Positions 1-64,000 of a stretch of DNA of 64,000 nucleotides are shown here, piece by piece. Within the stretch, counting starts at the first letter, position 1. The number at the start of each line of letters is the position of its first letter. The notes below the pieces were generated by a model. That model was not told where the DNA came from, ran no database searches, and saw only the letters and a program-made list of their open reading frames with translations. A program made the translations under genes and the position numbers. This stretch comes from Paenibacillus polysaccharolyticus (GTDB lineage Bacteria; Bacillota; Bacilli; Paenibacillales; Paenibacillaceae). The stretch is taken from contig NZ_FMVM01000002.1 of the NCBI RefSeq assembly GCF_900102085.1, forward strand, positions 1 through 64,000, read 5' to 3'.

Positions 1-801
1 GATGAGATGTTTACAGAACTACAGCATTTGACTCGGCAGCATGAGTTTGTCACGGGAATCTTTGTGCAGGCGAAGCTGAACAGCAGAGCCTTGCTGGAGC
101 AAGTCTTTCCGGCGTATGAGCAGATATTTTACAATGTGTTTTCAACAACATCATTGACCGTGCTGTCTCATTGTTTGGAGGGAAGTGTGACGAATTGGAA
201 TGAAGTCATTCAGGGTAATTTGGGACGATCCCATTCCAAGCAATGGGCCCATGAAAAAGCGAGAAAACTGGAGGAAGTACTGAATGAGTGGAGAGAAATT
301 CGGCGTAGCCCTGCTCAAAGCAAGGCACTGCTTGGAATGATCTCTTTATTGCTCGCGATGATTCGGCAACTGGAGGAACTCGAAAAACAAATGGAGGAAC
401 TCGCAGAAAATCTGCCTGAAGTGGAACTAATGAGAAGTATTCCGGGAATTGGAACGAAACTGGCCGCAGCCATTGTAGCTGAACTAGGTGATGTGAAACA
501 GTTTAGAGATGCGAAGCAACTTGTAGCGTTTGCGGGCCTTGACCCCGGGATTTTCAGTTCAGGAAAGTTCACAGCGACAAGTACACGAATCACGAAACGA
601 GGCTCTAAAAGGCTCAGACGTTCGCTATATTTAGCGGTGCAATGTGGAATGCGAAAGAATGCGAATGCAAGAATCCGCTCGTACTACGAGAAAAAAAGAA
701 AAGAGGGCAAGCCCTACAAGGTGGCCGTGATCGCCTGCGCAAACAAGCTGTTGCATCACATTTTCGCCATCTTGCAGAAGGGCCAGCCCTACCAAGTATA
801 A
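1..801 (+). CDS. IS110-family transposase, 3' part (cut by window start)
   Basis: The reading frame is open from the first base (Asp-Glu before the first Met at 7), so the gene starts outside the window. About 266 residues are visible, against roughly 400 for a full IS110-type transposase. The missing part is the N-terminal RuvC-like DEDD nuclease domain. What remains is a helical coiled middle (about residues 85-140) and the C-terminal Transposase_20 domain, with a helix-hairpin-helix-like SIPGIGTKLAAAIVAELGD and GLDPG followed by SSGKF, which holds the serine typical of the family, then the basic RGSKRLRR stretch. Family knowledge: IS110 enzymes recombine DNA with a DEDD plus Ser chemistry guided by an element-encoded RNA. 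Whether the copy is intact cannot be judged here. Confidence 0.9.
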   Translation, partial: DEMFTELQHLTRQHEFVTGIFVQAKLNSRALLEQVFPAYEQIFYNVFSTTSLTVLSHCLEGSVTNWNEVIQGNLGRSHSKQWAHEKARKLEEVLNEWREIRRSPAQSKALLGMISLLLAMIRQLEELEKQMEELAENLPEVELMRSIPGIGTKLAAAIVAELGDVKQFRDAKQLVAFAGLDPGIFSSGKFTATSTRITKRGSKRLRRSLYLAVQCGMRKNANARIRSYYEKKRKEGKPYKVAVIACANKLLHHIFAILQKGQPYQV

Positions 802-816
802 TCCATATTTAACCAA

Positions 817-838
817 AACCTCCATAGCAGTGGAGGTT
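817..838 (+). other. Hairpin just after the IS110 transposase
   Basis: An 8-bp perfect inverted repeat (AACCTCCA, 6-nt loop, TGGAGGTT) begins 15 bp after the transposase stop. No T-run follows, so it is not a classical terminator. It may be part of the right end or of the guide (bridge) RNA region, which lies 3' of the transposase in the IS1111 branch of this family. That assignment is inference. Confidence 0.4.
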
Positions 839-1006
839 ATTTGCATTGGTCGAAAAAAGTATAACATGAAAAGAAAACTCATCCAAGCTGAAATGCTTGA
901 CAAACATTAGCTGGTTTTTTCTTTATAGATAGAGTTTAATTTCGATGTGGAGAGAGTGATCTATATGGGGGATTAAAATAAATGTTGGATTTTAGCAAAA
1001 AAAGTA

Positions 1007-1035
1007 TTGCATATCAGTTTAGTCGGAATTATATT
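1007..1035 (+). promoter_or_regulatory. SigA-type promoter of the gntR-peptide operon
   Basis: TTGCAT (1007-1012), a 17-bp spacer and TATATT (1030-1035) make a good vegetative promoter. It lies inside the longest possible frame of the regulator (first ATG at 982), so the regulator must start further downstream, at 1078. Confidence 0.6.
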
Positions 1036-1039
1036 AATG

Positions 1040-1061
1040 GTATAAGGTCTAGACCATATAC
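1040..1061 (+). promoter_or_regulatory. FadR/GntR-type operator palindrome
   Basis: A 22-bp palindrome with one mismatched pair, core AAGGTCTAGACC, centred between 1050 and 1051. It sits directly downstream of the -10 box and 16 bp before the start codon. The GGTC-GACC core is like known FCD-subfamily operators (FadR, PdhR and LldR type sites contain TGGT/ACCA). Its position over the transcription start suggests autorepression of the whole operon. Confidence 0.6.
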
Positions 1062-1077
1062 AGATCGGAGTGATCAG

Positions 1078-1830
1078 ATGTCTAATCCATTCTCCTTTCA
1101 TTTCGAAAAAGTATCGACTAAAAAGGTTAGTGAATTTATTCGGGAACAACTGGAAGAAGCCATTATTCTAAAAGAGTTGATGAGTGAGGAGCAGCTTCCC
1201 GCTGAACGGGATTTAGCCGAGATGTTTGATGTAAGCCGTATTACGGTTCGCGAAGCGCTCTCAGCACTGGAAGATAAAGGACTGATAGAAAAAAGAGTTG
1301 GAGCCAAAGGTGGAACTTTTGTTCTGCCACTCACGACCAATTCGCATAAACGGACAAGAGAAGAGATCAAACAAGGCTGGGCTCAGATGCTCAAGGTGTT
1401 TGATTACCGGACCATTATTGAGCCGGAGGCGGCTTTTCTGGCTGCTGAGCGGATCACCGCAGGCGAACTGGAACAGTTGTATAACTATATGGAGCAAAGT
1501 ATCGAGCCGGATTGCACACGGGAATGGTTCAGGGCACTGGATGTGAAATTCCATCTAACCATAGCCAAAGCATCACGAAATCCATACTGTGAAACAGCCG
1601 TCAGACAAATTCGAACGAAGATTAACCCGGCGCTCGATCTGATGCCTTACGATGACCGAATTCGTTCCGTAAACTACGAAGTACATATGGAGATTCTTGA
1701 AGCACTTAAGTCAAGAGACAGCGTAAGGTCACGGGATACGATGAAAAGGCATATCGAATTCTCGGCTGATGCCATCTATGCGCGCTTGGTGTCGGAATCC
1801 GAGCAACAGGAAAGGAATGAGATCCAATGA
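1078..1830 (+). CDS. GntR-family regulator, FadR (FCD) subfamily
   Basis: A 250-aa repressor-type protein. The N-terminal winged helix (about residues 15-85) carries [22 protein letters not shown]. The C-terminal FCD domain (about 105-230) has the metal/ligand set D145, H149, H193 and H215. The start at 1078 is chosen because GGAG lies 8 nt upstream and because a promoter and operator occupy 1007-1061, inside the longer frame that begins at 982. The stop overlaps the next start (ATGA), so it is the first gene of an operon for amidohydrolase and peptide uptake. FCD regulators usually sense small carboxylic acids, so a peptide or N-acyl amino acid breakdown product is a plausible effector (inference). 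Confidence 0.88.
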
Positions 1831-3038
1831 AGCAATCTGAATTAATACAACTGGCTCAGCCGCTACAAGCGAAGTTAAGTGCCTGGCGCAGAGACCTGCA
1901 CCGCCATCCGGAGATTGGTTATGAGGAGCATCGCACCTCTGCTATTGTGGCCGAACATCTGGAAAGCCTTGGACTTGAGGTTACTCGTCATGTTGGGAAG
2001 ACAGGTGTAACTGGCCTGCTTCGCGGAGAAACAGATGGCCCTACCTTTGCACTTCGAGCAGATATGGATGCATTGCCGATTGAAGATCAAAAATCAGTGG
2101 AATATCGCTCAACGGTGAAGGGCAAGGCACACCTCTGTGGTCATGACGCACACACATCGATTCTGATGGGTGCTGCTGAACTACTCACAGGGCTTGGCAG
2201 ACCGAAATCCGGTAATATTAAATTCATCTTTCAACCTGCGGAAGAGGGACTAGCCGGTGCAAGAGCCATGATTCAGGACGGCGTGCTGGAGAATCCAAAG
2301 GTGGATGCCATTGCTGGCTTGCATATGACACCCGGTCAGGATACGGGAACAGTTGGGGTGAGCCAGGGAGTTGCCTTTGCTTCGGCTGATCCGCTCGTCA
2401 TCAAGATTGTGGGTCAGGGAGGTCACGCGGCTCGTCCGCATGAAGGTATTGATGCGATCGCCGTATCCGCTCAGGTGATTACTGCGCTACAAAACATCGC
2501 CAGCCGTATGGTGGACCCGCTTGAACCTGTAGTGGTCACGATTGGTAAAATCACCGGAGGTTATATGGGTACCGCTATAGCACCTGAAGTCGAGATGATT
2601 GGCACAGTCCGCACATTATCTCCTGCAGTGCGTGAACGGATGCCATCTCTGATCAAACAAGTCGTGAACGGTGTCTGCAGTTCTTTCGGAGCGGCATGTG
2701 AAGTCACCTATGGTGACGGTTATCCGGTTGTTGTGAATGACCTTGGCATGGTTGATCTGCTCACAGAGGTCTGTGAAGAGGTGAATGCGCAGAAGGGGTG
2801 GAGTTACATCAAACCGTCGACAGGCGGGGAAGACTTTGCTTTTTATTGCGAACATGTGCCTGGTGTGTTTTTCCGGTTAGGATCGGGAAATGAAGAGGAG
2901 CGTACACGGTATCCGCTTCATCATCCGAGATTTGATCTTGACGAAACGGTCATGCCTTACGGCGTAGGCTTGTTGTCAGCAATTGCACTTGAATTTTTGG
3001 CAAGGAATACAACTTCCAAGGGGGAAGAATCACAATGA
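1827..3038 (+). CDS. M20-family amidohydrolase / peptidase
   Basis: A 403-aa zinc or manganese amidohydrolase of the M20D group (hippurate hydrolase, IAA-amino acid hydrolase, N-acyl-aminoacid hydrolase). Metal ligands are visible: C104 and H106 in HLCGHDAH, E139/E140 in FQPAEEG, H166 in GLHMTP, and a late His in LHHPRFD. The dimerisation (lid) domain lies at about 185-300, with [12 protein letters not shown]. It overlaps the regulator and the ABC binding-protein gene by 4 bp each, so it is translationally coupled to both. The likely role is deacylation or hydrolysis of imported small peptides or acyl-amino acids in the cytoplasm (no signal peptide). The exact substrate cannot be read from sequence. 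Confidence 0.88.
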
Positions 3039-4606
3039 AAAAGAGACAATGGACAGGCTTGTGGATTACTTTGCTGGCAATCGTGATGGTGTTAAGTGCT
3101 TGTGGTGGGGGCAGTAAAGGTACGACGAACAATGCAACCTCTGAAGGAAGCGGAAGCGAAAGTGCAGCTGCCAGTAGCACGTTAACAATTGCGGCGGCAA
3201 CGGATATCGAAAGCTTTGATCCACACAACAATAACAATACCGCGAGTGAAGCTGTGCTTGTAAATGTATTTGATTATTTAATCAAAAACGACAGTCAGCA
3301 GAAAAAAGTTCCTGCGCTCGCTACTTCATGGGAGCAAGTGAACGATACAACGTGGAGATTCAAGCTGCGTGAAGGTGTAACGTTCCACAATGGCGACCCG
3401 TTCACTTCCGCTGATGTGAAGTACACGCTGGAGAGAGTCGCTAAAGATAATACGCTGAAGCAAAATAGTTATTTCAAAAACATCGTTGAAGTCAAAGCGG
3501 TGGATGAGCATACGGTAGACATCATTACCGATGGTCCAGACCCGTTGTTGCTCAATCGCTTGTCCAAAATGGGCGCTGGCATCCTGCCTTCCAAATATAT
3601 TGCAGACAAGGGCATGGACACGTTCCTGAAAGAGCCGGTGGGTACTGGCGCATACAAGTTCAGCAAATGGACCAAAGACGACCGGATTGAGCTCGTGAAA
3701 AATGAAAACTATTTCGGCGGTGAGCCGAAGTGGAATGAAGTGGTATTCCGTGTCATCCCTGAGGCTTCCACACGTGTATCTGAATTGCTTGCTGGCGGAG
3801 TTGACGTTGCGTCATCCATCCCATCAACAGATATTGCACGTATTGAAGGCGAAGCAGACAAAAAAATTGTGAAAGCACCTATTCAGCGTGTTCTGCAACT
3901 GATCTTCCGTCAAACGGAAGGCAGCATTACAGCTGATCCAAAAGTTCGTGAAGCCATTGATCTGGCGATTGATAAACAAGGGATCGTAGACAGCATTGCC
4001 GGGGGAGCAGGGATCGTTACACGTACATCTGTAACACCTGGAAACTTCGGAGCTGACCCGTCACTGTATAAGACATCATTGTATGATTTGGAAAAAGCAA
4101 AGCAACTGCTAAAAGAGGCAGGCTACGCTGAAGGCACGGCCGAGATGACCATCTCCGTATCTTCTCAGTACAAGGAACAAGCTGAGGTTGTTGCAGCCAT
4201 GCTGGATCAGGCCGGATTCAAAATCAATCTGGACGTGCTTGAGCCGAGTGCATTCAGCGAGCGTTATAGCTCCAAATCATTTAAAGAAATTTTCATGATC
4301 GGAATCGGTAACTCCCTGTTTGACGCGTCCAACAACTATAACCGCTATATGGTGGAAGAAGCCAAAGGGGAATCGGACTACAACAATCCGGAAGTGGAGA
4401 AGTTGCTGCAATCTGCGCTTGTAAACATGAATCCTGAGTCTCGTGAGAAAGAATATCAGCAAGTACAACAGATTTTCTCAGAAGAGCGCCCTGCCGTATA
4501 TTTGTATCAGATGGAAGGCGTCTATGGAACCAATGACAAAGTGAACTTTGCACCACGCAGTGATGAGATGTTCTATGCGGATGAGATTACACCTGTTGCA
4601 AAGTAA
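3035..4606 (+). CDS. ABC transporter substrate-binding lipoprotein, peptide type (SBP_bac_5)
   Basis: A 523-aa lipoprotein. The signal peptide ends in lipobox LSAC (C23), followed by a Gly/Ser/Ala-rich linker to about residue 50. The mature part is a family 5 solute-binding protein (DppA/OppA/GsiB class): FDPHNNNNTASEAV near the start, then WEQVNDTTWRFKLREGVTFHNGDPFTSADV, the usual family signature. It overlaps the amidohydrolase by 4 bp and is followed by an intrinsic terminator before the permeases, which should give an excess of binding protein over membrane subunits. Substrate is probably di- or oligopeptide, judged from the family and from the two peptidases in the same operon. Confidence 0.92.
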   Translation: MKKRQWTGLWITLLAIVMVLSACGGGSKGTTNNATSEGSGSESAAASSTLTIAAATDIESFDPHNNNNTASEAVLVNVFDYLIKNDSQQKKVPALATSWEQVNDTTWRFKLREGVTFHNGDPFTSADVKYTLERVAKDNTLKQNSYFKNIVEVKAVDEHTVDIITDGPDPLLLNRLSKMGAGILPSKYIADKGMDTFLKEPVGTGAYKFSKWTKDDRIELVKNENYFGGEPKWNEVVFRVIPEASTRVSELLAGGVDVASSIPSTDIARIEGEADKKIVKAPIQRVLQLIFRQTEGSITADPKVREAIDLAIDKQGIVDSIAGGAGIVTRTSVTPGNFGADPSLYKTSLYDLEKAKQLLKEAGYAEGTAEMTISVSSQYKEQAEVVAAMLDQAGFKINLDVLEPSAFSERYSSKSFKEIFMIGIGNSLFDASNNYNRYMVEEAKGESDYNNPEVEKLLQSALVNMNPESREKEYQQVQQIFSEERPAVYLYQMEGVYGTNDKVNFAPRSDEMFYADEITPVAK

Positions 4607-4645
4607 CAGAGGCTAATACCACCTGTCATTGCATGAGTAAGCCGT

Positions 4646-4688
4646 GAACGGCAGGGACTGGATGAACAAGTTCCTGCCGTTCTTTTTT
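4646..4688 (+). terminator. Intra-operon terminator between binding protein and permease
   Basis: A perfect 10-bp stem GAACGGCAGG / CCTGCCGTTC with a 17-nt loop, followed by six T. It lies between the substrate-binding protein and the first permease. The permeases have no obvious promoter, so this is best read as a partial terminator that sets the ratio of binding protein to membrane components. Confidence 0.75.
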
Positions 4689-4710
4689 GGAAAGAGGAGG
4701 TGAGCCGGGA

Positions 4711-5628
4711 GTGGGAAAATACGTATTCAAATCTTTACTGCAGGTCATTCCGGTGCTGTTTATTGTCTCATTAATTGTTTTTATTCTGGTTCGGGTCACG
4801 GGTGATCCTGTGGCTCTGATGTTACCTGAGACCGCTACAGCAGAGGACAGGGCTGTGTTGACGCAGGCACTGGGCCTCGATCAGCCTTTATACGCGCAGT
4901 ATATGAAATTTCTCGGTAATGCCATTCAGGGAGATTTTGGTCAATCCTTTCGTTACGGTCAGCCTGCACTTGAGCTTGTGTTAGAGCGATTGCCTGCAAG
5001 CTTTGAACTTGCCGCGGCTGCCATGTTATTTGCAGTATTGATGGCTGTTCCGCTGGGAGTGATCTCGGCAGTGAAAAGAAATACATTTACCGATCTTCTC
5101 ATTTCAGGTATTTCGGTGATTGGCAAAGCGATGCCAAACTTCTGGATGGGCATTATGCTCATTCTGTTATTCTCCGTTGTGCTGGGCGTTTTACCGGTTT
5201 CGGGTCGCGGAGGTTTATCCCATCTGATTCTGCCCGCTTTTACGCTGGGGGTGGGACTTGCTGCACAGATGACACGGCTAATCCGATCCAGCATGCTGGA
5301 GATTCTGAATCAAGATTACATTCGCACAGCACGCAGTAAAGGACTGGGACGAATGACAGTGATCGCGAGGCACGCGTTCCGTAACGGTTTAATTCCGGTT
5401 GTGACCATTATGAGTCTGCAGTTTACCAGTCTGATCGGAGGTACTTTGATTACAGAAACCGTATTTTCCTGGCCAGGCTTGGGTCAACTGTTAGTTGTGG
5501 CCGTAAATACACATGATATGGCGATTGTGCAAGCAGCCGTGTTTGTGATTGCATTCATTGTAGTGGTTGTTAATATTCTCACGGATGTGTCCTACAGACT
5601 GCTGGATCCACGTATCAAATATGACTAG
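4711..5628 (+). CDS. Peptide ABC transporter permease, DppB type
   Basis: A 305-aa inner-membrane permease with about six membrane segments. The N-terminal segment (VIPVLFIVSLIVFILVRVTGDP) and the conserved GLDQPLYAQY are typical of DppB/OppB/GsiC. The EAA loop that docks to the ATPase is seen in QDYIRTARSKGLG, followed by HAFRNGLIPVVT. The start is taken as GTG 4711, with AGGAGG 10 nt upstream; a TTG at 4687 would also be in frame, but it lies in the terminator T-run. It pairs with the DppC-type gene 15 bp downstream. No ATP-binding subunit is encoded in the operon. Confidence 0.9.
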   Translation: MGKYVFKSLLQVIPVLFIVSLIVFILVRVTGDPVALMLPETATAEDRAVLTQALGLDQPLYAQYMKFLGNAIQGDFGQSFRYGQPALELVLERLPASFELAAAAMLFAVLMAVPLGVISAVKRNTFTDLLISGISVIGKAMPNFWMGIMLILLFSVVLGVLPVSGRGGLSHLILPAFTLGVGLAAQMTRLIRSSMLEILNQDYIRTARSKGLGRMTVIARHAFRNGLIPVVTIMSLQFTSLIGGTLITETVFSWPGLGQLLVVAVNTHDMAIVQAAVFVIAFIVVVVNILTDVSYRLLDPRIKYD

Positions 5629-5643
5629 AAGGGGGTGCGATCT

Positions 5644-6576
5644 ATGAGAGACAACGATGAAACAAATGTTCTGGTTACCGAACCGGACAACAGAAGTTCG
5701 CGTACGATTGCCGGAATTCGATCCATCTGGCAACAGCTAATCATCAGCAAGACCGGATTCATCGGTGCAGTGCTCGTATTGGTTGTTGTCCTGATTGCAA
5801 TAGCCGCACCTCTGCTAACGAGTCATGATCCGTCAGCGGTCAACCCGCTGAACCGTCTCAAACCACCTGCGTGGCTTGAAGGCGGGAAGGCCGAATACTG
5901 GCTGGGAACGGACAATCTGGGCAGAGATATGTGGAGCCGTATTGTATATGGCGCACGCGTGTCTTTAATTGTAGGTATGGGCGCCGTCATAGTCTCCGGA
6001 ATAATCGGAGCCGTTCTGGGTCTGATATCCGGATTCTATGGAAAGTGGCTGGATGCCATTATTATGCGTGTGGGTGATGCATTCATGGCGATACCAACGA
6101 TTCTGTTCATGTTAGTGGTGATGGCTATTGTGGGTCCAGGGATGACCACGTTGATCTTTGTTATCGGTGTAACCAACTGGGTGCCATTCACCCGTGTAGT
6201 TCGTAGTGAAGTGCTTAGTATGAAAGAGCGGGATTTTGTATTTGCCGCCAGATCGATTGGTGCCAAAAATGGACGGCTGATTATCAAGCATATTTTGCCT
6301 AACGTATTGTCGTCGTTTATTGTCATCTGCGGTATGAATGTAGGAACAACAATCATCATGGAAGCGTCGCTGAGTTTTCTGGGACTTGGAATAAAACCAC
6401 CGGATGTATCGTGGGGCGGCATGTTAAGTGACGGACGGCAGTATGTAGCCACGAGCTGGTGGGTTGCTACATTTCCGGGACTAGCTATTACGTTTACTGT
6501 GCTGGGTGTTATTTTCCTCGGCGATTGGTTGCGGGATGTGCTTGATCCTCGAACAGAGTCAGCTCAGAAATCATAA
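5644..6576 (+). CDS. Peptide ABC transporter permease, DppC type
   Basis: A 310-aa permease with an N-terminal cytoplasmic tail, a first membrane segment at about 40-62, and the hallmark WLGTDNLGRDMWSRIVYGARVSL. The EAA loop is ERDFVFAARSIGAKNGRLIIKHILPN. ATG 5644 is preferred over the in-frame GTG at 5635 because AGGGGG lies at a normal distance from it. It forms the heterodimeric channel with the preceding permease. Family knowledge: such transporters need two ATPases (DppD/DppF). These are absent here and must come from another locus. Confidence 0.9.
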   Translation: MRDNDETNVLVTEPDNRSSRTIAGIRSIWQQLIISKTGFIGAVLVLVVVLIAIAAPLLTSHDPSAVNPLNRLKPPAWLEGGKAEYWLGTDNLGRDMWSRIVYGARVSLIVGMGAVIVSGIIGAVLGLISGFYGKWLDAIIMRVGDAFMAIPTILFMLVVMAIVGPGMTTLIFVIGVTNWVPFTRVVRSEVLSMKERDFVFAARSIGAKNGRLIIKHILPNVLSSFIVICGMNVGTTIIMEASLSFLGLGIKPPDVSWGGMLSDGRQYVATSWWVATFPGLAITFTVLGVIFLGDWLRDVLDPRTESAQKS

Positions 6577-6594
6577 CGGAAGGGAGTTATGGAT

Positions 6595-8706
6595 ATGAAA
6601 AAAAGCCAGATTACGCCGGAGGATCTCTATCACTACCGCTGGATCAGTCAGCCAGTGATCAGTGCAAATGGACAAGTAGCCTACGTTGAACAAACGATTG
6701 ATCGGGCGAAGAACGAATATAACACACAAATTCGGGGGATTTCGCTGGATGGGACAGAAGATGTAGCGCTGACGGATGGAACGAAGGATTCCTCTCCTGC
6801 ATGGTCACCAGACGGCAACAAGTTGACGTTTATTCGATCGACTCAGGCTGGAAAAGGACTTTGGTCTGTTCATACGGAATGTACAGAACCATCCATGCTC
6901 ATATCTCCTGAACGTAAAATCATGAGTTACGTCTGGTCTCCCGACGGGAAGTATATTGCGTTTACGAGTAAAGCTCAGATGAATTCAGCTCAATTATCAA
7001 CCGATGAGTCGGCGAAAGACGCTAACGATGAAGCAACACGGCAACCAGAAGCAACATTGCGGGGAAAAGTCTACGAGCGCACTACGCCGAAAGCTGAGGG
7101 ATCAGGTTGGTGGGATGGTCAGTACAGCCATTTGTTTCTTTACGAGATCAAGAGTGGACTAATCAAGCAGATAACCTCCGGGTTATGGAACATCACTACC
7201 CCCGTCTGGTCACCGGACAGCCTGAAACTTGCATTTATCTCCAAACAAGTAGAAGAAGCAGGATCAGATCCGGATTTGCTTCATCATACGGACGTGTATA
7301 TGACCAGCATTGAAGCAAACTCAGGAAAAGTTGAAGAACCTTTCAAAGTTACGGATTCCAGTCTCCAGATCACCCAATTTTCTTTTACAGCCGATGGAAA
7401 ACAACTAATTCTGATTGCAAGCGATCGTAAATACGGAAGTGGAAGTCATCATCAGCTGTTTACACTTCCCGTGAATCGGGGGATACCCAGGCTATTCGCA
7501 CCTGAGCTAGATATGCACATCGGTAATGCTGCACTGGGGGATATGAAGTCGGCAAGCGCCTCTCCTTCGCCAATCATTAGTCGTTCATCTTCTCAACCGG
7601 GAGTATATGTACTAGGCACACATCACGGTAATGTCGATGTATACCGAATTCAGTCCGATGGAAACTGCGAAATGATCACAACTGCAGGAGAAAAAGATGT
7701 TTATCAGTATACGATCTCTGCAGATGAAGAGACTTTGGTTGTAGCTGCGCTCACGGATAAGCATCCAGGAGAGTTGTACACCGTCGGCATGAAAAGCGGT
7801 AAAATGGTCAGACTCACTCATCGTAATGATGAATTTATGGGGGAACGAATGGTTAACGTACCGGCAAGAGTGGAATTCACCTCATCGGACGGTTGGCGGA
7901 TTCAAGGCTGGCTAGCGATGCCTGATTTAACGAAAGATGCAGATTGGACTGAAGCTACGGGTGCAACGGCTCCATCGTCCGGAATTCAGATTGAAGATGA
8001 ACTGCAATCTGATCGTAAGTTACCTTTGATTTTACAGATTCATGGTGGACCTCATGCGATGTATACCGGAGCATTCAGTCATGAGATGCAGACACTTCTC
8101 GCAGAAGGTTATGCTGTATTATGGGTTAATCCTAGAGGTAGCATAGGTTATGGCCAGGAGTTCGCCAGAGCTTGTCGTGGAGACTTCGCTGGCGGTGATT
8201 ATCGGGATCTGATGGAAGCGGTAGACGAAGTGTTAGCTGCACATCCGATCATAGATGAATCACGTTTGGGTGTTGCTGGCGGTAGTTATGGCGGGGTCAT
8301 GACCAACTGGATTGTCGCTCACTCAAACCGTTTCAAAGCAGCAGTGACACAACGCTGTATCTCCAACTGGTTATCCATGTACGGCACAAGCGACATCGGG
8401 ATTTCTTACGTGGAGGGTGTTATTGGGGGGAATCCTGCGGAGAATGCTGCATATCTCTGGTCTCGATCGCCGCTTGCTCATGCGCACAACATCAAAACTC
8501 CGTTGCTTATCATGCACGGGGAACAGGATTATCGAACACCGATAGCTCAGGCGGAGGAATTGTACACGACATTGAAGCGTTATGGAAAAACAACCAAGCT
8601 GATCCGCTACCCGGGTTCTAATCATTCACTGCTCAAAAGTGGCAAACCTTCTCTTCGAGTCGATAGCTTCGAACAGGTGAATGCCTGGTTTAACGAGTAC
8701 TTGTAG
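6595..8706 (+). CDS. S9-family prolyl oligopeptidase / acylaminoacyl peptidase
   Basis: About 703 aa. The N-terminal half is a beta-propeller with TolB-like blades (WSPDGNKLTF, WSPDGKYIAF, WSPDSLKLAF). The C-terminal alpha/beta hydrolase domain has the Ser564 nucleophile in GGSYGG, Asp645 in GEQDYRTP and His677 in GSNHS. The HGGPH oxyanion region is also present. No signal peptide is seen, so it should act in the cytoplasm on imported short peptides. It is the last gene of the peptide operon, 18 bp after the permease, with a terminator downstream. ATG 6595 is preferred to ATG 6589 because the GGGAG site is only 2 nt from the latter. Confidence 0.9.
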   Translation: MKKSQITPEDLYHYRWISQPVISANGQVAYVEQTIDRAKNEYNTQIRGISLDGTEDVALTDGTKDSSPAWSPDGNKLTFIRSTQAGKGLWSVHTECTEPSMLISPERKIMSYVWSPDGKYIAFTSKAQMNSAQLSTDESAKDANDEATRQPEATLRGKVYERTTPKAEGSGWWDGQYSHLFLYEIKSGLIKQITSGLWNITTPVWSPDSLKLAFISKQVEEAGSDPDLLHHTDVYMTSIEANSGKVEEPFKVTDSSLQITQFSFTADGKQLILIASDRKYGSGSHHQLFTLPVNRGIPRLFAPELDMHIGNAALGDMKSASASPSPIISRSSSQPGVYVLGTHHGNVDVYRIQSDGNCEMITTAGEKDVYQYTISADEETLVVAALTDKHPGELYTVGMKSGKMVRLTHRNDEFMGERMVNVPARVEFTSSDGWRIQGWLAMPDLTKDADWTEATGATAPSSGIQIEDELQSDRKLPLILQIHGGPHAMYTGAFSHEMQTLLAEGYAVLWVNPRGSIGYGQEFARACRGDFAGGDYRDLMEAVDEVLAAHPIIDESRLGVAGGSYGGVMTNWIVAHSNRFKAAVTQRCISNWLSMYGTSDIGISYVEGVIGGNPAENAAYLWSRSPLAHAHNIKTPLLIMHGEQDYRTPIAQAEELYTTLKRYGKTTKLIRYPGSNHSLLKSGKPSLRVDSFEQVNAWFNEYL

Positions 8707-8786
8707 CTCATCAAATGCAGAATGAATTCGGGAGTTAGCCTTTCAGCGAATCTTTTTATAGAATGAACACCTAATATAGAGAAGCC

Positions 8787-8817
8787 AAAAAACCGCAATT
8801 GATGCGGTTTTTTTTTT
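8787..8817 (+). terminator. Terminator of the peptide operon
   Basis: Stem ACCGCA / TGCGGT extended by flanking A/T pairs with a 5-nt loop, followed by a long T-run. It ends the operon that starts at the gntR-type gene. Confidence 0.85.
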
Positions 8818-8834
8818 GCTTTATGCAGAAATAG

Positions 8835-8890
8835 TTGAATTCAGTTCTTGAATGATATATATTTTGATTAAATGATAGTATTTACTATCA
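8835..8890 (+). promoter_or_regulatory. Promoter plus 18-bp palindromic operator of the Asp23-like gene
   Basis: TTGAAT (8835-8840), 17 bp, TATATT (8858-8863). Ten bases further a perfect palindrome TGATAGTA-TT-TACTATCA fills 8873-8890, over the expected transcription start and just before the ribosome site. This is the layout of a repressor site. The regulator is not known; ATAGTA/TACTAT half sites resemble those of redox-sensing HxlR/YodB-type repressors, but this is only a resemblance. Confidence 0.5.
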
Positions 8891-8909
8891 AAAAATGGAG
8901 GCGATTCAT

Positions 8910-9272
8910 ATGATGAATCATCAAACGTTAGGTCAGATCCAAATATCCGATGAAGTCATCTCTAAAATGGTCGGTAAAATAACAGGTGCTACCCGTGAAA
9001 TTTCTTCCATGTCGGCTGGATTGGTTGAAAGTATTGGCAAAATATGGAGCGGTCGTAGCGGGCATAACGGTATTGTCATTCGCAGAGTAGACAATAGCGT
9101 GGAGATTAACGTGAAAATCATTGTTCATTACGGTAGTAAAGTACACGAGGTTTGCAGAGAGTTACAGCAAAAGGTCATTGACCAGGTTGAACATCTTACT
9201 GGGATATCCATTCAAGCGGTGAACGTTTTTGTAGATGGCATGACATCCGAAGCATATCCGTCCAAATCTTAA
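8910..9272 (+). CDS. Asp23/Gls24-family envelope stress protein
   Basis: A 120-aa protein, start ATG 8910, chosen because GGAGG lies 8 nt upstream; the ATG at 8895 overlaps that site. The sequence fits the Asp23/Gls24 (DUF322) family: ISDEVISKMVGKITGATREI, then GIVIRRVDNSVEINVKIIVHYGSKVHEVCRELQQKVIDQVEHLTGI, ending in VNVFVDG. Family members are small cytoplasmic proteins induced by alkaline or cell-envelope stress; some bind a membrane anchor (AmaP). No amaP-like partner lies nearby, so this is a stand-alone copy, apparently under its own operator. Confidence 0.85.
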   Translation: MMNHQTLGQIQISDEVISKMVGKITGATREISSMSAGLVESIGKIWSGRSGHNGIVIRRVDNSVEINVKIIVHYGSKVHEVCRELQQKVIDQVEHLTGISIQAVNVFVDGMTSEAYPSKS

Positions 9273-9319
9273 GATCGAAGAGAAGAGAGCTTACTAAGCA
9301 TACATGAGGAGTGATCACC

Positions 9320-9928
9320 ATGAGCCAAATATCTATTTATAAAGCAAATCCGCAAACCGCCGTCGGAGGAAAACTAACGGAGATGGCGCTTGATTACATG
9401 AAATATTCATTGGCGGGTTCCAGGGAGCCCGCAGTTATAGATAAGACCTTCCAGAAGCTCTGGAAGTCCCGAAATAATCGGTTTAGTCACGAGTACGCTT
9501 ACGAAGCGGTTCGGGAGGGGAAAACACTCGGCATGATCATGTGTTATCCAACGACACTGATGAATAAGCTGGCATGGCCGACGTTTTCACAGCTGTTTGA
9601 CATACACAAATGGAAGCTGATCGGATACAACCTGCGTAACTGGAAGGAGTTTTATACGATGGTGACGTTAAAAGAGGCAGAGAACGATGAATATCACATC
9701 GGAATTATTGCCGCTCTACCAGAAAGCAGGGGGCTTGGGATCGGGACAGAATTGATCCGTCATGCGGAGAAACAGGCGCTTCTGCAAGGATTTGCAAAGT
9801 CTTCCTTAACCGTCAAACAGGAGAATGCAGGTGCCATCAAGCTCTATGAACGTCTGGGGTACAACAAAGTGGGAGTGATTAGTAAACCTGCTGTATCCAT
9901 GTATCGAATGTCGAAAGCACTTCACTGA
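9320..9928 (+). CDS. GNAT-family N-acetyltransferase
   Basis: A 202-aa protein. The acetyl-CoA binding motif is clear at about residues 138-150 (PESRGLGIGTELIRHAE), and the C-terminal half has the NAGAIKLYERLGYNKVG signature of GNAT fold enzymes. The first 60 residues (ALDYMKYSLAGS, FSHEYAYEAVREGKTLGMIMCYP) form the usual first strands. The ATG at 9320 has GAGGAG 8 nt upstream and is preferred over GTG 9311. Acceptor substrate unknown. A short inverted repeat overlaps its stop codon, but it lacks a T-run. Confidence 0.85.
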   Translation: MSQISIYKANPQTAVGGKLTEMALDYMKYSLAGSREPAVIDKTFQKLWKSRNNRFSHEYAYEAVREGKTLGMIMCYPTTLMNKLAWPTFSQLFDIHKWKLIGYNLRNWKEFYTMVTLKEAENDEYHIGIIAALPESRGLGIGTELIRHAEKQALLQGFAKSSLTVKQENAGAIKLYERLGYNKVGVISKPAVSMYRMSKALH

Positions 9929-10014
9929 ATGAAGTGATCTCATATGGTATAGTAGAATGAGTTGTTATTTAAAATGACTACGACGTTAACACGATACCAA
10001 ATGAGGTGTAATCC

Positions 10015-10620
10015 ATGTATCAATATAAGGATCAGGAATATGAGGGCGTTCACTTTGAGGGGCGGGATTTGCGTTACGGCGAGCTAATTAGCTGTGTGTT
10101 CAAGCATTGCACGTTCATGAATGCCTCCATGGAAGAAGTCGAAACAAGCCATTGCCGTTTTATTGAATGTGATTTCAAAGGGGCATCCATGAATGGTTCC
10201 ATACATACGGAGTCTGCATTTGAGAATTGCCTGTTTGGGGGTGCCAACCTGTTTGCTTCCAAATTTACAGCTTGCAAGATGACGGGATCGGATTTTTCCG
10301 GTGCCCAGATGGACGGCATTACACTTGTCAAAGGAGATTGGTCTTATACCAATCTGAGATATACGCGACTTGGGAGACAGGATTTGCGAGGGATTCGTTT
10401 TTTTGAAGCGGATCTGGCTGAATCCGATTTAAGCAAAGCGGATTTGCGTGATTGTGACCTCACGAGAGTATCCATGAGTAAGGTAAAGCTACAGGGTGCG
10501 GATTTGCGGGGGGCAATCTTGGATGGCATTGATCTGAAATCACTAGATTTAAAGGGTGTACGTATGGATCGCGAACAGGCGGTTCTGATTGCACGCTCCT
10601 ATGGAGCGAAAGTAGACTAG
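10015..10620 (+). CDS. Pentapeptide-repeat protein
   Basis: 201 aa made almost entirely of A(D/N)LXX-type pentapeptides, for example ANLFASKF, ADLAESDLSKADLRDCDL and ADLRGAILDGIDLKSLDLKG. This predicts a right-handed quadrilateral beta-helix. Some members of the family (Qnr, MfpA) mimic DNA and protect gyrase; most have no known role. It lies just before a TetR gene on the same strand, but the 120-bp gap has no clear shared promoter. A second, more diverged pentapeptide protein is at 32955. Confidence 0.85.
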   Translation: MYQYKDQEYEGVHFEGRDLRYGELISCVFKHCTFMNASMEEVETSHCRFIECDFKGASMNGSIHTESAFENCLFGGANLFASKFTACKMTGSDFSGAQMDGITLVKGDWSYTNLRYTRLGRQDLRGIRFFEADLAESDLSKADLRDCDLTRVSMSKVKLQGADLRGAILDGIDLKSLDLKGVRMDREQAVLIARSYGAKVD

Positions 10621-10740
10621 CTTGACCTCTGATTTGAAATGGACATCATCACTTTTGACTAATCAGAAAAAGAACCAAAGTCACGTACCTATGACCAAAA
10701 TAAAAAGTAATAGTCTATTCGTTCCGAGGTGCCGTTAGAG

Positions 10741-11307
10741 ATGAAAAATGAGAAGTTAACATTTAAGCAAAATCGAATGCTTGCCATTCTGGATGAAGCC
10801 ACAAAATTACTGATCGAGAAGCCCAATGCGTCGATGAACGACATTGCTGAAGCCGCGAACATCGGAATTGCCACATTACATCGATATGTGGAGAGCCGTG
10901 AGCAACTGATGATTCACTTGGCGATGCGTGCAATTGATGTTGTTAACGAGACGTTGCAACACGTCAAGCTCGATGAGGAGCGGGTTGAACACTATATCCC
11001 GGAGCTGATTGAAGCGCTAATTCCACTTGGGGATAAGATATATTTTCTGGCTCACGATGCAACCGTCAATTATAATGCCGAGATTGAAGGGGCCGATCAG
11101 AAGCTGAGACAACCGGTGCTTCATGCCATTGGTATACTTCAAGAAAAAGGCTTTTTTCGTTCGGATGTGGACAAAACGTGGATTGTAGATGTTCTGTATT
11201 CAATTCTTTTCTTGACGTGGCAACAAGTGATCCATGGCAATATCGCCAGAAATGCTGCGCCTGCACTTGTTGTGGACACGTTCTATCACGGTTTTGTTAC
11301 GAGATGA
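10741..11307 (+). CDS. TetR/AcrR-family transcriptional regulator
   Basis: 188 aa. The N-terminal HTH is MNDIAEAANIGIATLHRYVESREQLMIHL (about residues 34-62). The rest is an all-helical ligand/dimer domain with no special motif. GAGGTG lies about 9 nt before ATG 10741, which is therefore preferred to the in-frame GTG at 10729. The gene is followed by a terminator and has no obvious regulated partner on the same strand. The closest candidate target is the pentapeptide gene upstream. Confidence 0.85.
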   Translation: MKNEKLTFKQNRMLAILDEATKLLIEKPNASMNDIAEAANIGIATLHRYVESREQLMIHLAMRAIDVVNETLQHVKLDEERVEHYIPELIEALIPLGDKIYFLAHDATVNYNAEIEGADQKLRQPVLHAIGILQEKGFFRSDVDKTWIVDVLYSILFLTWQQVIHGNIARNAAPALVVDTFYHGFVTR

Positions 11308-11381
11308 GCTGAAAAAGAAGCAGGATATCAAGCATTTTTACGTTGTTGCTTCTATGGAGTGTTAAACAAGTGCACAGCAAA

Positions 11382-11407
11382 AGCCGCAGATGAAACTGCG
11401 GCTTTTT
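11382..11407 (+). terminator. Terminator after tetR-type gene
   Basis: Perfect 8-bp stem AGCCGCAG / CTGCGGCT, 6-nt loop, then TTTTATATTT. It separates the tetR-type gene from the convergent dapA-like gene. Confidence 0.85.
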
Positions 11408-11463
11408 ATATTTCGACCTATGGCTATCTGTGGCTATGTTCTATAGAGGTGTTCCACTTAATT

Positions 11464-12333
11464 TTACAGTGCAATCTTTGCTTTTAATTGTTCAGATGCT
11501 GGCATGAGAGGCAGGCGCAGCTGTGCAGAAGCGATAATGCCTTGCTGCGCAAGCAGATGTTTCAGCATGGCAGGCGCAGGCTCTTCGAAGAGATTCTTAA
11601 TGAACGGAAGCAACTGCGTATAGAGACGGTAGGCATCTTCTTTTTCATCAGCCACAAAACGGTTATACACTTCCAGGAACCGCTCTGGATTAATACTAGC
11701 CGATGCCATCATGCCGCCGGCTGCACCTCTCGTTAACATATCGAAGAAGAAGGTATCATCTCCACACAAAATGGGCTTCGAGCCGCAACGTACCAGTTCG
11801 GTCATAAGATCGAGGTTATTTGTGCTATCCTTAAGACCAATAACACCATCGATGTTCATAATTTTTTTCATCATATCTATGGAAACTCTAACCCCTGTAC
11901 GGGCTGGAATTTCGTATACCATCACGGGTATGCCCACGCTGGCTGCCATGCGGAAGTGCTCGTAAATGCCCTCTTCCGTGGGTCTGTTATAGTATGGAGT
12001 AACGACAAGAACAGCATCGGCTCCGAGTGCGGCAGCTTTCTTGGTTCTTGCCACCGTTGAAGCGGTATCATTGGTTCCAGTTCCAACCATAATGGGTACG
12101 GAGGAGTTGATGCTGCTCAGAGTTTCCTTCGCGGCCTTCACAAGCTGTTCTACTTCATCCCATGTCACGGTAGGTGACTCTCCAGTCGTACCATTAATCA
12201 CCAAGCCATGAATGCCACTGTTAGCCATAACTTTGATGTAGTTTTGGAACGAAGGAAGATCAAGTTCGCGTTCTTTGGTAAAAGGTGTGATTACAGGTAT
12301 ATAAATACCTTGAATCTGTTGTTCGGTTAACAT
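11464..12333 (-). CDS. dapA: DapA-family lyase (4-hydroxy-tetrahydrodipicolinate synthase-like)
   Basis: A 289-aa TIM-barrel aldolase of the DapA/NanA superfamily. Key residues: T49-T50 in NGTTGES, Y140 in MVYEIPARTG (with R144 after it) and the Schiff-base lysine K168 in IGLKDST. All match a working dihydrodipicolinate synthase, which condenses pyruvate with aspartate semialdehyde for lysine/diaminopimelate synthesis. ATG 12333 has GGGGG 7 nt upstream; the frame extends to 12375 without a good ribosome site. It is divergent from a LysR gene and not in a lys operon, so it may be a second copy or a related lyase for another 2-keto acid. Confidence 0.8.
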   Translation of the reverse strand: MLTEQQIQGIYIPVITPFTKERELDLPSFQNYIKVMANSGIHGLVINGTTGESPTVTWDEVEQLVKAAKETLSSINSSVPIMVGTGTNDTASTVARTKKAAALGADAVLVVTPYYNRPTEEGIYEHFRMAASVGIPVMVYEIPARTGVRVSIDMMKKIMNIDGVIGLKDSTNNLDLMTELVRCGSKPILCGDDTFFFDMLTRGAAGGMMASASINPERFLEVYNRFVADEKEDAYRLYTQLLPFIKNLFEEPAPAMLKHLLAQQGIIASAQLRLPLMPASEQLKAKIAL

Positions 12334-12392
12334 CGTATTACCCCCAAATGTATGTTGGAATTCCATTTCATTCACTTTACCATGGGAAAAGG

Positions 12393-12429
12393 TATCATAG
12401 TTAGCTATAATAGATGATAGGTGTTATCA
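12393..12429 (+). promoter_or_regulatory. LysR-type box between dapA-like and lysR-type genes
   Basis: The 122-bp divergent gap has interlocked dyads: TATCAT (12393) / ATGATA (12414), and TGATA-GGTGT-TATCA at 12415-12429. The second has the size and form of a LysR-type recognition box. A TATAAT lies at 12406-12411, without a clear -35. This fits a LysR protein that controls both itself and the divergent gene. Confidence 0.4.
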
Positions 12430-12455
12430 ATAATTTCGATGATGTGAGGGAATAA

Positions 12456-13361
12456 ATGATGGATTTGAATTATTTTCAAACCTTTCGTGAGGTGGCATTG
12501 AGGCAGAGCTTTACCAAAGCGGCCGAAGAGCTTGGTTACGCCCAGTCAAGTGTGACAACCCAGATTCAAAAGCTGGAGAAAATTTATCAGGTCAAACTAT
12601 TCGAACGTTTTAATAACAATAAAATCCGGCTTACTTCGGCTGGAGAAGAGCTGTTTAAGTTGTCTGGACAGCTTCTGGAGATATTTGAACATTCTCAGGA
12701 GAAGCTGACCAAACAGGGCGGCGGATCACTTACCATTGCTACGATGGACTCGCTTGCTTCTTATTATCTGCCGGTGCCCATTCAAACGACACGTAAACAA
12801 TATCCCGAGCTAGGCATTCGGCTACAGACCGATCGGGAAGATCTGATTCTACAAAAAGTCAGAGAAGGGGAGGCAGACGTGGGTCTTATTCTGGCCAATG
12901 CTTCACCGGAATCCGGATTACAATGGATTACGATTCGCGAGGAACCGCTGGTGCTTATCGTGAATTCAGACCATCCACTTACAGCTAAATCCGAGGTAAC
13001 ATTGAGTGATTTAGCCGATGAAGAATGGATCATGCCGGAGGATTCGTGCAATTACAGGCAGTTGCTGGAGAAAGTGCTTAGAACCAACGCTATTCCCTAC
13101 AAAGTGGGACTTGAGCTGGGAAGTCCTGAGGCCATTAAACGAAGTATTATGGCTGGGCCGGGCATCTCGCTTTTACCTCGTATGATTGCCATGGATGAGA
13201 TCCAACGACAGAAGCTCTCGGTATTACCACTGGTTCATACGGACTTTACACTGGAAATTCAGCTTGTTATTCATGCCCGCAAATGGATATCGCATGCACT
13301 GCAACAATTCATCACGAATCTGGGTGCCAAAGAGTCCGATTGGTTGCCTGCAAAGGCATAA
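12456..13361 (+). CDS. LysR-family transcriptional regulator
   Basis: 301 aa. The N-terminal winged HTH (MDLNYFQTFREVALRQSFTKAAEELGYAQSSVTTQIQKLE, residues 2-41) and effector domain (about 90-295) are of normal length for the family. Transcribed away from the dapA-like gene, the classical LysR arrangement. That gene is therefore the best candidate target. The next ATG (12459) is equally possible as start. Confidence 0.88.
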   Translation: MMDLNYFQTFREVALRQSFTKAAEELGYAQSSVTTQIQKLEKIYQVKLFERFNNNKIRLTSAGEELFKLSGQLLEIFEHSQEKLTKQGGGSLTIATMDSLASYYLPVPIQTTRKQYPELGIRLQTDREDLILQKVREGEADVGLILANASPESGLQWITIREEPLVLIVNSDHPLTAKSEVTLSDLADEEWIMPEDSCNYRQLLEKVLRTNAIPYKVGLELGSPEAIKRSIMAGPGISLLPRMIAMDEIQRQKLSVLPLVHTDFTLEIQLVIHARKWISHALQQFITNLGAKESDWLPAKA

Positions 13362-13406
13362 AGTTAAGCAATTATTGGCGTATTTAATAAATGAAGAGCA
13401 ACTTCT

Positions 13407-13463
13407 AAAAACTCTTGATCGGTTTCTCGCATTAGATGCGAGGGGCCCATCGAGAGTTTTTTT
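13407..13463 (+). terminator. Branched terminator after lysR-type gene
   Basis: Outer stem AAAACTCTTGAT / ATCGAGAGTTTT (one T-G pair) encloses an inner perfect hairpin CTCGCAT-TAG-ATGCGAG. A run of seven T ends the outer stem. Functions as an intrinsic terminator. Confidence 0.75.
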
Positions 13464-13678
13464 GATTTATGAAGAGATTCAGATATTGATAGTGTTCAGA
13501 ATTTAAGATTTAAAACTTCCAAAAAATGATATAAATTTCTATTAGATTCAAATCATTACCAAATTAAGACAAAGTTAGAGTGGAGGAGGACGACAGAGAA
13601 CAAGTAGTTATATCTTGCACATATTCATAATCTTAACCAACGGGTTCCAACAAAATTAACTTCATGAGGAGGAATTAT
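13464..13678 (+). other. AT-rich non-coding leader before the GT2 operon
   Basis: The gene-free stretch from the lysR-type stop to the GT2 start is 317 bp (13362-13678). Apart from the terminator at 13407-13463, it holds AT-rich sequence, a GGAGGAGG at about 13580 with no long frame after it, and the AGGAGG of the GT2 gene. I see no clear promoter or riboswitch fold. Confidence 0.4.
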
Positions 13679-14833
13679 ATGCTTTACACGATTATTGTAC
13701 CGGTCAATCAGGACTATAACATTCTGAACCTGTTTACAGACTCGCTGCTTCGAACAGTCGTCCCATCAACACAAATTATTTTTATCAACGATGGATCTGG
13801 CTCTGTCGTCTTCCAGCACCTGGATAAACTCAAACAAGAGGTTGGAGAAGGTGTGACCATTGATATTCTTCAGCATGACTTTCCGCTTGGCTGCGCCGTA
13901 TCCATTAACAGCGCCCTGAATCTTGCTAAGGGAGAATATATCTTTTTCCTCGACTCCGACACGATATTGCAGCCTCATTGGCAAACGATGATGAAGGAGA
14001 CACTCGACACGGATATTACGATCGGTATGATCGGAGGCGTACTGTTGTATCCGCAGACTGGCGGTGTGCAGCATTGTGGTATCGCCTTTGCTGTCTCGAT
14101 TGGACGCCATCTTTTTCTGAACGCATCCCCGGATGATATCCCGAAGGAGACATTCTCCGTGCAGCTTGTTGTATTTGCGATGTTTGGCATGAAACGGGAA
14201 GTTTATGAGACGATTGGCGGCCTGGATGAAAAGTTTTTCAACGGATATGAAGATTTTGATTATCAGATGCGCGCCAGAGAAGCGGGTTATGATACGGTTA
14301 TTAATCCTAACATTCAAGCCTATCACTGGGAACGAAGCAGCGGTATTCATCGCAATTTTAACCGCAAGAACAATCTGGCACGATTTTGGAAAAAGTGGGG
14401 AAGTCAGATCGAAGCCGATGTATGGCCCTTCGTATTCAGTCATCTAAAGGAGCAATTGCATCATCAACGCGAATATGAGCATCTGCCAATGATCGGTATA
14501 GATCTTGCCGAGGTTCGAAGTGATGCGGACACGTTCTGGAGCAAGCTTGACGAGGCAGGTATCGCGCCCCTTGCCGACGTGCGAGACTACTCCAACCGCT
14601 TTAACTCAAATGGAGCCATATGGCTACCCCAAGTATTAGGCAAGGAGTTAATTCATAGCGAAAATCGGTTGCTGTTTCTGGTGGACAACTTCACTCGATT
14701 GTTGGAGAACCGCTATTGGATCGAAATGAGGCATGCACATAGAGCCAAGGATCTAATTATTGACCTCTACGGTAACGTAATTACGATGGATCGCATCTAT
14801 GATGGATGTTGGCCGGGCACGAAAGTGCGATAA
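13679..14833 (+). CDS. Family 2 glycosyltransferase
   Basis: 384 aa. GT-A fold at the N-terminus: YTIIVPV, FINDGSGS (nucleotide-sugar site), FLDSDTIL (the DxD-type metal site), then GLDEKFFNGYEDFDYQMRAREAGYDTVINP with acidic catalytic residues, and YHWERSSG. The last 130 residues have no motif that I recognise and include an RDYSNRFNSNGAIWLP region. AGGAGG lies at a normal distance before ATG 13679; the upstream ATG at 13664 overlaps that site. First gene of a four-gene operon with an aminotransferase, a dehydrogenase and an MFS exporter. The sugar donor is unknown. Confidence 0.88.
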   Translation: MLYTIIVPVNQDYNILNLFTDSLLRTVVPSTQIIFINDGSGSVVFQHLDKLKQEVGEGVTIDILQHDFPLGCAVSINSALNLAKGEYIFFLDSDTILQPHWQTMMKETLDTDITIGMIGGVLLYPQTGGVQHCGIAFAVSIGRHLFLNASPDDIPKETFSVQLVVFAMFGMKREVYETIGGLDEKFFNGYEDFDYQMRAREAGYDTVINPNIQAYHWERSSGIHRNFNRKNNLARFWKKWGSQIEADVWPFVFSHLKEQLHHQREYEHLPMIGIDLAEVRSDADTFWSKLDEAGIAPLADVRDYSNRFNSNGAIWLPQVLGKELIHSENRLLFLVDNFTRLLENRYWIEMRHAHRAKDLIIDLYGNVITMDRIYDGCWPGTKVR

Positions 14834-14888
14834 CTTAATCATTCAGGTTGTGATACACCACTATTAAGCCATAGGGAGGTACTTCAAA

Positions 14889-16175
14889 GTGAGCGATGAA
14901 AAAAGCACGCTGGATCGTGCCGCAAGATTTACTCAAAATCTGGAGTGGCTGCAGAAGGTTGAAAAGGTTATTCCGAGCGGGTGCAGTACACTAGCCAAAG
15001 CGCCAGAACGCTTATTTCCGGGACATACTCCGGTCTGCTGTGCGGAAGCATATCATTCCCGATTCACGGATATTGACGGTAATGAATGGCTGGATTGTGA
15101 GATGGCCATGGGCACGGTTCCTTGGGGGCATGCCAGACGAGAAATTCAGCTTACGGTCATTCATCAGTTAAAAAAAGGGACAGGCTTTTCACTTCCAGCG
15201 GATATTGAACTGGAGTGTGCCGAGTTAATTCTGGAGCGGTTCGAGGGACGTTATCCATCCCTGCGCTTCACCAAGAGCGGTGCAGACGCAGTAAGTGGAG
15301 CGGTGCGGCTGGCCCGTGCGGGAAGTGGTAAAAGCAAGGTCATTGCAACAGCTTACCACGGGTGGCATGATTGGTCCGCATATGGTTATTACGGCAGTCA
15401 GACCAAAGAACGCGGCATTCCGGTGGATATTGAGCGTTCCACGATTTGGGTGAATAAGGCTTCCTATACTAACATTCGGGAACACACTTCATCTATGGAT
15501 GATATCGCTTGTATTGTCTTGTGCCCCAACGAGTGGAATAAAGAAGAACTGGAGAAGGTAGTGAATTTATGCCGCACTCTGGACATCATTATTATCTTCG
15601 ACGAGGTTACTTCGGGAATACGAATGGGCAAACAGGCGACTGCAGGAGAGTATGACATCTGGCCGGACTTGCTCTGCATTTCCAAGGGCATGGCCAACGG
15701 ACTTCCGCTTGCGGCAGTAATGGGGCCAGAGCATCTCATGTCCCTTGCAGGACAGGTGAGATTCAGCAATGCGCATTCCAGCGAGACCACAGCACTTGCG
15801 GCGGCTATTGCTTGCGAAAGGTTAATTAAAAATGCCAAAGTCTGGCCCACTTGGCGTGAACCCGCTACACGGATCATGAAACGACTGGAATCGGAACTTG
15901 TGCTGCTTGGTCTTACGGAACAATTAGCCTTAAAGGGAACCTACGCGAGCTTTTACATTCAGTCCCTAGATGAGCAAAATTTTCAGACGGACCCGTTCCG
16001 CGAATTTATGGTGAAGAAGATGGCTCATTACGGCATTTTCACCAAAGGTTACTTTATTTTCTCGGATACGCATACGCGGGAGGAATTGATTTGGGTGGAG
16101 GATGCACTGCTTCAGATCTTGTCGGACTGGAAAGAAATGCAGAAGCTTGAACATCTGAAATATGCCAATCTGTAA
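14889..16175 (+). CDS. Class III aminotransferase, glutamate-1-semialdehyde aminomutase-like
   Basis: 428 aa with GTG start, GGAGGT 7 nt upstream. PLP enzyme of the HemL-like branch: SGADAVSGAVRLARAGSGK (phosphate/cofactor loop), AYHGWHDW, IIFDEVTSGIRMG (the Asp that contacts the pyridine nitrogen) and K266 in SKGMANGLPLAAVMG (Schiff base). It is not next to other heme genes, while it sits between a glycosyltransferase and a sugar-alcohol type dehydrogenase. A role as amino-sugar or amino-polyol transaminase in a biosynthetic operon is thus more likely than tetrapyrrole synthesis (inference). Length is typical. Confidence 0.88.
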   Translation: MSDEKSTLDRAARFTQNLEWLQKVEKVIPSGCSTLAKAPERLFPGHTPVCCAEAYHSRFTDIDGNEWLDCEMAMGTVPWGHARREIQLTVIHQLKKGTGFSLPADIELECAELILERFEGRYPSLRFTKSGADAVSGAVRLARAGSGKSKVIATAYHGWHDWSAYGYYGSQTKERGIPVDIERSTIWVNKASYTNIREHTSSMDDIACIVLCPNEWNKEELEKVVNLCRTLDIIIIFDEVTSGIRMGKQATAGEYDIWPDLLCISKGMANGLPLAAVMGPEHLMSLAGQVRFSNAHSSETTALAAAIACERLIKNAKVWPTWREPATRIMKRLESELVLLGLTEQLALKGTYASFYIQSLDEQNFQTDPFREFMVKKMAHYGIFTKGYFIFSDTHTREELIWVEDALLQILSDWKEMQKLEHLKYANL

Positions 16176-16219
16176 GGAAAGTAACACGAAAATTTATGAT
16201 ATGACCAGGAGGATATCTC

Positions 16220-17251
16220 ATGAAAGCACTCGTATATCAAGATTTGAAACAGGTGGAGCTACAAGAGATTGAGGAGCCCGTCATTCAAAGACCGAATCAG
16301 GTCAAAGTGAAAATCTATGGATCAGGGATCTGTGGAACAGATTTGAACATTGTTAAAGGTAAAGTCCCGGCAAACAAAGGAACCGTTATCGGTCACGAGG
16401 GCGTAGGAACTGTGGTCGAGGTGGGAGATGAAGTAAGGGGTATTCGCGTAGGAGATCGGGTTCTCGTGGACCCGACGCAATCTTGCGGACACTGCTCGTA
16501 TTGCCGTGAAGGCTTGTTCATTTACTGTGAAAATTTCGATGACTACCAAGTAGGAATGACCACACACGGAACGTTTGCCGAATACTTTGTGGGAGATGAA
16601 AAATATATCTATCCGATTCCCGATTCCATGAGCTGGGAAGCGGCCATGATGATTGAACCTCTGGGTTGTGTGTTGCAAACATTCATGAAAGCAGGCGTGA
16701 AGCCAAGTGATTCTGTACTCGTGCTGGGGTCAGGCGCCATTGGTTCGCTGTGTCAGCTGGTGAGCAAACGACTGGCAAGACTTACGGTGGGTACTGAGAT
16801 TGATCCTTATCGCAAACAATTCGCAGAAGGGGTCGCTGATTATGTCTACTATCCGCAGGATCTAACACTGGACAAAGTATATGAGATCAACAATAACAAA
16901 AAGTTTGATATCGTTGTCGATGCTGTAGGGAATCAGCTTCATGTCGGGTTTGAGATGATTGCTAAAGGCGGCCGGATCATTCCGATGGGGTATGACGACA
17001 GTTACGAAGTGACTTTTAAATCAACCCATGTCATTAACGATGGACTCAGTATTATTGGTGCGGTAGCTGTACACTCCATGATCAGCACGGCGTTGAAATT
17101 CGCGCAAAGCATTCCTGAGCTAGGGCAGATGGTAACAGCCAAAGAATTTTTGACGGACTATGAGCAGGCTTTCAATGGCACCATCGGTTATGACCTGCGA
17201 AGCGGGGAGAAGTTGCCGATGAATTCGGTGAAGACCGCATTGATTCTGTAA
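16220..17251 (+). CDS. Zinc-dependent medium-chain dehydrogenase
   Basis: 343-aa MDR protein. Catalytic zinc site: C38 in GICGTD, H59-E60 in GHEG. Structural zinc site: C89, C92, C95 and C103 in CGHCSYCREGLFIYC. NAD(P)-binding Rossmann motif VLGSGAIGSLCQLV at about 170-183. Family members oxidise threonine, sorbitol, other polyols or alcohols. Placed 44 bp after the aminotransferase, it would supply the keto group for transamination or act on the product. This is the third gene of the operon. Confidence 0.88.
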   Translation: MKALVYQDLKQVELQEIEEPVIQRPNQVKVKIYGSGICGTDLNIVKGKVPANKGTVIGHEGVGTVVEVGDEVRGIRVGDRVLVDPTQSCGHCSYCREGLFIYCENFDDYQVGMTTHGTFAEYFVGDEKYIYPIPDSMSWEAAMMIEPLGCVLQTFMKAGVKPSDSVLVLGSGAIGSLCQLVSKRLARLTVGTEIDPYRKQFAEGVADYVYYPQDLTLDKVYEINNNKKFDIVVDAVGNQLHVGFEMIAKGGRIIPMGYDDSYEVTFKSTHVINDGLSIIGAVAVHSMISTALKFAQSIPELGQMVTAKEFLTDYEQAFNGTIGYDLRSGEKLPMNSVKTALIL

Positions 17252-17284
17252 TAATGTAGAGCAGAGAGAAAGAAGGGATATGGA

Positions 17285-18529
17285 GTGAAGCTGCTTCGGG
17301 ATTTGCCGAGAAATCCGCGGTATTCCATTTTACTAGAACCGGTGTGGGCCATTCCGGGAACGATTGTTTTGTTTTACGCTCCTTTGTATATGAAAGAGGC
17401 CGGTTTGTCCGACATTGAGATAGGCATCATTAATTCGGTGAATCTGTATTTTGCCTTCATTTTTCAACTATTTGCAGGGTCAGTGACTAATAAGCTGGGA
17501 CGTAAACGAACGACACTGATCTTTGATTTACTCGCCTGGAGTGTACCCATGTTCATCTGGGCATTTTCACAAAATTTCTGGCTGTTTCTCATGGCTTATT
17601 TGCTTAATGCGACATCAAAGTTTGTCACGGTGTCTTTCAATTGTCTGATCATTGAAGACGTAGAAGAACATAAACGATCCAAGGTGTTCGCCATGCTGAA
17701 TATGATTATTACCGGTGCGGGAGTGCTTACACCGATTGCGGGAGTTGTGATTGCAGACTTTGGCATCGCGCCTACGCTAGCAAGCATTTATTTTGTGGGC
17801 GGGCTGCTGATGACAGCGATGTTTTTTATTCGTAATCGCTACACGGAAGAGACTGAGGTTGGCAAGGAATTGATGGGCATACACAGCAAAACGCATGTAT
17901 TTCGCAGCCTCGTCACCAGCCTTCGTCTGTTTGGAAGGTCGTTCTACAAGCGCAGGTTATTTCCGATCATTTTAATTACTGTATTGTCTAATCTGGTTCT
18001 GCAGTTAAATTTCTTTCAGGTCATCTATTTTAAGGAGCAGTTAAGCTTTGGTGATCGAGTGATCTCATTTGTTCCCGTCGTGACAGCGGTTACCGTCATG
18101 CTGCTCTATCTGGTTATTCTTCCGCGCTTGAAGCAGAGATCGGAAGAGAAGTATGTTAGCTTCTCCATTGTGCTCAGTACCGCGGGTGCTGTGTTATTTC
18201 TTCTGATTCCGGCCGGTAATATAGCGATGCTGTTCCTTACCCTTATTGTACTTGCTGCCGGGAACTTCATTCTGCAAACGTACCGTGATTCATTACTGAT
18301 GAACCGACTGGGCACACATGAGAAGGCGGACATGTTCTCGGCTGTACAGACGGTTATGACGTTAACAGCAATACCTTCCGGGTATCTAACCGGGTTGCTG
18401 TATCATTATCATCCGGTCCTTCTGTTCGGCGTTATTCTTGCACTGTATATTTTCTTGATGATTATTATGTTGTTTTTACATGATCCACCGCAACGCCCCC
18501 AAGTGATGGGATCTTACAAAAATATGTAG
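17285..18529 (+). CDS. MFS transporter (probable exporter)
   Basis: 414 aa, GTG start, about 12 membrane segments in two halves with a cytoplasmic loop around residues 195-225. The motif A-like GSVTNKLGRKRTTLIFD follows TM2. The two-half layout and lack of sugar-porter motifs fit a drug or metabolite efflux type MFS. It lies 33 bp after the dehydrogenase and ends the operon. As last gene behind three biosynthetic enzymes, it may export their product or confer self-protection (inference). Confidence 0.85.
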   Translation: MKLLRDLPRNPRYSILLEPVWAIPGTIVLFYAPLYMKEAGLSDIEIGIINSVNLYFAFIFQLFAGSVTNKLGRKRTTLIFDLLAWSVPMFIWAFSQNFWLFLMAYLLNATSKFVTVSFNCLIIEDVEEHKRSKVFAMLNMIITGAGVLTPIAGVVIADFGIAPTLASIYFVGGLLMTAMFFIRNRYTEETEVGKELMGIHSKTHVFRSLVTSLRLFGRSFYKRRLFPIILITVLSNLVLQLNFFQVIYFKEQLSFGDRVISFVPVVTAVTVMLLYLVILPRLKQRSEEKYVSFSIVLSTAGAVLFLLIPAGNIAMLFLTLIVLAAGNFILQTYRDSLLMNRLGTHEKADMFSAVQTVMTLTAIPSGYLTGLLYHYHPVLLFGVILALYIFLMIIMLFLHDPPQRPQVMGSYKNM

Positions 18530-18603
18530 AAGAAGGGCTTTTCTGTATGTTGCCGAATATATAAAACGGTAAAATGCAGTTAATATATATTTTGAGCTAT
18601 TCA

Positions 18604-18753
18604 TTTACACTTGAACGGAGAGGACAGAAAAAACCTGAAAAAGTGGAACGGTCGCCTTTATCACGGGATTTTAACTTTATTAATAGTAAACAAAAAAATC
18701 TGGGGATAACAGCGATTGTAAGGTTATTCTGTCATCGGAGTGGCTTGTGTAAA
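18604..18753 (+). repeat. 150-bp imperfect hairpin repeat, copy 1
   Basis: Begins TTTACAC and ends GTGTAAA. Inside, GGAGAGGACAGAA near the left end faces TTCTGTCATCGGAGTG near the right end, and TATCACGGGATTTT faces AAAATCTGGGGATAACAGCGATT. So the whole element can fold into one long interrupted hairpin. A second copy lies at 44745-44892, with strong identity over both arms but a different apical loop that can still pair. No protein is encoded: the 66-codon frame across it is not conserved in copy 2. It may be a MITE-like mobile repeat or a structured RNA. Confidence 0.8.
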
Positions 18754-18796
18754 GTCTTAGTTCAATTTATATAGCACAATCCTTGGGAGGTTTTGA

Positions 18797-19390
18797 ATGA
18801 TGAATGTAATGACAACGGAAGCAAGGGAGAAAATGAGCTGGATCAATGAGCCGCACAACTGGTCATATACGGATCAAGGTGGACTGATCATAGAGGCACA
18901 AGCCGACTCGGATTTTTTCCAAGACCCGGCAGGCAAGCATATTCGAGCGACCGCACCGTTCTTGTCGATGTCCGTGGCTGGTGATTTCGAAATGACTGCA
19001 CAGCTGACGGTAGAGATGAAGCATCAATATGATTCCGGTTGTTTGATGGTGATGGTCGACGAACGTAACTGGTGCAAACTGTGTTTTGAATATGATGGTA
19101 AGGCCGCAACGATCGTATCTGTTGTTACACGCGATGGTTCATCCGATGATTGTAACTCGACAGAGGTGCCTGTGTCAGATCCTTACCTGCGTATACGAAA
19201 AGTGGAGGGATGTCTGTCCTTCTTTTACTCTCCCGATGGGGAAGAATGGAAGTTAATTCGATACTTTGGCATGCCGATGGATGGAGAGCTTCGAGCTGGA
19301 GTTGTTGCTCAGTCACCGACCGGCACGGGTTGCACTTGTCACTTTTTATCCGTAAGCATGACCCAGCCGGATTTGACTGCACGCTTCTGA
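18797..19390 (+). CDS. DUF1349 family protein (concanavalin-like fold)
   Basis: 197 aa. Matches the DUF1349/regulation-of-enolase-1 family: SWINEPHNWSYTDQGGLIIEAQADSDFFQDPAG, DSGCLMVMVDERNWCKLCFEYDG, SFFYSPDGEEWKLIRYFGMP. This is a beta-sandwich of the concanavalin A-like class. Biochemical role unknown; such proteins occur near carbohydrate genes. No signal peptide. GGAGG lies at the right distance from ATG 18797. A HAD phosphatase follows 40 bp downstream, probably in the same transcript. Confidence 0.8.
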   Translation: MMNVMTTEAREKMSWINEPHNWSYTDQGGLIIEAQADSDFFQDPAGKHIRATAPFLSMSVAGDFEMTAQLTVEMKHQYDSGCLMVMVDERNWCKLCFEYDGKAATIVSVVTRDGSSDDCNSTEVPVSDPYLRIRKVEGCLSFFYSPDGEEWKLIRYFGMPMDGELRAGVVAQSPTGTGCTCHFLSVSMTQPDLTARF

Positions 19391-19430
19391 TCCGTTTCTC
19401 CAGCGATGGCTGAGAGAGAGGAATAGAACA

Positions 19431-20072
19431 ATGGTACAGAAGTTAAAAGCATTTATATTTGATTTTGACGGCCTGATTGTCGATACAGAAACGCCTTGGT
19501 ATTATGCTTTTCGTGATATTTATGAAGAGCATGGTGTGGAGCTGGGACTTGAGCTTTGGTCTAAAAACGTAGGCACCTCCTTCGAGGAATTTCATCCGTA
19601 TCGATATCTGGAGCAGATGTTGCAAAAAGAGATCAATCATGAGCAAGTCCGCTTGCTCTCTGAACAGAAGTACGAAGCATATTTGGGACAAGCAGGCATA
19701 CTCCCGGGCGTACTTGAATTGCTGGACGCTGCTCGGGAGAAGGGAATTCGGCTTGCGGTTGCTTCGAGCTCCACTCGTGATTGGGTACACGGGTACTTGC
19801 AAAAGCTTGGGTTGTTTGATTATTTTGAAGTCATTCATACCTCGGATGATGTGAAGCGAGTGAAGCCTGACCCGGAGCTGTACCTGCTGACGCTGCAGAA
19901 ACTTGGTGTGGAGGCAGATGAGGCGATTGTTTTTGAGGATTCTCCCAATGGACTAAAGGCAGCAAATGCCGCAGGTATCCGTTGTTATATCGTGCCGAAC
20001 GAGGTAACACGTGGTTTGGAATTCACCATGCATGAACGGAGGTTATCCTCGCTGGCCGAGATGAAGATATGA
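19431..20072 (+). CDS. HAD-family hydrolase, beta-phosphoglucomutase-like
   Basis: 213 aa. HAD subfamily IA: motif I FDFDGLIVDTE with nucleophile D11 and acid/base D13, motif II VASSSTRDW, motif III lysine in KRVKPDPELY, motif IV VFEDSPNGLKAANAAG. The helical cap (about residues 18-85) places it with beta-phosphoglucomutases and sugar-phosphate phosphatases. The substrate is likely a phosphosugar. It converges with an AraC gene only 4 bp away, without a terminator between them. Confidence 0.88.
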   Translation: MVQKLKAFIFDFDGLIVDTETPWYYAFRDIYEEHGVELGLELWSKNVGTSFEEFHPYRYLEQMLQKEINHEQVRLLSEQKYEAYLGQAGILPGVLELLDAAREKGIRLAVASSSTRDWVHGYLQKLGLFDYFEVIHTSDDVKRVKPDPELYLLTLQKLGVEADEAIVFEDSPNGLKAANAAGIRCYIVPNEVTRGLEFTMHERRLSSLAEMKI

Positions 20073-20076
20073 TTTT

Positions 20077-20949
20077 TTATCTCTGAAACTTTTTGCGCAG
20101 TTCAATGGGTGAGATGCCTTCATATTTTTTGAACACGGAACCGAAATAACTGGCACTGTTAAAACCGACGGCTTTTGCAATCTCATGTGCGGTGATATCC
20201 TCTTGCTGCACAAGCATCTCCTTGGCCTTAAGCAAGCGATAGCGAACCAGGTAATCGAGTGGAGTCATATGGAACTCTTTTTTAAAGATGCGGTTCAGAT
20301 GTTGCTCGGTCACATTCATCTGATCCGCGAGTAGGGAGAGGGAGAGATCTTGTTGATAGTTTTCTTTGATAAAAGCAACAAGCTCTGTCAGACGCAGCCG
20401 AGCCTCAGAGCGCTCAACCTTGCTGTAGCGTTCACTCTCAATGGTTAAACGAACCAAAAGAGTATAGAGCAGTGTAGAACCATGCCAGATATAATCCTTG
20501 TGACGGGACTGTAGCGCCAGTGTGATCTCACGTAACAGGAGGCCAAGTATGCCTTCCGGTTTGAAGGCGCTCAGTTCCCCGATCTGCAAGGAGTGCAGGA
20601 AACGCGGCAAAATGTAGCCATTAAACGACAAACAATCAAACTGTAATGTGTTACTTGAATTGTTATAACGGTAGGGAACTTCAGGAAACATGATAAGCGC
20701 TGTTCCTTTCCGAACAGAAAGCTCGAGATTTTTGGCAGCGATTCTCCCTGTTCCGCCGATGCATTGTACAATGGTGTAATCCCGTGAATGGTCGCTCCAA
20801 TCCATTAATTCATTAACGGTCAGCCGGTTTTGCCCAGTAATCATGAGAGGCATATCGGGCACTAGCAGATTTCCCATGTTAGGTTTCAGCATCGTTGAAT
20901 AATTCCTCTTTTCGTTAAAAGGTCTTGTGCAGGTAGCATGATTAGACAT
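20077..20949 (-). CDS. AraC-family transcriptional regulator
   Basis: 290 aa. N-terminal cupin-like sensor region (about 30-150) and C-terminal double HTH: LSLLADQMNVTEQHLNRIFKKEFHMTPLDYLVRYRLLKAKEML, then TAHEIAKAVGFNSASYFGSVFKKYEGISPIELRKK. The start is uncertain: ATG 20949 has only AGGT, ATG 20892 has AAGAGG at a long distance. It is divergent from the FAD oxidase gene, with a palindrome in the gap, and converges on the HAD gene. Its targets may be either neighbour. Confidence 0.85.
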   Translation of the reverse strand: MSNHATCTRPFNEKRNYSTMLKPNMGNLLVPDMPLMITGQNRLTVNELMDWSDHSRDYTIVQCIGGTGRIAAKNLELSVRKGTALIMFPEVPYRYNNSSNTLQFDCLSFNGYILPRFLHSLQIGELSAFKPEGILGLLLREITLALQSRHKDYIWHGSTLLYTLLVRLTIESERYSKVERSEARLRLTELVAFIKENYQQDLSLSLLADQMNVTEQHLNRIFKKEFHMTPLDYLVRYRLLKAKEMLVQQEDITAHEIAKAVGFNSASYFGSVFKKYEGISPIELRKKFQR

Positions 20950-20972
20950 GAAAGAAACCTGAATAGAATTAT

Positions 20973-20988
20973 ATTACATAAATGTAAT
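20973..20988. promoter_or_regulatory. Palindrome in the araC/oxidase divergent gap
   Basis: Perfect ATTACAT-AA-ATGTAAT, 24 bp upstream of the araC-type start and about 140 bp upstream of the oxidase. A second small inverted repeat, TTGCCA/TGGCAA, is at 21062-21079. Possible regulator sites; no firm promoter was recognised. Confidence 0.3.
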
Positions 20989-21126
20989 TATTTTAAATGT
21001 GTCAACATCTTAGCTTTGTATTTTACCGAAAACGGTATCCGCGGTATCCAGGTGCCACAGCTTGCCAACAGAATGGCAAAAAGGGTACGCTATATAGATG
21101 AATGGACGAAGGAAAGGAATACTCGT

Positions 21127-22260
21127 ATGAAAAAAGTCATCGTAGTCGGAGCGGGAATACTAGGAGCATCAACAGCGTATCATTTAGCAAAATCAGGAGC
21201 AGAAGTGCTTCTTATCGATCGGAAAGATGCAGGGCAGGCCACGGATGCGGCTGCTGGTATCATCTGTCCTTGGTTGTCTCAGCGTCGGAATCAGGATTGG
21301 TATCAGCTAGCCAAGGCAGGTGCTCGTTATTACCCTGAGCTTATAACTGAATTAGAACGTACCGGGGAAACCGAGACGGGGTATGCGCAGACAGGCGCAC
21401 TCAGCATACATACGGATCAGGAGAAGATTAACAAAATGGCGGAGCGTGCCAAGTTGCGCAGAGAAGATGCGCCTGAGATTGGTACAATCACATGTCTGGA
21501 TGAAAATGAAACCCGTGAACGGTTCCCTTTACTTGGGGGAGGTTATTCATCTGTACACATCAGCGGTGCTGCGCGTGTGGATGGAAGAGCGCTGCGTGAT
21601 GCATTGATCCGCTCTGCACAGCGGCACGGCGCTCGTCTGATTGAGGGAGAAGCCAGAGTGCTCTATGAGAATGAGCAAGTAACTGGTGTTGAAGTGCAAT
21701 CGAAGCATTATGTCGCGGATCGTGTGGTTGTGTGTGCAGGTGCGTGGGCGAATGAGTTAATGAAACCACTGGGGATTCTTTTTAACGTCCATTATCAGAA
21801 GGGTCAGATTGTGCATTTGCGTACTTCTAATCAGCAAAATACAGAAGAGTGGCCTGTCATTATACCGCCTACTGATCAGTATTTACTTGCGTTTGCAGAT
21901 CAGAAAATAGTTATTGGCGCCACACATGAAAATGATGTTCACGGTTACGATACACGAATTACTGCTGGAGGCATGCAAGAAGTGTTGAACAAAGGACTAG
22001 AACTGGCACCTGAGCTTGCAAACAGCACACTTGATGAGGTTCGTATAGGTTTTCGCCCATTCACCCCAGGATTTTTGCCTGTTATGGGACATGTCCCGGG
22101 ATGGTCAGGTCTGATCACAGCTAATGGATTGGGTGCTTCTGGTCTAACCATGGGGCCTTATATTGGTAGTCAGCTTGCCAAATTGGCGTTAGACATGGCA
22201 CCGGATATCAATATAGATGTGTATGATGTAAGTAAAGCGATCGAGTCGAACGCAGAATAA
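21127..22260 (+). CDS. FAD-dependent amino-acid oxidase/dehydrogenase (DAO family)
   Basis: 377 aa. The FAD-binding Rossmann motif lies right at the N-terminus (KKVIVVGAGILGASTAYHLAKSGAEVLLIDR), followed by the GQATDAAAGIICPWLSQRRNQDWY region and the C-terminal TANGLGASGLTMGPYIG motif typical of glycine oxidase / D-amino-acid dehydrogenase proteins. ATG 21127 is chosen because AAGGA lies 8 nt upstream; the frame extends back to 20938 over intergenic sequence and the palindrome. The substrate is likely a D-amino acid, glycine or sarcosine. No thi genes nearby. Confidence 0.88.
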   Translation: MKKVIVVGAGILGASTAYHLAKSGAEVLLIDRKDAGQATDAAAGIICPWLSQRRNQDWYQLAKAGARYYPELITELERTGETETGYAQTGALSIHTDQEKINKMAERAKLRREDAPEIGTITCLDENETRERFPLLGGGYSSVHISGAARVDGRALRDALIRSAQRHGARLIEGEARVLYENEQVTGVEVQSKHYVADRVVVCAGAWANELMKPLGILFNVHYQKGQIVHLRTSNQQNTEEWPVIIPPTDQYLLAFADQKIVIGATHENDVHGYDTRITAGGMQEVLNKGLELAPELANSTLDEVRIGFRPFTPGFLPVMGHVPGWSGLITANGLGASGLTMGPYIGSQLAKLALDMAPDINIDVYDVSKAIESNAE

Positions 22261-22284
22261 CAGCTACATGAATGAGGTGAGCAA

Positions 22285-22533
22285 ATGACGTATTCACAGC
22301 GTTTATCCGGCGGAGCAAGCCTGTCGGAAGTATTGTATCTGGAACAGCAGATTGATCAAATAAAAGAAGAACGCGTTGTAGCTGTTGAAAAACTTAAGCA
22401 GTATGAGCAAGTCGCAGAGAACGAGCAGACAAAGGATTCTCAGAAACAGATTGCTGACGCGAAAGAACATCTGAATATGATGTCAACTTGGCTTGAAGAG
22501 CTGGAGAATACATTGGATGAACTAGTGGATTAG
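22285..22533 (+). CDS. Small coiled-coil protein, unknown function
   Basis: 82 aa, ribosome site GAGGTG before ATG 22285. Residues 15-80 are a heptad-rich helix (LEQQIDQIKEERVVAVEKLKQYEQV, then EHLNMMSTWLEELENTLDELVD), so it should form a coiled-coil dimer or bundle. No cysteine, no signal peptide, no membrane segment. It lies 24 bp after the oxidase gene and before a GNAT gene and may be cotranscribed with them. I do not recognise the family. Confidence 0.65.
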   Translation: MTYSQRLSGGASLSEVLYLEQQIDQIKEERVVAVEKLKQYEQVAENEQTKDSQKQIADAKEHLNMMSTWLEELENTLDELVD

Positions 22534-22579
22534 GTTGTTTTCAGATGACTTGAACTGAACTTCTAAGGAGTAACTTGAG

Positions 22580-23122
22580 ATGAAATATGAGGCGGAACGA
22601 ATTTATATCAGAGCTTGGACGTTAGAAGATGCTACGTTGCTTCAGGAGTTTCAAATGGGCAATAGAGAAGAAATAGAGAGGACTTCGGCTGGTCATCGAG
22701 ATGAAGCATTTTATAGTCTGGATGGACAGACCCGTCTGATTGAGACATGGCTTGAGCTGAGAAAAGAAGGAAAACGACATTCTTTTGGCATTTTTCTTAA
22801 AGATACCGATGAACTGGTGGGCGAAATCTCATTATTTCAAATTGAATTGAATGGTGCGGCAAAATGGGTCATTGGTTATGCAACAGATCGGCAACATCAC
22901 GGTAAAGGGTATATGAGCGAGGCGTTGAAACGTGTGCTTCAATATGCCAAACATGAGATGAGCATTACACATGTTGAAGCTGGTGCTGTTCCAGACAACA
23001 TAGGCTCCATTCGTGTGCTTTTGAAAGCAGGCTTCCAGGAAAGTGGCACACACGATGTACCCATTCAAGGGGTGATGAAAAAACATACGATGTTCACGAT
23101 ATCTCTGACGGATGTGGAATAA
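22580..23122 (+). CDS. GNAT acetyltransferase, RimJ/RimL type
   Basis: 180 aa. The start MKYEAERIYIRAWTLEDATLL and the core AKWVIGYATDRQHHGKGYMSEALKRVLQYAKHEM, followed by VPDNIGSIRVLLKAGFQESG, are characteristic of the RimJ/RimL branch (Acetyltransf_3). It would transfer acetyl from acetyl-CoA to an amine, perhaps a protein N-terminus or an antibiotic. AAGGAG lies before ATG 22580. Confidence 0.85.
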   Translation: MKYEAERIYIRAWTLEDATLLQEFQMGNREEIERTSAGHRDEAFYSLDGQTRLIETWLELRKEGKRHSFGIFLKDTDELVGEISLFQIELNGAAKWVIGYATDRQHHGKGYMSEALKRVLQYAKHEMSITHVEAGAVPDNIGSIRVLLKAGFQESGTHDVPIQGVMKKHTMFTISLTDVE

Positions 23123-23227
23123 GCAAAGAGGATCAAATGAGATTGCAAAGATTGAGGATTCACTAAATTAACGAACTGGCGATATAAATGCATAACAATT
23201 CGTATAATGTTGCCGAAGGAGAAGCAT

Positions 23228-23905
23228 ATGGCTACCATATTAGTTGCAGACGATGATGCGAATATTCGTGAGCTGGTCTGCTTGTTTTTGCGAAATGACG
23301 GATTCGACACCGTAGAGGCTGTGGACGGCCATCAGGCGCTCACGTTATACAAGGAACGTCACATTGATCTGGTGGTGCTGGATATTATGATGCCAGTGAT
23401 GGACGGGTGGGCGTTGTGCAGAGAATTGAGACAGTTGAACGCAGACCTACCCTTACTTATGTTGACAGCTAGAGGTGAGACATGGGAAAAGGTGAAAGGT
23501 TTCGAACTAGGAACAGATGATTATTTAACGAAACCATTTGACCCGTTGGAGTTAACTGTACGTGTGAAAGCTCTGCTAAAACGGTACAAGATTGGCTCCA
23601 CTCATATGATTCAATTTGGAGACGTCACACTGGATCGTCAAAGTTACAAAGTTATCCTGGGTACAGAGTCGTTAACTTTGCCACTCAAGGAATTTGAATT
23701 GTTATACAAGCTGGCCGGAACACCGGGGCAGGTATATACAAGAGAGCAATTGATCGATCAAATCTGGGGGCTGGATTACACAGGGGATGATCGGACAGTG
23801 GACGTACATATCAAACGTTTGCGTGAACGGTTTGCGACGACGCCTGATTTTCAGATTGAAACGGTTCGTGGTTTAGGATATCGGTTAGAGGTCAAGCATG
23901 ATTAA
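23228..23905 (+). CDS. Response regulator, OmpR/PhoB family
   Basis: 225 aa. Receiver domain with acidic pocket DDDAN (residues 8-12), phospho-acceptor D52 in LDIMMPVMDG and lysine in LTKPFD. C-terminal winged helix ends in YTREQLIDQIWGLDYTGDDRTVDVHIKRLRERF and TVRGLGYRLE. The start at 23228 is supported by AAGGAG 7 nt upstream; ATG 23207 overlaps a TATAAT. Its gene overlaps the histidine kinase by 8 bp. The nearest likely target is the large serine hydrolase at 25480, which has 11-bp spaced repeats upstream. Confidence 0.92.
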   Translation: MATILVADDDANIRELVCLFLRNDGFDTVEAVDGHQALTLYKERHIDLVVLDIMMPVMDGWALCRELRQLNADLPLLMLTARGETWEKVKGFELGTDDYLTKPFDPLELTVRVKALLKRYKIGSTHMIQFGDVTLDRQSYKVILGTESLTLPLKEFELLYKLAGTPGQVYTREQLIDQIWGLDYTGDDRTVDVHIKRLRERFATTPDFQIETVRGLGYRLEVKHD

Positions 23906-25268
23906 GTCTTTGTATATCCGGGTTGTTGTGACTTTTCTCATTTCTGTGATTGCCGGGACCGTGATTGCTTTCCTCTTGTCCACCTGGATTTTTGAAGATC
24001 AACTCAATGAGAATTCACATATCAACATACGCAATTTCGGTCAGGATGTTGTACAGATATACAAAACGCTGCCACTCTCCGAAGCGGATGCATTCGTCAA
24101 CAACATGAAGCAGCTCGATTTGTACTATATTCGGATGTATGAGCCGTCAGGACAATTCCAAACGTACGGAAAGGCTATAGATCATAAACCTATTTCAGTT
24201 ACGGAAGAGCAGCTTCAGAAAGTACTGGGAGGAGCCGTAGTGGAGGCGACTCCGAATGGTCTTGGTACAGTTCTACTGGGATTGCCAGTCCAGACTGCTG
24301 GCGGGACTCGAGCTATGTTTCTGGAGACGCTGTCGCCGCCTGCTGCCGCTGCTGTGATTCAATGGGGTACAATCTTTGCCACCTCATCTCTGGCCGCCGG
24401 AAGTCTGATCATTCTGATTGCTTCCATGTTTTTGGTTAGACCCATCAAAAAATTAACCCAGGCAACCAAACGTATCGCAGCAGGTGATTTCAATGTAAAA
24501 CTGAATATTAAGCAATCTAGTGAACTGGGCACGCTCGCTCGTAGTTTCGAAGATATGATGAAGGATCTACAGCAACTGGAGCAGATGAGAAGAGAGTTTG
24601 TAGCCAACGTCTCACACGAGGTACAATCACCGCTTACTTCCATATCAGGGTATGCCCAAGCATTGAAAAATGTAGAGTTACCAGATCAGGAACGAGGACG
24701 GTATCTCGATATTATCATTTCAGAGGCGAAACGCATGTCTAAAATGAGTGATAATTTGCTTAAGCTCAGTATGCTGGAATCACAATCTCATCAGTTGCAA
24801 CTCGCCACGCGTGATCTTGATGAACAGATCCGAAGGGTTATCGTTGCATTACAGCCCCAATGGTCCGCTCGGGATATTCGTTTTGAGCTGGATTTACAGA
24901 AGGTTCAAGTCATCGCAGATCACGATCAGTTGAATCAGGTATGGACGAATATTCTCAGCAATGCGATTAAGTTTTCAGAGAATAAAGGCGCAATTCACGT
25001 CAGGATGGAACGGGATGTTAGGACTGTAACAGCATATATAACGGATGAGGGAATTGGTATTCCTCTCGAAGATCAAAAGCGTGTATTTGAGCGCTTCTTC
25101 AAGGCCGATCGTTCCCATAGTCGGAAATATGATGGTAGCGGGATGGGGCTTGCGATCGTGAAACAGATTATTTCGTTACATAAAGGGGATATCGCGGTGG
25201 AGAGTAAAATGGGCCAAGGAACAACATTTATAGTAAGCTTGCCAATTAGTCCACCGACGGCAGGATAG
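23898..25268 (+). CDS. Sensor histidine kinase (HAMP-HisKA-HATPase)
   Basis: 456 aa. Membrane segment at about 7-28, extracytoplasmic sensor region to about 150, second membrane segment at about 155-178, HAMP linker (RPIKKLTQATKRIAAGDFNVKL), HisKA with H240 in FVANVSHEVQSPLTSISGYAQ, and HATPase with NILSNAIKF (N box), DEGIGIP (G1) and GSGMGLAIVKQI (G2). It forms a two-component pair with the preceding regulator. The sensor part has no recognisable ligand domain, so the signal is unknown. An intrinsic terminator follows. Confidence 0.92.
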   Translation: MIKSLYIRVVVTFLISVIAGTVIAFLLSTWIFEDQLNENSHINIRNFGQDVVQIYKTLPLSEADAFVNNMKQLDLYYIRMYEPSGQFQTYGKAIDHKPISVTEEQLQKVLGGAVVEATPNGLGTVLLGLPVQTAGGTRAMFLETLSPPAAAAVIQWGTIFATSSLAAGSLIILIASMFLVRPIKKLTQATKRIAAGDFNVKLNIKQSSELGTLARSFEDMMKDLQQLEQMRREFVANVSHEVQSPLTSISGYAQALKNVELPDQERGRYLDIIISEAKRMSKMSDNLLKLSMLESQSHQLQLATRDLDEQIRRVIVALQPQWSARDIRFELDLQKVQVIADHDQLNQVWTNILSNAIKFSENKGAIHVRMERDVRTVTAYITDEGIGIPLEDQKRVFERFFKADRSHSRKYDGSGMGLAIVKQIISLHKGDIAVESKMGQGTTFIVSLPISPPTAG

Positions 25269-25323
25269 TCAAGTATGCTGGGTGATTTCTCTTAAGGTCA
25301 TTCAATGCTCCCATTCTACCTTT

Positions 25324-25368
25324 GCTACGTTCATGTACAAGTTCGCTTGTATGTGACGTAGCTTTTTT
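25324..25368 (+). terminator. Terminator of the OmpR-type two-component operon
   Basis: Long stem GCTACGT...ACAAG / CTTGT...ACGTAGC with a TTCG tetraloop, followed by six T. Confidence 0.9.
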
Positions 25369-25373
25369 GGTTT

Positions 25374-25401
25374 GTTCATGTTCCGTTCATATAGACTTCA
25401 T
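25374..25401 (+). promoter_or_regulatory. Three 11-bp spaced repeats, probable response-regulator box
   Basis: GTTCAT at 25374 and 25385 and CTTCAT at 25396, each exactly 11 bp apart (6-N5-6-N5-6), about 80 bp before the serine hydrolase start. OmpR-family regulators bind such direct repeats on one face of the helix. The gene for such a regulator lies just upstream. No strong -35 is seen, which fits activation. Confidence 0.5.
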
Positions 25402-25479
25402 GAAGAGTACATCTGAATCAATTAAGCTTGTTTCATATCGAGAGGTGAAGGTCTGACCACAGAACAGGAGGAGATGTGA

Positions 25480-27609
25480 ATGATAACCCAAGATATCAAG
25501 ATCAACAAGGGCATGATCAAAAAAATAGTTAAGAAACGGACTTCAATTGTTGCGTTGAGTCTGGTGATAATCATGTTAACACCAGGTACTATTATGGCTG
25601 CACCTTCTGTCACTAAGAGCAATGACCTGATGTATGAGACTACCAAGAAAACAGTGGTGGAGAAGGCTAGCCTACTTACCGAAACATACGGGGTAACCAG
25701 TGTGCAATATGCACTGATGGATCAAGGAGAGATTGTTGTTTCCGGGCAGACAGGCAAAAATGACTCAAAAGGGGAAGTTCCACTCACCTCCGATACCATC
25801 TACGGCATAGGGTCGACTAGTAAAATGTTTCTGACAGCTTCTGTAATGAAGCTGGTTGATGAAGGCAAGGTCAATCTGGATAAACCAGTGACGAGTTATA
25901 TTCCAGAATTTAAGATGGAAGATCAACGTTATAAACAGATTACACCACGCATGTTATTAAATCACTCGGCAGGTCTTTTGGGCACTTCAAGCCACAATGC
26001 AACCCTGTACGGGGATAATGATACGCTCTCACATGATACGTTCTTGGATCAACTAGCAACGCAGCATCTAAAGGCAGAGCCAGGTGCATATTCGGTATAT
26101 TCTAACGATGCGTTTACATTAGCTGAACTTCTGGTTGAGAGAGTCAGTGGGTTGAGCTTTACGGCATATATACACAAACATTTTACAGAGCCCTTGAAAA
26201 TGGAGCATACGAAAACACCACAGGATGTGGTTAACCCGGCAAATATGGCGGGAATCTATTCACCGCTATATAAAGGTCAGCTCCCTCAAGAGAATTATAA
26301 TATCATCGCTACCGGAGGCATATATTCCACCGCTAAGGATCTTGTGAAATTTTCGCAAATTTTCACAGGTGAGGTTGAAGGTATTCTTTCTAGTGAATCA
26401 GTACATGCCATGGAGCAAAAAGAATACGAGAGAGGCATGTGGCCAGAAGAGAGTGATTCCTCTATCTCTTATGGATTAGGGTGGGATAGTGTGAACTTGT
26501 TCCCATTCAATGATTATGGCATCAAGGCGGTTACAAAAGGTGGAGATACGGTGTCATTCCATTCATCCCTCATCGTGCTTCCAGAGCATAATCTGGCTGC
26601 AGCCGTTACTTCTTCAGGAGGTTCGAGCGCAATTGACCAATTGATAGCGAGCGAACTGTTACTTAGCGCACTCGAGACTAAAGGCATCATTCAAGAACGC
26701 ATACCTGAAAAGTCGTTTGGCATGCCTGTAAAGGCGGATATGCCAAAAGAGATGTCTGAGTATGCGGGAATCTATGGTGGCAACACTTCGGTTATGAAGG
26801 TGGATGTAGGTTCTACTGGAGAACTGTCGATAACTCCCCAAATGGTTCCGAATAGTCCTGCGGATCAATATATCTATACGTCGGATGGAACGTTTGTTAA
26901 TAAGGAAGGCACAAAAAAATTAAAATTTGTTAAAGAGTCAAATGGTCATATCTACTTGTGGTCTCGATCCTATCTGTCCATACCTGGCTTAGGGCAACTT
27001 GCTTTCTCGGAATATACGGCACAAAAGCTCGAAAACAATGAATTGCCTAAGGATATTCAGGCGGCATGGGATCAGCGTGATGGGCAGCGGTATTATTTGA
27101 TGAATGAAAAATATACCTCCACGGCATATCTCCATTCTTCAGCAATCATTCCATTGGATACAGGGAATGGCGTTCCCGGGTATATGATCAACCACAAAAT
27201 TGTTGGAGCCGACCATGCGGTGAACCAACTCCAGATTCCCGGCATGGCTGGTAGGGATGCGAGGGATATCTACTTTTCCAGTAAAAATGGTATAGAGTAT
27301 ATTCATTTTACAGGCTATGAATACGCCAGTGAAGAGATTGTCCAGACACTTTACAGTGGCAAGCAATCTAAGATAACGATCCAGCCAGAAGGTTATAACA
27401 GATGGTTCTCCGTGCCGTCAGCTGCCGTAGGTCAGGTTATGACAGTAAAGATGCCTGCAAATGCCGCCTTTGCTGTATATGATCAGACAGGAGTTTGTGT
27501 GAATCATACAGTGGTTAGTGGCAAGAATGAGGTTGTTCTACCTGAAAACGGGCGTATTGTATTCGCGGGTGAGACAGGTTCTCGATTTGAAGTTTCATTG
27601 AAAAAATAG
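25480..27609 (+). CDS. Large secreted serine hydrolase (beta-lactamase/PBP4*-like), paralogue 1
   Basis: 709 aa. A membrane-targeting segment (about 22-40) follows a basic N-terminus. The beta-lactamase-class C-like domain (about 60-410) has S112-T-S-K115 (GIGSTSKMF), the YSND motif and KGGDT in place of the KTG/HxG triad. The last 300 residues have no standard motif but contain [13 protein letters not shown] and a terminal beta-rich part ending in a [15 protein letters not shown] segment. A homologue with the same layout is at 58808. It is likely an extracytoplasmic D-Ala or D-amino-acid peptidase/esterase. The preceding two-component system probably controls it. Confidence 0.85.
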
Positions 27610-27645
27610 AAAGTGTATTCGCACGTATTTACAGAATCAACATGT

Positions 27646-27680
27646 AAAAAGTCTTCTCTATGATATGGGGGAGGCTTTTT
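27646..27680 (+). terminator. Terminator after serine hydrolase 1
   Basis: AAAAAGTCTTCTC pairs with GGGAGGCTTTTT (with G-T pairs), T-run within the 3' arm. Confidence 0.65.
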
Positions 27681-27703
27681 AGCTATCGATCAACGAGAAT
27701 AGG

Positions 27704-27732
27704 TTTACATGTTTTGGAAGACTGTATAGAAT
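27704..27732 (+). promoter_or_regulatory. SigA-type promoter of the ABC exporter
   Basis: TTTACA (27704-27709), 17 bp, TAGAAT (27727-27732), about 50 bp before the exporter start. Several GTATA repeats lie just downstream. Confidence 0.6.
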
Positions 27733-27783
27733 GGTATACACTGTATAACCGAATATGAATGTGGAGAGTGAGTGTGAATCGAA

Positions 27784-29502
27784 ATGCTTCGTCGTTTTTT
27801 TTCGTATTACCGACCGTATAAAAAACTGTTTTTGATCGATTTTGGCTGTGCTGTATTTGCGGGTTTGCTGGAGCTGGCATTTCCGCTTGCGGTTAGTAAA
27901 TTTATCAATGAACTGCTACCAGGCCAAGACTGGCCGCTGATTTTACTGGCGTGTATCGTGCTGTTATCGATCTATGCACTCAATACGGTATTGAACTACG
28001 TTGTTACATACTGGGGGCATATGCTGGGCATCAACATCGAAACGAATATGCGGGAGAAAATGTTCGCTCACCTGCAGAAGCTTTCGTTCCGGTTCTTTGA
28101 TAATCGCAAAACCGGGCATCTGATCGGTCATCTCACGAATGACCTCAATGATATTGGCGAAGTGGCTCACCACGGACCAGAAGATGTGTTTATCGCCGTG
28201 ATGACGCTGATTGGTTCATTCTGGCTGATGGCCAATATTAACCTGGAACTGGCTTTGCTGACATTTATCATCATTCCGATTATGGCATGGGTGATTATCG
28301 TATTCGGCGGTCGGATGACCAAAACGTACCGGAGACTCTTCGGTGACGTCGGTAACTTCAATGCACGTATTGAAGACAACGTAGGCGGGATGCGTGTCGT
28401 TCAGTCTTTTGCCAATGAAGATCATGAGAAAAAGCTGTTCGCTGAAGATAATGCTAATTTCCGTCTAACCAAATTGCTCGCGTACAAAACGATGGCGAAA
28501 AGCATCTCGGTCAGTTATATGATGATGCGTCTGGTGACCGTGTTTGTGATGATCAGCGGAGCGTGGTTTTACATCGATGGCAGAATCAACATGGGCGATT
28601 TCATGGCGTTCCTGCTCTTGTCGAATATTTTCTTCCGCCCGATTGAGAAGATTAATGCCGTGATTGAGAGTTACCCGAAGGGGATCGCGGGGTTCAAACG
28701 TTATTTGGAGATCATCGACACCGAGCCTGAGATTGCGGATCGCAAAGAGGCGGTCGAATTGCGTGAGGTGAAGGGAGAGATCCGCTTCGAAAATGTGTCG
28801 TTTGGTTATGAATCCAGTCGGCGTATCTTGAATCAGATTAGCTTGTCGGTTCGTCCCGGGGAAACCGTTGCCTTCGTCGGGCCTTCTGGTGCAGGTAAAA
28901 CGACGATCTGTAGCTTGCTTCCACGCTTTTATGAGGTAGAAGAAGGCCGAATTACGGTTGATGGGACGGATATTCGAGACATTAAGTTGCAATCTCTACG
29001 TAAACAGATCGGGATCGTGCAGCAGGATGTATTTCTGTTCTCGGGTACGATCAAGGAAAATATCGCATATGGCGATCTGACCGCAACCGAGGATCAGATC
29101 TGGGAGGCGGCTCGCCGTGCTTCACTGGAAGAACTGATTCTGAGCTTGCCTGACGGCATGGACACAATTATTGGAGAGCGTGGAGTCAAGCTATCTGGAG
29201 GGCAAAAACAACGTTTGTCCATCGCCCGCATGTTCCTCAAAAATCCGCCGATTCTAATTTTGGATGAAGCGACATCCGCCCTGGATACGGAAACAGAAGC
29301 ACTCATTCAGCAATCTCTTGCCGAATTGTCGGTAGGTAGAACAACGTTGGTGATTGCTCACCGACTAACCACGATCAAAAATGCAGATCGCATTATTGTG
29401 GTGAACACCGATGGCATCGCTGAACAAGGCAATCACGAAGAGCTGGTTGCTGCCGGAGGCATCTACAGCCGCCTGCATCAAGTTCAACACAATCACTCTT
29501 AG
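27784..29502 (+). CDS. ABC exporter, fused membrane and ATPase domains
   Basis: 572-aa half transporter that works as a dimer. Six membrane segments in about residues 1-300. The ATPase domain has Walker A GPSGAGKTTI, Q loop QQDVFLFSGTIKENIAYG, signature LSGGQKQRLS, Walker B ILILDEATSALD and switch AHRL. All are intact. Close in form to BmrA/YfiB-type multidrug or lipid exporters. ATG 27784 has only a weak and distant ribosome site, so the exact start may be less certain. Single gene between its own promoter and a terminator. Substrate unknown. Confidence 0.88.
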   Translation: MLRRFFSYYRPYKKLFLIDFGCAVFAGLLELAFPLAVSKFINELLPGQDWPLILLACIVLLSIYALNTVLNYVVTYWGHMLGINIETNMREKMFAHLQKLSFRFFDNRKTGHLIGHLTNDLNDIGEVAHHGPEDVFIAVMTLIGSFWLMANINLELALLTFIIIPIMAWVIIVFGGRMTKTYRRLFGDVGNFNARIEDNVGGMRVVQSFANEDHEKKLFAEDNANFRLTKLLAYKTMAKSISVSYMMMRLVTVFVMISGAWFYIDGRINMGDFMAFLLLSNIFFRPIEKINAVIESYPKGIAGFKRYLEIIDTEPEIADRKEAVELREVKGEIRFENVSFGYESSRRILNQISLSVRPGETVAFVGPSGAGKTTICSLLPRFYEVEEGRITVDGTDIRDIKLQSLRKQIGIVQQDVFLFSGTIKENIAYGDLTATEDQIWEAARRASLEELILSLPDGMDTIIGERGVKLSGGQKQRLSIARMFLKNPPILILDEATSALDTETEALIQQSLAELSVGRTTLVIAHRLTTIKNADRIIVVNTDGIAEQGNHEELVAAGGIYSRLHQVQHNHS

Positions 29503-29540
29503 GCTGGTGTCTCACCAAGTTCTTTAAATTGTTTAAAGTT

Positions 29541-29563
29541 GCCGCGCAATGCGCGGCTTTTTT
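29541..29563 (+). terminator. Terminator after ABC exporter
   Basis: Perfect 7-bp stem GCCGCGC-AAT-GCGCGGC followed by six T. A weaker inverted repeat CTTTAAA-TTG-TTTAAAG precedes it. Confidence 0.9.
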
Positions 29564-29612
29564 GTGTTCTTATAGAGATCCGATGTATGGAGATGTTGAA
29601 CTGGAAGAATAA

Positions 29613-29662
29613 TGTTGACAATGTCCACAATCCTGATTAATATAATGTTGACAATGTCCACA
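29613..29662 (+). promoter_or_regulatory. Tandem MarR-type operators with embedded promoter
   Basis: Two identical 17-bp pseudo-palindromes, TGTTGAC-AAT-GTCCACA, at 29613-29629 and 29646-29662, 33 bp apart (three helical turns). The first contains a TTGACA -35; TAATAT follows after 17 bp, with TATAAT 3 bp further on. The second ends 17 bp before the MarR start. This is the layout of an autorepressed MarR operon. Confidence 0.7.
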
Positions 29663-29679
29663 AAAAGGGAGGTTTCGTA

Positions 29680-30141
29680 ATGAGCTCTCAACATATTCAA
29701 CCGGAAGTTCTGGCAGACATGCGGCGATTTAACCGTTTTTATACCAATATTCTCGGGGTACTTGATAAACATATTCTCGGGACGGGATATTCTTTTGCCG
29801 AAGTACGGGTCATTATTGAGATCGGCATGCGTGGCGAAAGCATTGCGAACAATCTGGTAGACACCCTCACCATTGATCGCAGCTACATGAGCCGCATCGT
29901 GAACAAGCTGACAAAGGAAGGACTGCTCATTAAAGTGGATTCCACAGAAGACAGCCGGGTTAGCCTCATTCGGCTGACGGAAAAAGGGCAGGTGCTGTTT
30001 GCTGAACTGAATGACCGATCCGATCAGCAGATTATGAAATTAATGCAAAATTTAAACGAAGAAGAGATTCAAGAGGTATATGCCTCTATGATGAACATCC
30101 AAGAGAAGCTGAACAAGAAGGCAGGAGAGAGAGCACGATGA
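29680..30141 (+). CDS. MarR-family transcriptional regulator
   Basis: 153 aa. Winged helix with ESIANNLVDTLTIDRSYMSRIVNKLTKEGLLIKVDSTEDSRVSLIRLTEKG, where the DSR stretch is the wing. N- and C-terminal helices form the dimer. GGGAGG lies before ATG 29680. Tandem identical operators overlap its promoter. It overlaps the next gene by 4 bp (ATGA), so the PLP enzyme is coexpressed and should be regulated by it. Confidence 0.9.
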   Translation: MSSQHIQPEVLADMRRFNRFYTNILGVLDKHILGTGYSFAEVRVIIEIGMRGESIANNLVDTLTIDRSYMSRIVNKLTKEGLLIKVDSTEDSRVSLIRLTEKGQVLFAELNDRSDQQIMKLMQNLNEEEIQEVYASMMNIQEKLNKKAGERAR

Positions 30142-31241
30142 TACGATTTGAATGTGATTATAACGAAGGTGCGCACGAACGCATTTTGCAGCGATTAATG
30201 GAAACCAATATGGAGCAAACGAGTGGTTACGGCACAGATGATCATTGTGAGCGTGCGCGTGTGCTGATCCGGCAGGCCTGCGGTCAAGAAGAGGCAGATG
30301 TACATTTTCTCGTCGGAGGTACACAGACCAACACAACGGTAATTGCATCTATTCTTCGTCCACATCAAGGCGTCATTGCCGCGGTATCTGGCCATATTGC
30401 TGTTCATGAGACAGGTGCGATCGAGGCGACAGGACACAAGGTGCTGACGGTTCCAAGTCCGGACGGCAAAATTACGGCTGCGCAAGTGAAAGCTGCCTAT
30501 GATGCACATGCACAGGAATTGTCACCAGAGCACAGTGTGCAACCGGGCATGGTATACATATCCCAACCGACCGAGTATGGCACAATGTATAGCAAAGCTG
30601 AACTTGAAGCGCTGTATGCAGTAAGCAAGGCGTGTGGTCTGCCATTTTTTGTGGATGGAGCACGTCTCGGTTATGCTCTTGCATCCAAAGATTGTGATAT
30701 GACGATGGCCGATCTTGCTCGACTCTGCGATGTATTTTATATTGGCGGAACCAAAATTGGTGCATTGATGGGTGAGGCAATTGTTATTCTCAATGATGCG
30801 TTGAAACGCGATTTTCGTTATATTATCAAGCAAAAGGGTGGCTTATTAGCGAAAGGAAGACTGCTAGGTATTCAGTTTGAAACGTTGTTTGAAGATGGTC
30901 TGTATCTCGAAATTTCCCGTCATGCCGTAGATGTGGCTTTGAAAATTCATGATACCCTTAAGCAACATGGTGTGCAGTTCTTGTATGATTCTCCAACGAA
31001 TCAGCAGTTCCCGATTTTGCCGGATTCCTTGTTGGCACAATTGAGCCAAGACTACACATTTACATTTTGGGAAAAGGTTGACCATTCCCGCAGTGCCGTT
31101 CGCTTCTGTACCAGTTGGGCCACTCGTCCAGAAAACGTAGAAGCACTAACGCGTGATATTGTATCACTGCTGCAGAAGGATAAAGATCCAGCTGAATTCA
31201 CTGAAGCGGTTGCGGTGTTAGAGACAGCGGCAATGGTATAA
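30138..31241 (+). CDS. Threonine aldolase / beta-eliminating lyase family PLP enzyme
   Basis: 367 aa, fold type I. VHFLVGGTQTNTTVIASIL (cofactor phosphate loop), AVSGHIAVHETGAIEATGHK, FFVDGARLGYAL (the Asp that contacts PLP) and Schiff-base K206 in GGTKIGALMGE. These match the low-specificity L-threonine aldolase / tyrosine-phenol-lyase related group (PF01212). The likely reaction is cleavage of threonine-like beta-hydroxy amino acids to glycine and an aldehyde. Translationally coupled to the MarR gene, which is an unusual regulatory partner for it. No terminator hairpin directly after. Confidence 0.87.
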   Translation: MIRFECDYNEGAHERILQRLMETNMEQTSGYGTDDHCERARVLIRQACGQEEADVHFLVGGTQTNTTVIASILRPHQGVIAAVSGHIAVHETGAIEATGHKVLTVPSPDGKITAAQVKAAYDAHAQELSPEHSVQPGMVYISQPTEYGTMYSKAELEALYAVSKACGLPFFVDGARLGYALASKDCDMTMADLARLCDVFYIGGTKIGALMGEAIVILNDALKRDFRYIIKQKGGLLAKGRLLGIQFETLFEDGLYLEISRHAVDVALKIHDTLKQHGVQFLYDSPTNQQFPILPDSLLAQLSQDYTFTFWEKVDHSRSAVRFCTSWATRPENVEALTRDIVSLLQKDKDPAEFTEAVAVLETAAMV

Positions 31242-31554
31242 GGGAATTGGTGTAATTGACTGCATCAATAACATCGTAGATCGAGTTGCGAGGTGCCCCA
31301 ATAAGCAGAGAAACGAGGCAATCGTAAAAAGGTGATGTACTACAGCTGGACTGTGCTTGAACTGAATTTGAATTGCATCGGGACTGACTTATTTGAACGG
31401 CAGTTGGATTACGATAGAACAGCTCTAGAAGTGCTCTAAATACGCTTTAGAACTGCAGTTGAATGAAGTGGGTTATCCGAATAAAAATATGCTGTCTCTA
31501 AATTAGAGCACCTTTATGAAAGGTATGAAAGAGAGCTGAGTGAGGGTTCAAACG
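31242..31554. other. Long gene-free stretch, first part
   Basis: The interval 31242-32090 (849 bp) has no coding frame that I can support. This first part holds dispersed short inverted repeats, for example GTGCTCTAAAT (31431) facing AATTAGAGCAC (31500), and CTCTAAATTAGAG. Nothing resembling a gene, tRNA or promoter pair was found. Confidence 0.5.
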
Positions 31555-31750
31555 CTAACGATCATGACAGAGCTTATTCGGGGCATTTTAGCGAAGAAAT
31601 TTTTCTAACGATCACCACAGACGTTATTTTACTCATGATCGCGTTTGTTCAGACTAAAATGCTGGTTTATTATAAAATAAGGCTCCTGGTGATCGTTAGA
31701 ATTTTATATTGCCTGATTTGAGCCAAATAGCGTTTCTCGTGATCGTTAGA
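31555..31750. repeat. Nested palindrome of four CTAACGATCA units
   Basis: Four copies of a roughly 25-bp unit: two direct (31555 and 31605) starting CTAACGATCA, two inverted (ending 31699 and 31749) as TGATCGTTAG. Both pairs share the same centre, 31652, and the spacing is 50 bp on each side. The inner pair matches for TCTAACGATCACCA, then again in TTATTTT after six variable bases. The spacers between the units also match loosely. It can form one long hairpin with a loop of about 43 nt. Confidence 0.8.
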
Positions 31751-31862
31751 AATTTCCAACTCGCCAGGAATAGTCTACTGTTTTCATCATTTAGCGCCCA
31801 CTATGCAAACATCTAGGACAGAAAACAAATTGTAGGGATGAGATGTGACTGAGATAGAATTT

Positions 31863-31909
31863 AAGAGTGTCTAACAGGTGAGATGTGACCTGTAGGGCAC
31901 TTCTTTTTT
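31863..31909 (+). terminator. Terminator-like hairpin without an adjacent gene
   Basis: AGTGTCT-AACAGGT / ACCTGT-AGGGCACT with an 8-nt loop, followed by a T-run. The loop TGAGATGTGAC also occurs exactly 40 bp upstream (31839). It lies more than 600 bp from the upstream gene, so it may end a long 3' tail or an unrecognised small RNA. The rest (31910-32090) has TTGACA at 32021, short TTAG-rich repeats (31968-32020) and a small TAGACA/TGTCT hairpin. Confidence 0.5.
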
Positions 31910-32090
31910 AATTTTATATGTAAATGATCCAATCTGGATTTGCTAGTCTAGCAGGGGAGAGAATGTGTTAGGCCTCAGTTGTTAGACATTAGGTTGTTAA
32001 ATCTTAGTTGGTAGATTAGATTGACAGCATTGTCTGATTGATTTAAGCTATTGTAGACACTTTATGTCTCTAATATGAAGGAGAGATGTT

Positions 32091-32900
32091 ATGAAACCGG
32101 AAGAGAACTCCTTTTCAACGAATACTTCAATGCGTGGGAATCAGTCTGCTTTTTCTATAAATGAATCAACTCAAGCGATCCAAGCTCTACAAGCGATGCT
32201 TCCTATGCAATCCATGCCTCTCCTAACGATGTTACATCCATCTCCAGGAGAACGGATTCTGGATTTGGGATGTGGGAATGGCATACTGACAGCTAAAATT
32301 GCGGCAACCGGAGCGATCACCACCGGAATTGATTTTTCGAAAGAGAGTATTGCGCAGGCTATGGAGAAACATCCCGGACTGGATTTTCAGATCGCAGACG
32401 CTGCTCATTATCGGACAAAGGAACGTTATTACGCTGTATTTTCTCATGCTGCATTTCACTGGATGGCTGATGCTCCAGCTGCCTTGAAAACCGTGCAATT
32501 AGCGTTAAAGAGAGGAGGACGTCTTGTTACTGAGTTTGCAGGAAGCGGTAATACGGCGATCCTTCTTCATGCGGTTCGGGACGAGTTGCTCACAAGAGGA
32601 TACACATGGAAAGGGCGGAATCCGTGGTATCACCCTACTGTGGGGGAATTTTCAAGCTTACTGGAGCAACATGGATTCCGAGTGTTATTTATACAACATA
32701 ATGACACGATGAGGCCGCTGAAACAAGGAGTCCGTCAATGGCTGAGCAGCTTTGCATCGTATCTGTTCCATGATATTGAAGCAGCGGAGCAGGAGATGAT
32801 TATGGGGATCGTCGAAAAGAAAGTAGAACCGTTGCTTTATCATGATGGGCAGTGGAATCTGGATATCGCCAGATTGCGAGTTGTCGCTGTAAAAGGTTAA
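32091..32900 (+). CDS. Class I SAM-dependent methyltransferase
   Basis: 269 aa. Motif I ILDLGCGNGILTAKIAATGAITTGIDFS (about residues 61-88), then FQIADAAHYRTKERYYAVFSHAAFHWMADAPAAL and LKRGGRLVTEFAGSGN. This is the trans-aconitate/UbiE-like methyltransferase class. The 45-aa N-terminal extension is Ser/Thr/Gln-rich. AAGGAG lies before ATG 32091. The substrate is unknown. It may be cotranscribed with the pentapeptide gene 54 bp downstream. Confidence 0.87.
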   Translation: MKPEENSFSTNTSMRGNQSAFSINESTQAIQALQAMLPMQSMPLLTMLHPSPGERILDLGCGNGILTAKIAATGAITTGIDFSKESIAQAMEKHPGLDFQIADAAHYRTKERYYAVFSHAAFHWMADAPAALKTVQLALKRGGRLVTEFAGSGNTAILLHAVRDELLTRGYTWKGRNPWYHPTVGEFSSLLEQHGFRVLFIQHNDTMRPLKQGVRQWLSSFASYLFHDIEAAEQEMIMGIVEKKVEPLLYHDGQWNLDIARLRVVAVKG

Positions 32901-32954
32901 CGAACGAGAATAGCCCGGCTGGCATAAACCACACAAAAATCCGAGGAGGCTCGC

Positions 32955-33584
32955 ATGAAAATAGAGAAACCCAAGCTGACCTTGCAGTTGCTTGAATCTG
33001 AACCGACCTATACTTTGGATTCGAAGACAGAGTACAAGGATAAACTGTTCGAACATATGACACTGGACATGCTGGAGGTGAGCAAAGCATCATTCGAGAA
33101 CGTGGTGTTCCGGCATGTAACCATTCTGGAGTCATCACTTGAACATTGTGAGTTTACGGATGTGCGGTTCGAGCACTGCGACTTTTCCAATGTGAATCTG
33201 CAAAATACGTTTATGTATCGCACGGAGTGGGCCAATTGCAAACTGGTCGGCACGGACTTTTCCGGTAGCAGGTGGCAGAACGTTAGCATTCTGCAGAGTA
33301 TATGTGACTATAGCAATTTCCGTTTTACCCATCTTAAACAAGTGGAGTACCTCGAATGTAGTATGATCGGTGCAGACTTTGCCTATCTGAAATTACAAAA
33401 GATCGCATTCGGTGCATGTAGACTGGATCAGGTGACGTTTACCGGAACACCAATGAAAGGATTGGACCTGAGTGATAGTGAATTTGATGCCCTTTTCCTT
33501 ACGCTAGAGGATCTGGCCGGGTGCGCAATCGCACCGCATCAAGCAGCAACGTTTGCCGGATTAATGGGACTGATCATCAAATAA
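32955..33584 (+). CDS. Diverged pentapeptide-repeat protein
   Basis: 209 aa. Repeats such as ASFENVVFRHVTILESSLEHCEFTDVRFEHCDFSNVNLQNTF and GADFAYLKLQKIAFGACRL fit the five-residue F/L pattern, though with fewer A(D/N)LXX units than the protein at 10015. A short C-terminal helix (ALFLTLEDLAGCAIAPHQAATFAGLMGLIIK) follows, as in Qnr-like proteins whose C-terminal helix makes the dimer. GGAGG lies before ATG 32955. Function not known; gyrase protection is possible only by family analogy. Confidence 0.75.
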   Translation: MKIEKPKLTLQLLESEPTYTLDSKTEYKDKLFEHMTLDMLEVSKASFENVVFRHVTILESSLEHCEFTDVRFEHCDFSNVNLQNTFMYRTEWANCKLVGTDFSGSRWQNVSILQSICDYSNFRFTHLKQVEYLECSMIGADFAYLKLQKIAFGACRLDQVTFTGTPMKGLDLSDSEFDALFLTLEDLAGCAIAPHQAATFAGLMGLIIK

Positions 33585-33689
33585 CGTTCAAAAAGATATA
33601 CAGAATCGTGATTTAGTGTTATCCTTAACTGTTACGTGTGACATAAAGATTCGTTTTATGTAGAGATGTGCGTAGATGAAGGAGATAAC

Positions 33690-35237
33690 ATGACATTTCA
33701 GGAATTAAATATTATCCCTCCGATTTTGGAAGGATTGAAAAAAGCAAATTACAGTAAACCTACTCCGATTCAGGAGCAATCCATACCTGCCGTGCTTGCG
33801 GGCAGAGATTTACTTGGTTGTGCGCAGACGGGAACAGGTAAGACAGCGGCATTTTCGGTGCCCATTATCCAGTTGTTGAGTCAAGGCAGCAAGCAGAAAC
33901 AAGGGTCTCCCGGTAAACAGTCAGATCAAAAAGTAAGATCCGTCCGCGCGATTCGCTCACTGATCTTGTCCCCAACAAGGGAGCTAGCCATTCAAATATC
34001 CGATAATATTAAAATGTACAGCAGATACACCGACATTCGCTCTGTGGCAATTGTCGGGGGCGTATCTCAAAGAGTACAAGAACGCGCGTTGCAACAAGGA
34101 GCAGACATCATCATTGCTACACCTGGACGCCTGATGGATCTGGTGAATCAGAAGCAGATTGATCTGAGCAAAGTAGAGATTCTTGTACTCGATGAAGCTG
34201 ACCGTATGCTCGATATGGGTTTTATTCACGATGTGAAGCGCATCATCGCCAAGATGCCGAACAAAAAACAGACTTTATTCTTCTCAGCAACCATGCCGCC
34301 AGAGATTGTGAAGATGGTGCAAACACTATTGGTGAACCCTGTGAAAGTGGAGATTACCCCGGTATCATCAACGGTAGATCGTATTCAACAGTCTGTATAT
34401 TTGCTGGAGCAAGGCAAGAAACAGAACATGTTAAATCATATTTTGCAAGATAAATCGATTGCTACTGCACTGGTATTCACTCGGACCAAACGCGGAGCAG
34501 ATCGGGTCACGCGAGATTTGGCCAAAATTAATGTAACGGCGCAAGCGATTCACGGCAACAAGTCACAGAACGAACGCCAACGGGCGCTGAATAATTTTAA
34601 AAGTGGTGTAACTCGTGTGTTGGTCGCAACTGATATTGCCGCGAGAGGTATCGACGTGGAGGAGTTGACTCATGTCATCAACTTCAATCTGCCGAACATC
34701 CCTGAGACGTATGTCCACCGTATTGGACGGACAGGCCGAGCTGGGAAAAGCGGGATGGCGATCTCGTTCTGTGAGAAGGATGAACTTCCTTTCCTGAAAG
34801 ACATTGAGAAAGTTATCAAAAAATCGATTCCCGAAGTGAAGGATCATCCTTACCCGATGACGAACATGCCTGTGTTTGTACCAATGAATCAAACGAATCA
34901 AGGTAAACGGACAAAACCAAGTTCCAGAACAGCGGATAGTAGATCTGGATTTAATCGCGCTACTGCGGATAAACCGGCGAAATCCAAAGCCAATCCGGCG
35001 CGAAAGCCAAAGTCCGAATGGTTTACCAAACGAGACAAAGCAGCATCCGGCGGTAGAAGCGAAGAGCGTAGCTCGAATGGTTCACGTTCCGGACGTAGCG
35101 ACAACCCTCAAGCCAAAGTTAAGGGTGCATCGTCATCTGAGAGAGTGCGTAAAGCAGATCATAGTCAAACTGGTAGCCGTTCTACGTATCAGAGCCAACA
35201 GCGTCGTAGTAAAACGCGCAATGATAAAGTTAATTAA
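33690..35237 (+). CDS. DEAD-box RNA helicase
   Basis: 515 aa. All helicase motifs are present: Q motif PTPIQEQSIP, motif I AQTGTGKT (K51), Ia PTRELAIQ, II DEAD, III SAT, V ATDIAARGID, VI HRIGRTGRAGKSG. The last 110 residues are basic, Ser/Arg/Lys-rich and disordered, which is usual for RNA-binding tails of CshA/RhlE-type helicases. ATG 33690 has AAGGAG 6 nt upstream; an ATG at 33666 is unlikely. It would remodel RNA in ribosome assembly or mRNA decay, often at low temperature. Followed by a terminator. Confidence 0.92.
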   Translation: MTFQELNIIPPILEGLKKANYSKPTPIQEQSIPAVLAGRDLLGCAQTGTGKTAAFSVPIIQLLSQGSKQKQGSPGKQSDQKVRSVRAIRSLILSPTRELAIQISDNIKMYSRYTDIRSVAIVGGVSQRVQERALQQGADIIIATPGRLMDLVNQKQIDLSKVEILVLDEADRMLDMGFIHDVKRIIAKMPNKKQTLFFSATMPPEIVKMVQTLLVNPVKVEITPVSSTVDRIQQSVYLLEQGKKQNMLNHILQDKSIATALVFTRTKRGADRVTRDLAKINVTAQAIHGNKSQNERQRALNNFKSGVTRVLVATDIAARGIDVEELTHVINFNLPNIPETYVHRIGRTGRAGKSGMAISFCEKDELPFLKDIEKVIKKSIPEVKDHPYPMTNMPVFVPMNQTNQGKRTKPSSRTADSRSGFNRATADKPAKSKANPARKPKSEWFTKRDKAASGGRSEERSSNGSRSGRSDNPQAKVKGASSSERVRKADHSQTGSRSTYQSQQRRSKTRNDKVN

Positions 35238-35250
35238 CATACTAGGAACG

Positions 35251-35286
35251 AAGCCTTCTCCGATCTATTGGAGGAGGTTTTCTTTG
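35251..35286 (+). terminator. Terminator after DEAD-box helicase
   Basis: AAGCCTTCTCC pairs with GGAGGAGGTTTT (including G-T pairs), 8-nt loop, T-rich end. Confidence 0.7.
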
Positions 35287-35343
35287 TGTAAGGCTTCGAT
35301 TAAAATGGAAGATAAACGAGTTCAGTTTAGAGGGGGAAATGTT

Positions 35344-35697
35344 GTGACTAATAGTATTATAAATTATTGTCTTGGCAAAAAAGGTGCTGTGAAGGAATTT
35401 CCATTCGGGCCTGAAGCGGCAGTGATTAAGGTAGCCGATAAAATGTTTGCACTTCTGTTTGAAGGCAATGGAGAGAACAGTCGTTTGAATCTGAAATGTG
35501 ATCCGATCATTGCGGAGAACCTGAGAGAGCAGCATGAGGCTGTTATTCCCGGTTACCACATGAATAAAAAGCACTGGAATACCGTTAAACTGGATGGTTC
35601 CCTACCGAATGAGGACATATATGCCATGATTGATCACTCCTATGACTTGATCGTGCAGAAGCTTCCAAAGAGGATTCAGGAGACACTGAGCGAATAG
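35344..35697 (+). CDS. MmcQ/YjbR family protein
   Basis: 117 aa. MTNSIINYCLGKKGAVKEFPFG, then VIKVADKMFALLFEG and GYHMNKKHWNTVKLDGSLPNEDIYAMIDHSYDLIVQKLP match the MmcQ/YjbR (DUF419) family, a small CyaY-like fold that may bind DNA. GTG 35344 is taken as start, with GAGGGGG 9 nt upstream; the family normally begins a few residues before this IxYCL motif. The frame reaches back to 35077, but that part overlaps the helicase gene and its terminator. Confidence 0.82.
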   Translation: MTNSIINYCLGKKGAVKEFPFGPEAAVIKVADKMFALLFEGNGENSRLNLKCDPIIAENLREQHEAVIPGYHMNKKHWNTVKLDGSLPNEDIYAMIDHSYDLIVQKLPKRIQETLSE

Positions 35698-35765
35698 ATT
35701 TAATGAGACCAGATGCGGTTGTAGCAGTTTTCGGAATACACAAAGATGATGAGGAGTGGATGTGA

Positions 35766-36668
35766 ATGGATCAACAGCATCAGATCGCCATGGTTCAACA
35801 AATGCGTCAGCAAAGCTCGGGAAATGATCAGAGTCTCAAACCAAGTCTTACATATGATGTTACTGTAAAAGAATACACGATTCCTACCTCCGCCGGAGAA
35901 ACCCGGGTGTTGGTGTATGTGCCGAACCGAAAGAAGAACGAACAAGCCGTAACTTGGCCCGTGTTCTTTAACATGCATGGAGGCGGCTTTGTGCTGGGTC
36001 AGGCTGACGGGGACGACCCTTGGTGTCGTTTGATTGCAGATCGTGCAGCATGCCTCGTCGTAAACATCGATTATAAGTTAGCACCTGAACACAAATTTCC
36101 CACGGCTGTCCATGAGTGTTATGACGTCGTGAAATGGATGCATTCCAATGCAGATCAGTTCTCCGCTAATGCAGCTATGTTTGCTATTGGTGGTCATAGT
36201 GCGGGAGGCAATCTGGCAGCATCGGTATGTTTGCTGAATAGGGAACGTGGGGGCGAATTACCAATACTGCTCCAAATTATTGATTATGCTGTGCTGGACG
36301 TGGCTACAGAACCCGGGGAGAAACCTGACTTTCCGGAAGCTATCCCAGCCCATGTGGCTAGAACGTTTAATGCAATGTATTTATCAAAACCAGAGGATGC
36401 TTCGAACCCCTTAGCTTCTCCGTTGCTTGCCGAATCACTCTCTAATTTGCCTGAGGCTCTGATTATTACTGCGGAGAGAGATTCTCTAGCTGAAGAAGCG
36501 CGTGCATATGCCGCGAAGCTGGAAGCAGACGGTGTAAAGGTGACCCACAAAGAGTACGCAGGGGCAGTGCACGGTTTTACACATCATGGCAATGTTGAAA
36601 TGGCTGAAGATGCTTGGTATTTGATGAGTGACAAGTTGAGGAACGTTTTTAGCCGCGCAGAAGTTTGA
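35766..36668 (+). CDS. Alpha/beta hydrolase, HSL-type esterase
   Basis: 300 aa. Hormone-sensitive-lipase family: oxyanion motif HGGGF (H71), nucleophile S145 in GGHSAGGN, Asp in TAERDSLAEE and catalytic His in VHGFTHHG. The cap is short. No signal peptide, so it should be a cytoplasmic carboxylesterase for small acyl esters. ATG 35766 has GAGGAG some 10 nt upstream. Single gene with its own terminator. Confidence 0.88.
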   Translation: MDQQHQIAMVQQMRQQSSGNDQSLKPSLTYDVTVKEYTIPTSAGETRVLVYVPNRKKNEQAVTWPVFFNMHGGGFVLGQADGDDPWCRLIADRAACLVVNIDYKLAPEHKFPTAVHECYDVVKWMHSNADQFSANAAMFAIGGHSAGGNLAASVCLLNRERGGELPILLQIIDYAVLDVATEPGEKPDFPEAIPAHVARTFNAMYLSKPEDASNPLASPLLAESLSNLPEALIITAERDSLAEEARAYAAKLEADGVKVTHKEYAGAVHGFTHHGNVEMAEDAWYLMSDKLRNVFSRAEV

Positions 36669-36687
36669 TATAGAACGATGACGTTGA

Positions 36688-36711
36688 AGCCGCCTATGGG
36701 CGGCTTTTTTG
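36688..36711 (+). terminator. Terminator after esterase
   Basis: AAGCCGCC-TAT-GGGCGGCTT followed by T. The same GCCGCC/GGCGGC design recurs at 41247 and 63372. Confidence 0.88.
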
Positions 36712-36852
36712 TGTGAAGTTATAAAGTTCGTCAAACGGGGCTTCTGAGTATGTCATCATCTTAATAAAATATATAATTGGGGATTACAACTTTTTCATAA
36801 AGGGTAAGAGGTGTTAATTGCAGGTAATCATAACCAAAATCAGGAGGTTCAT

Positions 36853-38010
36853 ATGAATCTAAATAATCCTTCGAGTGATATCGCCATTCTTGGCATGGGA
36901 ACGGCTCTCCCTGTACACAAGGTAGCTCAGCCGTACATTGCGGAGCTTATCGCTTCTTCACTGCTTGATCGACCGGATTTGGCGAGGTTCGCCAAGCGTA
37001 TTTTCAAATCTTGTGGTGTAGAGACACGGTATACCGTGGAGCCGAGTTATCTTGGCACATTGGAAGAATGCCGTTATATCCCCTTAGGTGAACAGACAGA
37101 TATTCCAACGACAAGGGAACGCATGGATACATACCAGCGGGAGGCGCTCCCTCTGGCGATTAGGGCAACGCAAGAAGCGATGCAAGACGCACAGATCTCT
37201 CCCGAAGCGATAACTCACATAATAACGGTCAGCTGCACCGGGCAGTATCTGCCAGGACTTGATGTGCAATTAATCCAACACTTTGGACTTTCTGCTCGGG
37301 TGAACCGATTACCACTTATTTTCCAGGGCTGTGCAGCAGGATTAAAAGCAATCCAGATGGCTCGTGACGTCGTACAGGGTGCTCTAGGCTCGCAAGTGTT
37401 GGTTGTTTGCGTGGAATTATGCACGCTTCATTTCCAGCCGGTGCAAGATCGGGAGGCACTATTTGCTGCGTCGTTCTTTGGAGATGCCGCTTCTGCATCC
37501 ATCGTGGGTACGCCAGAAGCGCAGCACAGAGACTACCTGAGTCTGGGAACCGGCTATTCGGTGTTGCTACCGGATTCGGCGGAGGACATGACGTGGAAAG
37601 TGGCCGATTACGGATATGATTTGCATCTGTCGCCACGCATTCCGAAGTTACTTGGCAATCATTTGCAAGAAGAACTGAGTCTTTTGCTGCAAAGTGAACA
37701 GCTCCCCGAACTATGGGCAATACATCCGGGCGGACGAGGAATCGTAGATTCTGTTCAGGAAGTGATGAATTTGAAGTCGGAGCAGACGAAGTACAGTCGG
37801 GATGTTTTGAGAGATTACGGCAACTTGTCTTCGAATACGATCTTGTTTGTACTGCAAGCGATGCGCATGGATATGAAAAAGCAGGAACAATCATCGACGG
37901 AAGGCGTAGCTATGGCTTTTGGTCCCGGACTTACTGCAGAATTAATGAAATTCACGTATGTTCCGGCGTTAACATCGGTCATGGAGGAGCAGGATCATGT
38001 CCTTCTTTAG
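36853..38010 (+). CDS. Type III polyketide synthase
   Basis: 385 aa. Chalcone/stilbene synthase superfamily with the full catalytic triad: C160 in FQGCAAGL, H291 in AIHPGGRGI and N324 in GNLSS. The GFGPG-like loop near the C-terminus reads AFGPGLT. AGGAGG lies upstream of ATG 36853. Bacterial members use fatty acyl-CoA starters and malonyl-CoA to make alkylpyrones or alkylresorcinols (for example B. subtilis BpsA, Streptomyces SrsA). It is the first gene of a three-gene operon with overlapping ends. The starter unit cannot be told from sequence. Confidence 0.92.
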   Translation: MNLNNPSSDIAILGMGTALPVHKVAQPYIAELIASSLLDRPDLARFAKRIFKSCGVETRYTVEPSYLGTLEECRYIPLGEQTDIPTTRERMDTYQREALPLAIRATQEAMQDAQISPEAITHIITVSCTGQYLPGLDVQLIQHFGLSARVNRLPLIFQGCAAGLKAIQMARDVVQGALGSQVLVVCVELCTLHFQPVQDREALFAASFFGDAASASIVGTPEAQHRDYLSLGTGYSVLLPDSAEDMTWKVADYGYDLHLSPRIPKLLGNHLQEELSLLLQSEQLPELWAIHPGGRGIVDSVQEVMNLKSEQTKYSRDVLRDYGNLSSNTILFVLQAMRMDMKKQEQSSTEGVAMAFGPGLTAELMKFTYVPALTSVMEEQDHVLL

Positions 38011-38725
38011 AAGATTAAGCAGTCGTGCCAGAGAAGACGAACTGATGGATGACTTTTCGATGGGTGGAGAAGAACTGCGTGAAGCGTTGCGACATTTACG
38101 GCGGTTGAACAAAATATTTGCTGCTCCGGGTCCCACCGTGTCCGGTGTGGAGAAGTTATGGAAATCCGTCGGTAAGCCGGATAACCTAACACTGCTGGAC
38201 GTTGGTGCGGGCTCAGGCGATGTGAATCAGAAGCTATTACATTGGGCGAAAAAACAAGGGATAGATATGCAAATTACGCTAGTGGATCTGACCGAAGAGG
38301 CTTGTGAAGAAGCAAGACAGTTGTTTCAGAGCGAGCCTCGTGTTCGAGTACAGCGTGCCGATCTAACAGCGTTGCCTGATGATTCAGCCGATATTGTTAC
38401 AGGCTCACAGTTCATTCACCATTTCGAAGGAGAACAGCTTGTGGACATGGTTGGTCATATGCTTCGTGCTTCGAGATATGGCGTGGTTATCAACGATATT
38501 CACCGTCATCCGGTGTCTTATAAAGCGGTATGGATTACAACAAGACTTATCTCGCGTAACCGTTATATTCGTCATGACGGACCGTTGTCGGTAGCCAAGG
38601 GATTTACAGATCAGGATTGGCAGGAACTCAAGCAGCGGTTGAACCATGACACGATGACCTATGAGTGGAAACCGTTATTCCGATATTCTGTGGTGATTCC
38701 GCGAAAGGGAGGCCTCGTAACATGA
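37997..38725 (+). CDS. SAM-dependent methyltransferase of the PKS operon
   Basis: 242 aa. Rossmann class I enzyme: LLDVGAGSGDVNQKLLHWA (motif I), ITLVDLTEEAC, ADLTALPDDSADIVTGSQFIHHF, MLRASRYGVVINDIHRHPVSY. The gene starts 14 bp inside the end of the PKS gene and overlaps the oxidoreductase by 4 bp. This strongly suggests that it methylates the PKS product or a later intermediate. It is soluble and not of the membrane ICMT type (YpbQ/SrsB) that accompanies some related PKS genes. Confidence 0.88.
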   Translation: MSFFRRLSSRAREDELMDDFSMGGEELREALRHLRRLNKIFAAPGPTVSGVEKLWKSVGKPDNLTLLDVGAGSGDVNQKLLHWAKKQGIDMQITLVDLTEEACEEARQLFQSEPRVRVQRADLTALPDDSADIVTGSQFIHHFEGEQLVDMVGHMLRASRYGVVINDIHRHPVSYKAVWITTRLISRNRYIRHDGPLSVAKGFTDQDWQELKQRLNHDTMTYEWKPLFRYSVVIPRKGGLVT

Positions 38726-39861
38726 TGAAATCAACCGATGTAATCATTGTTGGAGCTGGCATTGCGGGCAGTAGTTGTGCGATCGAACTGGCCAGGCAAG
38801 GTCATCGAACGTTGTTACTCGATCGGCAACAGTTTCCCAGACATAAAACATGTGGGGAGTTCATGTCACCTGAAACAAAGGAGATGCTGGAGCGTCTTGG
38901 CATTCATCTGTTGAATCAGGAGAAGAGCCCCAGCAGTATGGATCATGCTCGAATTACGATGCCGGATGGTGGTGAGATTGAAGCACCTTTGCCTGGATTC
39001 GCCTATGGAATAAGCCGATATGAGCTGGATCAACTACTGCATCAGCAGGCATATACCGCCGGGGCCGAAATTTTAACGAAAGTGAATATTGCTTCGATCC
39101 GGCAACTTGAAAATCAGAGTTATGAAGTCGAGGTGAAGCAGGGCAATGAACGGAGATGTTATCAAGCCAAGGCGGTTATCGGGGCATATGGCAGCAAAAA
39201 GTTGAGAGGAACAAGTAGGAAAGAAGGAGTTCGGGACGAGACGATATATGTCGGTGTCAAATCTCATTACAAAGGTATTAACATACCGGCGAGGGTAGAA
39301 TTATATTTTTGTGATGGTGGTTATGTGGGCATATCTCCGATTGAAAACGACACGGTTAATGTTGCCGCATTGTTAACACTTGATTCTGTACAGGGGAGCG
39401 GCAAGTCCGTAACAGAGATTTTGCAGGCAGCCGCGATGACGAATTCAAATCTGGCGGCTCGTTTAGCAGAAGGGGAGGCCATTCAGGGAACCCAAGTGTC
39501 TGTTGCGCCTTTGCAACTGTCTAATGTCCCGGAACCGTGGTCCGATTATCCGCATATTGGGGATACGATGATGGTCATTCCACCTCTGTGCGGAGACGGA
39601 ATGTCCATTGCCCTTCGTTCCTCGATCGTATGCGCGCGGTGGACAGATGCATACCTTAAGGACGAAATCGACTATACCAGATGGCAAAGCGAGTATACTC
39701 TGGAAGCGAATCGGGAGTTCGCCCCATTGCTTCGAAGAGCCAGAATGATTCAGAATCTTGCCTTTGCAAAAACCAACCGCTTTTATCCTGCTCTAGCTCG
39801 AATGTTTCCTGGGCTTGCGACCTACGTTGTAAAAGCGACGAGACTGTCTGAGATGAAATAA
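38722..39861 (+). CDS. FAD-dependent oxidoreductase of the PKS operon
   Basis: 379 aa. N-terminal FAD motif STDVIIVGAGIAGSSCAIELARQGHRTLLLDR, the RHKTCGEFMSP segment and the distal MMVIPPLCGDGMSIALRSS motif (DG box) put it in the geranylgeranyl reductase / aromatic hydroxylase (FAD_binding_3) group. It starts at ATG 38722, overlapping the methyltransferase stop; the longer frame from 38665 lacks a ribosome site. Likely hydroxylates or reduces the polyketide product, comparable in role to SrsC (inference). The operon ends in a terminator that overlaps its stop codon. Confidence 0.87.
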   Translation: MMKSTDVIIVGAGIAGSSCAIELARQGHRTLLLDRQQFPRHKTCGEFMSPETKEMLERLGIHLLNQEKSPSSMDHARITMPDGGEIEAPLPGFAYGISRYELDQLLHQQAYTAGAEILTKVNIASIRQLENQSYEVEVKQGNERRCYQAKAVIGAYGSKKLRGTSRKEGVRDETIYVGVKSHYKGINIPARVELYFCDGGYVGISPIENDTVNVAALLTLDSVQGSGKSVTEILQAAAMTNSNLAARLAEGEAIQGTQVSVAPLQLSNVPEPWSDYPHIGDTMMVIPPLCGDGMSIALRSSIVCARWTDAYLKDEIDYTRWQSEYTLEANREFAPLLRRARMIQNLAFAKTNRFYPALARMFPGLATYVVKATRLSEMK

Positions 39862-39881
39862 GCTGCCGAGAGCAGCTTTTT
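39860..39881 (+). terminator. Terminator of the PKS operon
   Basis: AAGCTGC-CGAGA-GCAGCTT followed by TTT. Begins within the stop codon of the oxidoreductase. Confidence 0.85.
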
Positions 39882-39946
39882 GTCGTTACTACAGGTATTC
39901 GGAACAAGGATTCACAACATTTTGTATGAAAAAGGAGCAGGACTCT

Positions 39947-39995
39947 TTGGCAAATTGAAAAATGCTCGTATAATAGAGTCTAATGTATCATTAGA
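39947..39995 (+). promoter_or_regulatory. Promoter and palindrome before the aminotransferase
   Basis: TTGGCA (39947-39952), 16 bp, TATAAT (39969-39974). Just downstream lies a perfect palindrome TCTAATG-TAT-CATTAGA (39979-39995), over the expected transcription start. This suggests a repressor site. The cognate regulator is not obvious; the tetR remnant downstream is one candidate. Confidence 0.55.
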
Positions 39996-40039
39996 GCTAG
40001 AACTCAGATCGATTAGATGCCGAGAGGATGTTAGTAAAG

Positions 40040-41227
40040 ATGAATTATACCTTTTCCAACCGGATTGCATCACTGCAACCGTCCATTATTCGTGAGATTT
40101 TGAAAGCTTCTTCAGGTCAAAATGTAATCCCATTCTCAGCGGGCAACCCTGCGCCAGAAACGTTCCCGATTGAAGCGATTCGTACCTTCACCCAGTCGAT
40201 TCTGGAACAAGACCCGGTTACAGCGCTGCAATATGGCATTACGGAAGGATACGTACCGCTTCGTGCAGCACTCCAGCAACACCTGGAACAGAATTTCAAC
40301 ACAGGTAAGCCGTCCGACCAACTTTTTATCGTGTCAGGGGCACAACAGGGGATTGAGCTTGCGTGTAAAGTGCTGTGTAACGAAGGCGATACGATTATCT
40401 GCGAAAGTCCCAGCTTTATCGGTTCTCTGAATTCCTTCCGTGCTTCCGGTGCGAAGCTGGCAGGGGTTCCGATGGAGACGGACGGGATGGACATTGATAA
40501 ACTGGAGCATGCGCTGCAAACCGAGCCGAATGTTAAGATGATCTATGTTATTCCTAGTTTCCAAAATCCTACAGGTGTAACCACCAGTCTGGAGAAGCGC
40601 CAAGCGATCTATGCACTGGCTAAGAAATATGGTGTTATGATTCTGGAGGATAATCCATACGGGGAGCTTCGATTTAAGGGTGAGGATGTGCCAACGATTA
40701 AGTCTATGGACGAAGACGGCTTGGTCATCTATGTCGGATCGTTCTCCAAAATTCTGTCGGCCGGACTGCGAGTAGGCTTTGTACAGGCTCCGCATGAAGT
40801 CGTGGAGAAGATGGTTGTAGCCAAGCAGGGAGAAGACGTACATACAGCGATGCTTCCGCAGATTCTGGCTCATCGTTTTATGACGGAGTATGATTATGCA
40901 GGGCATATCAATCTTATTCGTGATGTCTACCTCCGAAAGGCTACACTGATGATGGACAAGCTACAAGAGCATCTAGGCGATGCTGTGACCTATACTCGCC
41001 CAGATGGCGGACTATTCCTATGGTGTGATCTGCCTGCTCATGTACCGATGGTGGATTATGCCAAAACTGCTGCTGCGCAAGGTGTAGCTGTAGTACCAGG
41101 AAATGCGTTCCTCGTGAATGAGCAAGATCCGTGCAATGCCATTCGATTGAATTTCTCAACACCGTCAGACGAGCAAATTGCCAAAGGTGTGGAGATCCTT
41201 GGACAAGTGTTAAGGAACTCGTTCTAG
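40040..41227 (+). CDS. PLP-dependent aminotransferase, 2-aminoadipate/MocR-like class I
   Basis: 395 aa. Fold type I, class I/II: NVIPFSAGNPAPETFP, ALQYGITEGYVPLRAAL, VSGAQQGIEL, IPSFQNPTGVT, LEDNPYGELRF and K237 in VGSFSKILSAGLRVGF. These are typical of the LysN/2-aminoadipate transaminase and YdcR-like group without the GntR domain. ATG 40040 begins the conserved MNYTFSNRI; ATG 40028 directly abuts the GAGAGG site. Role probably in amino-acid transamination with 2-oxoglutarate. Own promoter, palindrome and terminator. Confidence 0.88.
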   Translation: MNYTFSNRIASLQPSIIREILKASSGQNVIPFSAGNPAPETFPIEAIRTFTQSILEQDPVTALQYGITEGYVPLRAALQQHLEQNFNTGKPSDQLFIVSGAQQGIELACKVLCNEGDTIICESPSFIGSLNSFRASGAKLAGVPMETDGMDIDKLEHALQTEPNVKMIYVIPSFQNPTGVTTSLEKRQAIYALAKKYGVMILEDNPYGELRFKGEDVPTIKSMDEDGLVIYVGSFSKILSAGLRVGFVQAPHEVVEKMVVAKQGEDVHTAMLPQILAHRFMTEYDYAGHINLIRDVYLRKATLMMDKLQEHLGDAVTYTRPDGGLFLWCDLPAHVPMVDYAKTAAAQGVAVVPGNAFLVNEQDPCNAIRLNFSTPSDEQIAKGVEILGQVLRNSF

Positions 41228-41246
41228 TAAAAAAAAAATCATGACG

Positions 41247-41269
41247 AAGCCGCCCATGGGCGGCTTTTT
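41247..41269 (+). terminator. Terminator after the aminotransferase
   Basis: Nine-bp stem AAGCCGCCC / GGGCGGCTT with a tight loop, followed by T. Run of ten A upstream (41229-41238). Confidence 0.88.
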
Positions 41270-41329
41270 GTATGATCAGATTAGCCAGTCGTTACTATAC
41301 GGTTCGCATAACAAGGGGGAAAAGAGGCT

Positions 41330-41771
41330 GTGAGTCTGGTACAGCATTTCATAACCGAATATTTATCTGCACGACAGCAAACATTAAAATCTTGTTCAAT
41401 GTTGACAGAAGTCCACGTGGCTACTATGGATGACTTATGTGCATTGACACAGATGAACAAAGGAAACTTATACCATCACTTTAAAAATAAAGAGGTACTG
41501 TTTCTCCAGCTGCTTACTCAGCATACTGAACAAATGTCACAAAAATGGCTTCGTTTGATGGAGCATACTTCGTCTCCCAGCGAACAGCTGCTTGAAATGG
41601 CTGATTTATTCGGAAGAGACTGTGAAAGTCCATTAATCCAGGCGCTTGAAGAGTCTTCCAGAACACTTTCTAGCGAATCCGTTAACTAAGCCAAATCTAA
41701 GCGGGGATGAATACGCGGCTCTGCATGTCAAAGCGGTTAAGTTGCTTTTAAAGGGAATTGCTATAGGTTGA
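41330..41771 (+). pseudogene. Frameshifted, shortened tetR-type regulator
   Basis: The frame from GTG 41330 gives 119 aa: a weak N-terminal HTH (VATMDDLCALTQMNKGNLYHHFKNKEVLFLQLL) and 60 more residues, ending at 41689. TetR proteins are normally about 190 aa. In the +1 frame, right across the stop, the reading continues as PNLSGDEYAALHVKAVKLLLKGIAIG to a TGA at 41769-41771, which looks like the usual final helix of such a regulator. So one frameshift, probably plus an internal deletion, has disrupted it. A sequencing error cannot be excluded. Confidence 0.6.
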
Positions 41772-41776
41772 CCAGG

Positions 41777-41840
41777 GAGTCGTCACTATTCGGTTGTTTG
41801 TAGGGTACAAACATTTTACCGAGTAGACGACTCTTTTTTT
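41777..41840 (+). terminator. Very long terminator hairpin
   Basis: Outer stem GAGTCGTC / GACGACTC, middle TTCGGT / ACCGAG, inner TGTTTGTA-GGG-TACAAACA, followed by seven T. A near-continuous hairpin of about 57 nt between the tetR remnant and the convergent MaoC gene. Confidence 0.85.
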
Positions 41841-41846
41841 AGCCTT

Positions 41847-42272
41847 TTAATTATCCACCAGTGCACTCAATTCTGCCCGAAATACATTCTGACCCTTTTG
41901 GTTATATGTACTGAGCAATACCGTCACCGTGCCATTCCCCGTTCTTCTCGGACGAAGTTCGGTGACTTCAGCGATAACGTGAAGTTCATCCCCTGGATAG
42001 ACAGGTTTCAAAAATTGAATATGGTTCATACCAGTGCCAGCGATAATATGCTCACCGTACACGCCAACATCGATCCATAGTCGGAACGTGACATTCAGGG
42101 TCTGCATACCCGATGCAATCAGATCTCCGAAACGTCCTTTTTTTGCTTTGTCCTCATCCAGATGCATATATTGCGGATCGTAAAGTTCGGCAAAACGAAT
42201 GATTTCCTCCCTCGTTAAGAGAACCGATCCGGTTTCGTAACGCTGTCCTAGTTTAAAATCGCTGAATTTCAT
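41847..42272 (-). CDS. MaoC-like dehydratase / hotdog-fold protein
   Basis: 141 aa. MaoC (R-hydratase-like) features: MKFSDFKLGQRYETGSVLLTREEIIRFAELYDPQYMHLDEDKAKKGRFGDLIASGMQTLN, including the hydratase-2 pattern D-PQ--H, then FLKPVYPGDELHVIAEV. Start at 42272 with GGAG 8 to 9 nt upstream; the ATG at 42293 is possible but less well placed. Likely hydrates or dehydrates an acyl thioester, or acts as a thioesterase-like hotdog. Substrate unknown. It is transcribed towards the tetR remnant. Confidence 0.83.
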   Translation of the reverse strand: MKFSDFKLGQRYETGSVLLTREEIIRFAELYDPQYMHLDEDKAKKGRFGDLIASGMQTLNVTFRLWIDVGVYGEHIIAGTGMNHIQFLKPVYPGDELHVIAEVTELRPRRTGNGTVTVLLSTYNQKGQNVFRAELSALVDN

Positions 42273-42468
42273 GTTTGACCACTCCGATTTCATTGGATTT
42301 ACTTAGCATATATTAACATGCTTATGTTCAATCTCCCTAACCATTGAGATCAGAAATTTGGATGTTTGGTCCTATTTTAGATAGAATATGAGAAACGGGG
42401 AAGTACATTCAGGCATAAGTATAGAAACATGAGGCAGATGTGTATGGAAAAAAGAGGAGGCAAATGAC

Positions 42469-43344
42469 ATGGGCGTACCTACTTTTCTCGAAACAGGTCA
42501 CATGGCCGAAGGGTTTCCCATTCGGTTAATTTATACAGGTGCAGAATTCAATTATGCGGCACATTGGCATGATGAAGTGGAACTTGTTATCGTGACTGGA
42601 AAACATGCACGGATCGGTGTAAATGAGCAAATTTTTGAACTGAACCAAGGGGATATGGTTCTAATCAAGCCGGGGGACGTGCATTATTTTATGCCAGGCA
42701 CCGGAAGGCTGACGATTTTGCTGTTTCGGCTTGAATTGTTAACCGGGAGCTTTACGAGTGAAGCGGAGATGCAAGAGCTGGGAACACTTTTGAATCAAAC
42801 GTCCATCATTCCGTCGGGCAGTCAGTCCAACCCGGGTCCTTATATTGATGCGATTGCCGTGGAGAAAACAAATCAGAAACCCGGTTACCGCTGGATTATG
42901 GTATCTCGGTTATATGATCTAATCGTCTTGTTACTACGTACCACACCCCCGGCTTCACAAACGGATTCGTCGCCATGCTGGCCTTGCGTATCTTCCAAGA
43001 AGTTCGAGTTTCTCGAATCCGTATGCGAGTATTTGGAAGAGCACTATGCCGAGCCGATTAAGCTGGAGCAGGTGGCAGAACATATGAAGTTCAGTAAGTT
43101 CCATATCTGCAAACTATTCAAAGAAATCAAGGGCATCACGTTAATGGAATATTTGAATCATTTTCGCATTATTAAGTCGGAGTGGGCGCTTTTGTTTCGT
43201 CAGGAATCCATTTTGGAGATTGCGATCAGTCACGGATTCAACAATGTGAACTCCTATAATCGTCTTTTTAAAAAATACAATAACTGCACGCCGTCCGAAT
43301 TTCGCAAACGTCATCGTTCCAATATCGCAAAATATCAAGGATGA
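42469..43344 (+). CDS. AraC-family regulator with cupin sensor
   Basis: 291 aa. N-terminal AraC-type cupin (FNYAAHWHDEVELVIVTGKHARIGVNEQIFELNQGDMVLIKPGDVHYF, residues 25-75) and C-terminal double HTH (IKLEQVAEHMKFSKFHICKLFKEIKGITLMEYLNHFRI, then ILEIAISHGFNNVNSYNRLFKKYNNCTPSEFRK). AGGAGG lies before ATG 42469. It stands directly upstream of a sugar ABC operon on the same strand and probably activates it in response to the transported sugar. Confidence 0.88.
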   Translation: MGVPTFLETGHMAEGFPIRLIYTGAEFNYAAHWHDEVELVIVTGKHARIGVNEQIFELNQGDMVLIKPGDVHYFMPGTGRLTILLFRLELLTGSFTSEAEMQELGTLLNQTSIIPSGSQSNPGPYIDAIAVEKTNQKPGYRWIMVSRLYDLIVLLLRTTPPASQTDSSPCWPCVSSKKFEFLESVCEYLEEHYAEPIKLEQVAEHMKFSKFHICKLFKEIKGITLMEYLNHFRIIKSEWALLFRQESILEIAISHGFNNVNSYNRLFKKYNNCTPSEFRKRHRSNIAKYQG

Positions 43345-43396
43345 TTGACAATATTTGTGGAGAAAGGAACCGCTCAAATTCTTATACTCAAATAAA

Positions 43397-43411
43397 TTGT
43401 AAGCGTTTCCT
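43397..43411 (+). promoter_or_regulatory. CcpA catabolite-responsive element (cre)
   Basis: TTGTAAGCGTTTCCT matches the relaxed cre consensus WTGNAANCGNWNNCW at every defined position. It lies 20 bp before the start of the sugar-binding protein gene, downstream of any promoter, where CcpA would act as roadblock. Confidence 0.65.
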
Positions 43412-43430
43412 TTTCAGGGAGGGTACTTTT

Positions 43431-44708
43431 ATGAAGAGATGGTTTAAGCGGTTTGTTGTACCGGTCACGCTGCTTGCAAGTTCAGTACTCTTGCTCGTCG
43501 GTTGTCAGACAGGTGCATCCAATCAAGCGAAGCAACAGGAGATTACGGTCTGGAGTTTTACGGATGAGGCAGGCTATGCGATTGAGAAATTCGAAGAGAA
43601 GTATCCAGATATCAAAGTGAATTTCGTTAATATTCCAGGCAACTTTTACCTGACCAAGCTCAAATCAGCACTTCAGACCAGTTCCAAAGCACCCGACGTG
43701 TTTATGATTGAAAATGCAAATATTCGGGAACTTATTGATGTACCATATTTAGAGAATTTATCAGCTGCACCATACAATGCAAACGAGTTAATTAAGGAGC
43801 AGTACCCTTTTGTTCAGGCTAATGAGCAGGATAGTGAGGGGAACGTTCGCGCCATTGGATATCAGGGTACACCTGGTGGCATCTATTATCGCCGTGATCT
43901 GGCGAAGGAATATCTGGGTACCGATGATCCAGAGAAAGTCAGCGCCCAGATTGATACATGGGAGAAGATTTTTGCTATCGGAGAAAAGGTACAAGAACAA
44001 AGTGGCAACAAGGTACATGCACTGGCGAACTGGAACGGGATAGCCAACTCGTACGGTGGCATTCCTTGGGTGAAAGATGGGAAGCTCGTCATTGATCCTA
44101 CGTATATGAAGGTGCTTGATCTGGTGCGTGAGGCAAGGGAGCGCCGTGTACTTGGTGAGTACGAGGATGGAAGTGCAGGGTATGCAGCGTCCATGCAAAA
44201 AGGTGAAGTGATGTTCTATCCTGCGGCGACTTGGGGATTGCAGTTTACATTCAAAGCAAACGCACCCGATACCGAAGGGTTATGGGGTTTGGCACACGGG
44301 CCTTCGTCCTTCAGTTCAGGAGGGACTTACATCGCGATGTATAACAAGAGTGATCAGAAGGATGCCGCCTGGAAATTCATTGAATTTTACAACTTTAATC
44401 ACGAATTTCTGACGGGACTTGCCAAGGAGCAGGATTACTTTACGAGTAACATGGTCGTGAATGACCAGCTTGCAGACTCGCTGACTTCAGCCTATCTGGG
44501 TGGACAAAAGCATTTTGAATTTTTCTCAGAGGCCGCCAAGCAGGTTCCGGTGTATGAACGCACTAAATATGACGGTATCATCAGCAATGATATCTATCGA
44601 AACTTGCTACAGTTGTATCTGAACGGCGATATTCAGACGAAGGAAGAAGTGGTAAAACGCATCAAACGTGACGTGCGTCTAAGGTTCCCAGAATTAGAGG
44701 TAGAGTAA
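43431..44708 (+). CDS. Sugar ABC transporter substrate-binding lipoprotein (family 1)
   Basis: 425 aa. Signal peptide with basic MKRWFKRF, hydrophobic core and lipobox LLVGC (about C23). The mature protein has QEITVWSFTDEAGYAIEKFEEKYPDIKVNFVNIPG, the family 1 (MalE-like) signature, and SKAPDVFMIEN. ATG 43431 has GGGAGG upstream; the longer frame from 43341 runs over the cre site. It belongs to a CUT1 importer with the two permeases downstream. The AraC gene and the cre site fit an inducible, glucose-repressed oligosaccharide system. Confidence 0.9.
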   Translation: MKRWFKRFVVPVTLLASSVLLLVGCQTGASNQAKQQEITVWSFTDEAGYAIEKFEEKYPDIKVNFVNIPGNFYLTKLKSALQTSSKAPDVFMIENANIRELIDVPYLENLSAAPYNANELIKEQYPFVQANEQDSEGNVRAIGYQGTPGGIYYRRDLAKEYLGTDDPEKVSAQIDTWEKIFAIGEKVQEQSGNKVHALANWNGIANSYGGIPWVKDGKLVIDPTYMKVLDLVREARERRVLGEYEDGSAGYAASMQKGEVMFYPAATWGLQFTFKANAPDTEGLWGLAHGPSSFSSGGTYIAMYNKSDQKDAAWKFIEFYNFNHEFLTGLAKEQDYFTSNMVVNDQLADSLTSAYLGGQKHFEFFSEAAKQVPVYERTKYDGIISNDIYRNLLQLYLNGDIQTKEEVVKRIKRDVRLRFPELEVE

Positions 44709-44744
44709 GTTTACTACTCCAGAACCTAGGAAGTTAACTAAGTG

Positions 44745-44892
44745 TTTACACAAACAACGGAGAGGACAGAAGAAAGCTGGAAAAGCGAAGCGGTCGTTTT
44801 TATCACTGGATTTTCTCCTTTAAAAAGGGATCAGAAAAATCCGGGGATAACAGCGATTGAAAGACTCTTCTGTCATCGGAGTGCTTGTGTAA
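44745..44892 (+). repeat. 148-bp imperfect hairpin repeat, copy 2
   Basis: Same element as 18604-18753: TTTACAC at the left end, GGAGAGGACAGAA, TATCACTGGATTTT, then AAAATCCGGGGATAACAGCGATTG, TTCTGTCATCGGAGTG and CTTGTGTAA. The apical segment (CTCCTTT...AAAGGGA) differs from copy 1 but again can pair. It lies between the sugar-binding protein and the first permease and is therefore transcribed as part of the operon. Confidence 0.8.
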
Positions 44893-44937
44893 CCATCGTA
44901 GTTCGCTTTAGGTCAATTATTGATTGGGGGACAGCGT

Positions 44938-45828
44938 ATGTTTGCCAAAACAATTCGAAAAGACCATTACGGGTACTACTTTATCGCTCCTTTTTTTATC
45001 GTGTTTGCCATCTTTGGACTGTATCCGATTCTCTACTCGCTATATATCAGTTTCACGAATTTCGATGGGATCACCACGCCTGAGTTCGTCGGGATCGGTA
45101 ACTATGTCGCGGTGCTTCAAGACCCGCTGTTCTACAAAACATTGTTTAATACACTCTTCATTTGGGGGGTATCGGTAGTACCACAACTGACGGTCTCCCT
45201 TGTACTTGCTTTTATTTTGAACGACAAGTTGTTAAAAGGACGGGATATTTTCCGGGCGGTATATTTCTTCCCTAACATCGTTACGGCTGCTTCGCTCGGT
45301 TTGCTTGTCAGTCTGATCTTTGATTGGCAGTCGGGTGGACTGAATCATTTTCTCGTGCAGACAGGGTTAATTCAAGACCCGATCAATTGGAAAGATGATC
45401 CTTGGTTTATGCGGCTGATCGTGTCATCCATTCTGTTCTTCCAGTACTTTGGTTATTCAATGGTCATCTATCTGGCTGGATTACAAGGGATAGATCCAGC
45501 GCTGCAAGAAGCTGCACAAATCGATGGTGCCAAGAAAAAACATATTTTCCTGCACATCATCGTGCCGATGCTCAAACCCATTATATTATTTCAGATTATT
45601 ACCTCGATCATTGGGGGCATTCAGATTTTTGACCAGCCGTTTACGTTGACCAATGGTACAGGAGGGCCGGACCGTGCGGCAATGACCAGCATCATGTACC
45701 TATATAATGTAGCGTTCCAAAGTACACGTTTTGGTTATGGAGCTGCCATTGCATTTTGTCTGTTCATCATTATTATTCTGTTATCGGTTGCATCCTTCAT
45801 CATGACCAAACGGAAGAGCCGTTCATAG
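44938..45828 (+). CDS. Sugar ABC transporter permease, MalF/UgpA type
   Basis: 296 aa, six membrane segments. YYFIAPFFIVFAIFGLYPILYSLYISFTNFDG at the N-terminus is typical of CUT1 permeases. The EAA motif is seen in IDPALQEAAQIDGAKKKHIFLHIIVPMLKP. ATG 44938 has GGGGGA 7 nt upstream; the TTG at 44920 is unlikely. Separated from its binding-protein gene by the hairpin repeat. Confidence 0.9.
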   Translation: MFAKTIRKDHYGYYFIAPFFIVFAIFGLYPILYSLYISFTNFDGITTPEFVGIGNYVAVLQDPLFYKTLFNTLFIWGVSVVPQLTVSLVLAFILNDKLLKGRDIFRAVYFFPNIVTAASLGLLVSLIFDWQSGGLNHFLVQTGLIQDPINWKDDPWFMRLIVSSILFFQYFGYSMVIYLAGLQGIDPALQEAAQIDGAKKKHIFLHIIVPMLKPIILFQIITSIIGGIQIFDQPFTLTNGTGGPDRAAMTSIMYLYNVAFQSTRFGYGAAIAFCLFIIIILLSVASFIMTKRKSRS

Positions 45829-45843
45829 GGAGGGAGAGATTGT

Positions 45844-46725
45844 ATGCAAACTGCTAAAGTTGCCGCGCAGCGAGAGGCCGTAGTTCAACACCATGCGCTT
45901 CGTCAGCGGCTGACATTGGGGAAAATCCTCATTTATCTGTTTCTGATCGCCCTCGCTGTATTGTGTGTGATTCCGTTTTACCTGATGCTGATCTATTCTA
46001 CACATAACAATGCGTCGATTGCTTCAAGCTTTACGTTTCTTCCGGGTGCGTTTCTGATAGACAATTATGTGAATATGGCTTCAAAAATCAACATTTGGCG
46101 TGGCTTTGCCAACAGTTTCTTTATCGCTGGCAGTTCTACAGTGTTGTCGCTGTATATCGGTGCTTTAACGGCTTATGGTTTTGCCAAGTTTAACTTCAAA
46201 GGACGCACCGGATTGTTTCTGTTTCTGCTCGCCACGATGATGGTTCCGGGTCAACTGGCGCTAATCGGGGTATACCGGTTGTTCAGTACACTTGGCCTGC
46301 TGGACAGTTATGCGGCGATTATTTTACCCGCGGCGGCGAATGCCTTTAACGTATTTTTCATCAAACAGTTTATGGAGAGCAGTATTCCGGATGAGATCAT
46401 TGAGTCGTCAAGAGTAGACGGTGCGAATGAGTTCAGGACGTTTAATCAGATTGTACTGCCCATCCTTGGGCCAGCGATCTCGGCTCTGGGGATTTTCACC
46501 TTTATCGGATCATGGAATAACTTTCTGACACCACTCGTACTCTTTTTCTCCTTAGATAAGTATCCGCTACCCGTCTTGGTCGCTCTCGTTCAGGGCTACT
46601 ACGGTATGGATTACGGATTGTTATATCTGGGAGTAGCGATTTCGATTTTGCCCATTATTGTTGTGTTCGCCGTATTTTCCAAGCAGATTATCGGAAGTGT
46701 TGCTTTGGGCGCTGTTAAAGGATAG
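45844..46725 (+). CDS. Sugar ABC transporter permease, MalG/UgpE type
   Basis: 293 aa, six membrane segments. The EAA loop is IPDEIIESSRVDGANEFRTFNQIVLPILGPAISALG. The N-terminal 30 residues are cytoplasmic. It lies 15 bp after the first permease with GGGAGGG before its start. No ATPase gene follows. This is normal for Firmicutes CUT1 systems that share one MsmX-type ATPase. Confidence 0.9.
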   Translation: MQTAKVAAQREAVVQHHALRQRLTLGKILIYLFLIALAVLCVIPFYLMLIYSTHNNASIASSFTFLPGAFLIDNYVNMASKINIWRGFANSFFIAGSSTVLSLYIGALTAYGFAKFNFKGRTGLFLFLLATMMVPGQLALIGVYRLFSTLGLLDSYAAIILPAAANAFNVFFIKQFMESSIPDEIIESSRVDGANEFRTFNQIVLPILGPAISALGIFTFIGSWNNFLTPLVLFFSLDKYPLPVLVALVQGYYGMDYGLLYLGVAISILPIIVVFAVFSKQIIGSVALGAVKG

Positions 46726-46772
46726 CTATTGCATATAATCTGCGCAGTGTTAGTGAATGTTAGTTTAGAAGA

Positions 46773-46797
46773 GAGTCGCTCACGGAGCGGCTCTTTT
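46773..46797 (+). terminator. Terminator of the sugar ABC operon
   Basis: GAGTCGCTC-ACG-GAGCGGCTC (one G-T pair) followed by TTTT. Confidence 0.75.
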
Positions 46798-46810
46798 CGT
46801 CGTTCGGATT

Positions 46811-46840
46811 GCATATTTCTGGTGAAGGAAGCAAATGATA
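46811..46840 (+). promoter_or_regulatory. Possible SigG (forespore) promoter of the ger operon
   Basis: GCATA (46811-46815), 18-bp spacer, AATGATA (46834-46840), against a SigG pattern of about G-ATA, 17-18 bp, CATNNTA. It lies 46 bp before the gerA-type start. Germinant receptor operons are normally SigG-dependent. Confidence 0.4.
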
Positions 46841-46886
46841 TCTTTTACTGAGAATAGTTGACGAATCGGCGGAAAGGGGGGAGCCC

Positions 46887-48677
46887 ATGAGTCAAAACAG
46901 TCAAAATACAAATACCAACTCAGGAACAAACTCAAACACGAACTCAAGTACAAATACCAACACAAGCACAAATAATAATACAGACTCCAATTCCAACTCA
47001 AGCACCACGGAACAACAGGATTCGAAGCAAGGTACAGAGCGGTCAACCGAACAAAATATGAAACAGGATACAAAAGAGGAACAGAAAGAACAAAAACAAG
47101 ATCAGCAAGAAAAAGAAAACGACGAAAACAGCGAAAACAGAGAAAAATCAAAACAGAATAAGGATCAAAACGCGAAGAAAAATACGGATCAGGATTCAAA
47201 CGAGAAAGAGAAAGAGAAGAAGAAAGAGAACAAAGGTAAGGATCAATCGGATCAAGAAGGACAATCGGATCAAGAAAAACAAGAAACGCAGCAGGACTTG
47301 CCCTTAACAGGAGATTTGGTTATTGATGAAGAGACATTACGCGCCGTATTTACGGACTGTTCCGATGTGATATTTCATTCATTCGAGACCTCGGGCTTCA
47401 CCTCCGCACTATGTGTATATTGTGTGGGTTTATGTGATACGGAGCGGCTTGAGCGTCAGGTGCTAACGCCAGTTCAGGAGATTGGCATGGAGGCTGCTCA
47501 GGTTCCTCTATCTTCCGTAAAAACCGTTGAAACGTCGAAAGAGGCCGCAGAAGCGATATTGGAAGGAGAAGCACTTCTGTTACTGGAAGGTTCCAATGTC
47601 GCAACAACGTATCCGCTGTATAAAGCCGCTAATCGTTCGACAGAAGAGCCTCTAGCTGAATCAACAGTTCGTGGTGCAAGGGATGGCTTCACCGAGTCAC
47701 TCACAACGAATCTTTCATTGGTTCGTAAACGGCTCAAAACACCTGCACTAAAATTCCGAACACGCACCGTTGGAGAAAGCTCCAATACCAGCATTGCACT
47801 TGCGTACGTGGAAGGTATCATTGATGCCTCACTGGTAAAAGAGGTGGAGCAGCGACTGGATCGGTTAAGAGTCCGGGACATTCTGGAAAGTCAGTATATT
47901 GAGGAAGATATCATCGATCAGCGATTCTCACCTTTTCCTCAAATGATTGCTACAGAACGTCCGGACGTTGTGGCCTCCAATCTGATGGAGGGGCGATTTG
48001 CGATACTGGTGGACGGAACACCATTCACACTGGTCGCTCCTGTAACACTGTTTTCCATGCTGCAGTCGCCTGAAGATTACTATCAATATGTGTTTATGAG
48101 CGTATTTCTCCGCTGGCTGCGATACGTATTTTATGTTCTGTCCTTGTTGCTGCCCTCGGCTTATGTCGCGATCACGACCTATCACCAGGAGATGATCCCT
48201 ACAGTGTTGCTACTCAGTATTGCTAGGGCCAGAGAGGAGATTCCTTTTCCCGCACTTGTAGAGGCACTGATTATGGAAATCGCCTTTGAAGCGCTCCGGG
48301 AAGCCGGTGTTCGCCTGCCGAAACAGGTAGGTTCCGCGGTCAGTATCGTTGGCGCACTGATCATTGGACAAGCTGCAACGACGGCTGGGATTGTCTCCGC
48401 TCCGATGATTATTATCGTTGCGATCACAGGGATTGCGTCCTTTATGATCCCTCGTTACTCTGCTAGCATATCGACACGGCTGCTTCGTTTTCCCATTATG
48501 ATTTTGGCTGGAACGCTGGGCTTAATCGGGGTTATGTTGGGCATCATTTTGATTGTCATTCATTTGAGCAGTCTTCGCTCTTTTGGTGCGCCGTATCTGT
48601 CTCCGGTTGCACCGACGAATGCCAAAGGGTTGAAGGATCTGTGGTGGCGTCCAGCACCTTGGAACAAGCCGCGATAG
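46887..48677 (+). CDS. Spore germination receptor subunit A (GerA family) with long disordered N-terminus
   Basis: 596 aa. The first 140 residues are low complexity: an Asn/Thr/Ser block (about 1-45), then a Gln/Lys/Glu/Asp block (about 45-140). The conserved GerA part starts near LPLTGDLVIDEETLRAVF and contains DVIFHSFETSGF, the conserved RTVGESSNTSIALAYVEGI and RFSPFPQMIATERPDVVASNLMEGRFAILVDGTPF. Four to five membrane segments follow (about 390-570), with the PTVLLLSIARAREEIPFPALVEALIMEIAFE motif. It forms the germinant receptor with the B and C subunits in the spore inner membrane. First gene of the ger operon. Confidence 0.93.
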   Translation: MSQNSQNTNTNSGTNSNTNSSTNTNTSTNNNTDSNSNSSTTEQQDSKQGTERSTEQNMKQDTKEEQKEQKQDQQEKENDENSENREKSKQNKDQNAKKNTDQDSNEKEKEKKKENKGKDQSDQEGQSDQEKQETQQDLPLTGDLVIDEETLRAVFTDCSDVIFHSFETSGFTSALCVYCVGLCDTERLERQVLTPVQEIGMEAAQVPLSSVKTVETSKEAAEAILEGEALLLLEGSNVATTYPLYKAANRSTEEPLAESTVRGARDGFTESLTTNLSLVRKRLKTPALKFRTRTVGESSNTSIALAYVEGIIDASLVKEVEQRLDRLRVRDILESQYIEEDIIDQRFSPFPQMIATERPDVVASNLMEGRFAILVDGTPFTLVAPVTLFSMLQSPEDYYQYVFMSVFLRWLRYVFYVLSLLLPSAYVAITTYHQEMIPTVLLLSIARAREEIPFPALVEALIMEIAFEALREAGVRLPKQVGSAVSIVGALIIGQAATTAGIVSAPMIIIVAITGIASFMIPRYSASISTRLLRFPIMILAGTLGLIGVMLGIILIVIHLSSLRSFGAPYLSPVAPTNAKGLKDLWWRPAPWNKPR

Positions 48678-48720
48678 GGATTAGATTGCATTAATGTTGT
48701 AGGAGAGGGCGGGAAGATTC

Positions 48721-49836
48721 ATGTTAACTGACCAAGGAAGAATATCGGAGACACAGCTGGCGTTCATGATCTTCCCGGCTGTTATTGCCACTGCGATCTT
48801 GTCTGTACCTGGAATTACAATGCATTATGCCGGACATGATATGTGGTTATCTCCCATTATTGGATCGGTTACTGGACTTGCCGCCATTGGTGTATCACTT
48901 GGACTAGCACGGATGTACCCCGGAAAATCGCTCATTGAATCTAGTGTGCTCGTGGCTGGTCTCGTTCCAGGCAAGCTAGTCGGACTTATTTATATTTTGT
49001 TCATGCCTCATCTAACCGGGCTGATTATAAGGGAATATGGTGAGTTTATCGCCAATAATGCACTTCCGCGCACACCGATGTTTGTAATCATGGGCACCAT
49101 GATGCTTGTTTGTGCGATTAATGTCAGACTTGGCATAGAAGTGGTTGGCAGGACAGCACAGGTTTTTGTAACACTGGTCATGGCTATGCTGGGTCTCGTC
49201 TTCGTACTGCTCATTGGGGAATTGCACCCATCAGAATTGTTTCCTTTTATGGAAAATGGGCCGATGCCTGCCGTCAAAGGAGCACTCGCTCCTGCCGCCT
49301 GGTTCAGTGAATATATCGTAATTGCCTTTCTTCTGCCGTATGTAAATCGCAAAAAAAGAACCGCTCGTGTGATGCTAGGCTCTTTATTGACAACAACGAT
49401 AGTGATGACCGTTATTAATGTGGTTTGTCTCTTTTTAACTGGAGATCTGACAGATACGTTTGTTTTCCCGGTGATGATCGCTGCCCGGTACATTACAATT
49501 GCAGACTTTCTACAACATATTGAATCCCTCATAATTGCCGTGTGGATCTTTGGTATGTTTGTGAAGGTTTCCGTATTTCTATATATATCTGTGACGTCCA
49601 CAGCGGAATGGTTCGGTCTGAAGGATTACAAGCCCCTAGTGAGCCCGCTTTCCTTTCTCTGCATGATTTTTTCGTTTTGGGTAGCTTCGAGCAGTTCGGG
49701 GTTATCCAGTTTGGTAAGTCCTTCAGCCAATTTGTATACGATCGCCGTTTTGCTTGTTCTTCCAGGGGTGACTTACGGGATAGCTTGGGTGAAAAAGGGG
49801 TGGGCTTATGTCCGAAAAAAACGTACGGATGCCTGA
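48721..49836 (+). CDS. Spore germination receptor subunit B (GerB family)
   Basis: 371 aa with about ten membrane segments. Belongs to the GerAB/spore germination permease family (APC superfamily, PF03845): ISETQLAFMIFPAVIATAILSVPG at the start, then AGHDMWLSPIIGSVTG, MYPGKSLIESS and GPMPAVKGALAPAAWFSEY. In this receptor type the B subunit binds the germinant amino acid. It overlaps the C subunit gene by 29 bp. Confidence 0.93.
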   Translation: MLTDQGRISETQLAFMIFPAVIATAILSVPGITMHYAGHDMWLSPIIGSVTGLAAIGVSLGLARMYPGKSLIESSVLVAGLVPGKLVGLIYILFMPHLTGLIIREYGEFIANNALPRTPMFVIMGTMMLVCAINVRLGIEVVGRTAQVFVTLVMAMLGLVFVLLIGELHPSELFPFMENGPMPAVKGALAPAAWFSEYIVIAFLLPYVNRKKRTARVMLGSLLTTTIVMTVINVVCLFLTGDLTDTFVFPVMIAARYITIADFLQHIESLIIAVWIFGMFVKVSVFLYISVTSTAEWFGLKDYKPLVSPLSFLCMIFSFWVASSSSGLSSLVSPSANLYTIAVLLVLPGVTYGIAWVKKGWAYVRKKRTDA

Positions 49837-51031
49837 TCCCATGAAAAAAAGAATAATCTCTGCATGCAATATTTGCTTTCTTATCTGTTTTTGTTGCACA
49901 TTACTCACGGGATGCTGGGATCGGATTGAGATTAATGATCTCGCGATAGTACTGGCAACCGGAGTGGATTACAAAAATGATCAGATCGAACTGACATCAC
50001 AGATATTTATTCCTCGTAAAGCTGGGGGAGGAGACAGCACGGGGAGTGGAGGCAGCCCAAGCGGGGTAACACTAACTCGATCGGCTGAAGGTCATACCAT
50101 TGCAGAGGCTCTGAACCGATTGCAACGGAAAGTGCCGAGAAATATGTTTTGGGGACACTGCGAAGTTGTTGTGATTAGTGAAGACGCTGGAAAACAAGGC
50201 ATACGTGAATACATCGATTTTTTCCTCCGTTATCCTCAGATCAGGGAACATGCTTACGTGTTTTCGACACCTGAACCAGCCAAGAACATGCTTGCTTTGC
50301 TTGATCCGTTGGAACGAAGCTCTGCCGAATCTTTGCGTGAGATGGCCAATATGAAACTAGGTACACGGACAACCATTTTGGAACTCGCTCAATCGATTGA
50401 AGGCCCTAGCGAATCTGTCATTTTGTCCCGGATGTTGTCTCTCCCACCTGACGAGGGGCAGGATAAATTAACAACGACTCCGTATATCAGAGGACTAAGT
50501 CTCTATAAGGGCGATACGTTTAATCGAAGTGTACACGAACCATTAACCATTGGCATTTTGATGCTCGCTAATGAATTGAACAACATCATCATGCCTGTTA
50601 ATGTAGAGTCGGAGAGAGGTTCTTTTTCGATCCAGCCGTTAGAAGTGAAGACTATATTAAAGCCGAAGATTTCGGCTGGACGGTGGAGCATGCAGGTGGA
50701 TGTGCAGACACGGGGAGAGGTGGTTTTAAATACAACAGACGGGAACCTCACAGATCCTGCTGTGTTGAAAAAGCTGGAGGAAACCTGGGCATCACAATTG
50801 AAAGAAATGGCTACATCAGCCCTTCGGTTATCCCAGCGAGAGATGCGAACGGATCTGTTTAAGTTCGCGGTGGAGTTCCGCAGATATTATCCGAAACAGT
50901 GGAAGAAGCAGGAGAAGAGATGGGAGCAGATCTACTCTGAGCTTGATGTGGACATCCAGATTCATGCGCAGGTTGTACGTACAGGTAAATCTGCCGGGCC
51001 TCAGGGCATCCCGGATGAGCAGGGGAGATGA
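49808..51031 (+). CDS. Spore germination receptor lipoprotein subunit C (Ger(x)C)
   Basis: 407 aa. Lipobox LLTGC, then WDRIEINDLAIVLATGVDY, the standard start of Ger(x)C lipoproteins, and NRLQRKVPRNMFWGHCEVVVISEDAGKQGIREYIDFFLRYPQIREHAYVF. The first 28 or so residues, depending on start, form an unusually long pre-signal. ATG 49808 has a GGGGTGGG site; ATG 49829 or 49841 would give a more normal signal peptide. It sits on the outer face of the spore inner membrane. Confidence 0.92.
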   Translation: MSEKNVRMPDPMKKRIISACNICFLICFCCTLLTGCWDRIEINDLAIVLATGVDYKNDQIELTSQIFIPRKAGGGDSTGSGGSPSGVTLTRSAEGHTIAEALNRLQRKVPRNMFWGHCEVVVISEDAGKQGIREYIDFFLRYPQIREHAYVFSTPEPAKNMLALLDPLERSSAESLREMANMKLGTRTTILELAQSIEGPSESVILSRMLSLPPDEGQDKLTTTPYIRGLSLYKGDTFNRSVHEPLTIGILMLANELNNIIMPVNVESERGSFSIQPLEVKTILKPKISAGRWSMQVDVQTRGEVVLNTTDGNLTDPAVLKKLEETWASQLKEMATSALRLSQREMRTDLFKFAVEFRRYYPKQWKKQEKRWEQIYSELDVDIQIHAQVVRTGKSAGPQGIPDEQGR

Positions 51032-51101
51032 GCGATTAACTGTGGAAGTAATGCCATCACTCATGGGGATACGAGATATGATAGACAGAAGGTGATAAGT
51101 T

Positions 51102-51320
51102 ATGAAAATTGCTTCTATGTTAGGTATTCTGTTGTTAGCCGGAACGATCATCTATGTGGAATGGAAACGTAGCGAAGAAAAAAAAGTCCGGATGATTACA
51201 ACAGGAGTCAGCGCTATCAGTGCGGTCATTGGCATGGTCCTGTTATTTGATCCCCAGTTGCCGGGACCGGGTGTGATCATTAAACTGCTGTTTGGCGGTA
51301 TAGATAAGGTCATGAAATAA
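51102..51320 (+). CDS. Small two-helix membrane protein, probable Ger D subunit
   Basis: 72 aa. Two membrane helices (about 4-21 and 33-50) flank a basic loop (EWKRSEEKKVR). The second is followed by DPQLPGPGVIIKLLFGGIDKVMK. It begins 70 bp after the C subunit, in the same direction, with AAGGTG upstream, and is closed by a terminator. Small proteins with two membrane helices, coded in or next to gerA-type operons, have been described as D subunits that modulate receptor function. The match here is by size, topology and position. Confidence 0.65.
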   Translation: MKIASMLGILLLAGTIIYVEWKRSEEKKVRMITTGVSAISAVIGMVLLFDPQLPGPGVIIKLLFGGIDKVMK

Positions 51321-51343
51321 GAAGAGAAGGTGATGAAGTACAC

Positions 51344-51388
51344 AAAAAAGCACGTTCCTTGTACAGTCAGTCAAGGTGCGTGCTTTTT
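51344..51388 (+). terminator. Terminator of the ger operon (bidirectional)
   Basis: AAAAAAGCACG and CCTTG on the left face CAAGG and CGTGCTTTTT on the right. A/T runs on both sides allow it to serve the convergent GH18 gene as well. Confidence 0.85.
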
Positions 51389-51442
51389 CCTGCTTATTTT
51401 GAATTAGATTATGAAGTTCAATATAGCTATGAGAAGGTAGCT

Positions 51443-52726
51443 TTATTCTTCCTTAATTACCGATGCTTGCACAACAGATTGCATATCAGCGCTGTACGTA
51501 CGGAATAGGCCAAGCCGCCAGAAGGCTGCACCCTTCAGATCGTAACGCTTGGCAAGTCCGAGCTTGTCCCCGACAGATGAAGGTGTCTCACTATTGATGT
51601 TGATGCCAAGCAAAATCTTTTCTTTGGGCACTCCTGCCTTGAGTGCGAGTGCAATTGCCTGATTGACCAGACTGTTCGGCTCTGCAACTTGGGCTCTAGT
51701 TCCTGCAGGATTATATTGGTAGGCCATAATGATAAGGTCATCCGCCAGCATAGCCAGTGTTTTGTAATCATACCCTTTGTAGGCGCTATTGAGCGGAGGA
51801 ACAGCCAGAGAGATGGCGATCTCTTGAGGTAGCGATTCCCTTAGCTGTTTCACATACTGATTCAGCAATTGTTGTTGCTCTACAGCGTCCAGTTTGAAGC
51901 CGAGTCCCTCAAAATCAAGCACAACCCCACCAAAGCCATACTCCTGAATGGCTGCTTGAATGCCTTCAATGGATTTTTGCCTTAAAGTGCTGTCACTCAG
52001 TACTTTAGTTAGCTCGCCATTTCCATCCAGCGCATACACCATCAAACTGGGCTGGATTTGTTGACTTGCTGCGTCAGCTACAATGGATTTAGGGGTTACT
52101 TCACCAGCGGCAGCAGGAACCTGATATTCTTTCCCTTCCAGTGTAAACGTACCATCCCGGTCAATGCGGCTCCATCCAAAAGCAACCGAATTCATAGAAG
52201 GTAACAGATCGATTTCGTGGTACGCTTTTACGGCATAGAACGCTCGGAGATGCATTTCACGTTGAGGTGACACCATAGAGACGGTTCGTGTAGCCTGATT
52301 CCAGCCTGTACGGACATCGAATTGGCTACTGAATGAACTCAGCGGAATAAGTACACGTCCTTCCCGCTGCACAGGTGCGGCAGGGAGATTCACTTTCTCT
52401 CCATTTACAGTAGCTGTCTTGCTTCCAACCTGAAGCACAACTTTCGTTGTTTTTCCTTTGGATGTGTTCACTGCGGTTATGGTCTGTGTTTTGTTGTTCC
52501 AGCTAATACCAATGCCGAGTGCTTCTCCGACCGTCCGGAATGGAACATAGGTTACTCCTTTATCAATCCGGGGTGCTGCATCAAAGGTTAAGGGTACATG
52601 ATCCAATTGAACAGAGATCGCAGGGGCTGCTTGAAGTTTGTGGGATTGAGTTGCAGGTATACTGCCCATCATGGATATTACCATGGCGGCTGCCACAGCG
52701 ATTTTTCCAGTACGTTGTATAAACAT
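51443..52726 (-). CDS. Secreted GH18-family hydrolase with copper-amine-oxidase N-domain
   Basis: 427 aa. Signal peptide (about 1-34, ending LQAAPA). Residues 35-155 are the copper amine oxidase N-terminal-like domain common in Paenibacillus wall proteins (VTYVPFRTVGEALGIGISWNNKTQTITA, VLIPLSSFSSQFDVRTGWNQATRTV). The catalytic GH18 barrel follows, with VVLDFEG (D271, E273 as acid) in place of the longer chitinase DxxDxDxE, as in YaaH/YdhD-type spore or peptidoglycan hydrolases, and later LADDLIIMAYQYNPAG. Likely cleaves peptidoglycan or spore cortex material. Its own promoter lies upstream. Confidence 0.87.
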   Translation of the reverse strand: MFIQRTGKIAVAAAMVISMMGSIPATQSHKLQAAPAISVQLDHVPLTFDAAPRIDKGVTYVPFRTVGEALGIGISWNNKTQTITAVNTSKGKTTKVVLQVGSKTATVNGEKVNLPAAPVQREGRVLIPLSSFSSQFDVRTGWNQATRTVSMVSPQREMHLRAFYAVKAYHEIDLLPSMNSVAFGWSRIDRDGTFTLEGKEYQVPAAAGEVTPKSIVADAASQQIQPSLMVYALDGNGELTKVLSDSTLRQKSIEGIQAAIQEYGFGGVVLDFEGLGFKLDAVEQQQLLNQYVKQLRESLPQEIAISLAVPPLNSAYKGYDYKTLAMLADDLIIMAYQYNPAGTRAQVAEPNSLVNQAIALALKAGVPKEKILLGININSETPSSVGDKLGLAKRYDLKGAAFWRLGLFRTYSADMQSVVQASVIKEE

Positions 52727-52794
52727 AAATAGGTGTACCTCCAGGCGTTGTGGTTTGGCGTAAATCTACCAAATTAATGAAATTTGGCAAATCT

Positions 52795-52823
52795 ATCATA
52801 ACAAAATTTTCATATTGTTCCAA
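52795..52823 (-). promoter_or_regulatory. SigA-type promoter of the GH18 gene
   Basis: On the minus strand: TTGGAA (52823-52818), 17 bp, TATGAT (52800-52795). An inverted repeat CCAAATT-N5-AATTTGG (52769-52787) lies just downstream and may be an operator. Confidence 0.6.
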
Positions 52824-52904
52824 TACAAGAAAACATAGAATCTGCATAACACAAGCTTAATGGAAAGTATAGTGGAGTATATGGTGTGAAAGGAGTGTGA
52901 CTCT

Positions 52905-53273
52905 TTGCCGAACTCTACAGGGTTTATCTACAATCCAACTTCAGGTCCGACACAGTCTACACAAATTATCGTCACTTGCATTAACGACTCACTTAATGCG
53001 CCTGTTAATGTTGAACTTGAAGTTTTTAGATGGGACACGGCACAACTGGCACGTGTTCCTATTGGTCATGATTTAGTTGAAATCTTGCCGCAAGCAACAA
53101 GGACTTTCATCTATCCGTTAATTAACGCTGCGTTTTTTGAAGTTCAAAGTGATTTCTTTAGCGCAACGAGCACCGTTATTCATGTCTATGGCGTGGATTC
53201 TACGGGTCAGATTATACAGCGCATTCTACAATCTGAAATGACGTTAATTGACCGATTCACCAATATCCCTTAA
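52905..53273 (+). CDS. Unknown beta-rich protein
   Basis: 122 aa from a TTG start, with AAGGAG 8 nt upstream. Sequence is Thr/Val/Ile-rich with alternating hydrophobic residues (STQIIVTCINDSLNAPVNVELEVFRWD, TRTFIYPLINAAFFEVQSDFFSATSTVIHVYGVD), which suggests an all-beta fold. No signal peptide, no membrane segment. It lies 19 bp before the BNR-repeat protein and is probably cotranscribed with it. I do not recognise the family. Confidence 0.65.
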   Translation: MPNSTGFIYNPTSGPTQSTQIIVTCINDSLNAPVNVELEVFRWDTAQLARVPIGHDLVEILPQATRTFIYPLINAAFFEVQSDFFSATSTVIHVYGVDSTGQIIQRILQSEMTLIDRFTNIP

Positions 53274-53292
53274 AAGAAAAGAGGTGAAGAAA

Positions 53293-54525
53293 ATGGCCGT
53301 TGTAAATATTACTGGTGCTTTGGCGGGAAATCAGTTTGAACCCTCTATTGCAGTAAATATTTTAAATCCTAATATTATGTGTGTTGTTGCTGTAGACACC
53401 AGTACGGGACCAACGTTAACAGGATTTTATCGCTCCATCGACGGTGGAACGACATGGTCCACAACGGTTCTTCCGCAACCCGCAGGCTATTCAGGGGCGG
53501 AAGCACCAACCATCGACTATACGTTTCCGAGCACTTTTATCGTCACGGTGCATGTGTTTAACGGGATTAATGACGGGACCATTGTAAGCTATACTTCATT
53601 TGATGACGGTGCAACTTGGCAGCCGCCTGTCATTGTACAATTAGGATTTGGAACAATCGTGCATAATGATGAACCTTTCATTGCTGTAGATCGCTCTCCT
53701 GGCAGTCCATATCGAGGCCATGCGTATGTAGGTTATACACCACTTGCAACAACTTCTTCTGCTATTTTTACTCAAAGATCTGTTGATCAAGGAATCTCGT
53801 GGGAACCCCCGGATCGACAATCGAGTCCTCGTGGAATTCATGACCGGGCAGCTTTGGCCGTTGGTTTCTCCGGCGAAGTCTACGCAGGGTATATCATTAC
53901 AGGGCCAGCCAGCCCTTCGGCATTGATACGCATATCGTATGATGGCGGAATTAATTATCAACCGCCCATAGAACGGCAGTCTACGTTCATATCTTCCGTT
54001 GTGCCGGCGCCATCGCCCCTCCCTGTGCCTAACTATAATTTTCGAGTGCAGACCAATCTGAGTTTGGCAGCAGACATATCCATTGGACCGAACAGCGGCA
54101 CCGTTTATGCCGTATGGAATGACGCTCGCGCGGGGTATACCGATGTTTTGCTTTGTGAATCTCCCGATGGACTTCTTTGGTCAGATCCGATAAGCATTAC
54201 TAGCGCACCGCCAGGTACACAGAACTTTTTTCCTGCCATCACGGTGTCTCCATTTGCTGGAACCATTCGGGTAATCTATTACTCCAATCAAATTGACGGG
54301 TTCCTGCTTGATGTTTTTGTTGCCGAGTCCTTTGATGGCGGAGCAAGCTTCAGTAATCGCCGGCTAACAACGACCTCCTTTAATCCGAATGGTGTTTCTC
54401 CAGTGCCAACCGTTCTAATCGGCGACTATATTACAGCAGCTACATATGCTCCGGATAACCTGGCTGCCGTGTGGATGGCTACTACACCTCCGACAGGTAA
54501 GCTGGATGTTTATTTCGGAAATTAG
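53293..54525 (+). CDS. BNR/Asp-box repeat beta-propeller protein (sialidase-like fold)
   Basis: 410 aa. At least five Asp-box type motifs (S-D-G-TW pattern): SIDGGTTW, SFDDGATW, SVDQGISW, SYDGGINY, SFDGGASF. They are spaced as in a six-bladed sialidase-type propeller. Sialidase catalytic residues (Arg triad, Tyr-Glu) cannot be assigned, so enzymatic function is doubtful. No signal peptide, although such proteins are usually extracellular. ATG 53293 has GAGGTG upstream; the frame from 53248 overlaps the preceding gene. Could be a spore-surface or structural protein. Confidence 0.75.
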   Translation: MAVVNITGALAGNQFEPSIAVNILNPNIMCVVAVDTSTGPTLTGFYRSIDGGTTWSTTVLPQPAGYSGAEAPTIDYTFPSTFIVTVHVFNGINDGTIVSYTSFDDGATWQPPVIVQLGFGTIVHNDEPFIAVDRSPGSPYRGHAYVGYTPLATTSSAIFTQRSVDQGISWEPPDRQSSPRGIHDRAALAVGFSGEVYAGYIITGPASPSALIRISYDGGINYQPPIERQSTFISSVVPAPSPLPVPNYNFRVQTNLSLAADISIGPNSGTVYAVWNDARAGYTDVLLCESPDGLLWSDPISITSAPPGTQNFFPAITVSPFAGTIRVIYYSNQIDGFLLDVFVAESFDGGASFSNRRLTTTSFNPNGVSPVPTVLIGDYITAATYAPDNLAAVWMATTPPTGKLDVYFGN

Positions 54526-54540
54526 CTGGACATATAAAAG

Positions 54541-54587
54541 CCCCAAACCTGTAGTCTACAATACAGATGTAGATTACAGGTTTGGGG
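54541..54587. terminator. 20-bp perfect-stem hairpin between convergent genes
   Basis: Arms 54541-54560 and 54568-54587 (CCCCAAACCTGTA... / ...TACAGGTTTGGGG) pair over 20 bp with one G-T pair and a 7-nt loop. There is no T-run on the plus side; on the minus side CTTTTATAT follows. It probably terminates both convergent transcripts. Confidence 0.6.
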
Positions 54588-54624
54588 GCGCTAAGCATTA
54601 CATACGAGACCTTAATCTTAAACA

Positions 54625-55050
54625 TTAATCCGAAACGATAAATCCGTCGAAGCTTTCAGGACCTACCCGGACCGTACCAAGCAGATTGGTACTGATAAAA
54701 GCGGTGTAGGTGATTTGCGGAGTTACAGGCGGATTATAATCATTGGCGGAAAAAATGATGACTTCAGGTACAAGCAATCCGTTCAGACCATACGTGTGAT
54801 TGGCTGAATATATGAGAGGATCTGTTGCAACCGTGCCACGGACAATCGTAATTCGGACTTGGAAGAGAGCGAGTGGAAGCTGAACTGTAATCGTTCCTTT
54901 CATAGAAACTCTGGGATTAGGACCTGCCCCAGCAGTTAGTAACCCGATCTGTGCAAATAATGTAGGGGTATTAATGACGGGAATAGGAATGGCAATGGAA
55001 TTAAATGTAGCTGCATTCAGCGATATCCTTGCATCAAGTAGTTGGGTCAT
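54625..55050 (-). CDS. Unknown beta-rich protein, possible surface/spore-coat type
   Basis: 141 aa. Start at 55050 with AAGGAGG 8 nt upstream; the frame reaches to 55101 but without a ribosome site. Low in charge, rich in Ile/Val/Pro/Ala (ATFNSIAIPIPVINTPTLFAQIGLLTAGAG, GTITVQLPLALFQVRITIVRG). Alternating pattern suggests a beta-sandwich of the sort found at the C-terminus of exosporium and phage-like proteins, but I cannot name a family. No signal peptide. Convergent with the BNR gene. Confidence 0.65.
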   Translation of the reverse strand: MTQLLDARISLNAATFNSIAIPIPVINTPTLFAQIGLLTAGAGPNPRVSMKGTITVQLPLALFQVRITIVRGTVATDPLIYSANHTYGLNGLLVPEVIIFSANDYNPPVTPQITYTAFISTNLLGTVRVGPESFDGFIVSD

Positions 55051-55260
55051 ATGATATTCCTCCTTCACATTCAGATAGAATACTATATTCAATGAGGTCA
55101 CATTCGCATGGACGAGCGCTCAGGACTAGCCAAATTAGGAAAGTTAGATGGAGTATTAAAGCACTTTTGAACGTATGTTTTGACACATCAAGAACGAAAT
55201 GAGAAAATACGTTTCTATGATATGAAGAAAAAAATAATTTGAAGTTGGAGGCATAACGAG

Positions 55261-55569
55261 ATGAACCAGCGTTTTAAAATAACGAGATCGATGCAGGAAA
55301 ACAATCCGGAACAACATATTTCTTTGGAAGAGTGCAGCACATATTTTGCTACCAAGCCGGAGTTTACTTACTCCACAGTACTAAATATCGTTGGTGCGGA
55401 GAGCACGATGACCATTGAGGGTGACTTTTTTATGTGGGAGCATGAAGGACAACAATACCCATTCCGATTGTATATGGGAGAGTTGTACGTTGCTATTTCG
55501 AATGAAGCGATTGTTCCGGTTATGATGGAAGCGGCATCGCAGTTGCATGCGGATATTGTAGAGGGATAG
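55261..55569 (+). CDS. Small protein of unknown function
   Basis: 102 aa with GGAGG before ATG 55261. Acidic, mixed alpha/beta pattern: SLEECSTYFATKPEFTYSTVLNIVGAESTMTIEGDFFMWEHEGQQYPFRLYMGELYVAISNEAIVPVMMEAASQLHADIVEG. No signal peptide, membrane segment or known motif. The gene stands alone. The strong ribosome site and normal composition support that it is real. Confidence 0.65.
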   Translation: MNQRFKITRSMQENNPEQHISLEECSTYFATKPEFTYSTVLNIVGAESTMTIEGDFFMWEHEGQQYPFRLYMGELYVAISNEAIVPVMMEAASQLHADIVEG

Positions 55570-55692
55570 TTGTCTTGTGCTCCGAGTCGTACGATGAGCC
55601 AAGCTGAAAGAGGAGAACCTCTATATTTCGACAAAATAATTAGCAGTAAACATCATACTCCATTGGTTAAATGAGACTAAAATACCATTTTA

Positions 55693-55714
55693 TTTACAAT
55701 TTTTAAATTGTAAA
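55693..55714. promoter_or_regulatory. Long palindrome upstream of the lipase gene
   Basis: TTTACAATTT-TT-AAATTGTAAA is a perfect 22-bp palindrome. Outer matches (ATACCA to the left, TGTGGGTAT to the right, then GAGA / CTC) extend it to about 55672-55726. It ends 9 bp before the ribosome site. Could be an operator or a leader-RNA hairpin that affects translation. Confidence 0.5.
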
Positions 55715-55749
55715 ATGTGGGTATCTCATTTCACAGGAGGATGATCTGA

Positions 55750-56355
55750 TTGAAAAGGTTAAGACCACTGCTAATTGTTTTGATGAGTGCGATTTTTGCT
55801 TTTGCTTTACCAGGAATTGGGCAGAGTACGACAGCTTCTGCTGCCACTGCGCGGACACCCATTGTTTTTGTTCATGGATTGACAGGCTCAGACAGTAATT
55901 TTGCCTTAATCGAAAGGTATCTGCGCGGTGAAGGATGGTCGAATAATGAGCTATTTGCCATTGATCTCCCGAGCAAAGCAGGGAATCAATTGTTAAATTC
56001 TGCGGCGATCAGCCGATTTGTGGACGATGTTCTTCGCCAAACGGGACATTCCAAAGTTCATATCGTTGCACATAGCATGGGCGGAGCTAACAGCCTGTAT
56101 TATATATTGAACCGCGGAGGCATAGATAAGGTGGATAAATTGATTACGCTGGGTGGGGCGAATCGGTTGACAACGAACAGCGCACCAAGCGGCATTAAAG
56201 TTACCTCAATCTACTCCACCAGCGACACCATTGTTTCGCCTCTTTTATCCAGACTGGACGGGGCAAACAATATTTCCGTTAGTCTGGTAACTCATATCGG
56301 ATTGCTCTATAACTCAAGGGTAAATGCATTGATTAAGGCCGCACTCATCGAATAG
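55750..56355 (+). CDS. Secreted lipase, B. subtilis LipA type (class I.4)
   Basis: 201 aa, TTG start with AGGAGG 9 nt upstream. Signal peptide to about residue 32 (ASA-ATA). The mature enzyme is about 170 aa, as in the small lid-less lipases LipA/EstA. PIVFVHGLTGSDSNF gives the oxyanion segment, AHSMGG holds S109, in which the first Gly of the lipase pentapeptide is Ala as in the Bacillus group. Asp in STSDTIVSP and His in LVTHIGLLYN complete the triad. It would hydrolyse medium-chain esters outside the cell. Confidence 0.92.
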   Translation: MKRLRPLLIVLMSAIFAFALPGIGQSTTASAATARTPIVFVHGLTGSDSNFALIERYLRGEGWSNNELFAIDLPSKAGNQLLNSAAISRFVDDVLRQTGHSKVHIVAHSMGGANSLYYILNRGGIDKVDKLITLGGANRLTTNSAPSGIKVTSIYSTSDTIVSPLLSRLDGANNISVSLVTHIGLLYNSRVNALIKAALIE

Positions 56356-56405
56356 CTGTGGTTGAAGAACTTATATACTCATCCTATATTAGCGGTATTA
56401 ACAAG

Positions 56406-56434
56406 ACTGACCACTCCTGGTCAGTCGTTTTTTT
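56406..56434 (+). terminator. Terminator after lipase
   Basis: ACTGACCA-CTCC-TGGTCAGT followed by CG and seven T. The 300-bp gap 56356-56655 holds this hairpin and a second one at 56499; no gene is supported there. Confidence 0.9.
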
Positions 56435-56498
56435 GTTCAAGAGTAAGTTGATGCTTACAACCAAGGAAGTGGAAAGATCAAAAAACAACCAAAGGATG

Positions 56499-56534
56499 GA
56501 ACAAGGACGCATGATCACGTCGTTGTTCTTTTTA
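56499..56534 (+). terminator. Second hairpin with T-run before the LytTR operon
   Basis: GAACAAGGACG / CGTCGTTGTTC (one mismatch), 8-nt loop, then TTTTTA. It lies about 70 bp after the lipase terminator with no gene in between. It may be a back-up terminator or the end of a small RNA. A weak promoter (TTAACG, 17 bp, TAGTAT) starts at 56581. Confidence 0.5.
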
Positions 56535-56655
56535 CGTTTGCCTGCATTTCAGGGTAGTGTAAATGCTTTTCAATCCATTCTTAACGATCTGAGCGTGATA
56601 AGATAGTATATTAGAATGAATAAAAACGGTTTGTGTTCGAGAAAGGCGGGATGAA

Positions 56656-57396
56656 ATGTATCAGGTAGCGATATGTGACGACGATGAGCAGCAACGAGAA
56701 TTGATGAGACATATGCTGACAGCGTTCTCGCTCAAAACCAATATCGAGTTTCATATCACCATGTTCAGTTCAGGAGAACAACTCCTGGCTCATTATAAGG
56801 ATCAGAGAGAGACGTTTCACCTGCTTATTCTGGATGTAGAGATGGGTGGGTTGAATGGCATACAGACGGCACAGGAAATCAGAAAACTCAAGATCATGGA
56901 TGTGCAGATCATGTTTTTGACCAGTTATCCCGAGTATATGGTCCAAAGTTTCGATGTGATGACGTTCCAATATTTGATCAAACCGATTCAAGAGGCTGTG
57001 CTGGAAGAGAAGCTGGTCAAACTGCATCAGTATTATCAAGCTATGGATAAAAAGTATCTGGTGATTAAATCGGATTACGATGATTTGATGTTGAAATATG
57101 AAGATATTTTATGGATTGAGGTGATTAAAAGCCTCACGGTTAAAAACAAACTAAAGGTAATTACTCGTGATAACTCTTATGAAACGAAAGGTATTCTATC
57201 GGCTTATGCTGCAACGCTGACAGAGCATGGTTTTATGCAAATTCACCGATCCGTGCTTATTAATCTAATGCATGTACACAAGTTCACGGGGGCACAAGTC
57301 ACGATGCTGGATGGAACCTCTCTGCCGATAGGTCGTTCCAAAATCAAAGAAGTCAAGGATACGTATACCAAATATATGATCATGAGGGTTCAATAA
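56656..57396 (+). CDS. LytTR-family response regulator (AgrA/ComE-like)
   Basis: 246 aa. Receiver with DDDEQQ (residues 8-13), phospho-acceptor D60 in HLLILDVEMGGLNGIQ and lysine in YLIKPIQ. C-terminal LytTR DNA-binding domain: YEDILWIEVIKSLTVKNKLKVITRDNSYETKGILSAYAATLTEHGFMQIHRSVLINLMHV and LPIGRSKIKEVKDTY. It is separated from the kinase by one base. The pair resembles quorum-sensing AgrAC/ComDE systems, but no precursor peptide or AgrB-like protease lies in the neighbourhood. Confidence 0.92.
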   Translation: MYQVAICDDDEQQRELMRHMLTAFSLKTNIEFHITMFSSGEQLLAHYKDQRETFHLLILDVEMGGLNGIQTAQEIRKLKIMDVQIMFLTSYPEYMVQSFDVMTFQYLIKPIQEAVLEEKLVKLHQYYQAMDKKYLVIKSDYDDLMLKYEDILWIEVIKSLTVKNKLKVITRDNSYETKGILSAYAATLTEHGFMQIHRSVLINLMHVHKFTGAQVTMLDGTSLPIGRSKIKEVKDTYTKYMIMRVQ

Positions 57397-57397
57397 A

Positions 57398-58696
57398 ATG
57401 AATATTTTGCATCTAGTACCCGTCATTTTGTTGACCCTGCTCATGACCTTTCAAGCCAATTATTACTTTGATGCTGTGCTGGGAAAATCCAGACGTAAAC
57501 CTCGCAGAACGATTTATTTTGTTGTGTTTGTCCTGCTCAATTTCTTTTATTTGGCTACGCGATTACCTTCTTTTCTTTCGACTTTGCTTGCATTGATTTT
57601 TATCTTCACTCTGGCACAATCCTACCGGGTAGAATTAAAACTGAAGATTATGTTTACGGTTATGTATGCAGCGCTGTTAACCACGGTAAATATCATTTCA
57701 GTTTATGTTTTTAGTGTGATTGACGGCATCGACTACCTGAAAGTGCCTGTCTATGGCCCGGAAGCGATATGGTTGTTCTCCAAAGTTCTGCTGCTAGGAT
57801 GCAGCATTATGTTTGTTGTGATCCCCATTGTTCATCTCATCGCCAAACGCAGGAGCTTTAGGGTGCACCATAGGTCTTATCTTTTATTTTTGATCGTTAC
57901 TGCGATTACGGTGTACCAGATCAATGTCATTTCAATATATAGCGAAAAAAATATCTTCTATATTTTTTCAGTGCTAGGCTCCCTTTTTCTAAACGTATTT
58001 ATTGTGTATGTGTTTGATAATATCGTGGAGAAGGCGCATCTCGCTCATGAGAATGAACAATTGCAGCGGCAGATGGATTACCAGGATGCTAACTACGAGA
58101 AGACCGTGCACAGTTTCAAAAGCATTAAAAGTATTATCCACGATATCAATCAGCAATTTCTATATATCGAAGAGTGTGTGAAACGTAACGAACTTGCGGC
58201 AGCAACAGAGCATATGCATGTTACGATGAACACCATTGAGCATGCGTACCAACGTGTGAATAGCGGTAATCTGGTCATTGATGCTCTCGTTACAAATACG
58301 CTAACCGTCGGGCAGGCAAACGGCATTCGAATCGATACGCGTATCAATCTCCATTCTCAACACATAGGCATTGAGCGTTATGATTTGTGCGTGGTGCTCG
58401 GAAATATTCTAGACAATGCTGTTGAAGCATCCAAGAAAGTACGGGTCGCCGAGGATCGTTATATCGTAGTATCTATTCATTCTACAGCTTCTGCTCTGGT
58501 AATCCAGATTATGAACCATACCGCCCAACCGGCAACGGATCTGAAAAGTGACAAAACGGATTCAGAATTTCATGGTTTTGGCCTGACCAATATATCCAGA
58601 ATATGTAGCAAATATGGAGGACATATGACCATTGAGCAAGGACAAGGGTCTTTTAACAATATGGTCGTTCTTCCTTACAACACAAACAACGTCTGA
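57398..58696 (+). CDS. GHKL-type sensor histidine kinase (AgrC-like)
   Basis: 432 aa. Six to seven membrane segments in the first 215 residues, then a coiled linker (AHENEQLQRQMDYQDANYEKTVHSFKSIKSIIHDINQQF) with the phospho-acceptor His in IIHDINQQ. The GHKL ATPase has VVLGNILDNAVEASKKV (N box) and GFGLTNISRICSKYGGHM. This architecture is typical of AgrC/ComD peptide-sensing kinases. It ends in a terminator and is followed by the serine hydrolase paralogue 2. Confidence 0.9.
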   Translation: MNILHLVPVILLTLLMTFQANYYFDAVLGKSRRKPRRTIYFVVFVLLNFFYLATRLPSFLSTLLALIFIFTLAQSYRVELKLKIMFTVMYAALLTTVNIISVYVFSVIDGIDYLKVPVYGPEAIWLFSKVLLLGCSIMFVVIPIVHLIAKRRSFRVHHRSYLLFLIVTAITVYQINVISIYSEKNIFYIFSVLGSLFLNVFIVYVFDNIVEKAHLAHENEQLQRQMDYQDANYEKTVHSFKSIKSIIHDINQQFLYIEECVKRNELAAATEHMHVTMNTIEHAYQRVNSGNLVIDALVTNTLTVGQANGIRIDTRINLHSQHIGIERYDLCVVLGNILDNAVEASKKVRVAEDRYIVVSIHSTASALVIQIMNHTAQPATDLKSDKTDSEFHGFGLTNISRICSKYGGHMTIEQGQGSFNNMVVLPYNTNNV

Positions 58697-58720
58697 ACTG
58701 TCGTTCAGGGGTTGTTTTTT
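58685..58720 (+). terminator. Terminator overlapping the kinase stop codon
   Basis: AACAAC...CTGAAC / GTTCAG...GTTGTT followed by a T-run. It lies across the stop codon of the kinase. Confidence 0.85.
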
Positions 58721-58807
58721 TCCATTCGGGGTTCTTTTCCGCAGGCCACGTCTTTGCCAAGTATGATGAGTTCATTCAAGTATATCGATCTGAAGGAGGA
58801 AATCTGA

Positions 58808-60859
58808 ATGAAAAGGATAATTACGGTTTTATGTGCGTTTATGCTTGTCATCATGCCTGTAGCAGATGTTAAAGCTGAGGCGACAGAAAAGCAGACAACC
58901 CAAGCGAAAGCTAAACAACTCGCTGACATGCTGGTTCAGAATTATGGCGTCACAAGTATGCAATATGCGATTATGGACAAAGGTGAAATGATTTTATCTG
59001 ACGGTGCTGGATTTCATGATAAGGCGAGCCAGAAAGCCGTGGACAAAGATACCATGTACGGTATAGGCTCCGTAAGCAAAATGGTGGTGACAACTGCGGT
59101 CATGATGTTGGTCGATTCTGGTAAGGTTGACCTGGACCAGCCACTTACTACGTATATTACCGATTTCAAAATGGCAGACCCCCGCTATAAAGAAATCACA
59201 CCGCGTATGTTAATGAATCATTCATCCGGGTTGTACGGTTCGCAGTATGGAAACAGCATTCTTTTTGATGATAACGACACACGCAATCATGATGAACTGC
59301 TGATCAAACTTCAGGCCGAACGTCTCAAGTCTAAACCCGGGGAATACTCCGTTTATTGCAATGATGGCTTTCAATTGCTGGAGATTCTAGTTGAGCGCGT
59401 GAGTGGGCAAAGTTACAGTAAATATGTGGAACAGTCTATCAGCAAGCCGTTGCAACTTGGTTCTACGAAGACACCACTGGATTCTTTCAATAGAGACAAA
59501 TTAGCTGGAACCTATTGGCCAACTTTTAAATCAAAGATGCCTGTTGAAAATGCCAATATCATCGGTACGGGTGGCATTTATTCAACGGCTGAGGAGTTAA
59601 CGCAATTTGCTGAGGTACTGATGGGTAACCGCCCGGATCTTCTATCCAAGGCTTCGGCTAAAGCGATGCAAAGTCCAGAATATCGCAAAGGCATATGGGT
59701 GTCTGACGAAATCAATTCGTTCAACTACGGACTCGGCTGGGATGCAGTAGAACTTGCTCCATTCAGTGAGTATGGCATTAAAGCACTGACCAAGGGCGGC
59801 GATACGATCATGTATCACGCTTCATTAATTACGATTCCAGAGCACGACATATCCATGGCTGTGTTATCTTCAGGTGGATCTTCTGTTTTTGACCAGATGT
59901 TTGCCTCTAAAGTGTTGCTGGAAGTACTGAAGGAACAGGGCATTATTGACAACATTAAACCGGATCGCACCTTCTCTGTCCCAGTCCAGACCGAGATGCC
60001 TGCTGAGTTGAAAGATTACTCCGGTTTGTATGGAACCGTTGGTGCAACAACGGAGATTAATATTCAAGACGGAGCATTCACCTTACCAGCTATGCTGGGC
60101 GGACTAATTGCTGAACAAAAGTATGTGTATACAGGTGACGGGTATTTTACCGGCAAGGACGGAAGCGTGAAGGTGAGTTTTGTAAAGGAGCGGAACGCCA
60201 AGACCTATGTTAAAGTCCAAGGATATCTTAGCTTGCCGGGACTGGGACAGATGGGCATGAGCACGTACGATTATCAAAAGCTGGAGCCTAACAAGCTGGA
60301 TGCAGTTACCCAAGAGAAGTGGGCTGCACGGAACGGTGTGAACTATTTTGCGCTGGACGAAAAAATCACATCGCTCTTCTACCTGGTTCCATCACAGCTT
60401 ATTAAAAATTTTAAGGTTAACGCAGAGCATGGCTATGTAAATGGGACGCAAATCAAGGATGCCAATTATGCCGTTAATGTTGCGGAGATTCCAGTCATGA
60501 ATGGCCGAGATGCATTCGACTTGGAATTAATGATGAAAAAAGATGCTGAGATTCTCACGCAGAACGGACAGCAGTACATCTCGGAAAAGGCGATTCCGCC
60601 TATTTTCAGTGGGAAATCAGGAATTGCGACTATACCAGCTAACGGTCAAGCTCGATGGTATGCGATTGACGGGAAATCAGCTGAAAAAACGATAACGGTG
60701 GATTCTCCTAAGCACGGCGGTTATGCGGTTTATGATGATCAAGGTCAGGCGCTACAGTTCTCTATCGCGACTGGGGAACAGTCCACGAAGCTACCGAAGA
60801 AAGGCTTTATCGTATTTGGAGGTAACGCCGGTGATGTTTTCCACATTCGTCTGAAATAA
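58808..60859 (+). CDS. Large secreted serine hydrolase (beta-lactamase/PBP4*-like), paralogue 2
   Basis: 683 aa. Signal peptide (1-24, ADVKAEA). Hydrolase domain with S88-V-S-K91 (GIGSVSKMV), YCND and KGGDT motifs, all in the same places as in the protein at 25480. The C-terminal 300 residues are also related (SLPGLGQMGMSTYDYQKLE here, [19 protein letters not shown] there; GGNAGDVFHIRLK here, [14 protein letters not shown] there). Slightly shorter at the N-terminus. It is extracytoplasmic and probably acts on wall peptides or on a D-amino-acid ester. It sits behind the LytTR two-component genes. Confidence 0.87.
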   Translation: MKRIITVLCAFMLVIMPVADVKAEATEKQTTQAKAKQLADMLVQNYGVTSMQYAIMDKGEMILSDGAGFHDKASQKAVDKDTMYGIGSVSKMVVTTAVMMLVDSGKVDLDQPLTTYITDFKMADPRYKEITPRMLMNHSSGLYGSQYGNSILFDDNDTRNHDELLIKLQAERLKSKPGEYSVYCNDGFQLLEILVERVSGQSYSKYVEQSISKPLQLGSTKTPLDSFNRDKLAGTYWPTFKSKMPVENANIIGTGGIYSTAEELTQFAEVLMGNRPDLLSKASAKAMQSPEYRKGIWVSDEINSFNYGLGWDAVELAPFSEYGIKALTKGGDTIMYHASLITIPEHDISMAVLSSGGSSVFDQMFASKVLLEVLKEQGIIDNIKPDRTFSVPVQTEMPAELKDYSGLYGTVGATTEINIQDGAFTLPAMLGGLIAEQKYVYTGDGYFTGKDGSVKVSFVKERNAKTYVKVQGYLSLPGLGQMGMSTYDYQKLEPNKLDAVTQEKWAARNGVNYFALDEKITSLFYLVPSQLIKNFKVNAEHGYVNGTQIKDANYAVNVAEIPVMNGRDAFDLELMMKKDAEILTQNGQQYISEKAIPPIFSGKSGIATIPANGQARWYAIDGKSAEKTITVDSPKHGGYAVYDDQGQALQFSIATGEQSTKLPKKGFIVFGGNAGDVFHIRLK

Positions 60860-60907
60860 AGAGAATAGAAATGTTTTAATGTTTTAGAACACTCAAATGT
60901 GTATGGA

Positions 60908-60933
60908 AAAAGCTGCCGAATGGCGGCTTTTTT
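60908..60933 (+). terminator. Terminator after serine hydrolase 2
   Basis: AAAAGCTGCC-GAAT-GGCGGCTTTT (one G-T pair) with a T-run. Confidence 0.85.
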
Positions 60934-60999
60934 GTTCATCCTGATGGCGAATGAAGATCAATGGTGAATTGTCAGGATAGACGTTTTAAGGGGCATCGT

Positions 61000-61030
61000 T
61001 TGACTTCGAGTTTACTCTAGGGTGTAGACT
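61000..61030 (+). promoter_or_regulatory. MerR-type promoter/operator of the short-chain dehydrogenase
   Basis: TTGACT (61000-61005), a long 19-bp spacer, TAGACT (61025-61030). The spacer contains the dyad GAGT-TT-ACTC. A 19-bp spacer with a central dyad is the hallmark of promoters that MerR-family activators twist into shape. GAGTTTACTC-like dyads occur in AdhR/NmlR-type sites. Confidence 0.6.
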
Positions 61031-61101
61031 GATTATTGAAGTCCTAACAGGGATAAATACTAAAGGCAGTTAGAAGTACGAATATGAAGGAGCTGAGTTA
61101 A

Positions 61102-62091
61102 ATGGATACAAACAAAGAGACAAGAACAGTTCAGCATAACATACATTCAGGTTTTGACAAGAGTAGTACAGCGGATGAGGTCTTACATGGCCTGGATCTG
61201 TCAGGGCGCCTCGCCGTAGTGACAGGTGGATATTCCGGTCTGGGACTGGAAACAACTCGTGCATTGGTTCGAGCGGGAGCACACGTTGTTGTGACTGCGC
61301 GCAGACCAGATGTTGCACGTGAAGCATTGGCAGATATTGAGAACGTGGAAGTACACGAGCTTGATCTGGCTGACCTGTCCAGTGTTGCTGCATTTGCGGG
61401 ACGTTTTCTGGCAAGTTCACGCAGTATAGATATGTTAATCCTGAATGCAGGTATCATGGCCTGTCCAGAGACCCGGATTGGTCCGGGATGGGAAGCGCAG
61501 TTTGCTACGAACCATCTGGGACATTTCGCGCTAACCAATCAATTGTGGCCTGCGCTGGTCAGTGAAGGTGGAGCCCGTGTCGTTTCGCTTTCCTCTGCAG
61601 GACATCATTTCTCACCAATCCGCTGGCATGATATTCATTTTGAACAGGGATACGAGAAGTTCCCGGCATACGGTCAGTCCAAAACAGCGATCAGCTTATT
61701 CACGGTAGAGCTCGACAGACTTGGCAAGCAGCATGGAGTTCGTGCATTTGCTGTACATCCGGGTGGAATCATGACTCCATTACAACGTTATATGCCCAAA
61801 GATGAGATGGTTGCTCTCGGTTGGATTGATGAATCCGGCAACGTGGCTAATCCGGGCTTCAAATCACCGGAGCAGGGGGCAGCAACCCAGGTGTGGGCTG
61901 CGACTTCTCCCAAGCTTGAAGGCATGGGCGGTGTGTACTGTGAAGATTGCAATATCAGTGAGATGGCTCCCGAAGATGGCGGTTTTTACGGCGTGAAGCC
62001 ATATGCGATTGATGCAGAACAGGCGGAACGCTTATGGGCGTTATCTGCTGAATTGACAAAGACGGATATTCCGGATAACGATCGTGGATGA
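61102..62091 (+). CDS. Short-chain dehydrogenase/reductase (SDR)
   Basis: 329 aa. Cofactor motif VTGGYSGLGLETTRAL (about residues 36-51), NAGIM, serine in SLSSAGHH and catalytic Y190/K194 in YGQSKTA. The extended length and the IRWHDIHFE insert resemble the retinol-dehydrogenase/WW-oxidoreductase-like SDR group. AAGGAG lies before ATG 61102. Preceded by a MerR-type promoter, so expression is likely induced by an electrophile or aldehyde-like signal. No merR gene is seen in the window. Confidence 0.88.
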   Translation: MDTNKETRTVQHNIHSGFDKSSTADEVLHGLDLSGRLAVVTGGYSGLGLETTRALVRAGAHVVVTARRPDVAREALADIENVEVHELDLADLSSVAAFAGRFLASSRSIDMLILNAGIMACPETRIGPGWEAQFATNHLGHFALTNQLWPALVSEGGARVVSLSSAGHHFSPIRWHDIHFEQGYEKFPAYGQSKTAISLFTVELDRLGKQHGVRAFAVHPGGIMTPLQRYMPKDEMVALGWIDESGNVANPGFKSPEQGAATQVWAATSPKLEGMGGVYCEDCNISEMAPEDGGFYGVKPYAIDAEQAERLWALSAELTKTDIPDNDRG

Positions 62092-62148
62092 AGCGGACTT
62101 CTATTCAGAAGATAGAGAAGTTTAAGAATATGTGGTAAAATGTTCAGG

Positions 62149-62189
62149 GCGCTGCGGTTGTTACATCCGCAGCGCTATTGCTTTTTTTT
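62149..62189 (+). terminator. Terminator after the SDR gene
   Basis: GCGCTGCGG / CCGCAGCGC, 9-nt loop, then ATTGC and a run of eight T. Confidence 0.8.
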
Positions 62190-62398
62190 GATGCCGTACA
62201 ATCTGAAAATGGTTGTTCATTTATAATTTAACTTGCATTCAAGTATCTATTCAGTAAACAGGCGAATATCATTATAGTAATACGTTTGAATTTCATCAGT
62301 CTGTAAAGGGAAATATGAGGATAGATTGTCATTGGAGTGTGTTTCGATTTACAATGTAGGAATCATGTTCTTTTTGAAGAACGCAGGGAGAGAAAATC
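62190..62398 (+). promoter_or_regulatory. AT-rich leader and promoter of murB
   Basis: The gap between the SDR and murB genes is 307 bp. After the terminator it is AT-rich. The best promoter is TTGTCA (62326-62331), 18 bp, TACAAT (62350-62355), 43 bp before the ATG. GGGAG precedes the start. Nothing else was recognised. Confidence 0.5.
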
Positions 62399-63292
62399 AT
62401 GAATATTTTTGAAAATCACATACCTAACGAAAAAGTAAAATTTAATGAACCGCTAAAAAATCATACGTTTATCCAAATTGGAGGCAAGGCCGATATTCTC
62501 GTGCATCCAACGACGGTGGAGGAGATTACCAAAGTGGTTGAAATTGCGAACAGCCATCAGCTGCCGCTGACCGTTATTGGTAAAGGCTCCAACGTTATTA
62601 TTAAGGACGGAGGCATCCGGGGAGTCACGATTTCGCTTAGCCGCTTCGATCAGATCGAAGTCAGTGGAACACGTATCATGGCACAGAGCGGCTCCGATAT
62701 TATTGACGTATCCAGAGCCGCTTTGGCACATAGCCTGAAGGGTATGGAATTCGCCTGTGGCATTCCTGGCAGTACAGGAGGCGCTCTTTACATGAACGCT
62801 GGCGCTTACGGCGGTCAGATCGCGGATGTCATTGAAAAGGCGACGGTCATTACCCGTGAAGGCAACGTTGTTGTTATCCCTCGTGAAGAGATGAAGCTGA
62901 GTTACCGCAACAGTCTTTTCAAGATGGATCATTATATTATTTTAGATGCCGAGTTTACGCTTAACGAAGGGGATCAGGAGGAGATCTCTAGCAAGATGAA
63001 GGAATTAACGTTCCTGAGAGAATCGAAACAGCCATTGGAATACCCTTCTTGCGGAAGTGTGTTCAAACGTCCAGAAGGACATTTTGCCGGTAAACTAATT
63101 CAGGATTGTCAATTGCAAGGCACTCGCATCGGTGGGGCTGAAATCTCGACTAAACATGCTGGATTTATCGTGAATGTGGATCACGCCACTGCCAAGGATT
63201 ATGAGGATCTGATTCAGTTTATTCAGAAAAAGGTGTGGGACACGTTCCAGGTGGAATTAGAAACTGAAGTGATTTTCCTTGGAGAATATTAA
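62399..63292 (+). CDS. murB: UDP-N-acetylenolpyruvoylglucosamine reductase
   Basis: 297 aa. NADPH- and FAD-dependent reduction of enolpyruvyl-UDP-GlcNAc to UDP-MurNAc in peptidoglycan synthesis, cytoplasmic. FAD domain: FIQIGGKADILVHPTT, VIGKGSNVIIKDGGIRGVTI and CGIPGSTGGALYMNAGAYGGQIADVI. The catalytic part has YRNSLFK, S220 in SCGSVFKRP (proton donor) and a final Glu in VELETEVIFLGEY. Length and motifs are those of type II MurB of Gram-positives. Transcribed alone, not in a division/wall cluster. Confidence 0.94.
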   Translation: MNIFENHIPNEKVKFNEPLKNHTFIQIGGKADILVHPTTVEEITKVVEIANSHQLPLTVIGKGSNVIIKDGGIRGVTISLSRFDQIEVSGTRIMAQSGSDIIDVSRAALAHSLKGMEFACGIPGSTGGALYMNAGAYGGQIADVIEKATVITREGNVVVIPREEMKLSYRNSLFKMDHYIILDAEFTLNEGDQEEISSKMKELTFLRESKQPLEYPSCGSVFKRPEGHFAGKLIQDCQLQGTRIGGAEISTKHAGFIVNVDHATAKDYEDLIQFIQKKVWDTFQVELETEVIFLGEY

Positions 63293-63371
63293 TTCAGTAC
63301 ACGATTTATGAAGGCTGGAGCACTAAAGCACGTGTAAGCCATGACTAGAATATGAGTCGTTAATAAGATGG

Positions 63372-63394
63372 AGCCGCCATATGGCGGCTTTTTT
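63372..63394 (+). terminator. Terminator after murB
   Basis: AGCCGCC-ATAT-GGCGGCT followed by six T. Confidence 0.9.
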
Positions 63395-63502
63395 GCTATA
63401 TCTTATAAGAAGTGAAAAAACGATTATGATAATTTTGGTAATATTAGATGGGTTTATATGTTATATTGTTAATTTATCTGTTTTCAAGAAGGAGGCTCGA
63501 AC

Positions 63503-64000
63503 ATGAGTAAAGGAAAAGGAAACTTTCTCAAGATTATCGTCGTAACGATAGCGTTATTAGCACTCTCTTTGATATCCGTATACACATATATGTATATAAA
63601 AGAAAAACCGGGTGGTCTGGCGGATCAGACTTTGTCCAAAGCTATGGGGCTGGATGAAACCATGTCGATTCCGATCGGCAGTACGCCAGAGGATGCAGTT
63701 CAACAATTCAGAGCGTCGACTCCTAATGTCCGTGTAGTTCATCAGGAACCTGTGGACGACGGCATGATCGTGTTTACGCAGAGAACGAACAGTGAGGCAG
63801 CAAGTAATATGCAGCTGGAGTACGTGCGAAAAAATAGTTTTGGTTGGAAGTGGGTGTGGGGCGGAGGTTATGGAATAGGAGATGTGGATCCGTCTGAGTA
63901 TGCATTGTATTATATGAACTTACCGAAGCTTGACGGGATAGATGCTCCTTTTCCAATGGTGTTTGGTACTATCGAGCATCCGGGGATCCAGCGTCTAACT
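63503..64000 (+). CDS. Membrane-anchored protein of unknown function (cut by window end)
   Basis: Open frame from ATG 63503 (AAGGAGG 7 nt upstream) to the last base, 166 residues, with no stop. A basic start (MSKGKGNFLK) precedes one membrane segment (about 10-32), so the rest should lie outside. The visible external part has an AVQQFRASTPNVRVVHQEPVDDGMIVFTQRT segment and a Trp/Gly-rich FGWKWVWGGGYGIGDVDP. I do not recognise the family. The strong ribosome site and the terminator upstream support a real single gene. Confidence 0.8.
   Translation, partial: MSKGKGNFLKIIVVTIALLALSLISVYTYMYIKEKPGGLADQTLSKAMGLDETMSIPIGSTPEDAVQQFRASTPNVRVVHQEPVDDGMIVFTQRTNSEAASNMQLEYVRKNSFGWKWVWGGGYGIGDVDPSEYALYYMNLPKLDGIDAPFPMVFGTIEHPGIQRLT

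Follow-up and report, generated by a model that had tools for sequence, protein, structure and literature searches.

The palindromic ERIC elements occur in longer forms that arise by insertion at fixed internal places, and the BOX elements of Streptococcus pneumoniae are modular, with middle modules that vary among copies. PMC2229807 describes ERIC as a 127 bp intergenic repeat that is co-transcribed with its neighbours and has an orientation-dependent effect in Yersinia, together with the inverted-repeat NEMIS or Correia elements of Neisseria, in which the stem-loop, once transcribed, is a proposed target of RNase III. For Bacillus cereus, a second source reports that bcr1−bcr3 are MITE-like and often located in UTRs and operon spacers, that bcr10 and bcr18 have conserved structures, that about half of the bcr copies lie inside mRNAs (84 of 165 and 62 of 155 in two strains), and that bcr3 correlates with mRNA half-life (PMC3446304).

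The repeat analysed here has two copies in the window, by which we mean the whole stretch of 64,000 nucleotides of Paenibacillus polysaccharolyticus DNA under study. It is dispersed, mobile now or in the past, conserved and strand-specific in its fold and sense-oriented in this genus. It is like ERIC in its similar scale and its intergenic location, a likeness of description and not of alignment, and unlike ERIC in its hosts, in that a consistent TA duplication was not seen, and in a covarying core that is kept where the ends are mostly unrecognisable. With bcr1−bcr18 of the Bacillus cereus group it shares the character of a Gram-positive interspersed repeat, again by description and not by sequence, whereas the present element by itself combines a covarying RNA-like core with mobility of the MITE kind. 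NEMIS, which come in two sizes of 107 and 155 bp, belong to another host and have another sequence, and where the middle modules of BOX vary, the present repeat gains or loses one 39-bp arm within a covarying hairpin. We regard it as probably a mobile, non-coding structured repeat of Paenibacillaceae that is embedded in mRNA, folds strand-specifically and works like ERIC or bcr elements, a resemblance in kind.

A literature search, with most subscription journals outside its reach, found no description of the repeat among the papers listed. Rfam 15 gave no match at the curated cut-off, neither in the window nor in ten additional loci, of which eight are from other genera, and a search around copy 1 at E values up to 5 returned a single unrelated weak hit. 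This absence of a match rules out a known RNA family, an identity that the sequence-only reading had left to be checked.

That reading had placed a hairpin of roughly 150 bp at two positions of the window, and its coordinates were right (Table 1). Both copies share TTTACAC...GTGTAA and most of both arms, and their apical segments differ and yet pair each with itself, as had been claimed. Each copy does fold as a hairpin, with z scores of −4.9 for copy 1 and −5.7 for copy 2 against dinucleotide shuffles, of which none in 200 folded as well. The proposed extent is that of the hairpin and not of the element, the ends of which lie about 20 bp further out. The outer inverted repeats are degenerate at the left end of copy 1 and at both ends of copy 2. 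The claim that the copies share no protein reading was followed through the ORF list only, where a spurious-looking ORF overlaps copy 2. Both right arms also carry GGGGATAACAG (18698−18711 and 44840−44853), which we take to resemble a conserved 23S rRNA stretch, a resemblance that could be due to chance.

Table 1. Position of the two repeat copies, their parts and their neighbouring genes in the window.
Feature	Position	Strand	Remarks
Copy 1, short form	18584..18774	+	genes either side both +; covariance model 121.3 bits, E 8e-33 (copy is a training row)
Left terminal inverted repeat, copy 1	18584..18599	+	degenerate version of consensus TATATAAGTTGAACTA
Right terminal inverted repeat, copy 1	18758..18774	+	TAGTTCAATTTATATAG, 1 mismatch
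Hairpin as first described, copy 1	18604..18753	+	TTTACAC (18604−18610) to GTGTAAA (18747−18753)
Helix GACAGAA (18623−18629) / TTCTGTC (18727−18733), copy 1	18623..18733	+	one of the helices with compensatory changes
Inner helix TCGC..TTATC / GATAA..GCGA around apical hairpin, copy 1	18652..18715	+	most conserved part across genera
MFS transporter gene, upstream of copy 1	17285..18529	+	
DUF1349 gene, downstream of copy 1	18797..19390	+	
Copy 2, short form, degenerate outer ends	44726..44914	+	genes either side both +; covariance model 120.4 bits, E 1.5e-32 (copy is a training row)
Hairpin as first described, copy 2	44745..44892	+	
Solute-binding-protein gene, upstream of copy 2	43341..44708	+	
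ABC permease gene, downstream of copy 2	about 44938..45828	+	

The repeat had been introduced as a feature of two copies, which falls far short of its abundance: a 30-base piece of the core, allowed up to three mismatches, hits 86 places in the host genome, and a pattern specific for the extra arm of a long form matches 26 places, with no hits for the reversed core or the long-form control. BLAST with copy 1 returned at least 44 matches in this genome, 40 of 155 candidates being scored. Core places number 28 in the relative G019 and 126 in the relative G023, where the controls were likewise zero. For the analysis of gene context we used 100 host copies with at least 700 bp of flank after removal of duplicates (a recount gave 102, of which two were short-flanked).

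Aligned in one orientation, the copies define a near-palindromic, dispersed repeat with the inverted repeat TATATAAGTTGAACTA ... TAGTTCAACTTATATA at its ends. Terminal TATATAAGTTGAACTA occurs at both ends, with up to four mismatches, in 54 of the 98 core-bearing host copies, which thus carry the terminal repeats of a MITE; from end to end these 54 measure 189−196 bp in the short form and 229−235 bp in the long form. The long form has an extra arm of about 39 bp at one internal point, with an 8-bp hairpin of its own (AGCTTTCT...AGAAAGCT). Internal-deletion derivatives of about 72 bp (L095, L096, L102 and L103) and of 38 bp (L106) consist of both ends and little else. The join in L102 and L103 lies at a short CGGAG motif, or a variant of it, that each arm contains, a junction expected from slippage across the hairpin. 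An element of about 390 bp (L097:347−737 and L159, C23 about 307346−307736 of the host genome) has the same ends and first inner bases around a different inner palindrome and may represent a further subfamily that this machinery also mobilises. The 39-bp arm, for its part, may exist outside the repeat, since the match on a Paenibacillus cellulosilyticus plasmid (NZ_CP054613.1:434424−434470) is confined to 47 bp around it.

A family-wide search with one copy as query detected the core in 127 of 295 genomes, spread over 11 of 19 genera, with 40 of these genomes belonging to the host's genus and 87 to ten others. Outside the family, 23 genomes from elsewhere in the order gave no match. Most of those matches listed from outside the genus cover the core alone (about 32−139 of the 192 query positions). 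An exact 29-base scan of species genomes gave at least 80 named records, all of them Paenibacillus among the matches listed. Forty loci from five other genera were fetched for a comparison of ends, alignment and orientation. Both ends are recognisable with 1−3 mismatches at three of them (L483 and L490 of genus g34, L501 of genus g29), so the end repeats are not private to the host's genus; at two further loci (L479 and L485) the ends are weakly recognisable, and at the rest they are unrecognisable.

Selection on structure had been suggested from the two window copies, and it is borne out by compensatory change at three levels, namely among copies, among orthologues at one site and across genera. 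The first level was assessed on 73 short-form copies, comprising 54 of the 56 full-length host copies, both window copies among them, and 19 of 28 from relatives. Under a structure of 34 pairs, 98.1 % of their cells are paired, versus 36−52 % when one side is slid by 1−3 columns, and double changes affect 15 pairs and 32 cells, numbers that compare with shuffled means of 2.0 and 2.2 and were reached in none of 500 shuffles.

The second level is the spacer between dgkA and cdd, genes named from their Pfam hits to diacylglycerol kinase and cytidine deaminase. Thirty loci, the host's included, were read out of 60 genomes searched; L215 lacks the element, L190 has its right half only, and the others hold it in the same orientation. 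The alignment contained 24 orthologues with one copy each, the long forms L189, L210 and L213, the host array, L190 and L215 being omitted. Here 96.0 % of the cells are paired versus 36−50 % after sliding. Compensation affects seven pairs and 26 cells, which none of 500 shuffles reached, and a measure of further pair types fell short of significance (65 of 500). At a single site, copies that exchange sequence could also give the impression of covariation in place. Six rows (L191−L194, L197 and L200) replace two Watson−Crick pairs by an apparent tandem G-A/A-G mismatch between GAG and CAG, which was scored as unpaired in this count.

Across six genera, 35 sequences were aligned, made up of 30 of the 40 other-genus loci from five genera and five host copies (ten near-duplicates omitted, among them L500, which has a diverged left arm). 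Paired cells amount to 95.1 % versus 35−50 % after sliding, and double changes are found in 20 of 34 pairs and 134 cells, where shuffling gave means of 12.7 and 35.1, none of 500 shuffles as high, and the slid controls gave 12−26 compensatory cells. Invariant letters stand within this covarying fold. A covariance model built from the cross-genus alignment finds both window copies with E about 1e-32, both being training rows.

The pairs also tell the strands apart. With one predominantly G-U pair set aside, the consensus pairs as read on the top strand include 36 G-T versus 8 A-C cells, and the corresponding numbers across genera at commonly Watson−Crick pairs are 27 and 13. G>A is the commoner change in unpaired columns (4.7 % versus 2.9 % for C>T) and C>T in paired ones (3.8 % versus 2.1 % for G>A), and because of these opposite trends mutational bias is not the cause of the G-T excess. 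Two pairs are G-U or G-C and never A-C in the 35 sequences, apart from two A-U at one of them. Since G-U outnumbers A-C, the top strand is the constrained one, and the selected fold, as read from these alignments, is that of the top strand, either as RNA or as single-stranded DNA; a top-strand DNA hairpin would likewise be expected to hold G-T in place of A-C.

Mobility was followed by comparing the corresponding stretches from the relatives G066, G072 and G019 with one 235-kb contig of the host genome. Many orthologous sites are occupied in every genome comparable, but several hold the repeat in some genomes and lack it in others, with a clean empty form in at least one relative at three sites (sites 0, 1 and 5). 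A duplication of 5−6 bp accompanies the insertion at site 1, where G066 looks empty but resembles a deletion scar, and none is present at sites 0 and 5. At sites 0−4 one species has the short form and another the long form, and because these five sites differ in form between species, the 39-bp arm was gained, lost or exchanged in place. With some orthologous sites of relatives empty or holding the other form, the repeat is or formerly was mobile. Orientation is retained in 36 of 38 orthologous genome pairs, and the two exceptions concern one site, inverted in place in G066 (C73 about 118362−118537, i.e. L238:18362−18537, against C28:70616−70795 of the host). A fixed-size target duplication was not found over 54 copies, the 2-bp signal in the TATATA end amounting to 35 versus 30 expected. 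Thus the repeat has the end repeats and the mobility of a MITE, fails on fixed target duplication as tested, and fits the earlier description as MITE-like in its anatomy and its occupied and empty sites.

An autonomous element with matching ends was not found in ten host loci around unpaired or widely spaced ends, a subset of the unpaired matches with up to two mismatches; these loci hold remnants, deletions or other genes, and inspection by eye recognised no transposase-like ORF inside an end pair 1.7 kb apart (L108). Among 60 genomes of the genus, 25 gave no Y1_Tnp match, and several of these 25 are rich in first-look repeat candidates (e.g. G008, G022, G033, G066, G072 and G079), and this rules out a REP/RAYT system as a present need. 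Carriage by phage was rejected as well, since a phage match was not found and two exact 24-base patterns hit nothing among viral contigs, as was carriage by plasmids, for which the one record matches nothing beyond the 47 bp around the extra arm.

Such anatomy could be that of a purely selfish MITE, whose hairpin would matter as DNA for transposition, folded as a single strand or cruciform, with no role as RNA, and whose orientation would be the remainder after harmful insertions were purged. The terminal inverted repeats, shared with three of the 40 loci in two other genera, the near-palindromic form, the short derivatives that retain both ends and the contrast of occupied and empty orthologous sites all agree with this, the top-strand bias could be an effect on single-stranded DNA, and the 40 other-genus loci show no orientation bias. 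We nevertheless consider this explanation rather unlikely. The core is retained without recognisable ends at 37 of the 40 other-genus loci, two or three of these with weak similarity, and the dgkA−cdd pairs are kept by compensation while the flanking genes are about 82−88 % and 77−89 % identical to those of the host, where a dead insertion should decay. The candidate-rich genomes without a Y1 transposase match further argue that no REP-type tyrosine transposase is needed now.

Orientation was scored with the top strand as sense against ORFs that were called mechanically, not annotated, in two counts and at three ORF cut-offs. Among 75 host copies in same-direction spacers, 68 run with the genes and seven against them (range 67−69 versus 6−7, p about 1e-13), and the remaining spacers are divergent for 15−16 copies and convergent for 8−9. 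G019 has 18 with and three against among 28 copies, and G023 has 17 with and three against among the 30 loci read of its 126 places. No such bias was seen at the 40 other-genus loci, with 11−13 with, 7−8 against, 11−13 convergent and 5−7 divergent, depending on the ORF cut-off. Part of the bias could follow replication. In a hand tally against sampled GC skew, the leading strand carries 21 of 28 copies in G019 and 71 of the 100 listed for G023, with one copy in the former and seven in the latter near a switch point. The replication fork is disfavoured as the whole cause, for the bias relative to genes (102 with versus 12 against, from 67/6, 18/3 and 17/3) exceeds these leading-strand proportions. 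Where genes and fork conflict, four copies follow the genes and one the fork by hand count. Genes therefore appear to be the main cause of the orientation, the leading-strand bias being weaker, with a handful of copies separating the two.

Fold, strand and orientation point to an action as RNA here, while transcription and function of the repeat are inferred. For an effect on neighbouring mRNA that depends on orientation, as with ERIC, the orientation bias is suggestive only. According to the reading as an mRNA-embedded mobile repeat, the element would spread as a non-autonomous mobile element with machinery supplied elsewhere, and copies in co-directional spacers would be transcribed within the mRNA. 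The transcribed top strand would form a long hairpin there, which may change how stable the neighbouring messages are or how they are processed or translated, an influence that ERIC and bcr3 also seem to have. A spacer hairpin that protects the upstream message is known from malE−malF of other bacteria, and the spacer hairpin of copy 2 could set unequal expression of the solute-binding-protein gene and the permease gene.

The sense orientation, the invariant letters in the covarying fold and the position of the next ORF start, at a median of 39.5 bp downstream in the 82 host copies whose downstream gene points the same way, would also suit a cis-regulatory leader RNA, such as a riboswitch, an attenuator or a protein-binding leader, that acts on the downstream gene and was spread by duplication. 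We regard this as improbable, as a terminator-like hairpin was not found in the stretch examined around copy 1, the neighbours of three annotated sites are unrelated, and convergent spacers hold copies too. A family of trans-acting small RNA genes with their own promoters would explain the strongly conserved fold and is very improbable given a copy number high for such RNA, the sense orientation with both neighbours and the fact that the only two promoter-like sites around copy 1, not far above the 0.8 expected by chance, are on the opposite strand.

Beyond the mRNA-embedded repeat that we favour, a wider reading is possible, which we put forward tentatively. The repeat would then be a family-wide mobile structured RNA, whose core of about 135 nt persists in several genera while the outer stems change, the ends are mostly changed and the 39-bp arm is swapped between copies, and it would have been seeded by the hundred into operon spacers as a standard module for mRNA processing or stability, or would have an RNA role in its own spread. 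Its distinctive features are the covarying core in several genera, mostly without recognisable ends of this kind, and the exchangeable arm. If the RNA-level reading is true, a structured RNA outside Rfam would sit at about 100 places per genome in operon spacers of Paenibacillus and its relatives, where it would matter for expression engineering and for the annotation of RNA-seq data. The old question whether interspersed repeats are kept for their action as RNA or for moving alone is thereby made testable.

The dgkA−cdd spacer provides one orthologous site that has retained the element across many species. In the host genome about four units are arranged there in tandem, spaced by about 221 bp (L098:1−1701, C15:25700−27400); the series is full-length in the related G066 and much shortened in G072.
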